Program-made: the position numbers and the translations under genes
Shown: piece by piece, positions 1 through 64,000 of the stretch
How the letters are laid out: each line of letters opens with the position of its first letter
Position numbering within the stretch: the first letter of the stretch is position 1
Notes under the pieces: generated by a model
The model's input: the letters and a program-made list of their open reading frames with translations, nothing else
What the model was told of the DNA's origin: nothing
Databases searched by the model: none
Assembly: GCA_007125845.1 (NCBI GenBank)
Contig: SLCK01000035.1
Span: 1 to 64,000, forward strand
DNA from: Gemmatimonadota bacterium
Lineage (GTDB): Bacteria; Gemmatimonadota; Gemmatimonadetes; Longimicrobiales; Gaopeijiaceae
Length of the DNA: 64,000 nt
Direction of reading: 5' to 3'

Positions 1-60
1 GGGCCCGCCTCCGTCGTTGCCTCGCCTCGACGTAGCTCACCCGCTATGCCTGCGGCGAGC

Positions 61-124
61 CGCCTTGGATTCAGGCCCCTGGCGCTCCCAACGGTGGCCA
101 CTCCCCTTCTTCAACAACCTTCTA
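61..124 (-). repeat. Dispersed repeat, copy A, starting at a TAG stop codon
   Basis: Read on the minus strand, this stretch begins with the TAG stop of the M28 peptidase gene (122-124) and continues TAGAAGGTTGTTGAAGAAGG and onward. It matches 10473-10536 on the plus strand over 64 positions with 8 mismatches and no gap (counted by eye). Both copies have the same orientation relative to the gene they follow, and both supply its stop codon. Beyond 64 bp the match fades, but copy A runs on toward the window edge, so its full length is unknown. A small inverted repeat GCGGC-GA-GCCGC lies at 52-63 just outside. Confidence 0.75.
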
Positions 125-1738
125 ACGACCCGTCCGGACCATCTCGCGGACCTCTTCCAGTCCCTCCGGGGTCCACTCCGGCCGCTCGTCCCGGTCTGCG
201 ATCTCCATGACGGAGTGGGTGATGAGGCGGGAGATCCTCGCGACCTTGTCGGCGCTTACGAAGTCGATGGTGTCGCACGGGCGGTGGTAGCACTCGTGCA
301 GCCCGGTGAAGAAGAAGAGGGAGGGAATCTCCTTCCGCATGAAATTGTACTGGTCTGAGCGGTAGAAGAGGCGCTGCTCCGGCCAGAGATCGGGTGCCGT
401 CGTCAGGTTGAGCTCCGGAAGCCCCGCATTCACCTCGTCCACGAGCAGTCCCAGGGAGGAGTACTCCTTCCCCAGGACCACGACGGTGTCGGGATGAGGG
501 TCGCCCCCGATCATGTCGGCGTTGATGTTCGCCACCACGTCATCAATCGGGATCGTCGGATGGTCGACGAACCACTGGGACCCCAGCAGCCCTTTCTCCT
601 CGGCGCTGACGTGCGCGAAGACGACCGTGCGCCGGGGACGCTGATCCTCCGGGAGCGAGATGAGCGCCCTCGCTACTTCGAGGAGGGCGGTCGTGCCCGA
701 GGCGTTGTCGTCCGCGCCGTTGTAGATCGAATCTCCGTTCATTGGCTCTCCGACACCGACATGGTCGAAGTGGGCGCTCAGAACGATGTATTCCCCGCGA
801 AGATCGGGATCGCGACCGGGAATCTTCGCCAGGACATTCGGAGGTTCGGAGTCCTCGAGCAGGGCGGGGGGAAGGGATGCGGAGAGCTCGAAGCCCTCTG
901 CCTCCTCGTAGAAAACCTCTCCATCCCGCGCACGTTCCTGGAGCTCATTCCACCTCGAGACCGCTTCCCCGGCCGCCGTCTCCACGACGCCTTCACGCAC
1001 GAAGATCTGCGGCGGTTCGTCCCCGGCCCCGAGGCGCCACTGGGGCTGACCGAGCATGGAGCTCAACTGGGAGAGAGCCTGCTGGGGGAAGTCCGAGTCC
1101 AGAACGTGCACGACCGCCGCGGCCCCGGCCGCCTCGGCGAAGGCCGCCTGCTGCTCTGCCGTGGACCAGAGTGCCTGGCCCCAGTCGCCCGGGAGGGGGA
1201 AGACTGCGGTGCGACCCTCGAGAACATCGGGATCGAGGCTCAAGCCCTGAATCGTGCCCACGAAGGTCATGGGCGCCCGGACGGTCTCGTGCGCGTACCT
1301 GTTCACAAAGGCTTCGGCGCCGAGGGGCGCGGCGGCGCTCCCCCCGGGCCCGGCGACCTCCACCGCGGACGCGTCGATGTCCAGCCCCACCAACCGGAAG
1401 GGGAACCGCTGGAGGTAGGTTCCCTCCTCCCCGGCCGGCTCGAGCCCCAGATCGGTGTGCCACTCCACGAGGTACTCCGCGGCCATCTCGAGCCCGGGGC
1501 TCGGCGTGTCCCGGCCCCGGAGCTGGTCCGAGGCGAGAAAGGAGAGGTGCTCGAAGACCGCGTCCTCGGTGATGGTCGCTGCGGCATCTGCGACCGCGCT
1601 CTCCGGCGGGGCGGCGGTCTGGGCGCAGCCGATCGCGGGCACGGAGAAGAGCACGGCCAAGGCGACGACGGGGGCGAGCGCCAACGGAGGCGTCGGGGCA
1701 CGGCGCGCAGCGGTCTTGGAAGCATGGTGCTCGGGCAT
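122..1738 (-). CDS. M28-family zinc aminopeptidase, predicted lipoprotein
   Basis: A 538-residue exported metallopeptidase that probably removes N-terminal residues from peptides outside the cytoplasm. The M28 catalytic domain fills the C-terminal half, with the family's five metal ligands visible: His in SAHFDH (about 322), Asp in NGADDNASG (about 342), Glu in SAEEKG (about 379), Asp in NADMIG (about 408) and His in ECYHRPCD (about 484). A PA-type insert probably lies ahead of it. The start is the ATG at 1738, because it has AAGGA about 10 nt upstream and gives a signal sequence ending in a lipobox-like AIGC; a longer frame to 1960 has no signal peptide at its start. Its stop codon is the first triplet of the dispersed repeat. 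Substrate not predictable. Confidence 0.9.
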   Translation of the reverse strand: MPEHHASKTAARRAPTPPLALAPVVALAVLFSVPAIGCAQTAAPPESAVADAAATITEDAVFEHLSFLASDQLRGRDTPSPGLEMAAEYLVEWHTDLGLEPAGEEGTYLQRFPFRLVGLDIDASAVEVAGPGGSAAAPLGAEAFVNRYAHETVRAPMTFVGTIQGLSLDPDVLEGRTAVFPLPGDWGQALWSTAEQQAAFAEAAGAAAVVHVLDSDFPQQALSQLSSMLGQPQWRLGAGDEPPQIFVREGVVETAAGEAVSRWNELQERARDGEVFYEEAEGFELSASLPPALLEDSEPPNVLAKIPGRDPDLRGEYIVLSAHFDHVGVGEPMNGDSIYNGADDNASGTTALLEVARALISLPEDQRPRRTVVFAHVSAEEKGLLGSQWFVDHPTIPIDDVVANINADMIGGDPHPDTVVVLGKEYSSLGLLVDEVNAGLPELNLTTAPDLWPEQRLFYRSDQYNFMRKEIPSLFFFTGLHECYHRPCDTIDFVSADKVARISRLITHSVMEIADRDERPEWTPEGLEEVREMVRTGR

Positions 1739-2104
1739 TCTCGGCACATCCTTGTGGCTTTCGAAACAGAACTCCCTGGCCGCACGCGTCCTGGACGCGG
1801 CGATCGACGGACGACTCCTACCCCGAGTCGCCAGCAGGGATTCACGGGCGAGCTCGACGCCGGTGTCGGGGGAAGAGAGCGTTCCGCGGGGCGCGGGATC
1901 CAAGTCGGGGTGTCGGTGTGTTATAAAGGGTATACGAGTCAGATCCGCATGTCGTGACACCCCTGCGCCAGGTCCCCGACCTGGCTCAACGCCTTCAGGA
2001 CGATGGCAAGGCGGGGGAGCGGCGAGTAATTTGGCTCCCAGCGTCTATCGGGCATTCGGTCCCGTCGAGGGGATCGAATCGCACTTCGCCAGCGGGAGGT
2101 CGTG
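1739..2104. other. Divergent intergenic region, 366 nt, with AT-rich promoter-like patch
   Basis: The space between the divergent peptidase and TonB-plug genes. The only AT-rich patch is at 1919-1936 (TTATAAAGGGTATACG). Read on the minus strand it gives TATAAC, a good -10 for the peptidase gene, but no convincing -35 lies 16-18 nt upstream. On the plus strand TATACG could serve as a -10, again without a clear -35. No RNA gene or repeat recognised. The open frames crossing it on both strands look like shadows of high-GC sequence. Confidence 0.35.
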
Positions 2105-2986
2105 ATGCAGGCAAGCCGTTTTTTCGCGCCGCTCGCTCTTCTCTCGTCCTGCGGCTTCCTCCTCACCCTTTCTCCGGCCGACGGCCAGGCCCAGGTGCCC
2201 TCCGGAGAACGTGGCGTCGTCATCACCGGGGTGGTGACCGACCAGATCAGCGGCGACGCCCTCCCGGCCGCGCACATCTCCATCGCGCCCGCCGACGCCG
2301 AGCTGGCCGAGGACCTCGCAGAAGAGGGGGAGGACGTCACGTGGGAGGGAGAGACGAATGAGGACGGCCTCTTCCGCACCGAGCGGATTGCGATCGGGGT
2401 CTACCAGATACAGATCACTTCGGTGGGCTTCACCTCCGCCTCGCAGGTGGGCATCTTTCTCGAGGATGGAACGGTAGAGCTGACCGCCGAGCTGGCGCCG
2501 CAAGCCCTCGAGTTGGAGGGAATCGTGGTGACCGTCACCAGGCAGAGTCGCCTGGAGAACGCGGGGTTCTACGATCGGAGGCAGCTCGGATTCGGGCATT
2601 CATTCACCCGCGACGAGATCGAGGCACGCGGACCCTCCCGGGTCTCGGACCTCTTCATGGGCATTCCCGGTGCGCGGGTGATCTCGAGAGGAGGGATTCA
2701 GAGGCCGGATGTGCGACTTCGCGGTGGGTGCGTTCCGGACGTGGTCCTGGATGGGGTACCTCTCTCCGGGCCGGTCCGGGTGGACGAGCTTCTCACGGTG
2801 CATGACCTCGAGGCCCTCGAGGTCTACCACGGAGCGACTTCGCCTATGCAGTACTCCCGCTCGACATGCGGAACCATTCTCGCATGGACCCGGCCTCCCG
2901 CGCGAGCCGAGGGCGCGAGCTGGTCATGGGGTCGCGTCCTGGCAGCCGCCGGCTTCGTCGGGATCGCCTTCTTCGCCACCCAGTAG
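2105..2986 (+). CDS. CarboxypepD-reg / TonB-plug protein without a beta-barrel
   Basis: A 293-residue exported protein. A signal peptide (about 1-30, ending ADGQAQ) is followed by a carboxypeptidase-regulatory-like beta-sandwich (about 35-125, VVTDQISGDALPAAHISI) and a TonB-dependent-receptor plug domain (about 150-265, with RGPSRVSDLFMGIPGARV and CGTILAWTR). Full TonB receptors continue with a barrel of roughly 500 residues; here the protein ends with a hydrophobic segment (WGRVLAAAGFVGIAFFAT). The regulatory-domain/plug arrangement without a barrel is, in my recollection, common in Gemmatimonadota. The ATG at 2105 is preferred over the GTG at 2102 because GGGAGG lies 5 nt before it. Function unknown; it may dock with a TonB system or be a decayed receptor. 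Confidence 0.8.
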   Translation: MQASRFFAPLALLSSCGFLLTLSPADGQAQVPSGERGVVITGVVTDQISGDALPAAHISIAPADAELAEDLAEEGEDVTWEGETNEDGLFRTERIAIGVYQIQITSVGFTSASQVGIFLEDGTVELTAELAPQALELEGIVVTVTRQSRLENAGFYDRRQLGFGHSFTRDEIEARGPSRVSDLFMGIPGARVISRGGIQRPDVRLRGGCVPDVVLDGVPLSGPVRVDELLTVHDLEALEVYHGATSPMQYSRSTCGTILAWTRPPARAEGASWSWGRVLAAAGFVGIAFFATQ

Positions 2987-3040
2987 AGTCGATCTCCCGG
3001 CGTCGGGAGCGACCCCGGCGGCGGTCGCATTCCGACCAGG

Positions 3041-3940
3041 GTGAGTCGCGTCCCCCTGCGGTGGAGGCTCGTACTCGCCCTCCTCCGCCTCCTCCCTCAG
3101 GGTGCCCTTTCTCGCATGTGGGGACGCTTTGCCTCCACACGGTTCCCGGCCTCGCTGCAGAGATGGGCGAACCGGGCTTTCGCCAGGGTCGTGGGAGTAG
3201 ATCTCACCGAGTCGGAGCACCCGCCGGAAGCGTATCCGAGCCTTTCGGCGTTCTTCGTGCGGAAGCTGAAGCCCGGATTGCGGAGCTGGCCTGTTCCGGA
3301 GGGTGTTCCGGGCTCTCCGGTCGACGGGGTGCTCGGGGCGCACGGTACCTTCCAGGACGGCCACGTGCTCCAGGCGAAGGGGTTGGAGTACGCGCTCCCG
3401 GATCTCCTCCAGGAGCGGGAGCACGGCCGCTTCGAGTCGGGCGTCTTCTTCACGATCTACCTGAGCCCTCGCCACTATCACCGCATCCATGCGCCGGCGG
3501 GGGGTCGACTCCGCGAGGCCAGGGCGGTTCCGGGGCGCCTTCTGCCGGTGAACCTGCCGGCAGTGCGCTCTGTCCCGGATCTCTTTCCCCGAAACGAGCG
3601 GCTCGTCGCGCTCCTGGAGCGGGGCGGCGTCGAGTTGGCGCTCGTCGCGGTGGGAGCGTACAACGTGGGCAGTGTGTCCGCCGCCTTCGACCCCGGGTGG
3701 GGAGGGGGCTCAGGGGGGACGGTGACGAATCGAGCCGGCCGGACGACGATTGACGTGAGGCGCTACGATCCTCCGCTCTCCATCGAACGGGGCGAGGAAT
3801 TGATGGCGTTCCACCTCGGTTCCACGGTGGTCATGGTGGTCTCCTCTCCCTGGAGCTCTTTGCCTCCCATCCATCCTGGGCTCCGCGAGGGAGCGGAGCT
3901 CCGTCTCGGCTCCCCTCTCTTCGACGGTCCGCTCGCGTAG
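3041..3940 (+). CDS. psd: Phosphatidylserine decarboxylase proenzyme
   Basis: Makes phosphatidylethanolamine from phosphatidylserine at the inner membrane. The 299-residue sequence follows the bacterial class I enzyme throughout: SLSAFFVRKLKPG, SPVDGVLGAHG, LQAKGLEYAL, FTIYLSPRHYHRIHAP, PVNLPAVRSVPDLFPRNER and VGAYNVGS. The self-cleavage site is LGST, with Ser at about 261 becoming the pyruvoyl group of the small alpha chain. The GTG start at 3041 keeps the N-terminal segment that aligns with E. coli Psd (LALLRLLPQGALSRMWGRFA), although its ribosome site is weak. No phosphatidylserine synthase gene is adjacent. Confidence 0.95.
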   Translation: MSRVPLRWRLVLALLRLLPQGALSRMWGRFASTRFPASLQRWANRAFARVVGVDLTESEHPPEAYPSLSAFFVRKLKPGLRSWPVPEGVPGSPVDGVLGAHGTFQDGHVLQAKGLEYALPDLLQEREHGRFESGVFFTIYLSPRHYHRIHAPAGGRLREARAVPGRLLPVNLPAVRSVPDLFPRNERLVALLERGGVELALVAVGAYNVGSVSAAFDPGWGGGSGGTVTNRAGRTTIDVRRYDPPLSIERGEELMAFHLGSTVVMVVSSPWSSLPPIHPGLREGAELRLGSPLFDGPLA

Positions 3941-3964
3941 TCGCGGGGCGCCGGGCCGGGCCCA

Positions 3965-4237
3965 TCAGTCGAGGGGACAGGTCGTGCTCACCGGGGGCTG
4001 GCTTCTGCAGGCGATGAGCTCCGCCATTCCGGAGACATTTCCGCCGCAGGCGCTCTCCTGAGCGGCGATCCTGGCCTCCAGCTCGGTCGGTCCCCGACCC
4101 ATGCGGCAGACTTCCCCGTGGGGGAAGGCGAGGCACACTTCGCACTCCACTTCGGTCGCCTGGAGGGTCGTCCACACGACTCCGCCCACGAAGGTGGCGA
4201 AGGTGAGGAAGATGAGGACGACGACGATCGGTTTCAT
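3965..4237 (-). CDS. Small Cys-rich membrane-anchored protein, unknown function
   Basis: A 90-residue protein I do not recognise. An N-terminal hydrophobic helix (about 3-24, [20 protein letters not shown]) looks like a signal anchor, followed by a roughly 65-residue exported part with six cysteines at 32, 35, 44, 64, 77 and 87. An even number of Cys after a signal anchor suggests disulfides, though ECEVC could also bind metal. [14 protein letters not shown] is helical. It converges with psd and is divergent from infA. The composition (one clean hydrophobic helix, Cys only after it) argues that it is a real gene and not noise. Confidence 0.6.
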
Positions 4238-4425
4238 GGGGCTGGGGGCAGTGCCGGATGAGGTCGAAGGCGCCTACACGTATCGCACACGGTAGACCGG
4301 GTCGAGCACGGTGTCGTGCACTGTCAGAATCGGGCGGGTTCGATTACCTTTTTCATTGCGATGAGGTTCCGAAGCGCGATGCGCAGAGGGGCCGGAAGCT
4401 TTCAAGTACAGTAAGGGAGAAGTGC

Positions 4426-4641
4426 GTGTCGAACGACGCGATTGAAGTGGAGGGCACGGTGACCGAGGTCCTCCCGAACGCCAACTTCCGCGTGGAGCTG
4501 GAGAACGGTCACCAGATCCTCACCTACCTCTCCGGAAAGATGCGGAAGTTCTACATCCGGGTCCTCGAAGGCGACCGCGTGAAGGTCGAGATGTCCCCGT
4601 ACGATCTGAGTCGGGGTCGAATCACCTACCGTTACAAGTAG
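4426..4641 (+). CDS. infA: Translation initiation factor IF-1
   Basis: Single S1/OB-fold domain of 71 residues that binds the 30S A site during initiation. Family motifs are intact: [52 protein letters not shown] and RGRITYRYK. The start is the GTG at 4426, with AAGGGAG six nt upstream; the longer open frame from 4258 is only an upstream extension. It is isolated from ribosomal-protein genes here, between the small Cys-rich gene and ytoQ. Confidence 0.97.
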
Positions 4642-4757
4642 CCTGCCCCAGCGCTCGGTCAGTCGCTCTCCGTGACGTGCCGAGCGTTGCCCTCCCAGAG
4701 GCCCTCTTCCTGAATCCTCGGAACTGACCCCGCCCGCGGGCCCGGTCGAAACGAAGC

Positions 4758-5204
4758 TCACTCCACGACGTACGCGACGGCGTCGGCCGCCTGCTCCAGG
4801 GTCTCGACCGTCAGGTCGGCGAGCGCGTCCAACTCCTTGAGCGCGTGGACGAACTCGGTCGGTCGAACGAGGAGGAGCGGAACGCCCCCGGCCAGCGCGG
4901 CCCCGGCGTCTGACGCCGTGTTCCACTGACGGTACTTCTCGGTAAAACAGGCCACGACGAGGTCGGCGGTTCTCAGGTGGATCCGAGTCCGGAGCGTGTT
5001 CACCCTGGCTCCCTGGAGGTCCCGGTACCGCTCGTCGGGCTGCTCGCCCAGAATGTTCTCCCCGATGTCATCCGATCGGGCGTGCTCCTCCTGTGGACCG
5101 AGGAACCGGGCCGACACGCCCCGCTCCTGCAGGGCTCGCCGGAAGCGAGTCCGCCAGTCGCTATGAATCTCACCTGCCAGATAGATCTTCAGTTGATCGT
5201 CCAT
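4758..5204 (-). CDS. ytoQ: YtoQ-family protein
   Basis: A 148-residue cytoplasmic protein of the YtoQ family, whose role is not established. Recognisable features are the start IYLAGEIHSDWR, the Q-E-E-H-ARSDDIGENILG stretch and TADLVVACFTEKYRQWNTASDAG, a nucleoside-deoxyribosyltransferase-like fold with a conserved acidic residue in YRQWNTASDAG. The ATG at 5204 has GAGGAG six nt upstream, which rules out the longer frame to 5363. Divergent from the symporter gene. Confidence 0.85.
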   Translation of the reverse strand: MDDQLKIYLAGEIHSDWRTRFRRALQERGVSARFLGPQEEHARSDDIGENILGEQPDERYRDLQGARVNTLRTRIHLRTADLVVACFTEKYRQWNTASDAGAALAGGVPLLLVRPTEFVHALKELDALADLTVETLEQAADAVAYVVE

Positions 5205-5337
5205 TCCATGCTCCTCATCCGCAGTCAAGGCTCCGATCCGGATTCGGGGGTATGCGTGCCTTCCCGCTTCGGCACCCCCGACAGCTGAACGGGTTCCGCC
5301 CGGTCGTGACCGGCGCGCCACCGTTCGAGGCCGGCAC

Positions 5338-5366
5338 TTGCCCGCAGGCGGAACCGCGTCCATAGT
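5338..5366 (+). promoter_or_regulatory. Candidate sigma-70-type promoter for the symporter gene
   Basis: TTGCCC (5338-5343), a 17-nt spacer, then CATAGT (5361-5366). Each box matches 4 of 6 consensus positions. The predicted transcript would start near 5373, about 35 nt before the ATG at 5409. Found by eye only. Confidence 0.35.
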
Positions 5367-5408
5367 ACCGACTCTTCAACGTTCCACACGCTTACGGTGA
5401 GGGCCGGC

Positions 5409-7157
<1,749 letters not shown>

Positions 7158-7189
7158 TCGCTTTTCGTGGCCTTCGGGGGCGTCCGGGC

Positions 7190-8050
7190 TCAGCCCCGGA
7201 CGGCGGCCACCAGGCGTCGGACGCGCTCGATGTCGATTCCTCCTCCGAGCCTGCCGTTGCGGTGAAGGGCGGTGCCCACGATTGCGCCGTGCGCTTCCTT
7301 CCGTAGGGCCCGCACGGACTCCAGCGTCATTCCGCTCCCGATCCACACCGGGGCCTCCGGCACCGCCTGCCGCACCACCTGCAGTCGGACGGGGTCGGTC
7401 GGTTGTCCGGTTTCCGGGCCGGACACGACCAGGACGTCCGCCAGCCCCCGGTGACGGAGGTCTCTCGCCTGCTGGTGGGGGTCGCTCCCAGCCGGCGCGA
7501 CGGCGTGTTTCACCATCACGTCCGCCAGGATCAGGACGTCGGGAGCGAGGTGACGCCTCTGGCGGAGCGTTTCATGGGCACGCCCGTGCAGGAGGCCCTG
7601 GTCGGTGAACATGCTTCCAGTGTGCACGTTCACGCGGAGGAAGCTCGCCCCCGTGGCGGCTGCCACCGCGATCCCGGCGACCGGGTCATTCCTCAGGACA
7701 TTGACCCCGACCGGACGTCCATCGGCGAGCTCGCACACGTGAGAGACCGCCCGGGACATTGCCGCGACGGTGGCGGGCCCGACCGCTCCCGGCCCGAAGG
7801 GGAGGTCCCCGTAGTTCTCCACGAGCACCCCGTCCATGCCCCCCTTGAAGAGGGCTTCCGCATCTGCCCTGGCGGCTTCGAGCACCGTGTCCATCGACCC
7901 TCCCCATCCAGGCGCGCCGGGGAGGGGGTGGAGGTGGACCATCCCGACCAGCGGCCGGTCGGTCCGGAAGCGCTGCTCGATGTCGAGCTGGGTGGCGGGG
8001 GTGGGGAGGGACCATTCGACGTCGGTCTTCGAGTCCGGGCTTCGGGCCAT
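7190..8050 (-). CDS. BtpA/SgcQ-family TIM-barrel protein
   Basis: A 286-residue soluble protein of the BtpA family. In cyanobacteria BtpA affects photosystem I stability; in other bacteria the role is unclear and some homologues sit in sugar-utilisation operons. Evidence: GMVHLHPLPGAPGW near the N-terminus, GMDGVLVENYGDLPF, VGVNVLRNDP, ADVMVKHA, LVVSGPETGQPT and the phosphate-binding-like IGSGMTLESVRAL and GAIVGTALHRNG. The start at 8050 has AGGAG six nt upstream. It converges with the symporter and is divergent from sodA, so context does not refine the function. Confidence 0.85.
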   Translation of the reverse strand: MARSPDSKTDVEWSLPTPATQLDIEQRFRTDRPLVGMVHLHPLPGAPGWGGSMDTVLEAARADAEALFKGGMDGVLVENYGDLPFGPGAVGPATVAAMSRAVSHVCELADGRPVGVNVLRNDPVAGIAVAAATGASFLRVNVHTGSMFTDQGLLHGRAHETLRQRRHLAPDVLILADVMVKHAVAPAGSDPHQQARDLRHRGLADVLVVSGPETGQPTDPVRLQVVRQAVPEAPVWIGSGMTLESVRALRKEAHGAIVGTALHRNGRLGGGIDIERVRRLVAAVRG

Positions 8051-8212
8051 CCGACACTCCTGTCATTGTAAGGTGGTGTCCGCACGCTGTTCTCGGAACG
8101 GTGGGAGGATTCGGGGGTTTGTCGAACGAGCGGCATTCGTCGGGCCGGGAGGCGACGGCGGCCCGGCGAATTCGATCCCGATCCTCAATTGCTTGCAAGG
8201 AGATCCGACTCA

Positions 8213-8851
8213 ATGGCCTACCCCCATTCCCTTCCCGATCTCGGGTACGACTACGACGCGCTCGAGCCGCACGTCGACGCTCGGACGATGGAGATCCATC
8301 ACTCCAAGCACCATAACGGGTACACCACGAAGCTCAACGACGCCATCGAAGGGCACCCTGAGCTGCACGGGTACTCGGCCGCTCAGCTCCTGATGGGCCT
8401 GAACTGGCTTCCCGAGAAGGTGCGCACCGCGGTTCGGAACAACGGAGGGGGATACCACAATCACACCCTCTTCTGGGAGATCCTCACGCCGGGAGGCGCT
8501 TCGACCCCCTCGGGGGAGCTCGCTTCCGTGATCGACGACAGCTTCGGGTCACTCGACGCCTTGAAGGAGAAGCTCTCGAGCGCAGCTGCGGGTCAGTTCG
8601 GCTCGGGCTGGGGATGGCTCGTGGTCGATCCCTTCGGAAAGCTCAAGGTGACGGCGACCGCGAACCAGGACTCTCCCCTCATCCAGGGCTCCACCCCGAT
8701 TCTGGGGGTGGACGTGTGGGAGCACGCCTACTACTTGAAGTACCAGAACCGGAGGCCGGAATACCTGAAGGCCTTCTGGAACGTGGTCAACTGGGACAAA
8801 GTGGGGAAGAAGTACGCGGCTGCGAAGGGCGGCTGGATCTCCACCGTCTGA
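8213..8851 (+). CDS. sodA: Superoxide dismutase, Mn/Fe family, Mn-type signature
   Basis: Cytoplasmic dismutation of superoxide. The 212-residue sequence has the four metal ligands: His in MEIHHSKHH, His in YHNHTLFW, and Asp and His in [13 protein letters not shown]. The outer-sphere pattern is [11 protein letters not shown] plus TANQDSPL, with Gly in the first motif and Gln in the second, as in manganese enzymes; iron enzymes have Gln in the first. No export signal is visible. The ATG at 8213 has AAGGAG about 10 nt upstream. A strong hairpin follows the gene. Confidence 0.95.
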
Positions 8852-8871
8852 TCCCCGGGCGGGACCGGAAG

Positions 8872-8911
8872 CGAAGGGGGGAGGGGGCGACCGTCGCTTC
8901 CTCCCCCCTCG
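8872..8911 (+). terminator. GC-rich hairpin after sodA
   Basis: Arms 8872-8889 and 8895-8911 (left CGAAGGGGGGAGGGGGCG, right CGCTTCCTCCCCCCTCG) pair over about 17 positions with one bulge and G-T wobbles, around a 5-nt loop. It lies 20 nt after the sodA stop. There is no T-tract, so it may end transcription with Rho help or simply stabilise the 3' end. Confidence 0.5.
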
Positions 8912-9032
8912 TGCGTGTGCATCTTCCTGCGGTTTCGCGGCTTGCGCGGCGGGAATCATGCGTTTATTCGTTGATCTGGCATTGACCTGGGCCGTGATGA
9001 TGACGCCCGGACGCTGAGACCTCACCGGCAAG

Positions 9033-10475
9033 ATGGACATGACCCCAACCTCGAGACCCCGCCACTCGACGGCGCACCTTCCCGGCGTCGCACCGATTAT
9101 CTCCCTGGGCCTGACCTTTGCTCTCACTGCGCTCATAGGGCCGAGTGGGGCTGAGGCGCAGTCGCTGCGGGGCTCAGCGGCGTCCCTCGATCGCCAGAAT
9201 GCTCAGGCGCGGATCCACGACTTCACGTACCTGCAGACGCCCGAACAGATTCGACGATTCGTGGAGAACGGGTTCCTCGTGGCGGTCGGTCCGACTGCGG
9301 ACATGAATATCCACAACGTTTCCTTTCCCTATGCGCGCCCCGAGGTGCGTGTCTTCCTGGAGCGCCTCTCCAGCCAGTACCGAGCGGCTTGCGGCGAAAA
9401 GCTCGTCGTCACGAGCCTGACACGTCCGCGCTCGCATCAGCCTCCGAACGCCTCGTCGCGATCCGTCCACCCCACCGGGATGGCCGTGGACCTGAGGCGG
9501 AGCGGAAATGCCAACTGTCGAAATTGGCTCGAATCCACCCTGATGAACCTCGAGGCTCAGGGTGTGCTCGAGGCGATCTACGAGCGGAATCCTCCGCACT
9601 ACCACCTCGCGGTCTACCCGCAGCCATACACCCGGCACCTCGCTCGCATCACGGGACAGGACAACGCGATGGAGCTCGCGTTGGCAAACGGTCAGCAGCT
9701 CGATCGAAGCTGGGTCGTGCACCGCGTCAGGCGAGGGGAGACGCTCTCCCGGATCGCCGCTCGCTACGATGCCTCTACGAGCCGCGTCCGCTCGGAGAAC
9801 GGCATTCGCGGTGACCGGATCCTGGTCGGCCAGGAGCTTCGCATTCCCGTCTACGAGACCGTTCCGGCCGGTGCCGCGACCGTCGCCTCCTCGAGCACGG
9901 GCGGCGATGGAGTCGGCGATGCGCCCCCGACCGGTCAAGAGGATGCCTCCGGGCCCGAGGAGGTCGCCTCGGCGGCATCGCCCCCCAACTCCGGCTCCTC
10001 CGCCTCTTCCCACAGGGTGGCGAGGGGGGAGACGCTCTGGGCGATTGCGCGCACGTATGGGGTGTCGGAGGGGGAGCTGCGTCGAGCCAACGGCCTGTCC
10101 GGAAGCCGGATCCTCGTGGGCCAGGAGTTGACCCTTCCCGGTGCGGCGCGGGGGCCGGGCTCGACGGAGGTTGCCCACACGGTGGCAAGCGGGGAGACAC
10201 TCTGGAGCATCGCCCGGCGCTACGGGGTGAGCGAGAGCCAGCTCCGAGCGGCGAACGGGATCAACGGCTCCCGGATCCTGGTCGGACAATCGCTTGTCGT
10301 TCCCGAGGGGGGAAGCGGGTCGCTTCCGGTCCAGCATACGGTCCGGAGCGGCGAGTCGCTGTGGGCGATCGCGAACCGGCACGGGACCACTGTCGAGCGG
10401 TTGCAGCAGGCGAATCAGATCCAGAGCAACCGGGTGTATCCCGGTCAGACGCTCAGCGTCCCGACCTCCGACTAG
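9033..10475 (+). CDS. DUF5715/M15-like protein with four LysM domains
   Basis: A 480-residue exported protein that probably binds and perhaps cuts or senses peptidoglycan. After a signal peptide (about 20-43, ending GAEAQ) comes a DUF5715-like domain (about 60-215) carrying the zinc-peptidase-like motifs SVHPTGMAVDL and PHYHLAVYP, the His-x6-Asp and HxH pattern of D,D-peptidase folds. Four LysM repeats follow (about 230-275, 325-372, 380-427 and 432-478), each with GETLxxIAxxY or close to it and ending in VGQxLxxP. Linkers are Ser/Gly/Ala-rich. The stop TAG is the first triplet of repeat copy B. Metal binding and activity are inferred from motifs only. Confidence 0.85.
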   Translation: MDMTPTSRPRHSTAHLPGVAPIISLGLTFALTALIGPSGAEAQSLRGSAASLDRQNAQARIHDFTYLQTPEQIRRFVENGFLVAVGPTADMNIHNVSFPYARPEVRVFLERLSSQYRAACGEKLVVTSLTRPRSHQPPNASSRSVHPTGMAVDLRRSGNANCRNWLESTLMNLEAQGVLEAIYERNPPHYHLAVYPQPYTRHLARITGQDNAMELALANGQQLDRSWVVHRVRRGETLSRIAARYDASTSRVRSENGIRGDRILVGQELRIPVYETVPAGAATVASSSTGGDGVGDAPPTGQEDASGPEEVASAASPPNSGSSASSHRVARGETLWAIARTYGVSEGELRRANGLSGSRILVGQELTLPGAARGPGSTEVAHTVASGETLWSIARRYGVSESQLRAANGINGSRILVGQSLVVPEGGSGSLPVQHTVRSGESLWAIANRHGTTVERLQQANQIQSNRVYPGQTLSVPTSD

Positions 10476-10536
10476 AAGGTTGCTGAAGAAGGGGAGCGGC
10501 AACCGTTGGGAGCGCCAGAGGCCCGAGGCCCAGGCG
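10473..10536 (+). repeat. Dispersed repeat, copy B, starting at a TAG stop codon
   Basis: Begins with the TAG stop of the LysM gene (10473-10475). It matches copy A (61-124, opposite strand) at 56 of 64 positions without gaps; the longest exact block is ACCGTTGGGAGCGCCAG-like, in the middle. The two host genes share no sequence, so the match is a property of the 3' flank and not of the proteins. The rest of the gap to 10645 shows no further recognisable feature. Confidence 0.75.
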
Positions 10537-10645
10537 CCCCGTCCTCCATCCCGACTGAGGTTGCTCGGCCCGGCAGGGAGCCGGAGCGGTCGGAGGCTGT
10601 GCCGGGTCCTCTCCCACGGTTGAGTTCTCTCTCAGAGGGGTGATT

Positions 10646-11230
10646 GTGCCCGATCAGACCCCCCGCTACCTCCTGGCCCCTGAGGGGGTCGACGTTGCCC
10701 CGCTGCGCTCGTGGCTCGAAGCTCTCGGCCCCCTCCGCGTCATTTCGGGCCCGGAGGAGCTGCTGGGAATGAACGGTTCGGAGGGGTCCGCCGATCCGGG
10801 TTGGGTCTTCGTTCCGGCGGAGTGGGCTGTCGGGCGCCTGCACCGCCTCCTCGCTCAGCTGGCGAATCAGTCTGGAGCCTGGTCTCCGCTCCTCGTGGCG
10901 ACGATTGGAGAGAAGGTTTCGGTCCTCCCGGTCTCCCCGGGATACCGGGAGGAATGGAGCGCCGCCCTGGAGCGGATCGCCGCCGCCGGCACACCCGCCG
11001 CGCTCCTCTCCTTCCGCCGCTGCCTGGAGGAGCTTTCCAGGATCCGTCACGACATCAACAATCCCCTCACCGCTGCCCTCGCCGAGACGCAGCTCATGTT
11101 GATGGAGTCGGACCTGGAGGAGGACCGGAAGGAGTCGCTCGAGGTGGTGGAGGCGCAACTGCGACGGATCGCGGCGCTCGTCGCCGAACTCACGGCGCTC
11201 CGGGCACCCCGCAGCATATCCGAGGCGTGA
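10646..11230 (+). CDS. Stand-alone H-box (HisKA-like) protein, candidate phosphotransfer partner
   Basis: A 194-residue soluble protein. The C-terminal 75 residues form a HisKA-type dimerisation hairpin with the H-box IRHDINNPLTAALAETQ (His 135) and a second long helix (LEVVEAQLRRIAALVAEL). No N, G1 or G2 box and no ATP-binding domain follows, so it cannot autophosphorylate by itself. Residues 1-110 are an alpha/beta region I do not recognise, perhaps a degenerate receiver. It ends 4 nt before pilS. The GTG at 10646 is preferred over 10640, because AGAGGGG would overlap the latter. Plausible roles are phosphotransfer (as Spo0B or ChpT do) or modulation of PilS by heterodimerisation; both are inference. 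Confidence 0.65.
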   Translation: MPDQTPRYLLAPEGVDVAPLRSWLEALGPLRVISGPEELLGMNGSEGSADPGWVFVPAEWAVGRLHRLLAQLANQSGAWSPLLVATIGEKVSVLPVSPGYREEWSAALERIAAAGTPAALLSFRRCLEELSRIRHDINNPLTAALAETQLMLMESDLEEDRKESLEVVEAQLRRIAALVAELTALRAPRSISEA

Positions 11231-11234
11231 GGTC

Positions 11235-12926
11235 GTGATTCGACGGATCGGCGAGCAGGTCACCAGACTGCGGAGGCGCATCGACTCTCTCGCCACTGCA
11301 GACCTCCTTCGGCTCCTCTATGTCGGACGACTGAGCGTCGTCTCGGGGATCCTCGCGGGAGCGCTCTGGGCCTGGGGCCAAGCCGAGCCGGAACAGACCT
11401 TTCTCGCCACTCTCATGTTCGTGACTGCACTTCTCGTCACGGGGGGCGGCTACTTTTACTCGCACGTCCAGGCCCGGGCGCCGAGTCGCGACTTCCTCTA
11501 CGGACAGGTGCTCTTCGACGTCCTCCTGGTGACCGGGATCGTGCATGTCACCGGTGGGGGGGAGAGCGACTTCGCCTGGCTCTACATTCTCGTGATCAGC
11601 GAGGGCGCGCTCCTCCTGCCCCTTCCGGGCGGGGTGTTGATCGGAGCCCTCTCCTCCATCCTCTACTTCGCGGCGATCGTATGGGGGCATGCAGAGACCC
11701 TTTCGGGAAGCGTGCTTCTCCAGATGGCCCTCTTCACCGTCGTGGCCCTGGCCACCGGCGTGGTGGGAGACAGGCTCCGACGGGCCGGGCTGGCTCTCGG
11801 AGTCGTGCGGACCGAGCTTCGCCGGCTCAGGCTGGACACCAGCGAGATTCTCGGCACCATCAGCACCGGGGTGATGACCGTCGACGGTGAGGGACGGCTC
11901 GCGTACATGAACCCCGCCGCACGAAGCCTCCTTGCCTGGGAGGGCCGCGAGATGGACGGTGGGCGGGTGCTCAGGCAGATCGGAGAGGTGAGCCCCGGGC
12001 TGGAGGAGCTCCTCCAAGTGGGATTGCGAGAAGGGACACCCGTCTCGCGGAACGAGGTGTCTGCCGCAAGGGATGGGGATCGAATCACCCTTGGAGTGAG
12101 CACCACGGTTCGTGGGTCCGATCCGGAGGAGCGCACGGTGACGGCGATCTTCCAGGACATCACTCGGCTCGAGAAGATCGAGTCGCTCAACAGGCGAACC
12201 GAGAGGTTGGAGGCTGTCGCCCAGCTTGCGGCCGCCATGGCCCACGAGATTCGCAATCCACTGGCGTCGATTCGGAGCGCGGTGGAGCAGTTCTCGACTC
12301 CGGGCCTGGAAGACGGCGACCGCGAGGAGCTCACGGGGATGGTCGTCACGGAGTCGGAGCGGCTGAGCCGGCTCCTATCTGACTTCATCGAGCTCTCCTG
12401 GGTCCGCATCAAGCGGGTCGATGGAATCGCGGTCGAGGAGCTGCTCGGGGAGTGCGTCGCGCTGGTGCGGAAGCACCCCGAAGTTGAGAGGCGCGGTGTT
12501 CGCGTCGACCTTGACCCAATCCCGCAACGACTGACCATCCCGGGCGACGCGGACCTCCTGCACCGGGCGCTCTTCAACCTCCTCCTGAACGCCGTGCAGT
12601 TTTCTCCCGAGGGCGGGACGGTCAGGGTGAGCGCGGAGGATATTCGCGACGCTCCTCCGACGCCCGGGGTCGAGGTGGACACCCCGGTGCGGATCCGCGT
12701 GCGCGACGAGGGGCGCGGGTTCGGACCCGGCGAAGCCGCACGGATCTTCGATCCCTTCTTCACCACGCGGGAAGGGGGAACGGGCCTTGGGCTCACCGTC
12801 GTGCACCGGGCGGTGGAGGCCCACCACGGAGTTGTCTTCGCCGAGAGTCCCGAGAGCGGGGGCGCGGAGTTTCACCTCTACCTTCCGGGCTCTTCAAATC
12901 GTTCGGCGGTGCCTGGCAACCCATGA
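11235..12926 (+). CDS. pilS: PilS-like membrane sensor histidine kinase
   Basis: A 563-residue sensor kinase. About six membrane helices (35-190) match the PilS layout, followed by a PAS domain (about 205-310, ILGTISTGVMTVDGEGRLAYM), the H-box AAAMAHEIRNPLASIRSAVE (His about 336) and an HATPase domain with N box LFNLLLNAVQFSPEGG, G1 VRDEGRGFGP, F box FDPFFTT and G2 GGTGLGLTVV. It should phosphorylate the PilR encoded 15 nt downstream and so control pilin transcription. The GTG start at 11235 lies 4 nt after the previous gene, which suggests translational coupling. Confidence 0.9.
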   Translation: MIRRIGEQVTRLRRRIDSLATADLLRLLYVGRLSVVSGILAGALWAWGQAEPEQTFLATLMFVTALLVTGGGYFYSHVQARAPSRDFLYGQVLFDVLLVTGIVHVTGGGESDFAWLYILVISEGALLLPLPGGVLIGALSSILYFAAIVWGHAETLSGSVLLQMALFTVVALATGVVGDRLRRAGLALGVVRTELRRLRLDTSEILGTISTGVMTVDGEGRLAYMNPAARSLLAWEGREMDGGRVLRQIGEVSPGLEELLQVGLREGTPVSRNEVSAARDGDRITLGVSTTVRGSDPEERTVTAIFQDITRLEKIESLNRRTERLEAVAQLAAAMAHEIRNPLASIRSAVEQFSTPGLEDGDREELTGMVVTESERLSRLLSDFIELSWVRIKRVDGIAVEELLGECVALVRKHPEVERRGVRVDLDPIPQRLTIPGDADLLHRALFNLLLNAVQFSPEGGTVRVSAEDIRDAPPTPGVEVDTPVRIRVRDEGRGFGPGEAARIFDPFFTTREGGTGLGLTVVHRAVEAHHGVVFAESPESGGAEFHLYLPGSSNRSAVPGNP

Positions 12927-12941
12927 CGCACGGAGTCTCTC

Positions 12942-14312
12942 ATGCAGGATAGACCCGCGAAGATTCTCGTAGTAGACGACGAGTCCGGGATTCTCAAGAC
13001 GCTGGAGATCCTGTTTCGAAGGGAGAACTACGATGTCTCCGTTGCCCTGGGCGGACGTGAAGGGCTGGAGGCGCTGGAGAAGGTGCGCCCCGACGTGGTT
13101 GTCTCCGACATCCGCATGCCGGGCGCCACCGGGCTCGACATCCTCGCCCGTGCCCGGAAGGTGGACCCGGAGATGATGGTGATTCTCATGACCGCCCAGG
13201 CGTCGCTCCAGTCGGCCGTTCAGGCGGTGAACGAGGGGGCGTACCACTATCTGCAGAAGCCTTTCGGGAACGACGAGCTGCTGGCCATCTGTCGGAGGGC
13301 GGTCGAGGCGCGATTCCTGAAGGCGGAGAACAAGGAGCTGAAGCGCGAAATTCGCAAGCGCTCGAAGGGCCAGGGATTCCAGCCTATCGGGCAGAGCACC
13401 TGCTTCAGGGACGTTCTGGAACTGGCGAAGACGGCGGCTCCGACGGACTCGACGATCCTCATCAGTGGCGAAAGCGGGACGGGGAAAGAGGTCATTGCTC
13501 GCTACATCCACGAGCGCTCCGATCGGAGCGAAGGGTTGTTCGCGTCCATCAACTGTGGGGCCCTCCCGGAGACTCTTCTGGACAGCGAGCTCTTCGGGCA
13601 CGTGAAAGGGTCCTTCACCGGTGCAGACCGGGACAAGGAGGGGCATCTGGTGGCCGCAAGCGGGGGGACGTTCTTCCTGGACGAGATCGGCGAGTTGGCG
13701 CCTCAGACCCAGGTGAAGCTCTTGCGGGCGCTCCAGGAGCGGGAGGTGATTCCAGTCGGATCCACCGAGGCGGTGCCCGTCGACGTGCGCATCGTGGCGG
13801 CCACGAACCGCGACCTGGAGGAACAGATCCGGAAGGGGGAGTTCAGGAGCGACCTCTTCTACCGATTGAATGTGATCGCGCTGGGGTTGCCTCCCCTCAG
13901 GGAGCGGAAGGACGACATCCTCCTCCTCGCTCGGTTCTTTCTCGAGCGCATGGCCCGGGAGGGGGAGGAGCCCCGGATCCTGTCCAAGGAAGTGGAGGAG
14001 GCCCTCCTCGCGTATGACTGGCCCGGAAACGTGAGGGAGCTCGAGAACGCCCTCGAGCGGGCGGCGGTCCTCTCCTCGGGGAAGACCATTGAGGTGGATG
14101 CGCTGCCCAATCGGGTCCGAGAACGGCCCACGCCCGCGCTCGTGGACGAGTTCGAGGCCCGGAACCCGACGATGGAGGTCATCGAGCGGGCCTACATCGA
14201 TTGGGTGCTGCGGGCCGAAGGGGGCAACAAGTCGAGGGCCGCCGAGGCGCTCGGCATCGATCCCTCCACCCTCTACCGAAAGATCAACCGCTACGGTCTC
14301 GGCGACTCGTGA
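12942..14312 (+). CDS. pilR: PilR-like sigma-54-dependent response regulator
   Basis: 456 residues in the NtrC arrangement. The receiver (about 4-120) has the acidic pair DDE, phospho-acceptor Asp in VVSDIRMPG and Lys in LQKPF. The AAA+ sigma-54 activator domain (about 145-370) has Walker A GESGTGKE, Walker B GGTFFLDEIGEL and the sigma-contact loop as GSFTGA in place of GAFTGA. A Fis-type HTH closes the protein (NKSRAAEALGIDPSTLYRKI). As partner of PilS it is expected to activate pilA; a sigma-54 promoter candidate is 0.96 kb downstream at 15269. Confidence 0.92.
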   Translation: MQDRPAKILVVDDESGILKTLEILFRRENYDVSVALGGREGLEALEKVRPDVVVSDIRMPGATGLDILARARKVDPEMMVILMTAQASLQSAVQAVNEGAYHYLQKPFGNDELLAICRRAVEARFLKAENKELKREIRKRSKGQGFQPIGQSTCFRDVLELAKTAAPTDSTILISGESGTGKEVIARYIHERSDRSEGLFASINCGALPETLLDSELFGHVKGSFTGADRDKEGHLVAASGGTFFLDEIGELAPQTQVKLLRALQEREVIPVGSTEAVPVDVRIVAATNRDLEEQIRKGEFRSDLFYRLNVIALGLPPLRERKDDILLLARFFLERMAREGEEPRILSKEVEEALLAYDWPGNVRELENALERAAVLSSGKTIEVDALPNRVRERPTPALVDEFEARNPTMEVIERAYIDWVLRAEGGNKSRAAEALGIDPSTLYRKINRYGLGDS

Positions 14313-15130
14313 CCGAGGGCACCCGACGGCCCGGGTCGCCCTCCCCCGCGGATCCCGCATCGGTTCCCGTGAAGCTTTCGGTGGTCATCCCGGCCTACGA
14401 CGAGATTGCGACCGCGGACCGGCTCATCCGGTCGGTCCGGGCGCTTCCCTTCGAGGTCGAGGTGGTCGTGGTGGATGACGGTTCGACCGACGGCACACGG
14501 CCCCTGCTCGAGGAGCTCGAGCGGGAAGGGGTCATCGATCGACTCGTGTTCCACGCAGAGAACCGGGGAAAGGGCGCCGCCCTGCGTACCGGCTTCGGGG
14601 AGTGCACGGGAGACATCGTGGTGGTTCAGGACGCGGACCTCGAGTACGATCCGGCCGAGATACCGCGCCTCCTCGATCCGATCCTCGAGGGCTGGGCGGA
14701 CGCGGTCTACGGCTCCCGGTTTCTCGGAGGACCCCATCGGGTCCATCTCTTCTGGCACTATGTCGGGAACCGATTCCTGACCCTCCTCTCGAACATCTTC
14801 ACCGACCTGAACCTCACCGACATGGAGACGTGCTACAAGGTGATCCGCCGCGATCTGCTCGACACCCTCCCCCTCACGCGAGAGAGGTTTGGCATCGAGC
14901 CGGAGATCACCGCCCGTTTGGCCCAATCCGGAGCTCGGATCTATGAAGTTCCCATCTCCTATCGGGGCCGGTCGTACTCCGAGGGGAAGAAGATCGGATG
15001 GAAGGACGGGGTGGCCGCCATCTGGCATATCCTTCGCTCCAACCTCCTTCCACCCCGAGCGCCGAAATGGATTCCTCCGGATCGGGATCCCTGGGAGCCG
15101 TCGGTCGGGGGCGGTCCCCTCTCGCCATAG
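14309..15130 (+). CDS. Family 2 glycosyltransferase, dolichyl-phosphate-mannose-synthase type
   Basis: A GT-A enzyme of about 273 residues that probably transfers a sugar from a nucleotide donor to a polyprenyl phosphate on the cytoplasmic face. Evidence: LSVVIPAYDEIATADRLIRS, VVVDDGSTDGT, ENRGKGAALRTGF, the metal-binding VVQDADLEYDP, and VIRRDLLDTLPLTRERFGIEPE; the C-terminus has YRGRSYSEGKKIGWKDG, shared with DPM1/ArnC-like bacterial homologues. There are no membrane helices. The GTG at 14309 overlaps the pilR stop (GTGA); a later GTG at 14369 is possible. Lying between pilR and pilA, it may serve pilin or surface glycosylation, which is inference. Confidence 0.85.
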   Translation: MTEGTRRPGSPSPADPASVPVKLSVVIPAYDEIATADRLIRSVRALPFEVEVVVVDDGSTDGTRPLLEELEREGVIDRLVFHAENRGKGAALRTGFGECTGDIVVVQDADLEYDPAEIPRLLDPILEGWADAVYGSRFLGGPHRVHLFWHYVGNRFLTLLSNIFTDLNLTDMETCYKVIRRDLLDTLPLTRERFGIEPEITARLAQSGARIYEVPISYRGRSYSEGKKIGWKDGVAAIWHILRSNLLPPRAPKWIPPDRDPWEPSVGGGPLSP

Positions 15131-15155
15131 CTCCTCCCTCCCCGGTCTCTCATCC

Positions 15156-15170
15156 TGCAAGAGTCTTGCA
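15156..15170. promoter_or_regulatory. Perfect palindrome, candidate upstream activator site for pilA
   Basis: TGCAAGAGTCTTGCA: 7-nt arms around a central G. It lies about 130 nt upstream of the transcription start predicted from the sigma-54 promoter candidate, a normal distance for an enhancer-binding protein such as PilR. No second copy was noticed in the window. The binding protein is inferred from position only. Confidence 0.45.
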
Positions 15171-15268
15171 AAATTCGAGAGATCCTGGGCGGTCCGGAGA
15201 GGAGGATCCGATCCGTAGAACGCCGCAAGTGATTGCCCGGGAGTCGATTGTGTGGAGTGATGCGCTTG

Positions 15269-15284
15269 CGGACCGTCCCTTGCA
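15269..15284 (+). promoter_or_regulatory. Candidate sigma-54 promoter of pilA
   Basis: CGGACCGTCCCTTGCA: GG at 15270-15271, exactly ten nt, then GC at 15282-15283. The -12 half (TTGCA) is consensus; the -24 half keeps GG and the final C of TGGCAC. Transcription would start near 15294, giving a leader of about 73 nt. Three sigma-54 activator genes in the window, one of them pilR just upstream, support the reading. Confidence 0.55.
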
Positions 15285-15366
15285 CGCACAATCATGCGGC
15301 GAGGGCGGGCGAATGCCTCCCGCGCCACGTACCGTTCTCGTTTCCCTACTCAGGAAGGACAGAACT

Positions 15367-15741
15367 ATGGACAGGAAAGGTTTCACCCTCATCGAGCTGC
15401 TGATCGTGGTGGTGATCATCGGCATCCTGGCCGCGATTGCGATCCCGAGGTTCGGCGAGACGCGAGAGCGGGCTTACACCTCCTCGATGCAGTCCGATCT
15501 GAACCAGCTCCGGACGGCGATGGAGATGTGTCTGCAGGACAACACCGAGAACCCGTTCGAGTACACGGGCTGCGACGAGTCGCTCATCAACCCGAGCCAG
15601 GGCGTGACCGTTGACGTGACGGTGGGCGATGGCGGCACGAGCTATACTGCGACGGCCAATCACAACGGCACGAGCTGGGGCTGTTCGTACGATTCCGAGG
15701 AAGGCGTGATCCAGTGTGACGAGGCCGGTCCACCGAGCTGA
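15367..15741 (+). CDS. pilA: Major type IVa pilin
   Basis: Structural subunit of the pilus. The 124-residue prepilin has a four-residue leader before the cleavage site MDRKG|FTLIELLIVVVI, with Glu at mature position 5, and a canonical N-terminal helix. Four cysteines (55, 69, 106, 117) could form two disulfides, the second closing a C-terminal D-loop. The globular part is short, as in small delta-proteobacterial-type pilins. The ATG at 15367 has AGGAAGGA seven nt upstream; the open frame from 14998 is an artefact. A strong hairpin directly follows, and the prepilin peptidase gene is at 58958. Confidence 0.95.
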   Translation: MDRKGFTLIELLIVVVIIGILAAIAIPRFGETRERAYTSSMQSDLNQLRTAMEMCLQDNTENPFEYTGCDESLINPSQGVTVDVTVGDGGTSYTATANHNGTSWGCSYDSEEGVIQCDEAGPPS

Positions 15742-15801
15742 TGACGCTGGACGTTTCGAGAGGAACGAAGTCCCGTGACGATGGGATATCGGGAGCGGTC
15801 G

Positions 15802-15833
15802 GGGGTGGGGCGCAGGGTATCGCGCCCCACCCC
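15802..15833 (+). terminator. Strong hairpin after pilA
   Basis: A perfect 12-bp stem: GGGGTGGGGCGC (15802-15813) pairs with GCGCCCCACCCC (15822-15833) around an 8-nt loop. It begins 60 nt after the pilin stop. No T-run follows, so it may be a Rho-assisted terminator, a partial attenuator, or a 3' stabiliser that keeps pilin mRNA more abundant than the kinase mRNA behind it. Confidence 0.7.
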
Positions 15834-15881
15834 GTCGCGGCTTCCCTGCGGCGGTCGGCCAAAGGCCGAGCGGGTGGACTG

Positions 15882-17183
15882 ATGGCCAAATTTCGTCGCA
15901 TGTCGCTTCGCAGGGAATTCCTCCTCTCGATGGCGGCGTTGATGCTGGGAGCGATGTTGGTCGTCGTGGCTGCTGTGCTGGTCGCGCTCCCCCTGCTGAC
16001 CTCACCTGCGCAGGTGGCCCTCTTCATTGCCGTCATTGTGGTTGCGGATCTGGCGGTACTCTTCATCTTCTTGCGCGACTTTCTCCAGAGGGCGCTGTTC
16101 GGGCCCCTGGAGGCGATCGGGAAGCATGCCGAAAGCATCGCGGGGGGAGCGTACGAGCACCGGATCCCGCAGGAAGGCGTCCAGGAGCTGGACCGGCTCA
16201 TCGTGAGCCTGAATACGATGGCCGAGCGACTGATCTCCGATCAGGAGGCGCTGGCCGAGAACGTCCAATCCCTGGATCGGACGAATCAGGAGTTGGTCGA
16301 GACGACCGAGGAGTTGGTGCGAGCGGCCCGCCTGGCCTCGGTGGGAACGCTCGCGGCTGGACTCGCCCACGAGGTGGGCAATCCACTTAGCGCGCTCATG
16401 GGCTACCTCGATTTCGCGGCGAGCAAGGCGCGCGAAGGGAAGGATCCGACGACGCTCCTGGACGAGGCCGTAGAGGAGGCGCATCGGATCAATCGGATCA
16501 TCAAGAGCGTGCTCGAGTTTGCACGACCGGACGTCCGCCAGGAAGGACAGGAGAATGGAGCGGCGGGCGGGGATGGCGGGAGGGGACGCCCGCTGGTGTC
16601 GATTACCGCCGCCGTGGATCGGGCGATCACTTTGCTGGAGGGGAGAGGCGCGCTGAACGGGATTCAGATCCATCGGCAAGAAGAGACGGAAGGCTTGGCG
16701 GTGCAGGCGCTCCCTCAACATGTCGAGCAGGTACTCCTGAACCTGCTCATGAATGCGATCCGGGCGGTGGAGGACCAGGACGAGCCCTGGGTACGGATTC
16801 GCCTGGGGAGCGCTCCGGCACCCCCGCGAACCATGGGGGTCCGCCGGGCCGAGGACCCTCCGGGGGTCGACTACTCGCACCGGCGGAGGCTTCCGAGGTT
16901 GCTGTCGGGCAAGGCCACGAGGCGGCATTCGGGAAGGGACGTCGTTGTGGCGATCGAGGACAACGGTGCTGGTGTCACCGCGGACGAAGCGGCTCGACTC
17001 TTCGATCCCTTCTACACAACCCGCCAGCCGGGAGAGGGGACGGGGATGGGCCTGGCGATCACGGCGCGCATCGTCGAGGAGCTGGGGGGTGAGGTGGGAG
17101 TGGAAAACCGGGAGGAGGGGGGGGCGCGCTTCACAGTTCGGTTGCCAGAGGCAGAGACTCTCGCCGGAGAAGCGATAGAATGA
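15882..17183 (+). CDS. NtrB/AtoS-like membrane sensor histidine kinase
   Basis: A 433-residue kinase with two membrane helices near the N-terminus (about 10-65) and almost no periplasmic loop, then a HAMP-like linker (PLEAIGKHAESIAGGAYEHR), a coiled coil (about 105-150), the H-box LAAGLAHEVGNPLSALMGYL (His about 165) and an HATPase domain (N box LLNLLMNAIRAVEDQ, G1 IEDNGAGVT, FDPFYTT, G2 GTGMGLAIT). The short sensor part suggests intramembrane or cytoplasmic sensing. The ATG at 15882 was chosen because the open frame back to 15741 runs through the pilA hairpin and has no membrane character. Its stop overlaps the ATG of the regulator, so the two form a pair. Confidence 0.88.
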   Translation: MAKFRRMSLRREFLLSMAALMLGAMLVVVAAVLVALPLLTSPAQVALFIAVIVVADLAVLFIFLRDFLQRALFGPLEAIGKHAESIAGGAYEHRIPQEGVQELDRLIVSLNTMAERLISDQEALAENVQSLDRTNQELVETTEELVRAARLASVGTLAAGLAHEVGNPLSALMGYLDFAASKAREGKDPTTLLDEAVEEAHRINRIIKSVLEFARPDVRQEGQENGAAGGDGGRGRPLVSITAAVDRAITLLEGRGALNGIQIHRQEETEGLAVQALPQHVEQVLLNLLMNAIRAVEDQDEPWVRIRLGSAPAPPRTMGVRRAEDPPGVDYSHRRRLPRLLSGKATRRHSGRDVVVAIEDNGAGVTADEAARLFDPFYTTRQPGEGTGMGLAITARIVEELGGEVGVENREEGGARFTVRLPEAETLAGEAIE

Positions 17184-18607
17184 AGATCATGAAGATCCTC
17201 GTCATAGATGACGACGACGGCCTCCGACGCTCGCTCGACCTGATCCTCGACGACGCGGGCTACGAGATCGTCTCGGCCGAGAACGCCGAGGAAGGTCTCG
17301 CGAAGGCGGCCGCGCACGACCCTGACCTCGTAATGGTCGACCTCCGGATGCCCGGATTGGACGGCCTCGGATTCCTCGAGCGCTACCGGGAGACCAAGGG
17401 GACGGCTCCGGTGATCCTCATGACGGCCTACGGGTCGACCGACCTCGCGATCCAGGCGGTGCGCCAGGGCGCGGCCGATTTCCTGCCCAAGCCGTTCGGG
17501 GCGAGCGAGCTCCTCATGGCGCTCAAGAAAGTAGAGGAGCGCGAGCGGATACTCAGGGGTGGGTCGGTTCGGGGAGAGGGGGGAGGTGAGGATGACGGGT
17601 CCGAAGGGGTCAGGGAGACCCAGCCGGACGGAGAGGTTGAAGAGATCGTGGCCCGGTCGCCCGGTATGGTCCGGGCCCTGGAGGTGGCTACGAGGGTCGC
17701 CCGTCACTCCACGAGCGTCCTTCTTACCGGTCCCACCGGCACCGGAAAGGAGCTCTTCGCCCGCCTCATCCACCGGGAGAGCGACCGGGCTGGGCAGCCC
17801 TTCATCCCCGTGAACTGTGGGGCGATTCCCGAAGGCCTTCTCGAGTCCGAATTCTTCGGTCACATGAAGGGAGCGTTCTCCGGTGCGGAGTCCGATCGAG
17901 AAGGCCTCTTCGAGGCGGCCGACGGCGGAACTCTCTTCCTGGATGAGGTCGGAGAGCTACCGGAGGCGCTCCAGGTGAAGCTCCTCCGTGTGCTCCAGGA
18001 AGGGGAGGTCCGGCGCCTGGGTGACACGCGAACCCGAGACGTGGACGTGCGCGTCGTCGCGGCCACCAACCGCTCCCTCGAACAGGAAGTGCAGGAGGGA
18101 CGGTTCCGGGAGGATCTCTTCTACCGCATCGCCGTGTTGACGGTGGACCTGCCGCCTCTGCGGGAGCGATTGGAGGACGTGCCCCACCTCATCCGGTACC
18201 TCTTCGAGCGTCACCGGAAGCGACTTGGGGTGCAGGTGGAGGACGTGGCTCCGGAGACGATGGATGTGCTCAAGTCCTATCCCTGGCCCGGGAACGTGCG
18301 GGAGCTCGAGAACGTCCTGGAGAGGGCGCTGGTCCTGGCCGACGGACCCCGGGTACGGCCGGAGGATCTGCCGCCCATGGTGCGCTCGCCCGCGCTCCGG
18401 AGAGAGTCGATCTCGGAGAGAGCGGCAACCGACGATCCCTCCTCCGATCTCTCCGTCAAGCGCCGTGGAGCCGAGCTCGAGAAGGAGCTGATCAAGGCCG
18501 CATTGGAGCGGACCGGAGGGCACCGGGGGAACGCGGCCCGCCTCCTGGACCTGAGCGATCGTGCTCTGCGCTACAAGATTCAGGAGTACGAGTTGGAAGC
18601 CGACTGA
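17180..18607 (+). CDS. Sigma-54-dependent response regulator, NtrC type
   Basis: A 475-residue regulator. The receiver (about 4-120) has DDDD, Asp in MVDLRMPG and Lys in LPKPF. The AAA+ domain (about 155-390) has Walker A GPTGTGKE and Walker [13 protein letters not shown]; the sigma-contact loop is GAFSGA, a Thr-to-Ser change from GAFTGA. A Fis HTH ends it ([20 protein letters not shown]). A charged linker (about 125-155) separates receiver and ATPase. It overlaps the kinase gene by 4 nt and is followed 43 nt later by the first minor-pilin gene, so it may control the pseudopilin genes. Confidence 0.9.
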
Positions 18608-18650
18608 TTCCGCCATTCCGGAACCCACCTTACGGTGGGAGGTTGCGGCC

Positions 18651-19172
18651 ATGGAACGGTCGCAACCTCCTCGCATCTCCGGCTCGGCGGGGGTCACGCT
18701 CCTGGAGCTGATGCTCTGGGTCCTTCTCCTGACCCTTGCGGTCCAGCTTCTCGCTCTCCCTCTTCGGGTCCACGCCGATTCCCTGGTGCTCAGGGGCGTT
18801 CGCGAGGAGCTCGCGGCGCTCCTCCACCGCGCGCGCATGGAGGCTCGCGTCACCGGGGAGGCTCGTGTCCTTCTGGAAGAGGGCTCCGATCCCGTTCTCC
18901 TCGTGCCGGTCCCGGAGAGCCCGACTCACCGCGATTCCTCCGCGTACTCCCCCGATCCATCCGGCGCGACCGCCATGCACGTGCGGCCCACGGGCATCGT
19001 GGGACTTCTGGATCGAGGGGTTCGGCTCGAGATCGCGGGGGAACGAGGAACTGCGGAAATCGCCTACGGTCCCCTCGGGGTGGCAACCTTCTCCCCGGCC
19101 ACCGTGGTGCTGCGCCGCGGTGAAGCTGAAGCCCAGCTCGTGATCTCCGGATACGGTAGGCTGCGTCGATGA
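18651..19172 (+). CDS. Minor pilin/pseudopilin, set 1, GspH/FimT-like
   Basis: A 173-residue protein with a type IV pilin N-terminus: leader to SAG, cleavage before VTLLELMLWVLLL, Glu at mature position 5. The body (about 45-173) is beta-rich like GspH/FimT. The ATG at 18651 has GGGAGG eight nt upstream. First of four overlapping genes ending at 21253, which resemble the H-I-J-K minor pseudopilin set that starts pilus or pseudopilus assembly. Confidence 0.8.
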   Translation: MERSQPPRISGSAGVTLLELMLWVLLLTLAVQLLALPLRVHADSLVLRGVREELAALLHRARMEARVTGEARVLLEEGSDPVLLVPVPESPTHRDSSAYSPDPSGATAMHVRPTGIVGLLDRGVRLEIAGERGTAEIAYGPLGVATFSPATVVLRRGEAEAQLVISGYGRLRR

Positions 19173-19609
19173 CGAGCGAGGCGGGTTGCCGGGTGCTGGA
19201 GTGGGCACGCTCGGCGCGATCGAGCGTTCCGTTGGGACGGGCGGGAGCATCGCTGGCAGAGCTCCTCGTGGCCCTGGTCATCCTCTCTCTGGGTGGGACG
19301 CTGACCGCGCGAGCGCTCTGGCTGGCGAGTGTCGAGATCGAGGGGGCCGAGCTGGGGCTGCGCGCGGCGCTCCTTCTCTCGGAGCTCCAGGACCGGAACG
19401 GGCTCGGCGCCGCGGGTGAGGAGCGGCGCGCAGGCCCCGGCACTCTCATCTTCGAGGGTGTGGGCGGCGACGAGCTCATCGTCCGGTTTGCGCCCCCGGG
19501 CGCCGGCGGGGCGAGCGGGGAAGAGGCCGGAGCGTTGTCCGGCGGCTTCGGGGCTCCTCGAAGCTGGCGACTGCAGCAGACGGTTGGAGCATCCGGGGAG
19601 GGGGCGTGA
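19169..19609 (+). CDS. Minor pilin/pseudopilin, set 1, GspI/PilV-like
   Basis: A 146-residue protein. After a long leader of about 26 residues the processing site is GRAG|ASLAELLVALVIL with Glu at mature position 5. The C-terminal 80 residues are Gly/Ala/Glu-rich and match no domain I know. Its ATG overlaps the previous stop (ATGA). By gene order it is the I/V member of the set. Confidence 0.72.
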   Translation: MTSEAGCRVLEWARSARSSVPLGRAGASLAELLVALVILSLGGTLTARALWLASVEIEGAELGLRAALLLSELQDRNGLGAAGEERRAGPGTLIFEGVGGDELIVRFAPPGAGGASGEEAGALSGGFGAPRSWRLQQTVGASGEGA

Positions 19610-20334
19610 GAGCGGGGGGCGCGGAAGTGGGAGGTACGGTCCTCGAGTTGCTCCTCGCCCTGACCCTGGGAGCCGTGGTTCTCGGCGCTTTCGTGGGCGT
19701 GCTGGGTGGATCGCTCCGCTGGAGCGAATCCCTGGTGGCACGGGCGGAGGGGCTCGAGGTGATCCGAACCGTCTGGGTCGTGCTGGATGAGGAGCTTCGC
19801 CCCGGGATTGCCGGGCGCGACTGGGATGTGGACGGGGACGGTGTGCTTCTCTTGAGGGCGTTTCGTGGAGTGGGGCGGATCTGCGGAGAGGTGGAAGGTT
19901 TGGACCGGTGGGCGGTCGCTTACCGGGGGCGCAGGCTGCCTGATCCGGGTCGGGACTCCGTGCTCGTGCTGGGGGACGACGGGGGGTGGAGATCCTTCGA
20001 GCTGACCGGGGTCGACGACGGAGGGGAATGCGGCCAGGACCCCAGCCACAGGTCTCTCGTCGTGCGTTGGTCTCAGCCGAGCGCCCCTCCTCCGGTGCTG
20101 ATTCGGGTCTTCGAGAGCGGGGAGTATCATCTTGCGGACGGCGCATTTCGTTATCGAAGGGGGGAGGGTGGGCGCCAGCCCCTCACTCCTGAGCGGCTGG
20201 CGCCGGGCAGCGTGTTCCGACGGGCCGCCGGATCCGGCGGCCCCCTCGAGGTGCGGGTAGAGCTTCTTCCCGGGGAAGCGGGAGGCGGAGCGGGCCTCTT
20301 CGAGTGGAGTGTGGCTGGAACGGGAGGGGAATAG
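19606..20334 (+). CDS. Minor pilin/pseudopilin, set 1, GspJ/PilW-like
   Basis: A 242-residue protein. Processing site EVGG|TVLELLLALTLGAVV; the usual Glu falls at mature position 4 or 5 depending on which Gly is the cleavage residue (G9 or G10). A J/W-type body follows (VWVVLDEELRPG resembles the LxxELRxA motif of PilW/GspJ). GTG start overlaps the previous stop (GTGA). Confidence 0.75.
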   Translation: MRAGGAEVGGTVLELLLALTLGAVVLGAFVGVLGGSLRWSESLVARAEGLEVIRTVWVVLDEELRPGIAGRDWDVDGDGVLLLRAFRGVGRICGEVEGLDRWAVAYRGRRLPDPGRDSVLVLGDDGGWRSFELTGVDDGGECGQDPSHRSLVVRWSQPSAPPPVLIRVFESGEYHLADGAFRYRRGEGGRQPLTPERLAPGSVFRRAAGSGGPLEVRVELLPGEAGGGAGLFEWSVAGTGGE

Positions 20335-20338
20335 CCCA

Positions 20339-21253
20339 GTGCCGTCCCCTCGCGCCAGGTGCCGCAGAGGCGTCGTCCTTCCGATCGCCCTCTTCCTCGT
20401 TCTGGCGCTGGGGGCGCTCGCCACGTCCGTACTGGTTCTGGTTCGTGCGGAGCTCCTTCTCGAACGCCGGGCGATCACGTACCTGGAGGAACGGGGCCTG
20501 GAGGAATCCTGGCTCGACAGCCCTCTGGAGCATCCTGAATCAGGACAGCTGGCTTCCGACGCGTCTATCGCGTTTGTTCCACTGGTCCACGGCTTCCTGC
20601 ACGTCCAGGCGGCTGCCGGGGCGGGCGGACCACGTCGCTCGGCCGTCCATTGGAGGCTCGACCCGGACTCGGTGGCGGCGCGCCTACCGGGCGGGCTCGA
20701 AGTGGGTCGTGACCCGCCCCCGACCGGGGTGGAGAGAGCGGCCTCGGGATGCCCGGCAAGCCTCGGGTCCGGGGCCGCCCTGGTCCGCATCCGTCCTCCC
20801 GATCCGGATCCCGCTCCAGATCCGCCTCTCCCGCCATCGCCCCGTCTCGGCATCCTGGGAGTCGAGCAGATTGCAGAGCTGCCACTGACCGAGGTCTCCG
20901 GAGGTAGGCTGCCTTCCGACATCTCCGATTCAGAGCAGGGGGCGCCGAGGATCCTCCGAGCGACGGCCGGTGCGACCCTCGTCGGGGGCGAGGCCTATGG
21001 CCTCCTCTTCACCTCCGGCGACCTCCGGCTCGGTGGGGACATGGCGTTCCGGGGGCTCCTCCTGGTCGCGGGGGACCTGCGCCTGGAGGACGATGCCGTC
21101 GTCGAAGGGGTGGCCCTCGTCGGCGGTGGCGCCGAGATCGCGTCGAGTGCGCGGATTCTCGGGTGCCCCGCCATTGCGGCGAGAGCGCTCGATCACCCGG
21201 AACTGGCACGCCTCCACGCAGTCCCCGGAGGGGAGCGGCTTGGTCGATTCTGA
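20339..21253 (+). CDS. PilX/GspK-like protein, set 1, with Gly-rich repeat C-terminus
   Basis: A 304-residue protein with the PilX/GspK-type start RRGVVLPIALFLVLALGALA, which lacks the Glu at position 5 as GspK does. The middle is Pro-rich. The C-terminus (about 210-275) has a short-period Gly/hydrophobic repeat (GLLFTSGDLRLGGD, GLLLVAGDLRLEDD, GVALVGGGAEI) that looks like a small parallel beta-helix. The same kind of module closes the last gene of set 2 (23185-24363). The GTG at 20339 has GGGAGGGG nine nt upstream; an earlier GTG at 20309 lies inside the previous gene. Confidence 0.7.
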   Translation: MPSPRARCRRGVVLPIALFLVLALGALATSVLVLVRAELLLERRAITYLEERGLEESWLDSPLEHPESGQLASDASIAFVPLVHGFLHVQAAAGAGGPRRSAVHWRLDPDSVAARLPGGLEVGRDPPPTGVERAASGCPASLGSGAALVRIRPPDPDPAPDPPLPPSPRLGILGVEQIAELPLTEVSGGRLPSDISDSEQGAPRILRATAGATLVGGEAYGLLFTSGDLRLGGDMAFRGLLLVAGDLRLEDDAVVEGVALVGGGAEIASSARILGCPAIAARALDHPELARLHAVPGGERLGRF

Positions 21254-21373
21254 CGCACCACGCCGGACGTTCGGAAGAATGTTCCGCTGATTCGGAAAAT
21301 AATGCCGGATCCCATTTGCTCATGACTGGTTCCGTGTTGCTTCCGGTCACGGTAGACTTATGCGGTGGATTCA

Positions 21374-21389
21374 TGGCATGGAACTGGCC
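21374..21389 (+). promoter_or_regulatory. Candidate sigma-54 promoter of minor-pilin set 2
   Basis: TGGCATGGAACTGGCC: TGGCA matches the -24 element, and GC at 21387-21388 is exactly ten nt after GG at 21375-21376. Distance from the GC to the start codon at 21469 is 81 nt, close to the 84 nt at pilA. A symmetric patch TTCGGAAGAATGTTCCG (21270-21286) lies about 120 nt upstream of the predicted start, at enhancer distance. Confidence 0.5.
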
Positions 21390-21468
21390 TTGAGAGTCGG
21401 GAGAGACGGTCTGCACGCCGCCGGAGGCGGCCGGGCCCCGTCGAGCTTGCGTGACCGGAGGCTCCGCA

Positions 21469-21930
21469 ATGGAGTGTCGAAGGGGGTTCACGATCCTGGA
21501 ACTGGTGATCGTGCTCGGCATCGGCGCGCTCGTCGCTGGGATTGCGATCGCCGGATTCGGTGGAATCCAGGCGCGCCTGGGCGTTCGCGCTGCCGAGGCA
21601 CGCTTTCTCTCGATGCACGGGCAGACGAGGGCCCTCGCGGTGGAGCGGGGCCGGGCAGTGCGCTTGAGCGTGAACCCGGAGACCGGGGTGGTCCGGATCG
21701 AGGAGGGATGCGCCGGCGACGGTCCCGAGATCGATGCGCGTGACTTCGGGGCGATTCACGCGGTGACGATCGAGACCGGAGTCGGAGTCCTGTGGCTCTG
21801 TATGACCCCGAGGGGGTTCGCGGACATCGGGGCGAACTCCTTTTCACAGGAGGCGCGGGTGAGCTTCGTGCGCGGGGACCGCTCCGCAACCGTCGTCCTC
21901 CTTCCGCTCGGACAGGCGGTGGCTCCGTGA
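21469..21930 (+). CDS. Minor pilin, set 2, FimT/GspH-like
   Basis: A 153-residue prepilin-like protein: MECRRG|FTILELVIVLGIGALVA, Glu at mature position 5, then a GspH/FimT-type beta-rich body (LGVRAAEARFLSMHGQTRALAVERGRAVRL partly quoted from this region) with two Cys (GCAGDG, LWLCM). The ATG at 21469 has GGAGG seven nt upstream. It opens a second four-gene set with overlapping starts, after a 215-nt gap that carries the sigma-54 candidate. Confidence 0.85.
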   Translation: MECRRGFTILELVIVLGIGALVAGIAIAGFGGIQARLGVRAAEARFLSMHGQTRALAVERGRAVRLSVNPETGVVRIEEGCAGDGPEIDARDFGAIHAVTIETGVGVLWLCMTPRGFADIGANSFSQEARVSFVRGDRSATVVLLPLGQAVAP

Positions 21931-22307
21931 TGCTGAATCGATCCGGGCTGACCCTCATCGAGCTCATCGTCGCCATGCTCGTGCTTGCGGTGGGCATTCT
22001 GGGATTGGCGGCCGGAACGGGGTGGATCATCCGGACGGTCGATGTGGCTCGTGTCGACACCATGCGGGGCGCCGCAGTGCAAGCCGCGATGGAAGAGGTG
22101 AGATCGATCCCCTTCGAGACCTTGGGGAGCGGACAGACCCTTCAGGGTCAGTTCGAGGTGTCGTGGTCGCTGCGGGCGGAGGACGTGAGGTGGAAGCAGG
22201 TCGAAGTGGTGGTGGTCGGGCCGGGCCGTGCGCCGGGGAGCGTTGGCGCGGCGCCCGTCATCACCGCGGCCGTGGCCGACACCTTCGACTACCTGGTGAG
22301 CCGATGA
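21930..22307 (+). CDS. Minor pilin, set 2, PilV/GspI-like
   Basis: A 125-residue prepilin-like protein: MLNRSG|LTLIELIVAMLVLAVG, followed by the PilV-type VQAAMEEVRSIPF stretch. The ATG shares its A with the preceding TGA stop. Short but complete; the frame further upstream is not used. Confidence 0.85.
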   Translation: MLNRSGLTLIELIVAMLVLAVGILGLAAGTGWIIRTVDVARVDTMRGAAVQAAMEEVRSIPFETLGSGQTLQGQFEVSWSLRAEDVRWKQVEVVVVGPGRAPGSVGAAPVITAAVADTFDYLVSR

Positions 22308-23149
22308 CACGCCGGTGCACGAGCGTTGCGGACGGAACCCGGTGTGAGGGGGCCGGAGGATTCACGCTCGTGGAGCTCCTGGTTGCCATCGTGATCGCGG
22401 CCGTGCTGATGGCCGCCGTCTACCAGGTTATGGTGAGCAATCAACGAGTGTCGTCTGTGCAAAGGGAGCAGGTCCGGAGCCAGCAGACGGTCCGGGCCGG
22501 ACTCACCGTTCTGGCGCAGGAGCTCCGCGAGGTGAGTGCCGCGGGTGGAGACCTGCTCGTCATCGAGCCCACCAGGGTGGGCTTCCGTGCCTTCAGGGGA
22601 TACGGGATCGTCTGCGACGTCGGGTCGATCTCCTCGCGCTCGGTCACGGTGGCTCCGCTGGGCCGAGATCTTCAGTCGGAGGACGGGCTCTACGTGTTCG
22701 CCGACGGGAATTCTGGGATCGAGGCCGACGACCAGTGGCTGCTCACCGCCGTCAGCTCGGCTCAGGCGGACCATACCTGCGGGTCGGGAGATTCCGAGCT
22801 GACTGCGCAACTGATCGCTCTGGGAGGGCTCTCCGATGCCCAGTTCGCCGCCATTCAGGGCGGTGCGGCGGTCCGCGCGTGGGAGGCGGTCGAGTACGGG
22901 CTCCAGGAGTTTGAGGACGGGTGGTACCTCGTGCGTGACCTGGAAGGAGAGACGGCCCGCCTTGTGGGCCCGCTCGCGGGGGGAGATGGCCTCGAGCTGG
23001 AGTACCTCGCCGTTGACGGAAGCTCGGCCTCCGATCCCGGCGATGTCGCCCGGGTGCGGATCACCCTCCGGACAGACCCCCCGGCGCGGGATGAATGGGG
23101 GCACACGGTAGGCGACACCTTGACCACCGCCGTCTACCTCCGGAACTGA
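22304..23149 (+). CDS. Minor pilin, set 2, PilW/GspJ-like
   Basis: A 281-residue prepilin-like protein: leader to GAGG|FTLVELLVAIVIAAVL, Glu at mature position 5. The PilW-type LTVLAQELREVSAAGGD motif is clear. The body has two Cys (IVCDVG, HTCGSG) and ends RITLRTDPPARDEWG...LTTAVYLRN, as PilW homologues do. ATG overlaps the previous stop. Confidence 0.87.
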   Translation: MTRRCTSVADGTRCEGAGGFTLVELLVAIVIAAVLMAAVYQVMVSNQRVSSVQREQVRSQQTVRAGLTVLAQELREVSAAGGDLLVIEPTRVGFRAFRGYGIVCDVGSISSRSVTVAPLGRDLQSEDGLYVFADGNSGIEADDQWLLTAVSSAQADHTCGSGDSELTAQLIALGGLSDAQFAAIQGGAAVRAWEAVEYGLQEFEDGWYLVRDLEGETARLVGPLAGGDGLELEYLAVDGSSASDPGDVARVRITLRTDPPARDEWGHTVGDTLTTAVYLRN

Positions 23150-23184
23150 CCAGCGAAGTCGCCCGAAGGGGCGAAGGAGCTACA

Positions 23185-24363
23185 ATGCTCACATCGATCA
23201 GAGCGACCCAGGGAATCGGAGGAGACCAGCGGGGATTTGCGCTGCCGGCCGCGATCCTCGGGCTGGTCGTGGTGGGTGTGCTCATCACGGGCGGGATCCA
23301 GGTCGCACTCCAGGAGTCGAGAATCGGTGAGGCCACGGAGCGTGCCGGTCTCGCCTTCTACGTGGCCGAGAGCGGGCTGCACAGTGTGCTCGGAACCTGG
23401 AACGCGGGAGCGTCGGGAGCCACCGTCTGGGGCGATCCCGTGACGGTCTCGGGGTCCAACGTCCATGGGGACTGGACGTCCGACATTCGGCGGGTCGGCG
23501 ACCGACTCTACTTCATCCGGACCCGGGGGGAGGTGCCTTCCCGCGAGGTCCCGGCGAATCGAACGGTGGGTGTGCTGGCGCGTCTCGCCACCGCGAACAT
23601 CAACCCCCCCGCGGCCCTCACCATCCAGGGAGGAGTACATGCTCAGGGGGCTCCGCGGAAGGTGGACGGCAGCGACCAGATCCCCGCCCTCTGGACGAGC
23701 GAGATGTGTCCGTCTCCCCTGACTCCGATGCCGGGAGTGATGACCGACGACGCCTCCGAGGTGACGGCCAGTCCCTGGCCCTCCGGCGCCGAGTGCCCGA
23801 ACCAGTACGTGGGCAGCCCGTGCATCCAGGAGGACGTGGAGACGGTGCAGCAGCAGATGAGCGAGATGGACGAGATGTGGGACGAGCTCGTCACCCTCGC
23901 CACAAAGACCGTGACCGGGAGCACCGTCGAGCCGTTCCCGAGCTACACCACCGACGGAGCCTGCAACACAGCGGATCCCAACAATTGGGGCAATCCCGAA
24001 CCCTCCTCCCCGGACGATCCGTGTCGCGACTACTACCCTGTCGTGCACGTGACGGGGAACGTCTCCATGGGCGGGAGCGCCCTCGGGCAGGGCGTCCTCC
24101 TCGTCGAGGGAAACCTGGAGATGCACGGGAACGCCCACTTCAGTGGAATCATCCTCGTCCAGGGCGAGTTCTCGGCGGCTTCGGGAACGCCCAAGGTGAC
24201 CGGAGCGGTCTCGGCGAAGTCGGCGAGCACGCTGTCCGGGACCCCGAACATCGACTACTCGAGCTGTGCGGTCACGCGGTCCCTGGAGTTGAGCGAAACC
24301 CTGTCTCGTCTGGAGCCTCTCCCCGAGCGGAGCTGGGTGGACCTCACGGGGGCCTCATTCTGA
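23185..24363 (+). CDS. PilX-like protein, set 2, with Gly-rich repeat C-terminus
   Basis: A 392-residue protein with a PilX N-terminal-type segment (QRGFALPAAILGLVVVGVL) and the PilX signature AFYVAESGLHSVL. Six cysteines are spread over the body. The C-terminal region (about 290-365) has a Gly/hydrophobic repeat (VVHVTGNVSMGGS, GVLLVEGNLEMHGN, GIILVQGEFSAAS) like that of the set 1 protein at 20339. The ATG at 23185 has AAGGAG seven nt upstream; the earlier in-frame ATG lies inside the previous gene. Last gene before the pilM promoter. Confidence 0.8.
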   Translation: MLTSIRATQGIGGDQRGFALPAAILGLVVVGVLITGGIQVALQESRIGEATERAGLAFYVAESGLHSVLGTWNAGASGATVWGDPVTVSGSNVHGDWTSDIRRVGDRLYFIRTRGEVPSREVPANRTVGVLARLATANINPPAALTIQGGVHAQGAPRKVDGSDQIPALWTSEMCPSPLTPMPGVMTDDASEVTASPWPSGAECPNQYVGSPCIQEDVETVQQQMSEMDEMWDELVTLATKTVTGSTVEPFPSYTTDGACNTADPNNWGNPEPSSPDDPCRDYYPVVHVTGNVSMGGSALGQGVLLVEGNLEMHGNAHFSGIILVQGEFSAASGTPKVTGAVSAKSASTLSGTPNIDYSSCAVTRSLELSETLSRLEPLPERSWVDLTGASF

Positions 24364-24399
24364 GGGTTGAACCGATCGACTCCACTTCCTCGGGCTCGC

Positions 24400-24429
24400 T
24401 TGACAATGTCCGAGAATTCGTGGTAACCT
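24400..24429 (+). promoter_or_regulatory. Candidate sigma-70-type promoter of pilMNOPQ
   Basis: Perfect -35 TTGACA (24400-24405), an 18-nt spacer, then TAACCT (24424-24429) with TG one nt upstream, an extended -10. The start would be near 24436, leaving a leader of about 43 nt before pilM. Unlike pilA, this operon thus appears to have an ordinary housekeeping promoter. Confidence 0.6.
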
Positions 24430-24478
24430 GCACAGAAGTAGACGGGAAACATTTGTATTCCCTCCGCGGGGACGGATA

Positions 24479-25516
24479 ATGGCCCTCTTCGGGCAGAAGA
24501 AGAGTTCCGTCGGGCTCGATATCGGCAGCGGTTTCATCAAGTTGATCGAGGTGGACCACTCGGGCGACCAGCCTGAGGTCGTGCGCGTGGCGATGCGAGC
24601 TCTCCTGCCCGACGCGATCGTCGAGGGGGAAATCATGGATCCCGGGCTCGTAGGGGACACCATCCGCGAGCTCGTGGAGGCCGCGGGGCTCCGGCACAAG
24701 CGTGTCGTGACGGCGGTCGGCGGTCACGACGTCATCATCAAGAAGATCGAGATGGACCGGATGGTCGAATCGGACGCCCGGGAAGTCATTCGCTGGGAAG
24801 CCGAGCAGCACGTGCCCTTCGACATCAAGAGCGTGGAGCTGGATTTCCAGGTGCTCGATCCAGATGGGGACGGAGCCCAGATGCAGGTGCTCCTGGTGGC
24901 GGCCAAGCGCGAGCTCGTGGAGAACAAGGTCGCCGTGCTTACCGGGGCTGGCCTGGAAGCGTCCCTGATCGACGTGGACGCCTTCGCCCTCCACAACGCC
25001 TTCGAGCACAACCATCCGGAGGCGATGGAAGGCATTGTGACCCTCGTGAACGTGGGCCACGAGATGACGAACGTGAACCTCCTCGACGATGGAGTGCCCA
25101 TTCTGACCAGGGACATCCCATTCGGGTCTCGCAAGATCCGGGAACGGCTCCAGAGGGAGCGGGGAATGACGACCGAGGCCGCGGAGGAGGTCGTCCAGGG
25201 CCGGACCGAGTTGGACGATCTGGACGAGATCGTGCGGGAGAGCGCCGAGGAAGTGGCGGTCGGGGTTGAACGTGGCGCCGCCTTCCTGATGACGCAGGAT
25301 CCAGGCTCGGGACTGGGCCGGATGTACCTCAGCGGGGGGGGAGCGCGCATTCCCGGGGTCGCGGAGGCCCTGGGGAGGCGGATGGGTGTCGAAACGCGGC
25401 TCGCGAATCCATTCGAGCGCGTTCCCGTTCGACCCGCGGCACCGTTGAACCTGATCCTGGACGAAGCGGGGCCGATGCTCCTGCTTCCCCTGGGGCTGGC
25501 GCTCCGGTCACCGTGA
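24479..25516 (+). CDS. pilM: Type IV pilus assembly protein PilM
   Basis: A 345-residue actin-like ATPase-fold protein that sits on the cytoplasmic side and binds the N-terminus of PilN. Evidence: GLDIGSGFIKLIEVD near the start, the FtsA/PilM motifs VVTAVGGHDVIIKKIEM and EVIRWEAEQHVPFDI, VNVGHEMTNVNLL, and LSGGGARIPGVAEALGRRMG near the end. First gene of the M-N-O-P-Q operon; its stop overlaps the pilN GTG (GTGA). Confidence 0.95.
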   Translation: MALFGQKKSSVGLDIGSGFIKLIEVDHSGDQPEVVRVAMRALLPDAIVEGEIMDPGLVGDTIRELVEAAGLRHKRVVTAVGGHDVIIKKIEMDRMVESDAREVIRWEAEQHVPFDIKSVELDFQVLDPDGDGAQMQVLLVAAKRELVENKVAVLTGAGLEASLIDVDAFALHNAFEHNHPEAMEGIVTLVNVGHEMTNVNLLDDGVPILTRDIPFGSRKIRERLQRERGMTTEAAEEVVQGRTELDDLDEIVRESAEEVAVGVERGAAFLMTQDPGSGLGRMYLSGGGARIPGVAEALGRRMGVETRLANPFERVPVRPAAPLNLILDEAGPMLLLPLGLALRSP

Positions 25517-26208
25517 TCGAGGTCAATCTTCTCCCCGGAGGCCGGAAGCGATCCGCTCGGCGTGTCTCCCTTTCGAAGCTCCTACCCAAGCTTCCGGGGT
25601 CGATGCCCCGGGTGGATCGCTGGACGGGCTATGCCGCCTTCGTCGGAGGCCTCTCGGTCCTCGCAATTGCCTGGCTCTTTCTCATGGTCGCCGGCCAGGC
25701 CGAAGAGCTCGAGGTGCAGATCGCGGTGGCAGCCGCGGATTCGGCCCGGTTCGCCGACCTGATCGAGCGCTCGGAGGCGCTCCAGGCGAGGAGGGATTCC
25801 ATCGCTCGCCGCGTGGAAATCATCCAGCAGATCGACGGGGACCGGTACGTCTGGCCGCACGTGATGGACGAGGTCGCCCGGGCACTGCCGGACTTCGCCT
25901 GGCTGCTCGGCCTGAGCCAGGTCTCCGGCACCGGGGGAGAGGTGGTCTTCCAGATCGACGGTGCGGCCGGTACCTACTTCGCGCTCACCACCTTCATGGA
26001 GAACCTCGAGGCTTCCCCCTTCATCCGGGGCGTCCGACTCGTCGCCTCCGATCAGACATCGATACCAGGGGGCGACGGTGCGGAACGCCTTATTCACCAG
26101 TTCGTCTTGCAGGCCGCGAAGCAAACGCCTCCCGCCGGCCTGGTCGAGACCGTTCCCCTGTTCGGTCCGTCGGTGTCGCCCCCGTCATCCGGAACCGGGG
26201 AGGAGTGA
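25513..26208 (+). CDS. pilN: Type IV pilus alignment protein PilN
   Basis: A 231-residue inner-membrane protein. The cytoplasmic tail begins MIEVNLLPGGRKR, which carries the INLLP-type motif bound by PilM; one membrane helix (about 40-60, FVGGLSVLAIAWLFLMV) and a periplasmic coiled coil plus ferredoxin-like domain follow. It links PilM to PilO. GTG start overlapped with pilM; 3 nt before pilO. Confidence 0.93.
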   Translation: MIEVNLLPGGRKRSARRVSLSKLLPKLPGSMPRVDRWTGYAAFVGGLSVLAIAWLFLMVAGQAEELEVQIAVAAADSARFADLIERSEALQARRDSIARRVEIIQQIDGDRYVWPHVMDEVARALPDFAWLLGLSQVSGTGGEVVFQIDGAAGTYFALTTFMENLEASPFIRGVRLVASDQTSIPGGDGAERLIHQFVLQAAKQTPPAGLVETVPLFGPSVSPPSSGTGEE

Positions 26209-26211
26209 TCG

Positions 26212-26820
26212 ATGGCCCTCATCCCCCAGGAACGGCACAAGCAGGTTGCCCTGGTCGTAGTCCTCGGCTCGCTCGCCGCCCTGTGGCTCTTTTACGACTA
26301 CTGGTACTCTCCGAGGGCCCTGGAAGTGGAGGCGCTCGAGGCCCGCCTGACGCAGTTGGAGCAGCAGAACCAGCAGGCACAGTTCCTGGCGGCTCGCGGA
26401 GGAGCGCGGCTCGAGGAGCGATTGGCGGTCTACGAGCGTCACGTGGTGAGGTTGGAGGAACTCATCCCTCGCAGCGAGGAGGTGCCGGCCCTCCTCAACT
26501 CGATGGCGATGGAGGCTCAACGCACTGGAGTGGATCTCGCATCGATGCGCCCGGAACCCGCGGCTGCCGGAGAATTCTATACGAGGCAGAGCTACCAGGT
26601 CTCGGTCGTCGGGGACTTCCACGACGTAGGCCGTTTCTTGACCGGGGTCGCGTCTCTTGCCCGGATCGTCACGCCCATCGGCCTCGATCTGGAACCCCAC
26701 ACGGGGCCGGCTCCGCGGGCGGAGATGGTCGCTCCGGTAATCGCCCGTTTCCGCATCGAAACGTACGTGCTTCCGGCGAATGGTCAGATCCCGGAGCTTC
26801 CCGAGGAGCTCGAGGGATGA
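26212..26820 (+). CDS. pilO: Type IV pilus alignment protein PilO
   Basis: A 202-residue inner-membrane protein with a membrane helix at about 12-30 (ALVVVLGSLAALWLFY), a coiled coil (about 38-80, EALEARLTQLEQQNQQ) and a periplasmic PilO domain (about 85-195, with YQVSVVGDFHDVGRFLTGVA). It pairs with PilN in the periplasmic alignment complex. A good ATG start 3 nt after pilN. Confidence 0.93.
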   Translation: MALIPQERHKQVALVVVLGSLAALWLFYDYWYSPRALEVEALEARLTQLEQQNQQAQFLAARGGARLEERLAVYERHVVRLEELIPRSEEVPALLNSMAMEAQRTGVDLASMRPEPAAAGEFYTRQSYQVSVVGDFHDVGRFLTGVASLARIVTPIGLDLEPHTGPAPRAEMVAPVIARFRIETYVLPANGQIPELPEELEG

Positions 26821-26836
26821 GCGTAGGGGGCGACCG

Positions 26837-27547
26837 ATGACGCGATTCGCGATCGGGGCGATCGGCCTCGGTGTCTGCCTGTTCGTGCTCCGGCTGGGGA
26901 CTCTGTTGGGAGAGCCCGAACCCTTCTCGGTGGGGGTTCAGGACGACTCCTCGGCGCAGGCGCCCGACACGGTCGACCTCGTTTTCGAGCGCGAGGTATT
27001 CAGCTACCCGACCTTCGAGCGGCGAAATCCATTCCGGCCGCTCACCGGTGCGGAATCAGGCCCGCGCTTCGAGGAGCTCGTGCTTCTCGGGATCATCTCC
27101 TCCGCGAACTCTGCCGGATCCGTAGCCCTCCTCGGCACCCGGGCTGGAGGGTCGGGGGGCGCGAGCACGTATCGCGTGAGGGAGGGAGAGAACCTCGGGA
27201 ACGTGAGAGTCCTGGAAATCCGGCCGCAGCAGCTCCTGGTTGCGGTTTCGGAGTTCGGAGTCACCGAGAATCGCACAATGGAGCTCCGGCGTGCGGAGCC
27301 CGGAGAACCGTCCCCGCTCCCGGGAGACGCGTCGGGAGGCGCCGAACCTCCGGGACTGCAGGAGGCTCCGGATGCCCCCGATCCGGAGGGGGATCCCGGG
27401 GCTGCGGACGAACCGCAGGACTTCCAGGATCCGGGGGATCAGGGCGGTCCGTCCGGAGAGGGAACGGGTGGGACGACGGAGGTCGAGGGAGCCCGAGGTG
27501 AGCTTCCTTCCTATCATCTGGCGCGCGGCTACGGAGGAAGTGCATGA
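26837..27547 (+). CDS. pilP: PilP-like pilus assembly protein
   Basis: A 236-residue protein with one N-terminal hydrophobic helix (about 4-22) and a PilP/GspC-type domain at about 55-135 (RNPFRPLTGAESGPRFEEL, LLGIISSANSAGSVALL, YRVREGENLGNVRVLEI). PilP normally is a lipoprotein joining PilN/PilO to the PilQ secretin; here no clear lipobox is seen, only VCLF within the helix. The C-terminal 90 residues are Pro/Gly/Asp-rich, probably disordered. ATG at 26837 has AGGGGG six nt upstream. Its stop overlaps pilQ. Confidence 0.85.
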   Translation: MTRFAIGAIGLGVCLFVLRLGTLLGEPEPFSVGVQDDSSAQAPDTVDLVFEREVFSYPTFERRNPFRPLTGAESGPRFEELVLLGIISSANSAGSVALLGTRAGGSGGASTYRVREGENLGNVRVLEIRPQQLLVAVSEFGVTENRTMELRRAEPGEPSPLPGDASGGAEPPGLQEAPDAPDPEGDPGAADEPQDFQDPGDQGGPSGEGTGGTTEVEGARGELPSYHLARGYGGSA

Positions 27548-29340
27548 GTGCCCTGACGGGGATATGGACTGCACTCGCGATCTCGACCCTCACGGGAAGC
27601 TCGGCCGTGGGTGGAGCCGACGGGGAGGTGACCGCCCTCCAGGTCCTTCCTTCCGCCGATCGCACGGAGGTCGTCATCGCCGTGGAGGGCAGCGTGGAAG
27701 TCCGGGACTTCACCATGGAAGGCCCGGATCGGATCGTGATCGACCTCCTCGGCGCTCGTTCCGCCCTCTCCGGAGAAGACTATCAGGAGGTGCAGCGGGG
27801 TGGCATCCAACGGGTCCGCGCGAGCCAGTATGCGGAGGACATCGTCCGGCTCGTGCTGGAAGTCGAAGTCGCGGCCGGCTACACCCTCCTCTCCGCCGAT
27901 GGGTACGTGCGGGTTTCGCTGGAGAACCCTGGCGGAGCGTTCGAGCCCTGGGAAGCCCTCAGGTCGGGCGGCACCGTCGGGCCACCGGATCGCGCGCCGG
28001 CCGCAACCCCCCCAAGCTCGGAGTCGACGGAGGCAGCCGTCTCGGTTCGTGTGCCTCGCTGGACAGGTATCGCGGCGTCGGACCTGGCCGAGCGGATCAC
28101 CGTCTCGTTCACCGACACGCCGATGCGGGACGTCCTCTTCACCTTCGCGGACTTCTCCAGCCGTTCCATCGTCCCGGGGTCCCAGGTGTCCGGGATCGTG
28201 AACGCCGAGATCCGGGACCAGCCCTGGGACATCGCACTGCAGGCGATCCTCGAATCGCATGGACTGGCCGCTCAGGAGGCGGCTTCCGGGATCATCCGGG
28301 TCGACCGTCTCGAGGATCTCACCGCCCGCGAGGACGTGGAACAGCTCACCACCAGGCCCTTCAGGGTGAACTACGCGAACGCCTCGGAGCTTCAAAGCTC
28401 GGTCGAGAGCCTGCTCAGCGACCGGGGCAGGATCTCCGTCAGCGGATCGACGAACTCCCTGGTGGTGACGGACATACCGAGGGTCCTGGACGCCGTGGAG
28501 GAGCTCGTGGAGGGGCTGGATCTCCAGACTCCCGAGATCACGATCTCGGCCCGGATCATCTTCGTGAACCGGACAGATCTCGCGGAGCTCGGCGTCACGT
28601 ACGACCTGAAGGACTCGCGAGGCAACCAGCTCAACACCCTGACTCCCGGTCAGACCGGAGACGCCGGTGCCGGCACGGACGAAACCGTGCCGGTGGGGAC
28701 GAACGTCGTCTCCCTTGGGGGCAACTCGATCGCCGCACTCGGAAACGCCAACTCTCGAGTGGTGAGTCCGTCTTTGCAGTTCCTCACCTCCCTCGTCCTC
28801 GGGCGCCACACCCTGATTAGCTTCGTCGAGGCGCTCGAATCCAGGAGCTTGAGCGAGGTGCAGGCTGCCCCGCAGGTCAGGGTGCTCGACAACCAGCAGG
28901 CGCGCATCCTGGTCGGGGAGCGCACCCCCATCCGGGTCATCGACGCCGCCGGCGGTGGGCCGGGACTCCAGGACGGCGCCTTCCCCCAGGCTACCGTGCA
29001 GATCGAGGAGACCGGGATTCTGCTCGAGGTCACGCCTCACGTCACCGCGGGCGACCTCATCCTGATGGAGCTCCGGGCTGAAAGGTCGGGACTCGAGATC
29101 CGGGAGGCGGACCTCGGGTTCGTCTTCAACACGCAGGAGGCCGTGACCCGGGTCCTCGTCGAAGACGGGGAAACGGTCGTCATCGGTGGCCTGACCGTCA
29201 CCGAGCGCGACGAGTTCCGGATTGGAATGCCCCTCCTCATGGAGCTCCCTCTCCTGGGCCGCTTCTTCCGGCATTCGCGCACGGACACCATCCAGCGAGA
29301 TCTCATGATTCTGGTCACCCCTCAGATCAACCGCCGCTGA
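27544..29340 (+). CDS. pilQ: Type IV pilus secretin PilQ
   Basis: A 598-residue outer-membrane secretin through which the pilus leaves the cell. Order: signal peptide (1-24), one AMIN domain (about 28-125, binds peptidoglycan), a Pro/Ala linker, an N0/STN domain (about 185-265, ITVSFTDTPMRDVLFTFADF), a secretin N domain (about 275-345) and the secretin domain (about 340-598) with VQAAPQVRVLDNQQARILVG-like core, TGILLEVTPHVT and VIGGLTVTERDE. PilQ often has two AMIN domains; only one is seen. ATG overlaps pilP (ATGA). Confidence 0.95.
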   Translation: MSALTGIWTALAISTLTGSSAVGGADGEVTALQVLPSADRTEVVIAVEGSVEVRDFTMEGPDRIVIDLLGARSALSGEDYQEVQRGGIQRVRASQYAEDIVRLVLEVEVAAGYTLLSADGYVRVSLENPGGAFEPWEALRSGGTVGPPDRAPAATPPSSESTEAAVSVRVPRWTGIAASDLAERITVSFTDTPMRDVLFTFADFSSRSIVPGSQVSGIVNAEIRDQPWDIALQAILESHGLAAQEAASGIIRVDRLEDLTAREDVEQLTTRPFRVNYANASELQSSVESLLSDRGRISVSGSTNSLVVTDIPRVLDAVEELVEGLDLQTPEITISARIIFVNRTDLAELGVTYDLKDSRGNQLNTLTPGQTGDAGAGTDETVPVGTNVVSLGGNSIAALGNANSRVVSPSLQFLTSLVLGRHTLISFVEALESRSLSEVQAAPQVRVLDNQQARILVGERTPIRVIDAAGGGPGLQDGAFPQATVQIEETGILLEVTPHVTAGDLILMELRAERSGLEIREADLGFVFNTQEAVTRVLVEDGETVVIGGLTVTERDEFRIGMPLLMELPLLGRFFRHSRTDTIQRDLMILVTPQINRR

Positions 29341-29361
29341 GGCCGGAGGGAAAGGGGAATC

Positions 29362-32300
29362 ATGACGAACCGACCGATGCGTCGAAGACTGCTCCTCTAC
29401 GGGCTCCTCACCGGACTCTTCGTGTGGGGCTGCGATGGGCACAACCTCTTCGGTCCCGGCGTCGGGGTCGGGCCCCAGATCTTGGACTTCAGGCTTCCCC
29501 CCTCGGTGGACTCGGGGGAGGACCTCGGGGTCGGGGTGCGCGTATCGGGTCTGACCGCCATCGATTCGATCATGGTCCGCGCCCAGGTGGGCGACTTCCT
29601 GGAGCGGGAGGTGTCTGTGCCGAGCTCCGGGGGCCAGGACGCGAACGAGGAGTTCGTCTTCCGGATTCCCGAGGTCATCACGGACACGATCGTCACTGTC
29701 TCGGTCCAGGCGGCGGACAACCACGGGAATCTGAGTCGCGTGGTGGAGGGGCAGTTGCGCGCTTTCGATCGAGCTCCGCCTTCGGTCCAGGTCTCCTTCT
29801 CACCCTCCGTTGTCGGTTTGGGCCATGGGATGGAGGTGACGGTGGAGTCCGAGGACAACATCGGGCTGGCCGAGGTGGGATTCCGCATCCTTTCTCAGGA
29901 CGGAGACACGATCACCGAAGGATCGGAGTCGGTGGCGGGACAGGCGGTGCAAACCGTCTTCCCCTACACGGTTCCCGAGGATCTCGAGCTGGCGGAGTAC
30001 ACGGTCGAAGGGTTCGCACGGGATCTGGAGGGCAACCGGAGCTCCACGGTCGCGTCCGAGGCGCTGACGATCGTCTTCATCGACGAGGAGCCGCCCATGG
30101 TCACGATCCTCCAGCCTGCCCCGAACGCCCAGATCATGATCGGCGTTCCGCTCGAGATGCGGTTCCGGGCGCAGGACAACGATGCGGTCCAGCACATTCG
30201 CATCGAGGGCGTCGCGCTCCGAGGAGACCCGGATCTGGGGACGGACCACGTCGTCGCCCGCTACGAGCCGTGGGACTTCGAACTGGTGGATCCGTCCGCC
30301 GATACCACGCTCACTCGCTTCCTGATTCCCATCGAGGAGGCCGAGGACGAGGAGCCGGTGGAGGAGGAGGTTGCGATCATCGTGACGGTGACCGACCGCC
30401 AGGGGAACGTGGGAGTCGATACGCTCCGCGTGCAGCTCACCGCCGACCCGCCGACGATCCAGATTCAGGAACCGACTGCCGGAAGTGGACTTCCCTTGGG
30501 GGATTCGGTCCTGGTCCGAGCGCACCTGCAAGACGCGGAAGGAATCGTGCGTGTCACGTACGATGGGGTCGCCCATCGGGGGGATCGCGACCTGGGCACG
30601 CACCAGATGGTCCAGCGGTTCCAGCCGCGTACGGTGGACTTCGATCCGCCGAAGACGGACACGACCCTGGTCCGTTACCTGCAACCGACGGGGGATCCGA
30701 TCTCGGAAGACATCTTCATCCGGGTCGTCGTTCGGGACGACCTCGGACAGGTGTCGCGGGACTCCGTGGCAGTCACGGTGGGTGGACCGAGCGTGGAGGT
30801 GCCCGATCTCGATACGGGGGACACCGTCGCGGGCGGCCAGACGATGCAGATTCGCGTCCTCGCGGCCGATCCCACCGGAGTCGAGCTTGTGGAGGTCCAG
30901 CTCTCGGGCGTACACGAGGAGACCTTGACCGAGAGCGCGTTCCCCGGCCAGGACCCCACCTCGGTCGAGGTCGTCTTCGACTTCACGGTACCGGAGGACG
31001 TGACGGGGACCCTCGAGCTCCGCGCGAGGGCCAGGAACGAAAGCGGAATCTATGGTCACGCCCCCGTCGTGGCGCTGCAGGTCGTGGATGAGGCGGAGCT
31101 CGATACCACTCCCCCCGAGGTCCGCATCCTCGTGGAGCCGCAGGGAGCCTCCGGAGATCCGAGCCGCGTCGAGACGTCGGACCCGATCCGGGTGAGCGTG
31201 AGCGCGCGAGACAACAGCGGCGGGACCGGCATTCGGAGAGCGGGGTACACGGTCCGGGCCGTGCGTCGTCACGACCCCGCCGACACCCTCTGGGTCAGCC
31301 AGGTTCACGAGACGGCGCAGGGCGTGGGGAGCACGGTGACCCGGGTCTTCGATCCCACGATGCTGTCGCACTTCCAGGACTCCGGCGGCGAACCCTTCTA
31401 CGATCCGGCGAACCGCCCCGACACCCTCGATCTGGACTTCTTCGGCTGGGCCGAAGACGCGGCGATCGACGCAGACGAGCAACCGGCTCCGAACTGCGCG
31501 GCCGCGGTCTCCGCGGATGCCTTCCAGCAACTCACCTGCGAGACGATCTCGGTCGGACCGGATCAACTCACGGTTGCGGAGAGCGAGGACGGACAACGAA
31601 TCACGGTCGCGGTGGTGTCGGGCCGCACCGTGCTCCTGCGGGACGGAGGGTCGATCGCCGACGCGGTGGTGCACGACGACGAGCGGCTTCTCATCCTGTC
31701 GAACATCGGCCTGAACCGCCTGGAGCTCTTCGATCTGCGTCCTGAAGTCCTGGATTTCCGCGAGAACACGATCGCGGTCGGCTCCCAGCCATGGGGCCTC
31801 ACCTTCGACCACGCGACCCAGGACATCCTCTATGTGGCGAACTCGGGTGCGACGAACATCTCACAGGTGGACGTCGTCTCCGAGACCGAGGTAGACCGGA
31901 TCTCGACGCCCAACACGATACTGTGGGAGGTCGAGCAGGACGGGCCCACCTTCAACCGGACCTTCTTCGACTTCTCGGACCGACCGCAATTCATCGCTCA
32001 GGACTCCGAGGGGTGGTTCGTGTTCTCGACCCGACCCACCGGCACCGCGCCCGACGGCACGATCCGACTCGGGGAGTTCCTTGGCCCCGACATGGCGGTT
32101 CGCCTCGTCACCGATCACAGCCTCCTCCTCGACGTGGATCCCGGTGAGGATCGTTGGGCGATCGCGCAGGTGGACTTCATGCGCACGGAGAACGTCCCGG
32201 GGATCGTGGCTGAGACGCACCTGCCAGGAGACATGGGCGATATCCGGGAATCGGCGGTTCACGACGGATTCGAGGCCCCGAGGGCGGCTGTGGAGGACCT

Positions 32301-33012
32301 GCGCGGGCAGCTCGCGGGATCGGTGCACGATCTCTTCCTTCCCGAGGTGTCGAGGGGTGGATGGGACGTGGAGGCCGTCGGTCTTTCGGACACCACCTTC
32401 ATCGCCCACTCCCAGGATCGGAGCGCGGTGGTCGTCGGCGAGGGGGCCACGGCGCCCACCGGCCGGATCTTCTACTGGCGGGCGGCGGAGAAGTCATTCA
32501 CCCGGGTCACCACCGTGAGCGACCTGACGGGGAACGTGAGCGAACGCGTCCTCGGGGTGGCGTCGAATCAGGACGGGCAACTCAGCGTCGGCCGGGGGCT
32601 CTTCGCGACGTACTTCTTCAACCCCTTGCTGGGTCTGGAAGGGGAGATCCCGATCCAGCCGGGTGGCGGTGGAGTGGCGCTTCATCCGCTCCATTCGGGC
32701 GGTCCCCTCGACGCCTCGCCGGAGGTGAGCCTCGCCTTCGTTCCGGTGGGAGAGGGAACCATCGAGATTCACGGCACGCGCAACTTCCAACTGCTTGGAC
32801 GTGCGTACATCCGCGACACGATGGTCGGTCCGGTCCGGGCAACCCTGCCCTTCGCGGGCGAGAACGATGCCGCGTGCGGGCCGGCCCCGGTGAACTTCCT
32901 CGATCCGGCTGTCCCCGACGACTGCATCGTGGTGAAGCTTTCGGGGCCGACCGAGGCCGGGGGGGTGCTGGTCGTGGACATTACGAAGGCCGATGTTCTG
33001 CGGGAGCAGTAG
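29362..33012 (+). CDS. Large predicted surface lipoprotein, Ig-like repeats plus propeller-like region
   Basis: A 1216-residue exported protein I cannot assign to a named family. The N-terminus has a signal sequence with lipobox FVWGC (Cys 24). Residues 35-620 are a chain of Ig-like beta-sandwich units (for example DRAPPSVQVSFSPSVVG, EEPPMVTILQPAPNAQIM, DTTPPEVRILVEP); two adjacent units share a module with GVAxRGDxDLGT and TTLxRxL at nt 30196-30330 and 30544-30690. Residues about 720-1200 look like a YncE-type beta-propeller (IAVGSQPWGLTFDHATQDIL, then YVANSGATNISQVDV). It starts 22 nt after pilQ and is the last gene of the run. Possible pilus-associated adhesin; that role is inference. Confidence 0.75.
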   Translation: MTNRPMRRRLLLYGLLTGLFVWGCDGHNLFGPGVGVGPQILDFRLPPSVDSGEDLGVGVRVSGLTAIDSIMVRAQVGDFLEREVSVPSSGGQDANEEFVFRIPEVITDTIVTVSVQAADNHGNLSRVVEGQLRAFDRAPPSVQVSFSPSVVGLGHGMEVTVESEDNIGLAEVGFRILSQDGDTITEGSESVAGQAVQTVFPYTVPEDLELAEYTVEGFARDLEGNRSSTVASEALTIVFIDEEPPMVTILQPAPNAQIMIGVPLEMRFRAQDNDAVQHIRIEGVALRGDPDLGTDHVVARYEPWDFELVDPSADTTLTRFLIPIEEAEDEEPVEEEVAIIVTVTDRQGNVGVDTLRVQLTADPPTIQIQEPTAGSGLPLGDSVLVRAHLQDAEGIVRVTYDGVAHRGDRDLGTHQMVQRFQPRTVDFDPPKTDTTLVRYLQPTGDPISEDIFIRVVVRDDLGQVSRDSVAVTVGGPSVEVPDLDTGDTVAGGQTMQIRVLAADPTGVELVEVQLSGVHEETLTESAFPGQDPTSVEVVFDFTVPEDVTGTLELRARARNESGIYGHAPVVALQVVDEAELDTTPPEVRILVEPQGASGDPSRVETSDPIRVSVSARDNSGGTGIRRAGYTVRAVRRHDPADTLWVSQVHETAQGVGSTVTRVFDPTMLSHFQDSGGEPFYDPANRPDTLDLDFFGWAEDAAIDADEQPAPNCAAAVSADAFQQLTCETISVGPDQLTVAESEDGQRITVAVVSGRTVLLRDGGSIADAVVHDDERLLILSNIGLNRLELFDLRPEVLDFRENTIAVGSQPWGLTFDHATQDILYVANSGATNISQVDVVSETEVDRISTPNTILWEVEQDGPTFNRTFFDFSDRPQFIAQDSEGWFVFSTRPTGTAPDGTIRLGEFLGPDMAVRLVTDHSLLLDVDPGEDRWAIAQVDFMRTENVPGIVAETHLPGDMGDIRESAVHDGFEAPRAAVEDLRGQLAGSVHDLFLPEVSRGGWDVEAVGLSDTTFIAHSQDRSAVVVGEGATAPTGRIFYWRAAEKSFTRVTTVSDLTGNVSERVLGVASNQDGQLSVGRGLFATYFFNPLLGLEGEIPIQPGGGGVALHPLHSGGPLDASPEVSLAFVPVGEGTIEIHGTRNFQLLGRAYIRDTMVGPVRATLPFAGENDAACGPAPVNFLDPAVPDDCIVVKLSGPTEAGGVLVVDITKADVLREQ

Positions 33013-33168
33013 CGGCGCTCCTCCAGCCGCCTGGCCCCCGGCTTCGTGCTCCGGGCGAGGGCACCGGCGATGCCCGGTCTGGACACGCTCCGGACCGGGC
33101 GTCACCTTACGGGGCTTCGATGGCGGTCCCATGTCCGGACTCCGGCTCAGCCTCCTCCCCACAAATCC

Positions 33169-34389
33169 ATGACGCTCCTCCGCACCCTCTCCTTCCGCAC
33201 CGCCGGGGAATCCCACGGCAGGGCGCTGACGGCCCTGATCGAGGGAATCCCGGCAGGACTCTCCCTCGAGATGGATCGGGACGTGGATCCGGAGCTCTTG
33301 CGCCGGCAGGGGGGGTACGGACGTGGCAGGCGCATGCAGATCGAGTCGGATCGCGCGGATCTGCTCTCCGGGGTGCGTCTTGGAGAGACCCTGGGTTCGC
33401 CGATCAGCATGCTGATCCACAATCGAGACTGGGAGAACTGGACCACGGCGATGAGCCCGCTCCCTCCCGACCCGGACGAGAATCCGAAGGCCCTGCGCCC
33501 GATGTACCTTCCTCGTCCAGGGCACGCCGATCTGGTCGGGGTCCTCAAGTACGATCGGCGCGACACGCGGGACATTCTCGAGCGGGCGAGCGCGAGGGAA
33601 ACGGCCGCCCGGGTGGCGTGTGCCGCTGTGGCTCGGCGCCTCCTCGCCGAGTTCGGCATCCAGGTGGGGAGCTACGTCCGATCGATCGGGGATGTGGAGG
33701 CCCGGCCCATCGAGTCCCTGCCGGAAGATCTGAACGCGGCTGCGGACGCCTCCCCCGTGCGGACTCTCGACGAGGAAGCTGGCGAGCGAATGATGCGGGC
33801 GATCGACCACGCGAAGGAGGTCGGCGACACCCTCGGAGGAGTGTTCGAGGTCGTGGCGACCGGGCTGCCCGTCGGGCTGGGTAGCCACGTGACCTGGGAC
33901 CGGAAGCTCGACGGACGGCTGGCGGGAGCGATGATGTCGATCCAGGCGATCAAGGGCGTCGAGATCGGCCTCGGCTTCGAGGGAGCCCGACGCCTCGGCT
34001 CGCGCGTCCACGATCCGATCGTCCGGGACGACGTGGCGGACCGAGCCGGAGGTTTCGCCCGCTCGTCGAATGGCGCGGGGGGCCTGGAGGGTGGCGTCAC
34101 GACCGGAGAGCCCCTGGTGGTGCGTGGAGCGATGAAGCCCATTTCGACTCTTCTCAAGCGGAGACTTCCCTCGGTCGATCTCAGGGATGGGAGCGTTCAC
34201 GAGGCTGCCACCGAGCGAAGCGACGTATGCGCGGTGCCCGCGGCCGCGGTGGTCGGGGAGGCGATGGTAGCGCTCGTCCTCGCGGACGCCTTTCTCGAGA
34301 AGTTCGGGGGGGATTCCCTGACCGAGATGCGCCGGAACTTCGACGGGTACCTCGCGTACCTGTCCGAGCGAGGCTGGGGGGAGCGCTAA
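33169..34389 (+). CDS. aroC: Chorismate synthase
   Basis: Last step of the shikimate pathway: EPSP to chorismate, using reduced FMN. A 406-residue protein with all family signatures: FRTAGESHGRALTALIEGIP, QGGYGRGRRM, GETLGSPISMLIHNRDW, the RPGHADLVGVLKYDRRD motif and ARETAARVA, and DVCAVPAAAVVGEAMVALVL near the C-terminus. The ATG at 33169 gives the usual short N-terminus, though no good ribosome site precedes it. The next gene, aroK, starts 8 nt later and works two steps earlier in the pathway. Confidence 0.96.
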   Translation: MTLLRTLSFRTAGESHGRALTALIEGIPAGLSLEMDRDVDPELLRRQGGYGRGRRMQIESDRADLLSGVRLGETLGSPISMLIHNRDWENWTTAMSPLPPDPDENPKALRPMYLPRPGHADLVGVLKYDRRDTRDILERASARETAARVACAAVARRLLAEFGIQVGSYVRSIGDVEARPIESLPEDLNAAADASPVRTLDEEAGERMMRAIDHAKEVGDTLGGVFEVVATGLPVGLGSHVTWDRKLDGRLAGAMMSIQAIKGVEIGLGFEGARRLGSRVHDPIVRDDVADRAGGFARSSNGAGGLEGGVTTGEPLVVRGAMKPISTLLKRRLPSVDLRDGSVHEAATERSDVCAVPAAAVVGEAMVALVLADAFLEKFGGDSLTEMRRNFDGYLAYLSERGWGER

Positions 34390-34397
34390 CGCGTCCG

Positions 34398-34985
34398 ATG
34401 CCTTCCTCCGATGCCCAGGACGGAGACTCCGAGGTCGGAGAACCTGCGGCCGGCTTCCGGCGAATCCTTCTGGTCGGATTCATGGGAAGCGGGAAGAGCA
34501 CCATCGGCCCGCTTCTGGCCCGCGAGTTGTCCTGGCGCTTCGTCGATCTGGACGAAGCGGTGGAGCGGACAGCGGGCCGGTCGATCCCCGAGATCTTCCG
34601 GGAGGACGGAGAAGCGGCCTTCCGTGAGATGGAGGCGGGTGAGGCTGAGCGGCAGCTCGTGGAAGACGGGGTCGTGCTTGCTTCCGGCGGCGGGTGGCCC
34701 TGTTTCCCTGGAAGGATGGAGGCGCTTCCGGAAGGCACCCTTTCGATCTGGCTGGAAGTGCCGCCGGAGGTCGCGCTGGAAAGGACCACCGGTGATGAAG
34801 CCGAGCGGCCCCTCCTCACGGTGCCGGATCCCTTGCGTCGAGCGAAGGAGCTTCTCGCAGCGAGGGAGCCGTATTACCGGGCCGCCCATTGGTGGGTCGA
34901 CACCGCTCGACGGACGCCCGAAGAGCTGGTGAAGCGTTTGATCGAGAATTTGCGTAGGGACCTGGAGCGGCCCCTTCGAGACTGA
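34398..34985 (+). CDS. aroK: Shikimate kinase
   Basis: Phosphorylates shikimate at the 3-hydroxyl with ATP. A 195-residue P-loop kinase: Walker A LVGFMGSGKSTIG, shikimate-binding FVDLDEAVERTAGRSIPEIF, the GGGW motif SGGGWPCF (usual form GGG), and the lid ERPLL with the adenine-side AREPYYRAA. An N-terminal extension of about 20 residues (SSDAQDGDSEVGEP) has no counterpart in E. coli AroK. ATG at 34398, in the aroC operon. Confidence 0.95.
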   Translation: MPSSDAQDGDSEVGEPAAGFRRILLVGFMGSGKSTIGPLLARELSWRFVDLDEAVERTAGRSIPEIFREDGEAAFREMEAGEAERQLVEDGVVLASGGGWPCFPGRMEALPEGTLSIWLEVPPEVALERTTGDEAERPLLTVPDPLRRAKELLAAREPYYRAAHWWVDTARRTPEELVKRLIENLRRDLERPLRD

Positions 34986-35021
34986 CCTCGGGGGCCTTTT
35001 CTCATTTCGGTTCGGAGCGGT

Positions 35022-37529
35022 ATGGCGAAGGGCAACGGAAAGAATCGGCGACAGCTCGTGATCGTGGAGTCACCCGCGAAGGCCCGTACCATCAGCCGGT
35101 ATCTGGGTCGCGGGTACGATGTGGCTGCCTCGGTGGGCCATGTGCGCGATCTCCCGAAGAAGGAGCTCGGAGTGGACGTGGAGAAGGGCTTCGAGCCGAA
35201 GTACGTCACGATTCGAGGGAAGGGGAAGGTTCTCACCGACCTCAAGAAAAAGGCCGGGAAGGTGGCGTCCGTGATCCTGGCGACCGATCCGGATCGCGAG
35301 GGAGAGGCGATCGCCTTTCACGTGGCCGACTACCTCGGACTCAAGGACGACCCGGAACGATTCCGCAGGGTGGAGTTTCGCGAGATCACCAAGAAAGCGG
35401 TGGAGAGGGCGCTCGAGTCGCACGGGTCGCTCGACATGAAGAAGGTCGAGGCACAGCAGGCCAGGCGAATCCTCGACAGGCTGGTGGGTTACCAGGTCTC
35501 GCCCTTCCTGTGGAAGCCAATCCGGCCGGGCCTTTCCGCCGGTCGGGTCCAGACCGTGGCGCTCCGCCTGGTCTGTGAGCGCGAGGACGAGATCAAGCGG
35601 TTCATTGCGGAGGAGTACTGGTCGATCACGGCCCACCTGGAAAAGGACGGCCACAGCTTCGATGCCGCGTTGCGAAGGATCGACGGCGAGGCCTTCACCC
35701 TCGGGGACGAGTCTGAGGCGACGCGGGTGGTCGAGGACGTTGAGGGACTCCCCTTTCGCGCCACGGAGGTGAAGCGGAGGGAGAGGAGGCGGAACGCGCC
35801 GGCACCCTTTACCACGTCGACGCTCCAGCAGGAAGCGGCCAAGCGCCTTCGCTTCTCCGCTCGCCGGACGATGGGCTCGGCGCAGAGGCTCTACGAAGGG
35901 GTCGAGGTCGGCCACCGGGGGCTCATCGGTCTGATTACCTATATGAGGACCGACTCGACCCGGGTCTCTCCCGAAGCCGTCGAGGGGGCTCGCCGGTGGG
36001 TGGAGGGTGAGTTTGGAAAGAAGTACATCCCATCCTCCCCGCGTCTCTGGGGAGGGAACAAGCAGAAGGGGGCCCAGGAGGCCCACGAGGCGATCCGGCC
36101 GGCGGACCCCACGCTGCACCCGGACGAGGCGAGCCAGTATCTGGAGGATTCCGAGGCGCGCCTATACGAGCTGATCTGGCTCAGGTTCGTAGCCAGTCAG
36201 ATGGAACCGACGGTGTACGACACCACGACCGCGGATTTCGAGCTGGAAGGCTCCGGCGGCCGGCGTTACTTGTTTCGGGCGACGGGGTCGGTGATCAAGT
36301 TCGACGGGTTCGCGCGCCTCTACCAAGAAGCGATGGAGGCGGGCGACCCCCGTCGGCAGGACGACCTCGATCCACTTCCCGAGCTCGCCGAAGGCGACAC
36401 GCCCGAACTCGAGTCGCTGGAGCCCAAGCAGCACTTCACCCAGCCCCCGCCCCGCTTCTCCGAGGCAAGCCTGGTCAAGGAGCTCGAAGAGCAGGGGATC
36501 GGGCGTCCTTCCACGTACGCGCAGATCCTCACCACCATCCGCGACCGGGGGTATGTGGAGCTGGAGGACCGTCGCTTCGTGCCCACTCCGCTCGGAGACA
36601 CCGTCGCGAAGCTCCTGGTCCGGGTGTTCCCCAACCTTTTCGATCCCGAGTTCACCTCCCGGATGGAGGGCGAGCTCGATCGGGTGGAGGTCGGGGAGGT
36701 CGATTGGCGTCAGGTCCTGGAGGAGTTCTATCCCTCATTCCAGGAGCGACTGGAAGTCGGCAAAGCCTCTTCCGAGGAGATCGTAAAGGAGATCCTGGCG
36801 GCGGAGGGGGAGATGTGCGAGAAGTGCGGGAGCCCGATGCTGGTCAAGTGGAATCGGTACGGGCGATTTCTCGGATGCTCTGTCTATCCGGAGTGCCGGA
36901 GCACCCGGTCGATCGATGGACCCGGAGACCTCGCCGAGGACCAGGAGCTGGGGACGGATCCCGACTCGGGAAAGCCAGTCTTCGTGAAGGACGGCCCTTA
37001 CGGCCCCTACGTCCAGCTCGGTGAGCCGGTCGAGGGGGAAGGGAAGCCGCGCCGAGCGAGCCTTCCGGATGGGAAGGACCCGGGTGAGGTGGATCTGGAC
37101 TATGCCCTCCGGCTTCTCTCCCTTCCTCGCAGCCTCGGCTCGGATCCGAAGTCGGGCAAGGAAGTGACTGCCGGTCTCGGGCGATACGGCCCCTATGTGC
37201 ATCGCGGGGGTACGTATCGGAACCTGGCCGACGAGGAGCAGCTCTTCTCCGTGACGCTCGAGGAGGCGCTCGAGCTGCTCGCCACGAAGCAGGGGCCGGC
37301 GGTTCTCAAGGAGCTTGGCGAGCACCCTCGGTCGGGTACGCCCCTCCGCATCCTGGACGGCCGGTACGGTCCCTATGTCACGGACGGGGAGGTCAACGCG
37401 AGCCTGCCGAAGGGAGCGGATCCCCAGTCGATCATCCTCGAGGAGGCGGTCGAGCTGCTGGCGAAGGCCGCTGCGCGCGGAAAGGGTCGCAAGCGTCGAT
37501 CCTCCAGGAGGAAGAAGAAGGGTGGCTGA
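35022..37529 (+). CDS. topA: DNA topoisomerase I
   Basis: Type IA enzyme that relaxes negative supercoils. 835 residues: Toprim domain (about 6-120, IVESPAKARTISRYLG and ATDPDREGEAIAFHVA), core with the active-site Tyr at about 307 in TYMRTDSTRVS, one C4 zinc ribbon (CEKCGSPM...CSVYPEC, about 605-632), then three C-terminal repeats each with SGKPV/SGKEV/SGTPL followed by GPYVxxG. The C-terminus is Arg/Lys-rich. It overlaps trmFO by 8 nt, as the first gene of a topA-trmFO-xerC-hslVU run. Confidence 0.97.
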   Translation: MAKGNGKNRRQLVIVESPAKARTISRYLGRGYDVAASVGHVRDLPKKELGVDVEKGFEPKYVTIRGKGKVLTDLKKKAGKVASVILATDPDREGEAIAFHVADYLGLKDDPERFRRVEFREITKKAVERALESHGSLDMKKVEAQQARRILDRLVGYQVSPFLWKPIRPGLSAGRVQTVALRLVCEREDEIKRFIAEEYWSITAHLEKDGHSFDAALRRIDGEAFTLGDESEATRVVEDVEGLPFRATEVKRRERRRNAPAPFTTSTLQQEAAKRLRFSARRTMGSAQRLYEGVEVGHRGLIGLITYMRTDSTRVSPEAVEGARRWVEGEFGKKYIPSSPRLWGGNKQKGAQEAHEAIRPADPTLHPDEASQYLEDSEARLYELIWLRFVASQMEPTVYDTTTADFELEGSGGRRYLFRATGSVIKFDGFARLYQEAMEAGDPRRQDDLDPLPELAEGDTPELESLEPKQHFTQPPPRFSEASLVKELEEQGIGRPSTYAQILTTIRDRGYVELEDRRFVPTPLGDTVAKLLVRVFPNLFDPEFTSRMEGELDRVEVGEVDWRQVLEEFYPSFQERLEVGKASSEEIVKEILAAEGEMCEKCGSPMLVKWNRYGRFLGCSVYPECRSTRSIDGPGDLAEDQELGTDPDSGKPVFVKDGPYGPYVQLGEPVEGEGKPRRASLPDGKDPGEVDLDYALRLLSLPRSLGSDPKSGKEVTAGLGRYGPYVHRGGTYRNLADEEQLFSVTLEEALELLATKQGPAVLKELGEHPRSGTPLRILDGRYGPYVTDGEVNASLPKGADPQSIILEEAVELLAKAAARGKGRKRRSSRRKKKGG

Positions 37530-38856
37530 ACCCATCGTGACCGTGGTCGGCGGCGGCCTCGCCGGTTGTGAGGCCGCGCTCCACCTCGCACGCAGGGGAA
37601 GGCCGGTGCGGTTGTACGAGATGCGACCGGAGCGACACACCCCGGCGCACCAGACGGGTGATCTCGCAGAGCTGGTCTGCACGAACTCCCTCAAGAGCGA
37701 GGATCCGTCCACGGCCCACGGGCAATTGAAGCGGGAGATGGCCGCTTTGGGGTCCGTCCTCCTCGAGGCGGCCAATGAGTCCCGTGTTCCCGCGGGAGCC
37801 GCGCTCGCAGTCGACCGGAGCCTCTTCGCCCGTGCCATGACCCGCGCCGTCGAGTCGGAGCCCGGGATCGAAGTGGTGCGGGAAGAGATGGCGGCGATTC
37901 CGGAAGTCCCGGCCGTGATCGCCACCGGTCCACTCACCTCAGACGGTCTTTCCCGCGCGATCCAGGAGGTCGTGGGCGAGGAGGCTCTCGCTTTCTATGA
38001 TGCCATCGCTCCGATCGTGGAGGGGGACTCGCTCGACCAGGACGTGGTGTTCGCGCAGGGGCGTTGGGATCAGGACCCGGACTACCTCAACTGCCCCTTC
38101 ACGCGGGAGGAGTACGAGGTGTTCGTGGACGCCGTCGCGCATGCTGAGGTGCACGAGGGGCCGGACTGGGACAACGTTCCCTATTTCGAAGGGTGTCTAC
38201 CGATCGAGGAGATGGTGGCCCGAGGGCGGGAGACCCTCAGATTCGGCCCGATGAAGCCGATCGGGCTCACCGATCCCCGAACCGGTAAGAGGCCGTACGC
38301 CGTCGCACAGCTCCGCCGCGAGGATCGGGCGGGGCAGATGTGGAACCTCGTAGGCTTCCAGACCCGAATGCGGATCGGCGCGCAGCGGCGGGTGATCTCC
38401 ATGGTGCCAGGGCTCGAGAATGCCGAGTTCCTGAGGTTCGGTGCGATCCACCGGAATTCCTATCTCAACTTCCCAGGACGCCTGAGCGCCCACGGATCAC
38501 TCCCGGAACGACCTGACCTGATCTTCGCCGGTCAGTTGACGGGGGTGGAAGGGTACACCGAGTCGGCGGCCTCGGGCATTCTCTCCGGCCTGAACCTGGA
38601 TCGCCTTCTACGTGGCCAAGATCCGGTGATTCCCCCGCCGGACACGATGCTGGGCGGTCTCTACAGGTACCTGGGGGAGAGCGATGCCCGTCACTTCCAG
38701 CCGATGAACTCGAACTGGGGCCTGGTCGATCCGCTACCGGAGCGTGTGAGGGACAAGAGGCGCAAGCGGGAGCTTCTCGCTGCGCGCGCTCAGGACAGCT
38801 TCACGGAATGGCTCACCGGAATCGACGCTGCGTACCCCTCGGGAGTCCCGTCGTGA
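37522..38856 (+). CDS. trmFO: tRNA (uracil-54-C5)-methyltransferase, folate/FAD-dependent
   Basis: Makes ribothymidine at tRNA position 54 with methylene-tetrahydrofolate. A 444-residue flavoprotein: FAD-binding VTVVGGGLAGCEAALHLAR, YEMRP, the LVCTNSLKSED motif with the catalytic-region Cys, VPAGAALAVDR, YLNCPFTREEYE with the second conserved Cys, FEGCLPIEEMVARG, and FAGQLTGVEGYTESAASG. The GTG at 37522 overlaps the end of topA and has AGGAGG ten nt upstream. Confidence 0.96.
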   Translation: MAEPIVTVVGGGLAGCEAALHLARRGRPVRLYEMRPERHTPAHQTGDLAELVCTNSLKSEDPSTAHGQLKREMAALGSVLLEAANESRVPAGAALAVDRSLFARAMTRAVESEPGIEVVREEMAAIPEVPAVIATGPLTSDGLSRAIQEVVGEEALAFYDAIAPIVEGDSLDQDVVFAQGRWDQDPDYLNCPFTREEYEVFVDAVAHAEVHEGPDWDNVPYFEGCLPIEEMVARGRETLRFGPMKPIGLTDPRTGKRPYAVAQLRREDRAGQMWNLVGFQTRMRIGAQRRVISMVPGLENAEFLRFGAIHRNSYLNFPGRLSAHGSLPERPDLIFAGQLTGVEGYTESAASGILSGLNLDRLLRGQDPVIPPPDTMLGGLYRYLGESDARHFQPMNSNWGLVDPLPERVRDKRRKRELLAARAQDSFTEWLTGIDAAYPSGVPS

Positions 38857-39758
38857 GCCCGGCGGTCGCGAGCTTCCTGCGGCACCTCGGAGACGAGCGG
38901 CAACTCTCCCCGAACACCGTGTCGGCCTACCGCCGTGACCTCCTGGACATGGAAGAGTTCCTGACGGGGTACCTCGGCACCCCCGAGTGGACGTGGTCCG
39001 AGGTGGACCGCGTCGCACTGCGAAGCTTCCTCGGGTGGTGCCGGCGACGACGGCTGGCCTCGCGGACGATCAGCCGGAAGCTCTCCTCCGTCCGGACCCT
39101 CTTCCGCTTCCTCAGGCAAGAGGGCCAAATCGAGGGCGATCCGACCCGAGGGATCCGCGCGCCGCGGCGGGCGAGGATCCTTCCCGGACACCTTCCGCAG
39201 AAGGGCGTGGAGCTGGTCTTCGACCTCGCTGAGGAACGGGCGAGAGCGAACACCCTGGCGAGCACGCGCACCCTGGCCATTCTCGAGCTCTTCTACGGCA
39301 GTGGTCTGCGCCTGGGGGAAGCGCACGGGCTGGACATCGAGGCGGTGGACATGGTGGGCGAGCAGGCGAAGGTGCGCGGCAAGGGCCGGAAGGAGCGCCT
39401 GGTTCCTCTCACTTCGTCGGCCATTCGTGCCCTTCGGCGCTACGAGCCGCGGCGTCTGGAGACGGGTGTGGATCCGGGGCGGGGCGCCCTGTTCGTCAAT
39501 TCACGTGGGGAACGGGTGTCTCGACGCACCATCCAACGAGCGATCCGCGACCTCCTGGACGTGGTGGGCGAGGAGGGGAAGCTCTCCGTTCACTCCCTGA
39601 GACACTCGTTCGCGACCCACCTGCTCGATGCGGGAGCGGACCTGGCTGCCGTCAAGGAGCTGCTGGGTCATGCGTCTCTCACGACCACACAGATCTACAC
39701 GCATACGTCGAGAGACCGCTTGAAGAGAATCTACGACGACGCCCACCCCCGGGCCTAG
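38853..39758 (+). CDS. xerC: Tyrosine recombinase XerC/XerD
   Basis: Resolves chromosome dimers at dif together with a partner. 301 residues: SAM-like N-terminal domain (about 3-90) and catalytic domain with the family's residues: Arg in YGSGLRLGE, Lys in [11 protein letters not shown], His-x-x-Arg in [14 protein letters not shown], His in [11 protein letters not shown] and the nucleophile Tyr in IYTHTS. The GTG overlaps the trmFO stop. Its place between trmFO and hslV matches the Firmicutes xerC/codV position, so the chromosomal XerC role is favoured over an integrase. Confidence 0.92.
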
Positions 39759-39778
39759 CCAGGATCGGAAGACGAACG

Positions 39779-40360
39779 ATGAGCGGGACGTATGAACGAG
39801 GGTTCGGGTCGGTCAGGTCGACGACCGTGGTCGCGGTGCGGCGGGATGGCGCCGTGGCGATGGGCGCCGACGGACAGGTGACGATGGGGGACACGGTCGT
39901 GAAGGGCACTGCGACCAAGGTGCGGACCTTGCGAGAAGGTCGCATCCTGGCCGGCTTCGCCGGGGGCGTCGCCGACGCCTTTACCCTCTTCGAGAAGCTG
40001 GAGGAGAAGCTCGAGCGGCATCCGGCCAACCTCACCCGCGCCTGCGTCGAGCTCGCGAAGGAGTGGCGGATGGATCGATACCTGCGGCGCCTCGACGCGC
40101 TCCTGCTGGTGGCCGACGCGGACCACCTCTTTCTCGTGAGTGGGGACGGGAATGTGCTGGAGCCGGACGAGGACGTGGCCGCGATCGGGTCGGGGGGCGC
40201 GTACGCGCTGGCCGCTGCCAGGGCGCTCCGCGGCCACACCGAGCTCGCTCCAAAAGAGATCGTCCGGGAGGCGCTCGGCATCGCTGCTCAGATCTGTATC
40301 TACAGCAACGATCGGATCACGGTGCTCGAACTGGAAGGAGGGGAGGAGACCCGATCATGA
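39779..40360 (+). CDS. hslV: ATP-dependent protease subunit HslV
   Basis: Proteolytic chamber of HslUV. A 193-residue N-terminal nucleophile hydrolase: [20 protein letters not shown], with Thr 15 as the probable nucleophile after removal of a 14-residue propeptide that is longer than in E. coli. [41 protein letters not shown] and [11 protein letters not shown] are typical. Its stop overlaps the ATG of hslU. Confidence 0.96.
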
Positions 40361-41886
40361 CGGAGGTTCGAACGGAGGGCAGGGAAGATGGCTTGCAGAG
40401 CCGTCTGGACGAGTTGACCCCGCGGGAAATCGTCGGGGAGCTCGACCGATACATCGTAGGCCAGGACGTGGCCAAGAAGGCAGTGGCGATCGCGCTCCGG
40501 AATCGGTGGCGGCGTCTACAGGTGGAGGAGGAGCTCAGGGAGGAGATCCTCCCGAACAACCTGATCCTGATCGGCCCAACGGGTGTCGGAAAGACCGAGA
40601 TCGCCCGGCGTCTGGCGCGCCTTGCGGGCGCACCGTTCACGAAGGTCGAAGCGTCGAAGTTCACGGAGGTGGGGTACGTTGGGCGGGACGTGGAGTCGAT
40701 GATCCGCGACCTGGTCGATGTGGCCGTCAACCTCGTCCGGAGCGAGCGTGAGGACGAGGTTCAGGAGGAAGCCGAGGACTCCGCTGAAGAGCGGCTTCTG
40801 GATCTCCTCATCCCGCCCCTGAAGGAGGGGGCACAGGCCCGGGTCGTGACGGCGAAGAGACCCGCCTCAACCTCCGGGAGCGACCCCGAGTCTCCCGTGT
40901 TCGTGGCCGGACCAGGAGGAGTGCAGTCGCCAGGTGCGGGCGAGGATGCCTCCGGCGAGGCGATGCCCTCGTCGGATTCCCAGACGCCTTCCACCGAGGA
41001 GCGCCGCCGGCGCACGCGGGAGAAGCTGCGAGCTTTGCTCAAGGACGGGAAGCTCGAGGATCGCATGGTCGAAGTCGAGGTCCAGCAATCGGCGAATCTG
41101 GACGGAATGATGTTGCCGATGGGAATGGAGGGGATGGACCACAGCTTCATGGACATGTTGCAGGACATGCTTCCGAAGCGCACCAAGCGGAGGTCGGTGA
41201 AGGTGTCGGAGGCACGCCGGATCCTCATCCAGGAGGAGCTCGATCGCCTGATCGACATGGACGAGGTCGTCAACGAGGCTTTGGACCGGGCCGAAGAGAA
41301 CGGGATCGTCTTTCTCGACGAGATCGACAAGGTTTCGGGGCAGAGGGGGACGACCGGGCCCGACGTGAGCCGCGAGGGGGTGCAGCGGGATCTGCTTCCG
41401 ATCGTCGAGGGATCGAACGTGCAGACGAAGTACGGCCTCGTGCGCACGGACCACGTTCTCTTCATCGCGGCGGGAGCCTTTCACGTGTCCAAGCCCTCGG
41501 ACCTCATCCCCGAGCTCCAGGGGCGGTTCCCCATTCGCGTTGAGCTGAAGGCGCTCGATGAATCCGATTTCGTGCGAATCCTCACCGAGCCGAAGAATGC
41601 ATTGATCCACCAGTACCGGGCTCTCGTCGAGGCCGACGGTGCGCGCATTCGGTTCGAGGAATCGGGGATTGGGGAGATCGCCAGGATCGCGTTCGAGCTG
41701 AACGAGCGGATGGAGAACATCGGAGCGCGCAGGCTCCAGACAGTCATGACGACCCTGCTCGAGCACGTTCTCTTCGAGCTCCCTGGCGGTGACGTCGAGG
41801 AAGAAGTCGTCGTCGATCGCGATTACGTGGGTCGCAACCTCTCGTCGATCGCAGAGGACGAGGACCTCCGCAAGTACATCCTGTGA
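40357..41886 (+). CDS. hslU: ATP-dependent protease ATPase subunit HslU
   Basis: AAA+ unfoldase that feeds HslV. 509 residues: [20 protein letters not shown], Walker [18 protein letters not shown], pore motif [10 protein letters not shown], Walker [10 protein letters not shown], sensor/Arg-finger region [12 protein letters not shown], and the C-terminal tail EDLRKYIL that docks into HslV. It is about 65 residues longer than E. coli HslU; the extra length is in the I domain (about 168-218), a Ser/Pro/Gly-rich stretch without recognisable fold. ATG overlaps hslV. Confidence 0.96.
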
Positions 41887-41902
41887 GTCGGGAGCGACGC
41901 CG

Positions 41903-42814
41903 GTGAACAAGCGGATCCAACACTTTCTCAGGTTGGACGACCTGACGGCGAAGGAGCTTCGGGAGCTTCTCGAGCGAGCCCTCCGCCTCAAGCAGGGCGT
42001 GGAAGGCGCCGACCGTCCGCTCGCCGGACGGTCTCTGGGGATGATCTTCCGGAAGAGCTCGACGAGGACCCGAGTCTCCTTTGAAGTGGGTATCTTCCAG
42101 CTCGGCGGCCATGGGCTCTTCCTTTCCGACCAGCAGCTTCAGCTCGGTCGAGGCGAATCGCTCGCCGATACGTCCCGCGTCCTCTCCACCTACCTGGATG
42201 CGATCGTGATTCGCACCTTCAGGCAGGGCGAGGTTGAGGAATTCGCCCGTCATGCGTCGATTCCGGTGATCAACGGATTGACGGACTTCCTCCATCCCTG
42301 TCAGCTCCTGGCCGACCTGCTGACCCTTCGAGAGGAGTTCGGTCGAGACCTCTCAGGGCTCACCGTGGCCTGGATCGGCGACGGAAACAATGTGGCCAAC
42401 TCCTGGCTGACCGCCGCGAGGGTGCTGGGCTTCGAGCTTCGCATCGCAACTCCCACGGGATACGGTCCCGATCCGAAGCTGCAGGCCCGGGCCGAAAAGG
42501 AGGGGGCCGTATCGGTGACGACGGACCCGATCGAGGCCGTCGCGGGTGCGCACGTGGTGACCACCGACACCTGGGTATCAATGGGTCAGGAAGGGGAAGC
42601 GGAGGCCCGCGCACGGGACTTCGCGCCCTTCCAGGTCACGCGGGAATTGATGAGCCGGGCCCGCTCCGAGGCGATCTTCCTCCACTGTCTCCCGGCGTAC
42701 CGCGGCAAGGAGGTGGAGGCGGAGGTGATCGACGGCCCCCAGTCCCGCGTGCTCGTGGAGGCGGAGAACCGACTCCATGCTCAGAAAGCGCTCCTTCTCC
42801 ATCTGATCGGATGA
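41903..42814 (+). CDS. argF: Ornithine carbamoyltransferase
   Basis: Forms citrulline from ornithine and carbamoyl phosphate. 303 residues: carbamoyl-phosphate motif SSTRTRVSFEVG, RGESLADTSRVLSTYLDAIVIR, the HPCQLLADLLT motif, ornithine loop TDTWVSMGQE and the active-site FLHCLPAYRG. GTG start at 41903 with GGGAG about eight nt upstream. No other arginine gene is next to it; gcvT follows after 7 nt. Confidence 0.93.
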   Translation: MNKRIQHFLRLDDLTAKELRELLERALRLKQGVEGADRPLAGRSLGMIFRKSSTRTRVSFEVGIFQLGGHGLFLSDQQLQLGRGESLADTSRVLSTYLDAIVIRTFRQGEVEEFARHASIPVINGLTDFLHPCQLLADLLTLREEFGRDLSGLTVAWIGDGNNVANSWLTAARVLGFELRIATPTGYGPDPKLQARAEKEGAVSVTTDPIEAVAGAHVVTTDTWVSMGQEGEAEARARDFAPFQVTRELMSRARSEAIFLHCLPAYRGKEVEAEVIDGPQSRVLVEAENRLHAQKALLLHLIG

Positions 42815-42821
42815 GACCGCC

Positions 42822-43943
42822 ATGAGCCGTGGCACTGCAAGCACGACCCCACTGTACGAAGAGCACCGCCGGCTGGAGGGTAAGTTGGTACCCTTTGCCG
42901 GATTCAGGATGCCAATCCAATATCCCACCGGGATCCGCACCGAACATCACGCGGTTCGAAAGGCGGCCGGGCTTTTCGACGTCTCCCACATGGGCCAACT
43001 CGAGGTGCGGGGGCCGGATGCCCTCGCCCTCGTGCAGCGAGTGACGGTGAACGACGCCGCACGGCTTGAATTGGGCCAGGCCCAGTACACTCTCTTCTGC
43101 GCGGAGGACGGGGGGGTGCTCGACGATGTGGTCGTGTATCGGACGTCCGAGGACACCTACCTGATGGTCGTCAACGCCGCGAACCGGGCAGCGGACCATG
43201 CCTGGGTGCGATCCCATCTCGGAGGGATGAACGCCGCGGTGGAGGATCGTTCGGATGAGTTCGCGCTCCTCGCCCTCCAGGGCCCGGCGGCATCGGAGAT
43301 CCTCGACTCGCTCGTGGAGATCCCCATGGACCTGGGGGATGTCGGGTTCTTTCGCTTCACTTCGGGCAGGATCGGGGGGAAGAAGACCATCGTGGCTCGG
43401 ACTGGGTATACCGGCGAGGACGGCTTCGAGCTTTTCCTCCGGCCGGCGGACGCGCCAGAGGTATGGCGGGGGCTCCTGGACGAGGGCGCCGAGTTCGGGC
43501 TCCTCCCGGTCGGACTGGGGGCTCGGGACACCCTCCGGTTGGAGGCGGGCCTCTGCCTGTACGGAAACGATCTCGACGCGGATCACACTCCCCTTGAGGC
43601 GGGACTCGGCTGGACGGTGAAGTTCGAGAAGGGAGAGTTTGTGGGTCGCGAGGCCTTGCTGCGCCAGAAGGAGGAGGGGGTAACCCGCCGCCTGAGCGGG
43701 ATCCGGCTCACCGAGAGGGGCTTTCCTCGACCCGGCTACCCGGTGGTGTCCGAGGGGCGGGTGGTTGGGGATGTGACCTCGGGCACGTTGAGCCCGACGC
43801 TTGGAGAGGGCATCGCCCTCGCGTATCTCCCCGCCGAGCTGGCCGATCCGGACATCCCGGTCTCGATCCGGATCCGGGACCGGGACGTGGACGGTCGAGT
43901 TGCGCCTCCACCCTTCTACCGAGAGGGGTCCCTCAAGAAGTGA
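42822..43943 (+). CDS. gcvT: Aminomethyltransferase, glycine cleavage T protein
   Basis: Transfers the aminomethyl carbon of glycine to tetrahydrofolate. A 373-residue protein with the true GcvT motifs: LVPFAGFRMPIQYPTGI, LFDVSHMGQLEVRG, YTLFCAEDGGVLDD, ARTGYTGEDGFELF (folate site, catalytic-region Asp) and GLGARDTLRLEAGLCLYGND. No gcvH or gcvP is in the window. It overlaps the sigma-54 activator gene, unusual company for gcvT. Confidence 0.94.
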   Translation: MSRGTASTTPLYEEHRRLEGKLVPFAGFRMPIQYPTGIRTEHHAVRKAAGLFDVSHMGQLEVRGPDALALVQRVTVNDAARLELGQAQYTLFCAEDGGVLDDVVVYRTSEDTYLMVVNAANRAADHAWVRSHLGGMNAAVEDRSDEFALLALQGPAASEILDSLVEIPMDLGDVGFFRFTSGRIGGKKTIVARTGYTGEDGFELFLRPADAPEVWRGLLDEGAEFGLLPVGLGARDTLRLEAGLCLYGNDLDADHTPLEAGLGWTVKFEKGEFVGREALLRQKEEGVTRRLSGIRLTERGFPRPGYPVVSEGRVVGDVTSGTLSPTLGEGIALAYLPAELADPDIPVSIRIRDRDVDGRVAPPPFYREGSLKK

Positions 43944-45634
43944 GCCCGGAATCTGCGATGAGTCGAGGTACTGTTCTCATCAGCACGCACCGCCTCGAGC
44001 TGGCGGGCCAGCTCCGCTCGGCCTTCGAAGCCGAGCGGTATTCTGTGGATCTCGTTCCCGATGTCGAAAGCCTACACGGGCTGGGAGAGGCCAGCCTCCT
44101 GGTGCTCACCGGAGAACGGGACGACGGGGACTTCCCAACCTGGGTCGCCTCGGTCCGGCAGGCGTCGGAGTCTCCCATCCTTGCGCTCCTGCGCACCGAG
44201 GATGCCCGGGAGAGGGCGGCGAAGGCGGGAGTGGAAGAGATTCTCGACCCCGAGGTGGATCCGGCCGACGTCGCCCTGATGGGGCACCAGGCGGTGGAGC
44301 GCCGTCGACTCCAGAAGCTCACCGGCATCGTCGGGGAGTCCGAGGCCATGCGCGAGGTGCTCGAGCGGGTCGTGCAGATCGCTCCGGTCGAGTCCACCGT
44401 GTTGATCACCGGAGAATCGGGCACCGGAAAGGAGCTCGTCGCCCGCGGTATTCACGCCCTCTCCTCTCGTAGGAACCGCTCCTTCCTGGCCGTGAATGTG
44501 GCGGCCCTCTCCGGGGCGCTCCTGGAATCCGAGCTCTTCGGTCACGAGAAGGGGGCGTTCACCGGCGCGATCGACTCCCGCAAGGGTTTCTTCGAGCTGG
44601 CCCACCGAGGCACGCTCTTCCTGGATGAGATCGGAGAGATGCCGCTATCCACCCAGACGAAGCTTCTGCGCGTGCTGGAGCAGAGAGAATTCATGCGCGT
44701 GGGAGGTGAGAAGCCCCTTCGGGTGGACGTGCGCATCATCGCCGCCACCAACCAGGAGCTCCGTCGGCTCGTGGGCAGCGGCCAGTTCCGCAGGGACCTT
44801 TACTACCGCCTCAACATCCTGAACATCGAGCTTCCCCCCCTGCGTCGCAGGAGGGAGGACGTACCCGTGCTGATCCGACACTTCGTCGAAGAGCTCACCG
44901 GACGAATGGACAGGCCCTTTCCCGGGATCACCGACGAGGCGATGGCAACGCTCATGGCCTACGAATGGCCAGGGAACGTCCGGGAGCTCCGGAATCTCGT
45001 CGAAAGCATGGTCGTGCTCTCTCCGGGAAGAGAGATCGAGCCCGACGACATCCCCTCTCAGGTCCGGTCGCCCGAGGGAGGTCGGAGCTTGCTTCCAGTG
45101 CCGTTTTCGCCTGGGTTCGACGGAGCGAATGCGCAGGACGAAAGGGAAGGGAAGGACGAGGGCAGGTCATTCAGGCCCGAGCTCGAGTTCGTCTTCCGTA
45201 CGCTGGTGGAGCTCAGGGTCGACATGGATCAGCTTCGCCGCGAGTTCGAGGCCTACCGGGAAGAAATCGACGACCGCCTGGACGACCGGCTGATGAGCAC
45301 AGGAGAGGTCCCGTTGGCCCTATCGCCCGGAGCTCCCGTCTCCACCGCCGAGAGGCGCTCGGAGGATCTTCCGGCGGAATGGGACGTGAGCGGAACATTC
45401 GACGAGGAGGGTGTGGAGAGGGAATCCGAGAGCGATGCGCGTTTGGAGCAGGGGAGCGAGGAGGAGCTGCTGGTTCTATTCGAACCCGGGATGACGATGG
45501 AGGAGCTCGAGGAGGAGGCGATCCGGACCGTGCTCAGGTTCACGGAAGGAAACCGCCGGAAGGCGGCCGAGAGCCTGGGGATTGGAGAGAGAACGCTGTA
45601 CCGGAAGATCCGCAAGTATGGGATCGAAGAGTGA
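43940..45634 (+). CDS. Sigma-54 activator with degenerate receiver and long acidic linker
   Basis: A 564-residue transcription activator. Residues 7-115 have the outline of a receiver (TVLISTHRLELAGQLRSAF) but no acidic pair, no acceptor Asp (LLVLTGERDD) and no KP motif, so aspartyl phosphorylation is unlikely. The AAA+ domain (about 130-370) is intact: GESGTGKE, GAFTGA, GTLFLDEIGEM, REDVPVLIRHF. A linker of about 140 residues follows, with a coiled coil (VELRVDMDQLRREFEAYREE) and a Glu/Asp-rich part, before a Fis HTH (NRRKAAESLGIGERTLYRKI). GTG 43940 overlaps gcvT (GTGA); ATG 43958 is an alternative. Targets unknown. Confidence 0.85.
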   Translation: MSPESAMSRGTVLISTHRLELAGQLRSAFEAERYSVDLVPDVESLHGLGEASLLVLTGERDDGDFPTWVASVRQASESPILALLRTEDARERAAKAGVEEILDPEVDPADVALMGHQAVERRRLQKLTGIVGESEAMREVLERVVQIAPVESTVLITGESGTGKELVARGIHALSSRRNRSFLAVNVAALSGALLESELFGHEKGAFTGAIDSRKGFFELAHRGTLFLDEIGEMPLSTQTKLLRVLEQREFMRVGGEKPLRVDVRIIAATNQELRRLVGSGQFRRDLYYRLNILNIELPPLRRRREDVPVLIRHFVEELTGRMDRPFPGITDEAMATLMAYEWPGNVRELRNLVESMVVLSPGREIEPDDIPSQVRSPEGGRSLLPVPFSPGFDGANAQDEREGKDEGRSFRPELEFVFRTLVELRVDMDQLRREFEAYREEIDDRLDDRLMSTGEVPLALSPGAPVSTAERRSEDLPAEWDVSGTFDEEGVERESESDARLEQGSEEELLVLFEPGMTMEELEEEAIRTVLRFTEGNRRKAAESLGIGERTLYRKIRKYGIEE

Positions 45635-45717
45635 TGTTCCGAGTCAGAGATTCGTCGACAATCGTGCGCCGCAGTGGTCAAGTTGGCAGCTGTTGCCCCG
45701 CGTTCGGAAGTGCGGTG

Positions 45718-46314
45718 CTATTCCTCGTCGATGAGGGCGAGGAGCGCTCCTGCGAGGAGGTCCCGGCCTTCTCCGGTCTTCGAGGAAAAGGGAATGACCT
45801 GATCCTCCGAGAGCGACAGGCCCCGGGTCAGATCGGGAATCATCCGGGATCTCTCGGAGCGAGAGAGCTTGTCGACCTTGGTAAAGGCGACCAGCGTCGG
45901 TAGACCCAGCTCGGCCAGGTACTCGAGCATGCGCAAGTCATCCGGCATGGGTTCGCGGCGGACGTCCACGAGGTGGACGACCGCACGCGGCCCGTCCGGC
46001 CGGGCGAGGAATCCCTCGACGAGACGCTTCCATCCTTCCCGAACCGAATCCGGAACTCGTGCGAACCCGAATCCGGGGAGGTCGACCAGCACGAACTGGT
46101 CGTTCACCCTGTAGAAATTGAGCTCCCGGGTCTTGCCCGGTGTCCCCGAGATGCGCGCCACCTTCCGCTTCGTCCTGCGCAGAAGGGTATTGATGAGGGA
46201 CGACTTCCCCACGTTCGATCGGCCGGCGAAGGCGACGTGAGGAAGGTCGGGAGAGGGGATCTGGGCGGTAGCGTCCACGACCGAGCCCAGGAACTCGACG
46301 CTGCGGATCTTCAT
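45718..46314 (-). CDS. engB: Ribosome-biogenesis GTPase EngB/YsxC
   Basis: A 198-residue GTPase needed for large-subunit assembly. G1 AFAGRSNVGKSSLIN, G2 region GTPGKTRELNFY, G3 LVDLPGFGFARV, G4 AFTKVDKLS, G5 PFSSKTGEG. The ATG at 46314 (GGAG nine nt upstream) removes an irrelevant extension to 46419. It lies 22 nt after lon, in the clpX-lon-engB order also known from Firmicutes. Confidence 0.95.
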   Translation of the reverse strand: MKIRSVEFLGSVVDATAQIPSPDLPHVAFAGRSNVGKSSLINTLLRRTKRKVARISGTPGKTRELNFYRVNDQFVLVDLPGFGFARVPDSVREGWKRLVEGFLARPDGPRAVVHLVDVRREPMPDDLRMLEYLAELGLPTLVAFTKVDKLSRSERSRMIPDLTRGLSLSEDQVIPFSSKTGEGRDLLAGALLALIDEE

Positions 46315-46336
46315 TCCTGCGTTCTCCGGATGGCAG

Positions 46337-48757
46337 TCACTGCGACATCCGGGTGCCGGGGTCCGGATAGGTGCCGGCCACCTCGCCCATGGGGCCGCCC
46401 CGAAGGAATCGGCTCTCATTTCCGCGCGAGAAGAGCTGATCCAGGACCTCGTCCATTCGCTCCACGGTCCGGATGGTGAGTTGGTCCCGCACGACTTCGG
46501 GAAGGAGCTCCAACTCCGAACCGTTGCCGGCAGGAACGATGATCGTTTCGATTCCTTCGCGGAGCGCAGCCACTGCCTTCTCCTTGATTCCGCCCACGGG
46601 AAGAATGCGTCCCCGAAGAGTGATCTCGCCGGTCATGGCGACGTCTCTGGGCGTCGGGGCGCCGGTGAGCGCCGAGATGAGCGCCGCAGCAATCGTCACG
46701 CCCGCAGACGGTCCGTCCTTCGGGGTCGCTCCCTCGGGAATGTGGACATGGACGTCCACATCCTGGTGGAAGCGGTGCTGGAGACCCAGTTCGCGATAGC
46801 GGGCCCGAGAAAAGGTGAGGGCGGCCACCGCCGACTCCTTCATGATGTCGCCGAGGGCGCCCGTGAGCTGGATGGCTCCGTTCCCCGGCACCACCGACGC
46901 TTCGACCTCGAGCACCTCACCGCCGGCTGACGTCCACGCCAGGCCGGTGGCGATCCCGATCCGGTCGGCGGCCGAGTCCCTGTGGGGTCGGACGTGTGGA
47001 GGGGGGCCCAGGAGCTCGCGGAGGTGCTCCGCTTCGATGCGGGTTCGGCCCTTCAGCGGAGTCCGTCCCTCCGCGATGCTGCGGGCCGTCTTGCGGGCCA
47101 CCCTGGCGAGAAGGCGATCCAGCTCCCGGACGCCCGCCTCGCGAGTGTAGTCTTCAATGATGCGGACGAGCACCTCTTCGGGGATCGTCACCCTATCGAC
47201 TGAGAGGCCATGGCGCCGAAGCTGTTCCGGCAGGAGGAACCCTCTGGCAATGCTACGCTTCTCACCGTCCAGGTAGCCGGGGATCCGAATGATCTCCATG
47301 CGGTCCCGCAGCGGATCCGGAATCTCGGACAGAGTGTTCGCGGTCGCCACGAAGAGCACCTCGGAGAGATCGAACTCCAACTCGAGATAGAGATCCTGGA
47401 AGGTTCGGTTCTGCTCGGGATCCAACACTTCCAGAAGGGCCGAGGCGGGATCTCCCTGCGCGTCCCTGGCGAGCTTGTCCACCTCGTCCAGCAAGAAGAC
47501 GGGGTTTCGGGTTCCGGCCCTTCGGATGCCCTGAAGGATCCGACCCGGAAGGCTCCCAACGTACGTCCTGCGATGACCCCGGATCTCGGCGTCGTCCCGG
47601 ATCCCTCCGAGAGCGACGCGCACGAACCTTCGGCCGAGCGCCTCCGCGATGCTCCGGCCGAGCGAGGTCTTCCCGACCCCGGGGGCGCCCACGAGGCAGA
47701 GAATCGGGCCCTTCAGCTCCCCCGCGAGCGAGAGGACCGCTATGTGATCCAGGATCCGATCCTTCACCTCCTCCAACCCGAAATGGGCTTCTTCCAGGAC
47801 GGAGCGGGCGCGAGCCACATCCACCTGGTCCGACGTCCGCTCACTCCAGGGCAAGGAGAGGATCCAGTCGAGGTACGTTCGGATCACTCCCGACTCGGGA
47901 GCGGCCGTGCTCAATCGCTTGAGGCGATCGAGCTCTTGTTCCGCCCGATCGCGGGCTGATTGGGGCAGCTCCGCCTCCCGGAGGCGGAGCTGCAGACTCT
48001 CCAGCCCCGCATCGTCATCTCCCAGCTCCCCTTGGATCACCCGGAGCTGTTCCTGGAGATAGTGTCGACGTCGGTCGGCGTCGATCTTTCGACCGAGCTC
48101 CCCTTCCAGCTCCGCCTCGATCTGAAGGACTTCCCGTTCTCGCTCGAGAATCCGTTGGAGGCCCGACCAGTGCTTCTCGAGGGTGCTCGCTTCCAGGAGA
48201 CTCTGTTTCTCCGCCGCCTCCACGATCAGGTGGCCCGCGATCCTGTAGGCGAGCCTGTCGGGTGCGTCCAGCTCGGACAGGGAGTCTCCCAGGTCGGAGG
48301 GGAGGTCGGGATGAAGCTGGACATACTCTCTGAAGGCCCTGAGGGTGCGGCGGAGCATCGCCTTGAGCTCCGGGGGAAGGGGAACGTCCGCCTCGGTGTG
48401 AGGAAGGGACGCGATCTTGGCCCGGAGCGGGCCGGGGCCGGGTTGGAAACGCACGACCTCGACCCGGCTGATGCCCTCGAAGACGACGCGAGCCGTGCCG
48501 TCGTCCAGGGCAGTCGATTGCAGCACCCTGGCCACCGTTCCAATCCGGTGAAGATCCTCCGCGGAGGGCTCGTCTACGTCCGCGTCATGTTGGGATACGA
48601 GAAGGAGGAGGGGGTCATCCCCGGAGCGTTCGGCTTCCTGGAGGGCGGCCAGGGAGCCCGACCGGCCGACCAGGAGGGGGAGGACCATGGAGGGAAAGAA
48701 GACCAGGTCCCGAAGCGGGAGAGTGGGAATGCGGTCTGGGAGAGGCGAGGCGATCAC
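46337..48757 (-). CDS. lon: ATP-dependent protease Lon
   Basis: 806-residue quality-control protease of the LonA type: N-terminal substrate domain (about 10-205), coiled coil with [23 protein letters not shown]+ domain with [17 protein letters not shown] and [13 protein letters not shown], and the protease domain with the Ser-Lys dyad: Ser about 682 in [10 protein letters not shown] and Lys about 724 in [14 protein letters not shown] start at 48757 overlaps the clpX stop; AAGGAGG is only 1 nt from this GTG, so translation probably depends on coupling. Confidence 0.96.
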
Positions 48758-50028
48758 GCCTCCTTCTGCTGTTTGGGCTCGGCGTGATGGACGAGGAGAG
48801 GGCTCACGCCCTTTTCCACCGACTCGGTCGTCACCACGACTTCGCGAATGTCGTCTCTTGAGGGAAGGTCGAACATGACGTCCCGCATCACACTCTCGAT
48901 GACCGCACGAAGTCCGCGTGCCCCGGTTCCCCGCTTGATTGCCTTCCTCGCGATGGCTTCTACCGCGTCCGGTTCGAAGGTCAGGCCGATGTTCTCCAGC
49001 TCGAGCATCTTCCGGTACTGCTTGATCAAGGCGTTCTTCGGCTCCTGGAGGATCCTGACGAGTGCCTCCTCGTCGAGGTCTTCCAGCGCGACGAGCACCG
49101 GGAGTCGACCCACCAGTTCGGGAATGAGACCGAACCGCTGGAGATCCTCCGGCTCGGCCCGGTGCAGGAGGCGAGCGAGGTCCCTCTCGAGCTCTCCTTC
49201 CAGCCCTTCCTGCCCCACCTCCCCTTCCGCACCCTCGCCCCCGAATCCGATCCGCCGTCTCCCGATCCGGGACTCGACGATCTTGTCCAGCCCGTCGAAC
49301 GCGCCCCCGCAGATGAAGAGGATGTTACGGGTGTCGATCTGGATGTATTCCTGCTGCGGGTGCTTCCTTCCCCCTTGGGGAGGCACCGAGGCCACCGTGC
49401 CCTCGAGGATCTTCAGAAGCGCCTGCTGCACGCCTTCGCCCGAGACGTCCCGGGTGATCGAGGGGTTCTCCGACTTCCTCGACACCTTGTCGAGCTCGTC
49501 GATGTAGATGATCCCGCGTTCGCAGTCGGTGACGTTGTAGTCCGCCGCCTGGAGAAGTCGGACGAGGATGTTCTCCACATCCTCACCCACATAGCCCGCC
49601 TCCGTGAGCGTGGTGGCGTCCGCAATGGTGAAGGGGACGTCGAGGATCCGGGCGAGCGTCTGTGCGAGGAGCGTTTTTCCGACACCGGTCGAGCCCAACA
49701 GGAGAATGTTCGCCTTCTCGACCTCCACATCGTCCAGAACCCCGTGGTGGTTGACTCGCATGTAGTGGTTGTACACGGCGACCGCGAGGGCCCGCTTCGC
49801 GTCTTCCTGCCCGATCACGTACTGATCGAGAGTGTCCTTGATCTCGCGAGGGGCCGGGGTGGCGACGGCGCGCTCGGGAGTCGACTGCTCTTCCTCCTCC
49901 GCGAGGATCTCGTTGCAAAGCGCTACGCATTCGTTGCAGATGTAGACGCTGGGCCCCGAGATGAATTTCCGGACCGAATCCTTCGATTTTCCGCAGAAGC
50001 TGCAGCGCAGGTGCTTGTCAGCCGACAT
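48754..50028 (-). CDS. clpX: ClpXP unfoldase subunit ClpX
   Basis: 424 residues: N-terminal C4 zinc domain (Cys 9, 12, 31, 34), Walker [19 protein letters not shown], pore [11 protein letters not shown], Walker [14 protein letters not shown], the ClpP-binding IGF loop ([10 protein letters not shown]), and the C-terminal RGARGLR-type sensor 2. The region after the IGF loop (about 258-285) is enriched in Glu/Gly. 45 nt downstream of clpP, overlapping lon. Confidence 0.97.
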
Positions 50029-50073
50029 GGGCCGTCTCCCGGTCTGTCAACGAAGAGTTTCCGTCCAGTGCGC

Positions 50074-50709
50074 TCATTCCTCCTCGCCGTTCTCTCCCTC
50101 GGCGGAGCGGGGACGGTCGACCTGATCCCGGTTCGACAGCACCCGGTCGATCAGCCCGTATTCCTTGGCTTCTTCGGGACTCATGAAGTAGTCCCGGTCC
50201 ACGTCGTCCGCGATCTTGTCGGTGGTTTGCCCGGTGTGATGCGCGAGAATCGCATTGAGCCGCTCGCGGATCCCCAGGACCTCCTTGGCGGCGATCTCGA
50301 TGTCGGCGGCGGTCCCCTGATATCCCGACGAGGGCTGGTGGATCAGGATCCGGGAGTTCGGCAGGGCGCTCCGTTTCCCTGCTGCGCCCCCCGCCAGAAG
50401 GACCGCTCCCATGGAAGCCGCCATTCCCACGCAGAAGGTGGACACCGGGGCCCGGAGGTGCTGCATCGTGTCGTAGATGGCCAGCCCCGCGTAAACACTT
50501 CCGCCCGGGGAGTTGATGTACAGATAAATATCCCGCTCCGGGTCGTCGGCGTCCAGAAAGAGGAGCTGGGCCACGATCGTGTTGGCCACCATGTCGTCGA
50601 CGGCGCTCCCCAGGAAGACGATCCGGTCCATGAGGAGCCGCGAGAAGATGTCGTAGCTGCGCTCGCCTCGGCTCGTGCGTTCGATGACGTACGGGGGGTA
50701 AATCGGCAT
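50074..50709 (-). CDS. clpP: ATP-dependent Clp protease proteolytic subunit ClpP
   Basis: A 211-residue serine protease that forms the ClpXP chamber. The triad is Ser 99 ([11 protein letters not shown]), His 124 ([11 protein letters not shown]) and Asp 173 ([18 protein letters not shown]). N-terminal propeptide is short. C-terminal tail is unusually acidic (AEGENGEEE). Between tig (50 nt) and clpX (45 nt). Confidence 0.97.
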
Positions 50710-50759
50710 GGAGTTTCGTCCGGTGTTGACGCGAATCGTGATTCAATCGACGGCCAGGA

Positions 50760-52022
50760 TCACTCCGGGTCGTCGATGGTGGACTGTTCCTTGAGGAATC
50801 CGAAGACCTTGCGTTCGGTGATCTCCCGTTCGAGTTGTTCGAGCTGCCCCGATCGCTGGAGCCGACCGTAGACATCGGCCGGATTGGCGTCGCTCCGTTC
50901 GGCGATCTCTTCGATTCTGGCGTCGATTTCATCCTCGGTGGCTTTGAGCCCGTGCTCTTCGGCCATCCGTTCGACTACGAGGAATCGCTTGACTCCCTGG
51001 ACGGCTCGCGGACGGAGCTGCTCCTTGGCTTCTTTCAGCCTTTCCTCGGTGAGGTCTTCTGGATTTCCGAGCGCCGAGCGGACGTACTGGTCCACCATCG
51101 ACTCGGGGATCTCGAACGGGTTCGCGGCCACCACCTGCTCGAGGAGGGCAGCACGAATACGGGCCTCGCCCTCCCGCTCTGCCTCGGCCTCGAGGTCCTC
51201 ACGGATCCGGGCCCGTAGCTCGTCGACGCTCTCGAAGTTCCCGGCGGAGCGGGCGAATTCGGCATCCAGCTCCGGAAGCTCGAGCTCCTTGCGGCCATCG
51301 AGGTAGATCCGGAGGCGTTGCTCCCGCTCACCCTCGTCTCCTCCGGCTTCGTCGTCTGGGAACGAGACGGTGAACTCTCCGGACTCCCCTACTTCGAGGC
51401 TTCGGATCGCCTCCTCGACGTCGGGGATCGCTTCACCCTTGCCCAGCGTGAACTCGTAGCGACGGGGCTCCCCATCCTCTTCCTCGATCTGCAGGATCCG
51501 AACGGTCACCATGTCGCCTTCACCCGGCTGGCCCTCCTCTACGGGGACCCAGGTGCCCTCCTGCTCACGGACCCGGGCCAGCACCTTGTCGACCTCCTCG
51601 TCGCTCACGGAGACGGCCGAACGGCGAACCTTGAAGCCTCCCACCCGGGCGAGCTCGACCTGGGGCGCCACATCGAAGGAGACTCGGAACGAAAGATCCG
51701 CTTGCGGCTGGTAGTCCACGTCGTGGACCTCGCCTTCGCTGATCGGCTTCAGGGCCCGCTCCTGGAGCACCTCCCGGTATGCCTCGCCGACCACGCGGTC
51801 GAGGAGCTCCTGGTCGAGCGCGGGGCCGAACCGCTTTTCGACGACCGAGCGGGGCACCTTTCCGGAGCGAAACCCGGGCAGGTTCAGTCGGGATGAGAGC
51901 TTCTTCAATGCGACCTGCCGCTCCGCCTCCACCAACTCGGAGGGCACGGTGATGCGGAGTGTACGGCGCCAACGCTCCCCTTCTTCGAGGGAGACCTCGA
52001 GCTTCTCGACATCCATGCTCAT
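50760..52022 (-). CDS. tig: Trigger factor
   Basis: Ribosome-bound chaperone, 420 residues. The N-terminal ribosome-binding domain has the signature GFRSGKVPRSVVEKRFG (about 42-58); a PPIase-like FKBP insert (about 155-245) and a helical C-terminal domain follow. The ATG at 52022 has GGA about seven nt upstream; a longer frame toward 52277 would run through the tRNA-Leu gene and is excluded. First of the tig-clpP-clpX-lon-engB run. Confidence 0.95.
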   Translation of the reverse strand: MSMDVEKLEVSLEEGERWRRTLRITVPSELVEAERQVALKKLSSRLNLPGFRSGKVPRSVVEKRFGPALDQELLDRVVGEAYREVLQERALKPISEGEVHDVDYQPQADLSFRVSFDVAPQVELARVGGFKVRRSAVSVSDEEVDKVLARVREQEGTWVPVEEGQPGEGDMVTVRILQIEEEDGEPRRYEFTLGKGEAIPDVEEAIRSLEVGESGEFTVSFPDDEAGGDEGEREQRLRIYLDGRKELELPELDAEFARSAGNFESVDELRARIREDLEAEAEREGEARIRAALLEQVVAANPFEIPESMVDQYVRSALGNPEDLTEERLKEAKEQLRPRAVQGVKRFLVVERMAEEHGLKATEDEIDARIEEIAERSDANPADVYGRLQRSGQLEQLEREITERKVFGFLKEQSTIDDPE

Positions 52023-52056
52023 GAATCGTCCGTCATCGTCTTGAGACACAGGAGAG

Positions 52057-52139
52057 TGCGAAAGGGGGGACTCGAACCCCCACGGCCAAGGGCCACGAGA
52101 TCCTAAGTCTCGCGCGTCTACCAGTTCCGCCACTTTCGC
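52057..52139 (-). tRNA. tRNA-Leu, anticodon UAG
   Basis: An 83-nt class II tRNA read on the minus strand. The acceptor GCGAAAG pairs with CTTTCGC; the anticodon stem CGAGA/TCTCG encloses the loop CTTAGGA, anticodon TAG at 52105-52103. A variable arm (GGCCCTTGGCC-like) and T arm GGGGGTTCGAGTCCCCC are clear, as expected for leucine. The 3' CCA is not encoded (A then CTC follows the acceptor). It decodes CUA and possibly other CUN codons. Confidence 0.96.
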
Positions 52140-52258
52140 GCCTCGGCCCGAATGGGCTGGATCCGCCGCGAAAAGATAACCGTGGCCGGAGACGCCATCA
52201 ACGAACGGGGGGGCGACCGAGCTGGTGTAGCTCCGTGGACGCCCGCCAGACGCACGAA

Positions 52259-52290
52259 GACCCGCGGACGGTTCCAATCGCCCGCGGGTC
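52259..52290 (-). terminator. Hairpin between htrA and tRNA-Leu
   Basis: Perfect 9-bp arms GACCCGCGG (52259-52267) and CCGCGGGTC (52282-52290) around a 14-nt loop, starting about 60 nt after the htrA stop. No T-tract on either strand. Plausible transcript end for htrA. The rest of 52140-52350 holds nothing else I recognise. Confidence 0.45.
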
Positions 52291-52350
52291 CTCGACTCCT
52301 GTCAAACGGGGAATGCTCCCCCTTCCTCACCTCGATCGACCGGCCACGGA

Positions 52351-53913
52351 TCAGCCGGGAATCCGGAGGTTCACCACTCGCGAGGAGCCGTCGGGACGCT
52401 CGAGCCGAAGCGACACCACATCTCCGGGCTCGGTCTCCGCGAGCACCCGCTCCACGTCTTCCACGGCCGAGATGTCCTCCCGATTGATGGATCGGAGCAG
52501 CTCACCTCGCTGCACGCCCCTTCGACCGGCCGGCCCCGCGGGGCTCACCTCCTGGATCACGACTCCGCCCACGGTGTCGTATCCGAGCTGCTCGGCGGTG
52601 GATTCGTCGAGGGGGGCGACCTCGATTCCGATCTGGTCCTCTACCCGGCTGCGGGGCTGCGTAGCCTGGGCGGTTCTCGGGCCGAGGTCGGCCTCTCCGA
52701 GGCGAACCGTGATCTCACGCGGATCTCCGTTCCGATAGAGCCGAACGCGTACCTGGTCGCCCGGCCGCTTCTGGGCGATCAGGAGCTGGAGCTGTCCCGG
52801 GCGCTCCACCTCGACGTCGTCGATGGCCACGATCACGTCCTCCTGCTGGATGCCGGCGTCCGCCGCGGGGCCGTCGGCGGGAACGTTCTGGACGAGGACT
52901 CCCATCGTCCGGGGAAGCCCGTAGTATTCAGCGTCTACCGATTCGACGCCCTGCATCTCGATGCCGAGGTAGGCTCGACGGACTTCTCCGAACTCGACCA
53001 GATCCTCCATGATTCGCTTGGCGAGATCGACGGGGATCGCAAAGCCGTAGCCCTGGAAGAATCCGGTGCGCGACGCGATTGCCGAATTGATCCCGATCAC
53101 CTGTCCGGACGTGTTCACGAGCGGACCACCGGAGTTGCCCGGGTTGATGACCGCGTCGGTCTGGATGAAGTCCTCGATCGCAAAGCCCGCCACTTCCTGC
53201 CACCCCTCCTGGCGCATGAGCTCTCCCTGGATGAGCTGAAGGGGCCGCCCGATCGCGCTGATGATACCGGCGGTCACCGTATAGTCGAGCGACGAGCTGC
53301 CTCCGCCGAGTCCGGGATTGCCCACGGCGAGCACCCACTCACCCACCCGCAGATCCGCCGAGGTTCCCAGACTGAGCGTCGGGAGGTCGTTCTCCGAGAT
53401 CTTTATGACAGCCAGGTCGGTCGTCGGGTCGGTTCCCACGAGCTCGGCGGTGTACTCGCGCCGGTCGGGCAGAAAGACCCTGATCCGGGTGGCGTCGGCG
53501 ACCACGTGGTCGTTCGTGAGGATGTAACCGTCCGAGCTGACGACGAACCCGCTTCCCCCCGCCGTCTGCGGTGGCGCCTCACGCCCTTGATCTTCGGGGT
53601 CCGGCATGTCGAAGAACCGTCGAAACTCCTCGGGCATCGGGAACGGGTCCTGTCCCCTCGATGCGACCGACCTCGGGCGTTCGGTCTCGATACGGACGAC
53701 CGCAGGGGTCACCGCTTCCGAGATGGCCGTGAAGGCCTGACTCAGCTCGACCGCAGGACGGACGACATCCTCCGCGACCTGGGGGGTCTCGGTGATATCG
53801 GGGAAGGGGGGAGGGGCGGTCCAACCGAGGGCGGAGGCTCCGGCTGCTCCCACGGCGAAGGCGCTGAGGGTGTAGATGAGGACGCGGGTCTTGGCCTTGA
53901 GGGGGTCGAACAT
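52351..53913 (-). CDS. htrA: Periplasmic serine protease HtrA/DegP
   Basis: A 520-residue envelope protease and chaperone with an N-terminal helix (about 10-30) serving as anchor or signal. Trypsin-like domain with triad His in ILTNDHVVADA, Asp in GTDPTTDLAVIKI and Ser in VINPGNSGGPLVN; two PDZ domains follow (about 315-410 and 425-515). A loop between Asp and Ser (SAIGRPLQLIQGELMRQEG) is longer than usual, as in DegP LA-type insertions. Alone between dnaK and the tRNA. Confidence 0.95.
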   Translation of the reverse strand: MFDPLKAKTRVLIYTLSAFAVGAAGASALGWTAPPPFPDITETPQVAEDVVRPAVELSQAFTAISEAVTPAVVRIETERPRSVASRGQDPFPMPEEFRRFFDMPDPEDQGREAPPQTAGGSGFVVSSDGYILTNDHVVADATRIRVFLPDRREYTAELVGTDPTTDLAVIKISENDLPTLSLGTSADLRVGEWVLAVGNPGLGGGSSSLDYTVTAGIISAIGRPLQLIQGELMRQEGWQEVAGFAIEDFIQTDAVINPGNSGGPLVNTSGQVIGINSAIASRTGFFQGYGFAIPVDLAKRIMEDLVEFGEVRRAYLGIEMQGVESVDAEYYGLPRTMGVLVQNVPADGPAADAGIQQEDVIVAIDDVEVERPGQLQLLIAQKRPGDQVRVRLYRNGDPREITVRLGEADLGPRTAQATQPRSRVEDQIGIEVAPLDESTAEQLGYDTVGGVVIQEVSPAGPAGRRGVQRGELLRSINREDISAVEDVERVLAETEPGDVVSLRLERPDGSSRVVNLRIPG

Positions 53914-54115
53914 GGCTTTCGATTCCTGTTTCAGCGCGTGATGCAGAGGGCGGCGATTCGCTCGGTTTCACCTCGAGCCCCGCGGGACCCGAGACTCACG
54001 AGAGAAGACGACGACGCGGTGAGGGCCGGTGCCACGAGCGCACCGGATCCCCCACCGCGCGTTTCTACACGCCCCGGGTATGCGGGATCCCCCCGGGACG
54101 AAGCGATCAGCCTCT

Positions 54116-56056
54116 TCAGTTCTTCTCGTCGTCGACGATCTCGTAATCGGCCTCGACCACGTCCTCGTCGTCCATCTCCTCGGGTTCACCGTCCATGCGA
54201 GCTCCGGCACGGGACGGGTCGGCTTCGGCCTCCGCGCCTGCGCCGGATTCCGCCTGGGCCTGGTAGACCTGCTGGCCCGCTGCGCTGAAGGCCTGCATGA
54301 GCTCGTCGCGCGCCGTGTTCATCTTTGCGGCGTCATCGGACTTGAGCGCCTCCTTGCCGGCCTCGGCGGCCTTGTCGAGCCGATCCTTCTCGGCCTCTCC
54401 CAGCTGTTCTCCCCACTCCGCGGAGTCCTTCTCCACCTGGTAGATCAGCGAATCGAGCGTGTTGCGGGCTTCGACCTTTTCTCGCCGCTCCTTGTCCTCC
54501 GAGGCGTGCGCCTCGGCATCGGACACCATTCGATCGATCTCCTCTTCGCTCAGGCCGGAGGAGGCCTCGATACGGATCTTCTGCTCCTTCCCGGTCGCTC
54601 GGTCCTTGGCGGATACGTGGAGGATGCCGTTGGCGTCAATGTCGAAGGTGACCTCGACCTGGGGCATGCCCCTCGGAGCCGGCGGGATTCCAGTGAGCTG
54701 GAACTTGCCGATGGTCTTGTTGTGCGTGGCCATCTCCCGTTCGCCCTGGAGAACGTGGATTTCCACCGTGGTCTGATTGTCCTCCGCAGTCGAGAAGACT
54801 TCGGTCTTCTTGGTGGGGATCGTGGTGTTCCGCTCGATCAGCTTCGTCATCACTCCCCCGAGCGTCTCGATCCCGAGCGAGAGGGGAATGACGTCGAGCA
54901 GGAGGACATCCTTCACGTCGCCGGCCAGCACCCCGCCCTGAATGGCGGCTCCGATGGCTACGACCTCGTCCGGGTTCACGCCCTTGTGGGGATCCTTTCC
55001 GAAGAACTCCTTCACGATCTCCTGGATCTTGGGGATCCGCGTGGACCCCCCCACCAGAATGACCTCGTCCACCTCGGAGGGATCGAGACCCGCGTCCTTC
55101 AGTGCGGTCTTCATCGGCGGGAGCGTCCGCTGGATCAGATCCTCGACGAGCTGTTCGAACTTCGCGCGCGACAACGTGATGTTCAGGTGCTTCGGTCCCT
55201 CCTGGGTCGCGGTGATGAAGGGGAGGTTGATGTCGGTCTGCATGGTCGAGGACAGCTCCATCTTGGCCTTTTCCGCAGCCTCCTTGAGCCGCTGGAGGGC
55301 CATCGCGTCCTTCGAGAGATCGATCCCCTGGTCCTTCCGGAACTCCTCCACCAGCCAGTCGATGATGCGCTGATCGAAGTCGTCCCCACCGAGATGCGTG
55401 TCCCCATTGGTGGCCTTCACCTCGAAGACCCCGTCGCCCAACTCGAGGACCGAGATGTCGTAGGTGCCTCCGCCCAGGTCGAAGACGGCGATCTTCTCAT
55501 CCTTTTTCTTGTCGAGCCCGTACGCGAGCGCCGCAGCGGTGGGTTCATTGATGATCCGGAGCACTTCGAGCCCGGCGATCCGACCCGCGTCCTTGGTGGC
55601 CTGCCGCTGGTTGTCGTTGAAGTACGCGGGGACGGTGACGACCGCTTGTTCTACGGGCTGACCGAGATAGTCCTCCGCGGTCTGCTTCATCTTCTGGAGA
55701 ATCATCGCCGAGATCTCGGGCGGATTGAAAGGCTTGTCGGCGTTCGGAACCTTGACCTGGACGCGACCTTCCTCGCCTGAGACGACTTCGTAGGGAACGA
55801 GCTTGCGCTCCTCTTCGACTTCCCGGTACGCCCGGCCCATGAATCGCTTCACCGAGAAGACGGTGTTTTCCGGGTTCGTGATCGCCTGCCTCCGGGCCAC
55901 CTGCCCCACCAGCCGTTCGCCATCCTTGGTGAAGCCGACGACGGATGGAGTCGTGCGTCCCCCTTCCGAGTTGGGAATCACCACGGGCTCGCCCCCTTCC
56001 ATGACGGAGACCACTGAGTTCGTCGTTCCGAGGTCGATGCCGATCACCTTGCCCAT
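54116..56056 (-). CDS. dnaK: Chaperone DnaK (Hsp70)
   Basis: 646 residues: [17 protein letters not shown] at the N-terminus, [50 protein letters not shown], the EEVD-like acidic tail ([19 protein letters not shown]) and a helical lid before it. The ATG at 56056 has AAGGAG six nt upstream. No grpE or dnaJ next to it and no CIRCE element upstream. The 53914-54115 gap after it holds no recognisable gene. Confidence 0.97.
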
Positions 56057-56139
56057 TTGCGCTCCTTATGTCGATTGTGTTCGAAGTCGTTCGCCAGTCG
56101 GTCGAGTCGGGTCGAGCCATTGCTGCCTACGGCCCTCAG

Positions 56140-56155
56140 GCGATCCATAGATCGC
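56140..56155. promoter_or_regulatory. Inverted repeat between dnaK and pnp
   Basis: GCGATC-CATA-GATCGC, perfect 6-nt arms, in the 214-nt divergent region. It is 84 nt upstream of dnaK and 116 nt upstream of pnp. No convincing -35/-10 pair was found around it, so a regulatory role is only possible. Confidence 0.25.
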
Positions 56156-56270
56156 AATCTCCATGCCTGCCCGGGAGGGGAAAATCGCGTCAGATCGGCG
56201 GTCGGGCGGTGCGAGTCGGCCAGGTTGGCAGAACCGAACCGTTGGATGGTCGTTGAGGGAGGGGAGAGAT

Positions 56271-57092
56271 ATGGTGTCCGAGGCCGCCGAGCTTCTTCGC
56301 CACACGTTGGGAGAGGACCACGAGGCCCTGCTCGTGCTGGGCTCCGGGTTGGGGAGCCTGGTCGAACAGGTGGAGGGTGGGGCCGAGTTGCCCTTCGACC
56401 GCATCCCCGGGTTGCCGGGGGCGGGCGTCGCGGGGCACCGCGGACGGTACGTGGCCGGACGCCTGTGGGGGAGGAGGGTCCTGGTCCAGGCTGGACGCCT
56501 GCACCACTACGAGGGCCATGATCCCGGCCTCGTCGTCGCTCCGGTGACGATTGCACGCATGCTCGGCGTGCGCATCGCGATCTACACCAATGCGGCAGGC
56601 GGAATCGACCCACGGCTCGAACCCGGATCCATCATGCTCGTGCGCGACCACCTGGACCTCCAGGGGAGGCGTGCCCCCATGCCCTCCCCGGATTCCGGGC
56701 CACGCCGCGCGTTCGAACCGAGCTCTCCCTACGACCCACGGCTGCAAGCGGTGGCACGGGAGGTGGCCGAGCGCACGGGGCTGCTCCTCGTGTCCGGCAT
56801 CTATGCCGCGGTCCTGGGCCCCAGCTACGAGACTCCGGCCGAGATTCGGGCGCTGCGGGCTGCGGGCGCCGACGCCGTCGGAATGTCGACGGTGCCGGAG
56901 GTTCTCGCCGCCCGGAGGGAGGGGCTTCGCGTCCTCGCGCTCTCCCTGATCACGAACCGAGCCGCCGGACTGGGCGTCGATCGCCTCTCCCACGACGAGG
57001 TCCTCGAGGCAGGGCGCGACGGATCCGGCAAGGTGATCCGGGTGATCGAAGGGGTGCTGGAGCGGATCGATGGGCTTGAGTCGGAGGGCTGA
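56271..57092 (+). CDS. Purine-nucleoside phosphorylase
   Basis: Cleaves purine nucleosides with phosphate in salvage. A 273-residue enzyme of the trimeric PNP/MTAP family: phosphate-site VLGSGLGSL, GRLHHYEGHD, ITIYTNAAGG-type core (IAIYTNAAGGIDP), GPSYETPAEIR, DAVGMSTVPE and the base-binding LITNRAAGLG with Asn. The ATG at 56271 follows GGGGAGAG; an ATG at 56163 would add a tail of no known domain. Converges with thiD. Confidence 0.93.
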   Translation: MVSEAAELLRHTLGEDHEALLVLGSGLGSLVEQVEGGAELPFDRIPGLPGAGVAGHRGRYVAGRLWGRRVLVQAGRLHHYEGHDPGLVVAPVTIARMLGVRIAIYTNAAGGIDPRLEPGSIMLVRDHLDLQGRRAPMPSPDSGPRRAFEPSSPYDPRLQAVAREVAERTGLLLVSGIYAAVLGPSYETPAEIRALRAAGADAVGMSTVPEVLAARREGLRVLALSLITNRAAGLGVDRLSHDEVLEAGRDGSGKVIRVIEGVLERIDGLESEG

Positions 57093-57155
57093 ATCGGGAG
57101 CGCCGTCCGCAGCTCGGGGAGCGGGCCCGCCGTGCGCGCGCGGACCGCTCCGATC

Positions 57156-57959
57156 TCACTCTCCCGGGTCGAGCAGGTGGTTCAGGGGGCCTTGTCCCCG
57201 CCCGAGCGCGGGCGCGGTCCGGATCGCCTCGGCGACGAATCCGAGCGCTCGATCCACCGCGTCCTGGAGCGCCCACCCGCGCCCGAGGCCGGCCGCGATC
57301 CCGGCCGAGAGGGTGCACCCCGTTCCGTGGGTGTTTCGGGTGTGGATTCTCGGCCGCTTCCAGGTTCGCTCCTTCTGACCGTCCCAGAACAGGTCCACAA
57401 CCTCGTCCCCCTTGCCGTGGCCGCCCTTCACGAGCGCCGCCTTCGCCCCCATCTCGACGAGAGCTCGCGCGGCCTCCCCCATCTCCTCGATCGTGGCCAC
57501 GCTGCGCCCGACGAGGATCTCCGCCTCGTGGAGGTTCGGGGTGACGAGTGTGGCGACGGGCACGAGCTCCCGGGCCACTGAAGCCTCCGCGTCCCTTTCC
57601 AGGAGTCGGTCTCCGCTCCCGGCCACCATGACCGGGTCCAGAACGTAGTCGGGGAGATCCAGGGTTCTCATCGACTCCGCCACCAACGCCACCAGCGGAG
57701 CGGTGGCGAGCATCCCGCTCTTCACCGCGACGGGGGGCAGATCCTCGACCAGGGCGTCGATCTGGGCGCGCACGACTTCGAGGGGGACCGGGTGCACCGC
57801 CGACACTCCAGTGGTATTTTGGGCCGTGATCGCGGTCACGACGGTGGTTCCAAAGGTGCCGAAGGCGTGGAAGGTCTTGAGGTCGGCCTGGATTCCGGCA
57901 CCGCCGCCGCTGTCGCTTCCGGCGATCGTCAACACGATGGGTAGGGAGGACGGGGTCAT
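57156..57959 (-). CDS. thiD: Hydroxymethylpyrimidine/phosphomethylpyrimidine kinase
   Basis: Two-step kinase of thiamine pyrimidine biosynthesis. A 267-residue ribokinase-fold enzyme: [87 protein letters not shown] and the catalytic [17 protein letters not shown] (anion hole GTGC). The ATG at 57959 has only a weak ribosome site. No TPP riboswitch upstream and no other thi gene nearby. Confidence 0.95.
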
Positions 57960-57989
57960 GATGAGATCGAAGCTCGCTCCGGGCTCGGG

Positions 57990-58016
57990 GTGGATTGCAC
58001 GAGCGTGGATTGTACG
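57990..58016. repeat. 15-nt-spaced direct repeat in the thiD/methyltransferase divergent region
   Basis: GTGGATTGCACG (57990-58001) and GTGGATTGTACG (58005-58016) differ at one of 12 positions and start 15 nt apart. On the minus strand the second contains TACAAT, a fair -10 for thiD. A tandem operator is possible; nothing else supports it. Confidence 0.3.
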
Positions 58017-58076
58017 TGGGGCGGTCACGCTCGAAGCTGCAAAGATACACGGCCTTCCCCCGGCAGGGCACCGCCG

Positions 58077-58961
58077 TTGGCGCTGAGTCGGGGAAGGGAG
58101 AGGCTCCTGCGGCGAATCTCGACCCGCAAGGGGCGGGAGGCCGAGGGGGTCGTGCTCGTGGAGGGACCGCGTGCGATGCGGGCCGCGCTGGAGCACGGGG
58201 CGAGCTTCTCGTTCGCCCTTCGGACCCGGCGGGCAGGTGGATCCGACCTGGGCGAGGTGGTGCGGATGCTGGACGTTGCCGGCGTGGAGCTCCTGACCGT
58301 CGGGTCGGACGCTTTCCGGGAGTTCGGCGAGACGGAGACCCCGCAGGGAATTCTGGGGGTGGCGAGGGAGCCCGAGTCGGCGCTCCCCCTGGGGTCCGAC
58401 TCCGGAGGGCAGGCCTCCGAGACCGGGGCGACCGCTGAGCAGGACGGGCGCGAGCCCTCGACCGAGGTGCGGGTCGTCATCCTCGATGGCATTCAGGACC
58501 CCGGCAACGCCGGCACTCTCGTGCGAACCTCCGTCGCCATGGGAGCCCACGGAATCCTCGTCCTGTCGGGGACCGTGGATCCGTGGAATGCGAAGGCCGT
58601 TCGGGCGTCGGCCGGGCTGATCTTCCGCCTGCCTCCATTTCGCCTCTCCTGGGACGAGGCCCGCAGCTGGGCGGCTCGGATGAAGCTGGCTCTCCTCGTC
58701 GCGCACCAGGAGGGAAGGGACGTCCGGGACTGGCAACGCGCCGGAGGGACGCCGGCCCATCGAAGGTCCGGCTGGGCCCTGGTTCTCGGGAACGAGGGCT
58801 CGGGACCCCGCCCCGAAGTCGTGCGCGACGCCGAGACCCTCCTTGCGGTACCGCTTCCTTCCGGTGTGGAGTCCCTCAATGTCGCGACCGCCGGCGCGAT
58901 TCTACTCTGGTCGTTGGGCCCGGGTAGAGAGGCCGCGTCTCCGCGCCGGAGGGATCCTTGA
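58077..58961 (+). CDS. SpoU/TrmH-family RNA 2'-O-methyltransferase
   Basis: A 294-residue SPOUT methyltransferase acting on tRNA or rRNA. An N-terminal substrate-binding part ([17 protein letters not shown], then [14 protein letters not shown]) precedes the knotted domain with motif 1 [22 protein letters not shown]-like, motif 2 [14 protein letters not shown] and motif 3 [18 protein letters not shown]. About 25 residues between the parts are low-complexity. No ATG gives the usual N-terminus; the TTG at 58077, with AGGG about nine nt upstream, is the best start. Overlaps the prepilin peptidase gene. Exact target nucleotide not predictable. Confidence 0.87.
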
Positions 58962-59728
58962 CCGGAGTCTGGCCGCTCGCTCTCGGGGCTTTCGTCGTCG
59001 GCCTGGCCCTCGGCTCGTTCCTGAATGTATGCGCCCTGCGCTGGCCCCAGGACGAATCGGTGGTGCGCCCGCCCTCGCGCTGCCCGGCTTGTGGCGAAGG
59101 GGTGAGTTGGTACGACAACGTTCCCGTGCTGAGTTGGCTCCTCCTCCGCGGGCGGTGTCGATCGTGCGGGGAGGGGATCTCAGCGCAGTATCCCCTCGTC
59201 GAGCTGGTGACCGGATTGGCCTGGGGCGGGTCGGTCCTCCTCCACGGGCCGGAGCTGGAGGCCCTCCGCGGTGCGCTATTCCTCACGATCCTGCTCGGGA
59301 TCGCCGTGAGCGACGCCCGCTTCTACATCATTCCCGACCAGTTCACGCTGGGCGGGACCGCGTTGGGTCTCATCCTCGCGCTGGGCACTCCGGCGATCGG
59401 GATCGAGCAGGCGCTGGCGGGCGCCGTGGCGGGGTTCGGGCTTCTCTGGTTCACGGCCTGGGCCGGGGAGAAGGTCTTCAAGAAGGAGGCGATGGGGGGC
59501 GGGGACATCAAGATGATGGCCCTGATCGGAGCGTTCCTTGGAATTCAGGGAGTTTTTCTGGGCCTCTTCCTCGCGGCTTTCCTCGGTGCCGTGATCTTCG
59601 GACCCATCTCGATTCGCACCGGGAAGCTGGTGCCGTTCGGGATCTTCCTTGCGGCCGGCGCCGCCGTCACCTACGCGTGGGGAGATCTACTGGTGGGATG
59701 GTACATGGCCTGGGCCTTCGGGGTCTGA
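58958..59728 (+). CDS. pilD: Prepilin peptidase/N-methyltransferase
   Basis: Cuts the leader of prepilins and methylates the new N-terminus. A 256-residue membrane protein with about eight helices. The N-terminal methylase part has the zinc cysteines (CPAC and CRSC, about 42-73) and LGSFLNVCALR; the peptidase Asp residues are in VSDARFYIIPD and MGGGDIKMMALIGAFLG. TTG start overlaps the previous stop (TTGA), with GGAGGG five nt upstream. It is far from the pilus genes but would serve PilA and the eight minor pilins. Confidence 0.94.
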   Translation: MTGVWPLALGAFVVGLALGSFLNVCALRWPQDESVVRPPSRCPACGEGVSWYDNVPVLSWLLLRGRCRSCGEGISAQYPLVELVTGLAWGGSVLLHGPELEALRGALFLTILLGIAVSDARFYIIPDQFTLGGTALGLILALGTPAIGIEQALAGAVAGFGLLWFTAWAGEKVFKKEAMGGGDIKMMALIGAFLGIQGVFLGLFLAAFLGAVIFGPISIRTGKLVPFGIFLAAGAAVTYAWGDLLVGWYMAWAFGV

Positions 59729-59737
59729 GCTCATCAT

Positions 59738-59759
59738 GCTCCCCTTCTTCACCACACTA
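59738..59759 (-). repeat. Short partial match to the stop-codon repeat, possible copy C
   Basis: On the minus strand, TAGTGTGGTGAAGAAGGGGA begins at the stop codon of the 53-residue gene (59757-59759). It shares TAG at the start and the 14-nt block TGAAGAAGGGGAGC with copy B, but lacks three nt between them and has no similarity beyond 22 nt. Position and orientation agree with copies A and B; chance is not excluded. Confidence 0.4.
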
Positions 59760-59918
59760 GGGATCGGAGCAGTCGCGCACGTACCCGCAGGAGAGGCAGA
59801 GAAGCTTGCAGTGGCGCTCCAGCATGGGGGCTCCACAGAGATCGCACGGAGGACCCTCCTCCGGGGGCGGTGGCAGCCTGTCCCGGCTCCGCCCCGCTCC
59901 CTGCTCGACCGATTTCAT
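59757..59918 (-). CDS. 53-residue zinc-ribbon protein
   Basis: A short protein, MKSVEQGAGRSRDRLPPPPE then two Cys pairs, PPCDLCGAPM and LCLSCGYVRDCSDP, separated by 15 residues with HCKLL between. The Cys-x2-Cys pairs form a likely zinc ribbon; His 36/Cys 37-type residues and the final Cys are further ligands or conserved extras. The ATG at 59918 has GGAGGA six to seven nt upstream, which sets it apart from the longer frame to 60065. It ends in SDP before the TAG. Function unknown. Confidence 0.75.
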   Translation of the reverse strand: MKSVEQGAGRSRDRLPPPPEEGPPCDLCGAPMLERHCKLLCLSCGYVRDCSDP

Positions 59919-59935
59919 GCTCGCTTCCTCCACAG

Positions 59936-60523
59936 TCACGGGTCGTCGGCCGAATGGGGACCGGGGTCGTCCACATCCCCGACGTTCCCGATCAGGCGAC
60001 CGTAGCCCTCGGACAGGTACGAGCGCGACAGCTCGACGTAGTGCTCCCAGCTCCGCGCAACCCACTGCGCCGCCGATCCGTCCAGCGACTTCCGCACCCG
60101 ACCGGGCACTCCGGCGACGAGGCTCCTATTCGGAATGCGGGCACCTTCGAGGACCACCGCTCCCGCGGCCAGGAGGCATTCCCGCCCGATTTCTGCCTCC
60201 TGGAGGATCACCGACTTCATGCCGACGAGCGTTCCCTCCCCGATCTCGCACGACTCGAATACCGCTCCGTGGCCGACTGTCACCCGGGGGCCGACGACGG
60301 TGGGCCCCCAGTCTCCCACGTGGACGATCGCTCCGTCCTGGATGTTGGAGTCCTCCCCGATCACGATGGGGTGATTCGGGTCGTCACCGCGCAGGATGGC
60401 CCCGAACCAGATGCTTGCCCGGGCGCCCACCCGTACGTCACCGATGAGCACGGCATTGGGTGCGACGAAGGCGTCCTCGGCGATGCGGGGGGACTTTCCC
60501 CGGAAGGGGAGGATCAGCGCCAT
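59936..60523 (-). CDS. Gamma-carbonic-anhydrase-like protein, one metal ligand replaced
   Basis: A 195-residue left-handed beta-helix protein of the gamma-CA family (LRGDDPNHPIVIGEDSNIQDG, VIGPR-like hexapeptide turns, VAGVPGRVRKSL near the end). Of the three zinc His, two are present: His 68 (NIQDGAIVHVG) and His 85 (VTVGHGAV). The third, expected at 90, is Glu (VFESC in place of VLHGC). Either Glu binds the metal or the protein is not a carbonic anhydrase. GAGGAG abuts the ATG at 60523, so start use is unusual; it lies 5 nt after the CorC-family gene. Confidence 0.87.
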   Translation of the reverse strand: MALILPFRGKSPRIAEDAFVAPNAVLIGDVRVGARASIWFGAILRGDDPNHPIVIGEDSNIQDGAIVHVGDWGPTVVGPRVTVGHGAVFESCEIGEGTLVGMKSVILQEAEIGRECLLAAGAVVLEGARIPNRSLVAGVPGRVRKSLDGSAAQWVARSWEHYVELSRSYLSEGYGRLIGNVGDVDDPGPHSADDP

Positions 60524-60527
60524 CTCC

Positions 60528-61793
60528 TCATCCGGCTTCGTTGAGATCCTCGGCGGCGGCGATGTGCGTCTTGCGCACCCGAACCTTGACCACCTGGGTT
60601 TCCGTGGCCTCGAGAATCTCGATCTCGAGCCCGGGAAGCTCGATCCTCTCTCCGGCTGCGGGGACTCGTCCCAGCTCCTCGAGGATGAACCCGTTCAGCG
60701 ACCGATGCTCGAACTGGGGAAAGGACACGTTGAATGCGTAGTTCACCTCGCGCAGCTCCACCCCCCCCTCCACCTCCATCTCGTTCCGCGAGATCCGGAC
60801 GATCGACTCTTCCGCGATGTCCGTCTCGTCTTCGATCTCTCCTACGAGCTCCTCCACCACGTCCTCGAGAGTCACGAGGCCGTCGGTTCCACCGAACTCG
60901 TCGGCCACGATGCTCATGTGGATGCGCTTGGCCTGGAAGCTTCGGAGCAGGTGGGGAAGTGGGAGAGAGCCGGGCACGAAGAAGGGCTCGCGAGACAGCT
61001 CCGAGAGCTGGATGTCACGGCGGCCCTCGACGTACGCTTCATACGCTTCCCGAACGTAGAGGATTCCGGAGATGTCGTCGACAGTGTCCCGGTAAACGGG
61101 CACCCGTGAGAAGGGCACGTTGCGGAGCTGTGGGAGGATCTCCTCCAGAGTGAGGGTTTCGCTCCAGGCGAAGATGTCGACGCGGGGAGTCATGATATCC
61201 CACGCAGTGAGCTCGTCCATCCGGAAGGCCCGCTCCACCAACTCGTGCTCCTCCTCTTCGACGACGCCTTCTTTCCGGCCCAGCTCTGCGAGCTCCTGAA
61301 GCTCGCGCTCCTCCAGCGATGTCTCGTCTCCCCCGTTCCGGCGATGGAGGGCCGCGTCGAGGCGGAGGAAGGGGACCAGCACCGGCCGCGTCCACTGCTC
61401 GAGGCGGAGGAGAAAGGGAGCCGAGAGAAGAGCGAGCCGAATGGAGGGGCGAGAGGCGACCGCCCGGGGGATCGCTTCACCCAGAAGGAGGACCCCGATC
61501 GAGGCCGCCGGCACCGCGACGGTGATCCCCCACCCCCCCCACGTCAACGCCGCCGCACCCGCCAGGATGCCGACCGTAGCCAGGTTCAGGACGGCGTTGA
61601 CGAGAAAGGTCGTCGCCCCGAGGGACGGCGTGAGATTCCGGGCGCGGTGAAGGCGCTCCGCGCCACGAAAGCCCTCGTCGAGGAGCGTTCTCAGGCGGGA
61701 CGCCCCGACGGTGAAGACCGCCGACTCCGCCGCGGACACCACCGCAGAGAGCAGCACGAGAATTCCCACGCCCGCGAGAAGGAGGTGGCTCAC
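60528..61793 (-). CDS. CNNM/CorC-family (hemolysin C-like) transporter
   Basis: A 421-residue membrane protein for Mg2+/Co2+ transport or its regulation. CNNM (DUF21) domain with helices at about 3-25, 60-85, 90-110 and 120-140; then a CBS pair (about 190-320, DIMTPRVDIFAWSETLTLEE and RVPVYRDTVDDISGILYV) and a CorC_HlyC domain at the end (FEHRSLNGFILEELGRVP). GTG start at 61793 with GGGGAGA eight nt upstream. Heads a minus-strand run with the gamma-CA-like and zinc-ribbon genes. Confidence 0.92.
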   Translation of the reverse strand: MSHLLLAGVGILVLLSAVVSAAESAVFTVGASRLRTLLDEGFRGAERLHRARNLTPSLGATTFLVNAVLNLATVGILAGAAALTWGGWGITVAVPAASIGVLLLGEAIPRAVASRPSIRLALLSAPFLLRLEQWTRPVLVPFLRLDAALHRRNGGDETSLEERELQELAELGRKEGVVEEEEHELVERAFRMDELTAWDIMTPRVDIFAWSETLTLEEILPQLRNVPFSRVPVYRDTVDDISGILYVREAYEAYVEGRRDIQLSELSREPFFVPGSLPLPHLLRSFQAKRIHMSIVADEFGGTDGLVTLEDVVEELVGEIEDETDIAEESIVRISRNEMEVEGGVELREVNYAFNVSFPQFEHRSLNGFILEELGRVPAAGERIELPGLEIEILEATETQVVKVRVRKTHIAAAEDLNEAG

Positions 61794-61857
61794 GGCCGTG
61801 TCTCCCCCCCGGTCCTACTACTCGGAGGGTGGTCGTCTCCCTGTGCACCGCTAGGGA

Positions 61858-62871
<1,014 letters not shown>

Positions 62872-63059
62872 CGTCGCGCCTCCCGTGCGTGGTGACCACT
62901 TCGGGGACCCCTTCAAGGGTCCCGCATGTTCGAGACTGGCTACCCTCGATTGGCCGGCGAGGGTCCGGCGCACGACCATGGTGAAAGGAGCAGGGTAAAG
63001 GGGCGCTCCGAGCTGGGGCGGCCCGGCCCACTCTGCCTGGATCGGGGCGGGAAAAAGGC

Positions 63060-63090
63060 GCTTGCGAATTTTTTCACAAGCACGTACCTT
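63060..63090 (+). promoter_or_regulatory. Promoter candidate overlapped by inverted repeat, before the ATP synthase genes
   Basis: TTGCGA (63062-63067), 17 nt, TACCTT (63085-63090) would serve the atp genes, with the start about 32 nt before the ATG at 63129. An inverted repeat GCTTGCGAA-TTTT-TTCACAAGC (63060-63081, 8 of 9 pairs) covers the -35 and part of the spacer, as an operator might. It could also be a transcript hairpin. Confidence 0.4.
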
Positions 63091-63128
63091 AGCTGGCTGT
63101 AAGGGGCCTGGAGGCCGGAAACTGATCA

Positions 63129-63449
63129 ATGGTTCGAGGCGAGAAGCGCGAAGAAGACGAAGCGTCTACGCTCGTAACCATGGCCCGCTACTCGGGCCAT
63201 GGTCTTACCCTCGCGCTCGCGATCGGTTTCTTCCTCTTCCTTGGTTGGTCTGTGGACCAGCGACTCGGCACCACGCCGCTCCTTACGGTGATCGGCTCAT
63301 TCGTGGGGGCGGGAGCGGGCTTCTACCATCTCCTGCAGCACATCGTGCTTATTCCACGAGCCGAAGAGGAGGCGAGACGGGCGCAGGCGGAGACCCGGGA
63401 CGAGGGCGATCCAACCGCAGGTCCGCCGACGAGGGGAGAGGATGAGTGA
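63129..63449 (+). CDS. AtpZ/AtpI-family ATP synthase accessory protein
   Basis: A 106-residue membrane protein with two helices (about 27-43 and 51-72), the layout of AtpZ/ATP-synthase-I proteins that often head atp operons: LTLALAIGFFLFLGWSVDQRLGTTPLLTVIG-type pattern, GAGAGFYHL. The Gly/Asp signature WSVDQRLGT...G is that of AtpZ. The C-terminal tail is charged. It overlaps the next region without a gap; an ATG at 63180 would give a shorter form. Confidence 0.8.
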   Translation: MVRGEKREEDEASTLVTMARYSGHGLTLALAIGFFLFLGWSVDQRLGTTPLLTVIGSFVGAGAGFYHLLQHIVLIPRAEEEARRAQAETRDEGDPTAGPPTRGEDE

Positions 63450-63472
63450 TCGGCTCTTCGAGAACGAAGTAG

Positions 63473-63847
63473 ATGAGGCACTGGTGCGGAAGGGTGGGTC
63501 GGTATCTCGCGGTGTCGACGCTGGTGGTGGGAGCGGTGCTGCTGGCAGCTTGGCCTCTCCTCGACGGCGACGGTCGACGGGGACTGGCCCTTGCGGCAGG
63601 CATCGCGATGGCGGTTCAAGTGCTCAGCTTTGGAGCTCTCGCCGCGCTTCCCCAGGCGAGCCAGGGGTTTATGGCGGTCTGGGCCGGGAGTACGCTGGTG
63701 CGTTTTGCGGTGGTGGGTGGGGTGGCGTTCTGGGTGGTCGGGAGGGAAGGGGTGGACATCGTGGTTGCGCTCCTCGCCCTGGCGGGGCTTTTTTTCGTCC
63801 TCCTCCTCCTCGAGCCCTGGGCTCTACGAGGGACGGAAGAAAGGTGA
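63473..63847 (+). CDS. Small membrane protein of the ATP synthase operon
   Basis: A 124-residue protein with four predicted helices (about 10-28, 37-57, 65-88 and 93-113), ending EPWALRGTEER. The number of helices and its place between AtpZ-like and atpB fit an AtpI-type protein, which helps c-ring assembly, but I cannot see a decisive motif. Ribosome site weak; the frame-shifted longer frame from 63442 looks less protein-like. Confidence 0.65.
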   Translation: MRHWCGRVGRYLAVSTLVVGAVLLAAWPLLDGDGRRGLALAAGIAMAVQVLSFGALAALPQASQGFMAVWAGSTLVRFAVVGGVAFWVVGREGVDIVVALLALAGLFFVLLLLEPWALRGTEER

Positions 63848-63884
63848 CCGGACAGCGATCTGACGGACGGATGAAGATGCGGGT

Positions 63885-64000
63885 ATGACTCTCGTGACAG
63901 GCACCGCGGCGGCACAGGCCGAGGCTACGGATCAGGGCTTCGACCTCGGGTCGATGCTCATGGGTCAGGTCGTCGACGCGCCCTATGTGGACCTGGCCGG
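63885..64000 (+). CDS. atpB: Start of ATP synthase subunit a, cut by window end
   Basis: Only the first 38 codons are visible, beginning MTLVTGTAAAQAEATDQGF and continuing DLGSMLMGQVVDAPYVDLAG. The region is the periplasmic N-terminus that precedes the first helix of subunit a, which is poorly conserved. Identity rests on position after two AtpI-type genes more than on sequence. Start is the ATG at 63885; ribosome site weak. Confidence 0.55.
   Translation, partial: MTLVTGTAAAQAEATDQGFDLGSMLMGQVVDAPYVDLA

Follow-up and report, generated by a model that had tools for sequence, protein, structure and literature searches.

A β-propeller lipoprotein family encoded beside the pilus secretin gene pilQ in Gemmatimonadota

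In the 64,000-nucleotide stretch of Gemmatimonadota DNA analysed here (the window), the secretin gene pilQ is followed by a gene for a large predicted lipoprotein in which a string of Ig-like domains precedes a C-terminal β-propeller (Table 1). As far as the libraries searched show, the protein belongs to a real, phylum-wide and undescribed family of pilus-linked lipoproteins, and the open-access literature searched yielded no account of a comparable protein encoded beside pilQ. What is new is the combination and the place of domains that are themselves known. We tentatively propose, with confidence a little short of even, that the protein is a lineage-specific type IVa pilus accessory, anchored in the outer membrane and holding an outward binding head near the PilQ portal.

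Table 1. Positions in the window of the lipoprotein gene, its parts and its neighbours.
Feature	Position	Strand	Basis
Minor-pilin cluster: FimT/GspH-like, PilV-like, PilW-like, PilX-like	21451..24363	+	Pfam, NCBIfam
pilM, pilN, pilO (Pfam), pilP (position)	24479..27547	+	directly precede pilQ
pilQ secretin (AMIN, Secretin_N, Secretin)	27544..29340	+	Pfam
1216-aa lipoprotein gene: signal peptide, ~six Ig-like domains, propeller	29362..33012	+	sequence, Pfam, profile match, AF2
Predicted lipoprotein signal peptide (residues 1-23) and lipidation Cys24	29362..29433	+	sequence; lipobox pattern in 70/76 relatives
Ig-like modules 1-2 (residues ~35-240)	29464..30081	+	AF2 model
Ig-like modules 3-4, two Big_7-type ~118-aa units (241-362, 360-478)	30082..30795	+	Pfam, AF2
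Ig-like modules 5-6 (residues ~479-733)	30796..31560	+	AF2 model
YVTN/YncE-type β-propeller head (residues ~734-1216)	31561..33009	+	profile, AF2, Foldseek
aroC, constant downstream neighbour	33046..34389	+	synteny

The reading frame opens with ATG and has no internal stops. It begins 21 nt after the pilQ stop codon, and this gap contains a GGAGG Shine–Dalgarno-like sequence; the preliminary description was right about the adjacency to pilQ but gave the distance as 22 nt. A chance reading frame is excluded because frame and position are conserved in dozens of genomes. The signal peptide, MTNRPMRRRLLLYGLLTGLFVWGC, has a basic and then hydrophobic start followed by Cys24, and the lipobox pattern is matched by 70 of the 76 relatives with a complete start, with the atypical feature here of a Trp at −2. 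Signal peptide and lipobox cysteine together mark the product as a bacterial lipoprotein, predicted to be lipidated at Cys24, in agreement with the 1,216-residue lipoprotein described earlier.

Pfam confirms pilM, pilN, pilO and pilQ, and pilP, which has no Pfam match, is identified from its position and from synteny. Elsewhere in the genome are genes for PilB and two PilT-family ATPases, all above NCBIfam cut-offs, and the organism therefore has a type IVa pilus system that includes genes for retraction. The lipoprotein gene had been taken to end the pilMNOPQ operon, a claim that the downstream side does not bear out: aroC follows on the same strand after ~156 nt, using the conserved aroC start, and no terminator-like site was seen between the two genes. 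Upstream of the pilin cluster, at 15741–18607, lie genes for a histidine kinase and a sigma-54-type response regulator (PilS/PilR-like).

An AlphaFold2 (AF2) model of the full mature protein shows about six β-sandwich modules followed by a propeller (pLDDT 88, pTM 0.61); the pTM makes the relative placement of the domains uncertain, and the limits of the Ig modules are taken from the strand list of this model. The only Ig domain that Pfam recognizes in the protein is Big_7 (1.6e-10). Each of the two Big_7-type units contains a long extended β-hairpin in the model. An RGD stands at the end of the long hairpin strand in both units (residues 287–289 and 406–408; 30220–30228 and 30577–30585), within a conserved RG[DN]xxLGT motif; this RGD is probably structural. 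Cys712 and Cys726, in the stretch of modules 5–6, are invariant across an 18-row alignment.

Modelled separately, residues 700–1216, which include the head, reach pLDDT 91 and pTM 0.86, and Foldseek searches with this model return β-propellers throughout the top matches, including Escherichia coli YncE (3vgz; TM 0.66–0.68 on the target). With a family profile built from 71 relatives, the YVTN propeller of the archaeal S-layer protein 1l0q is matched at 1.2e-24. Neither a direct search of solved structures with the full-length sequence nor NCBIfam gave a match. Repeat sequence and predicted fold thus both place the head among the YVTN/YncE-type β-propellers, which supports the initial reading of several Ig-like units and a YncE-like propeller. 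The head resembles 1l0q and YncE in propeller fold and YVTN-like repeat sequence. By contrast with these proteins, it is fused to a lipid-anchored Ig stalk and tied to pilQ, whereas YncE is a free-standing propeller and the 1l0q propeller is paired with a PKD domain.

The stalk varies more than the head. Pil-locus proteins range from 600 to 1,348 aa, relatives have 0–4 detectable Big_7-type units, and the region of modules 1–2 is absent from about half of the relatives (alignment occupancy 0.35–0.48). In three relatives, conservation is higher in the propeller than in the stalk (86 versus 78%, 60 versus 45% and 61 versus 46%). This pattern is what would be expected of a spacer that carries a functional head. 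A variable string of Big-type domains serving as a stalk is also found in Ig-repeat surface adhesins, from which this protein differs in its lipid anchor, its propeller head and its strict linkage to the pilus secretin. We also considered, and rejected, kinship with alpha-2-macroglobulin, which would have a thioester motif and a matching architecture. The best Foldseek matches of the full model reach a TM of only ~0.12, the cysteines of the protein are confined to positions 24, 712, 726, 1172 and 1188, and the Pfam A2M match is below cut-off.

A scan of genome contigs that used sequence alone recovered 80 loci of the family, and the record titles name Gemmatimonadota or a member of the phylum in all but one. 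The exception, L138, is titled Candidatus Kuenenia stuttgartiensis yet contains a Gemmatimonadota pil–lipoprotein–aroC cluster, and is likely a mislabelled or contaminated MAG. The co-occurrence with pilQ that the preliminary description asked about extends across the phylum: pilQ is directly upstream in 68 of the 80 loci, with a median gap of 38.5 nt, and 5 others begin at a contig end and keep the downstream genes. In an even sample of 249 genomes of the phylum, the family profile matches 148 and PilM is above cut-off in 234. Strong family matches (E below about 1e-33) occur in 101 genomes, and the place of pilM is listed for 74 of these; in 62 of the 74 the lipoprotein gene lies 0–15 kb downstream of pilM on the same contig and strand. 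Among the other 12, two strong matches (G018 and G029) are off-operon paralogues in genomes that carry a separate N-terminal or short copy at the pil locus, and split contigs account for at least some of the remainder, since pilQ stands beside the gene in G028 and G036.

Conservation of the locus continues beyond the lipoprotein gene, in the order aroC, aroK, topA, trmFO, xer, hslV. Because this synteny with the housekeeping genes aroC, aroK and topA is equally strong, position alone is not proof of a function in the pilus. The protein might thus be an unrelated surface or envelope lipoprotein that stays in place because gene order across the entire pil–aroC block is fixed in the phylum. We regard this as improbable. 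The existence of copies away from the pil genes would fit it, but such paralogues are rare, the spacing to pilQ is short and on the same strand, the slot between pilQ and aroC is kept across gene losses and shortening, and three relatives without a pilQ match (G003, G006 and G015) have no match to the lipoprotein family either.

Only 7 of the 80 loci are off-operon copies (L099, L102, L104, L107, L108, L110 and L116). They form one clade (support 91/92) nested among the pil-locus copies in a midpoint-rooted tree, for which a single duplication from the pil locus to another site would be the simplest account. Orthologues away from pil genes, which the preliminary description held would speak against a pilus link, therefore exist within this nested clade and not otherwise. 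An exported protein of 228–265 aa is encoded directly after six of the seven copies, and no such neighbour was seen at L102. The same gene follows off-operon copies in G016, G018 and G022, and likewise at L021, L032 and L051. The one neighbour scanned gave no Pfam match; judged from its sequence, the protein is probably a small outer-membrane β-barrel, suggesting that the paralogue is paired with a second probable outer-membrane partner.

The family is not kept everywhere. Some relatives have an Ig-only version of 148–553 aa between pilQ and aroC, and in several genomes aroC is directly 3′ of pilQ. We inspected 18 readable PilM-positive genomes that had no strong match to the family. In 15 of them aroC comes directly after pilQ, and PilY1 is undetected there too. 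The remaining three comprise one 159-aa stub, one divergent full-length copy and one Big_1-rich lipoprotein-like reading frame in an outer class. Tolerance of loss and shortening in this slot indicates that the core of the machine can do without the protein, an optional rather than essential component of the pilus. Comparison of gene presence with pilin-cluster type shows that prepilins upstream of pilM also occur in genomes that lack the lipoprotein gene. At L181 (G039, outer class), pilQ is followed by a lipoprotein-like reading frame that differs from this family, is rich in Big_1 domains and is cut by the contig end; it is possibly an analogous occupant of the slot.

In type IVa pili, PilY1 is counted among the components of the priming and tip complex. 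Like the protein studied here, PilY1/PilC (PF05567) is a large exported protein with a C-terminal β-propeller that is encoded among type IVa pilus genes. The preliminary description had noted the absence of PilY1, and this is borne out: PF05567 has no match in this genome and matches only 1 of the 249 phylum genomes (G233), with PilY1 undetected in the other 248. The G233 match is a genuine PilY1 and serves as the positive control of the PF05567 search, although a very divergent PilY1 could escape detection; used as a query against the 249 genomes, it matches itself only. This rarity is consistent with a 2026 study that reports some PilY1.3-type homologues in Gemmatimonadota (PMC13190605). The sole PilY1 among the 249 genomes (L161, G233:C22) may reflect horizontal transfer or contamination.

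The lipoprotein is itself not a PilY1. Its 1,216 residues contain no PF05567 match, and an hhalign profile comparison with the G233 PilY1 gives a probability of 0.3%, so that its propeller belongs to a different family. It has a lipobox, and an Ig stalk where PilY1 has variable N-terminal domains. Its gene follows pilQ here and in relatives, apart from the minor pilins, whereas the PilY1 gene sits within the minor-pilin cluster (pilV/W/X/fimU; PMC13190605). The protein also contains no PilY1-type or EF-like calcium motif, a comparison to be read knowing that the calcium-binding motif of the PilY1 propeller is not universal (PMC13190605).

That the protein is a functional counterpart of PilY1 had also been suggested; it would then act at the pilus tip or in priming. 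The lack of detectable PilY1 in a genome with minor pilins and PilT-family ATPases would leave room for such a protein, and both proteins end in a propeller. The idea is weakened by the lipid anchor, by the gene position and by the lineages that lack both proteins: an N-terminal anchor is hard to square with a place on an extending pilus tip, and many genomes keep pilMNOPQ with neither this gene nor detectable PilY1. The large PilX-like prepilin offers another candidate for the tip adhesin. Taken with the hhalign result, this makes a PilY1 counterpart distinctly improbable, and we favour the other suggestion of the preliminary description, a putative outer-membrane partner of PilQ.

The PilX-like prepilin, encoded at 23095–24363, is unusually large (~390–420 aa in relatives). 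It has a sub-threshold match to an ice-binding-like adhesive domain (PF20597, 1.7e-3). The match is seen in the two closest genomes, also at L081, and is absent from eight more distant relatives.

Accessory proteins of the type IVa pilus secretin are known in the pilotins (PilF/PilW/Tgl), which are outer-membrane lipoproteins, and in TsaP. The protein described here is far larger and has an Ig and propeller architecture unlike either. A pilotin would be a small TPR lipoprotein; here Pfam finds no TPR match and the model of the 1,216-aa chain is almost all β. Nor does Pfam find the LysM peptidoglycan-binding domain of TsaP.

The membrane that carries the anchor bears on a further possibility, a periplasm-facing partner of PilQ that acts as an envelope rod, anchored in either membrane, and stabilizes, positions or gates the secretin. 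In E. coli, Asp or Glu at +2 directs inner-membrane retention. Such a residue is present in 45 of 70 family copies, which argues against outer-membrane anchoring if the E. coli rule applies; in one relative, 4 of 24 candidate lipoproteins have Asp in this position, a rough count from a small sample. A rod would also fit the position directly after pilQ and the conservation of the protein, which in the closest relative (L081) is about that of PilQ (81 versus 83%), and a string of about six Ig modules could be long enough to cross the periplasm. Against this, many genomes have pilMNOPQ and no such gene, the length of the stalk is more variable than a fixed periplasmic width suggests, and the paralogue works away from pilQ. 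We consider a periplasmic rod unlikely, while giving it appreciable weight.

Outer-membrane anchoring and outward orientation are favoured because the stalk varies in length, the core does without the protein and the paralogue apparently has another outer-membrane partner. In the proposed accessory role, the protein would be exported, lipidated at Cys24 and most likely anchored in the outer membrane. The Ig-like domains would make up the stalk, which varies in length, and the propeller would be the conserved binding head, most likely placed beside the PilQ portal, possibly in contact with PilQ, and facing outward. The head may bind a surface, a polymer or a partner protein, giving the protein an adhesin or receptor role alongside pilus extension and retraction. 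A bolder and unlikely extension of this proposal is that, in a phylum dispensing with PilY1, an outer-membrane lipoprotein at the PilQ portal, and not the pilus tip, bears the adhesive or gating head of the pilus system.

Gemmatimonadota genomes encode the type IVa pilus machine but hardly any PilY1, although that protein is held to belong to the complex that primes and tips such pili. A pilQ-linked lipoprotein that many lineages keep and many have dropped is a candidate for tuning attachment or managing the pilus portal. Family members also occur in records titled Gemmatimonas (L132, L144 and L159), a genus with cultured strains, and the family is therefore open to experimental testing.
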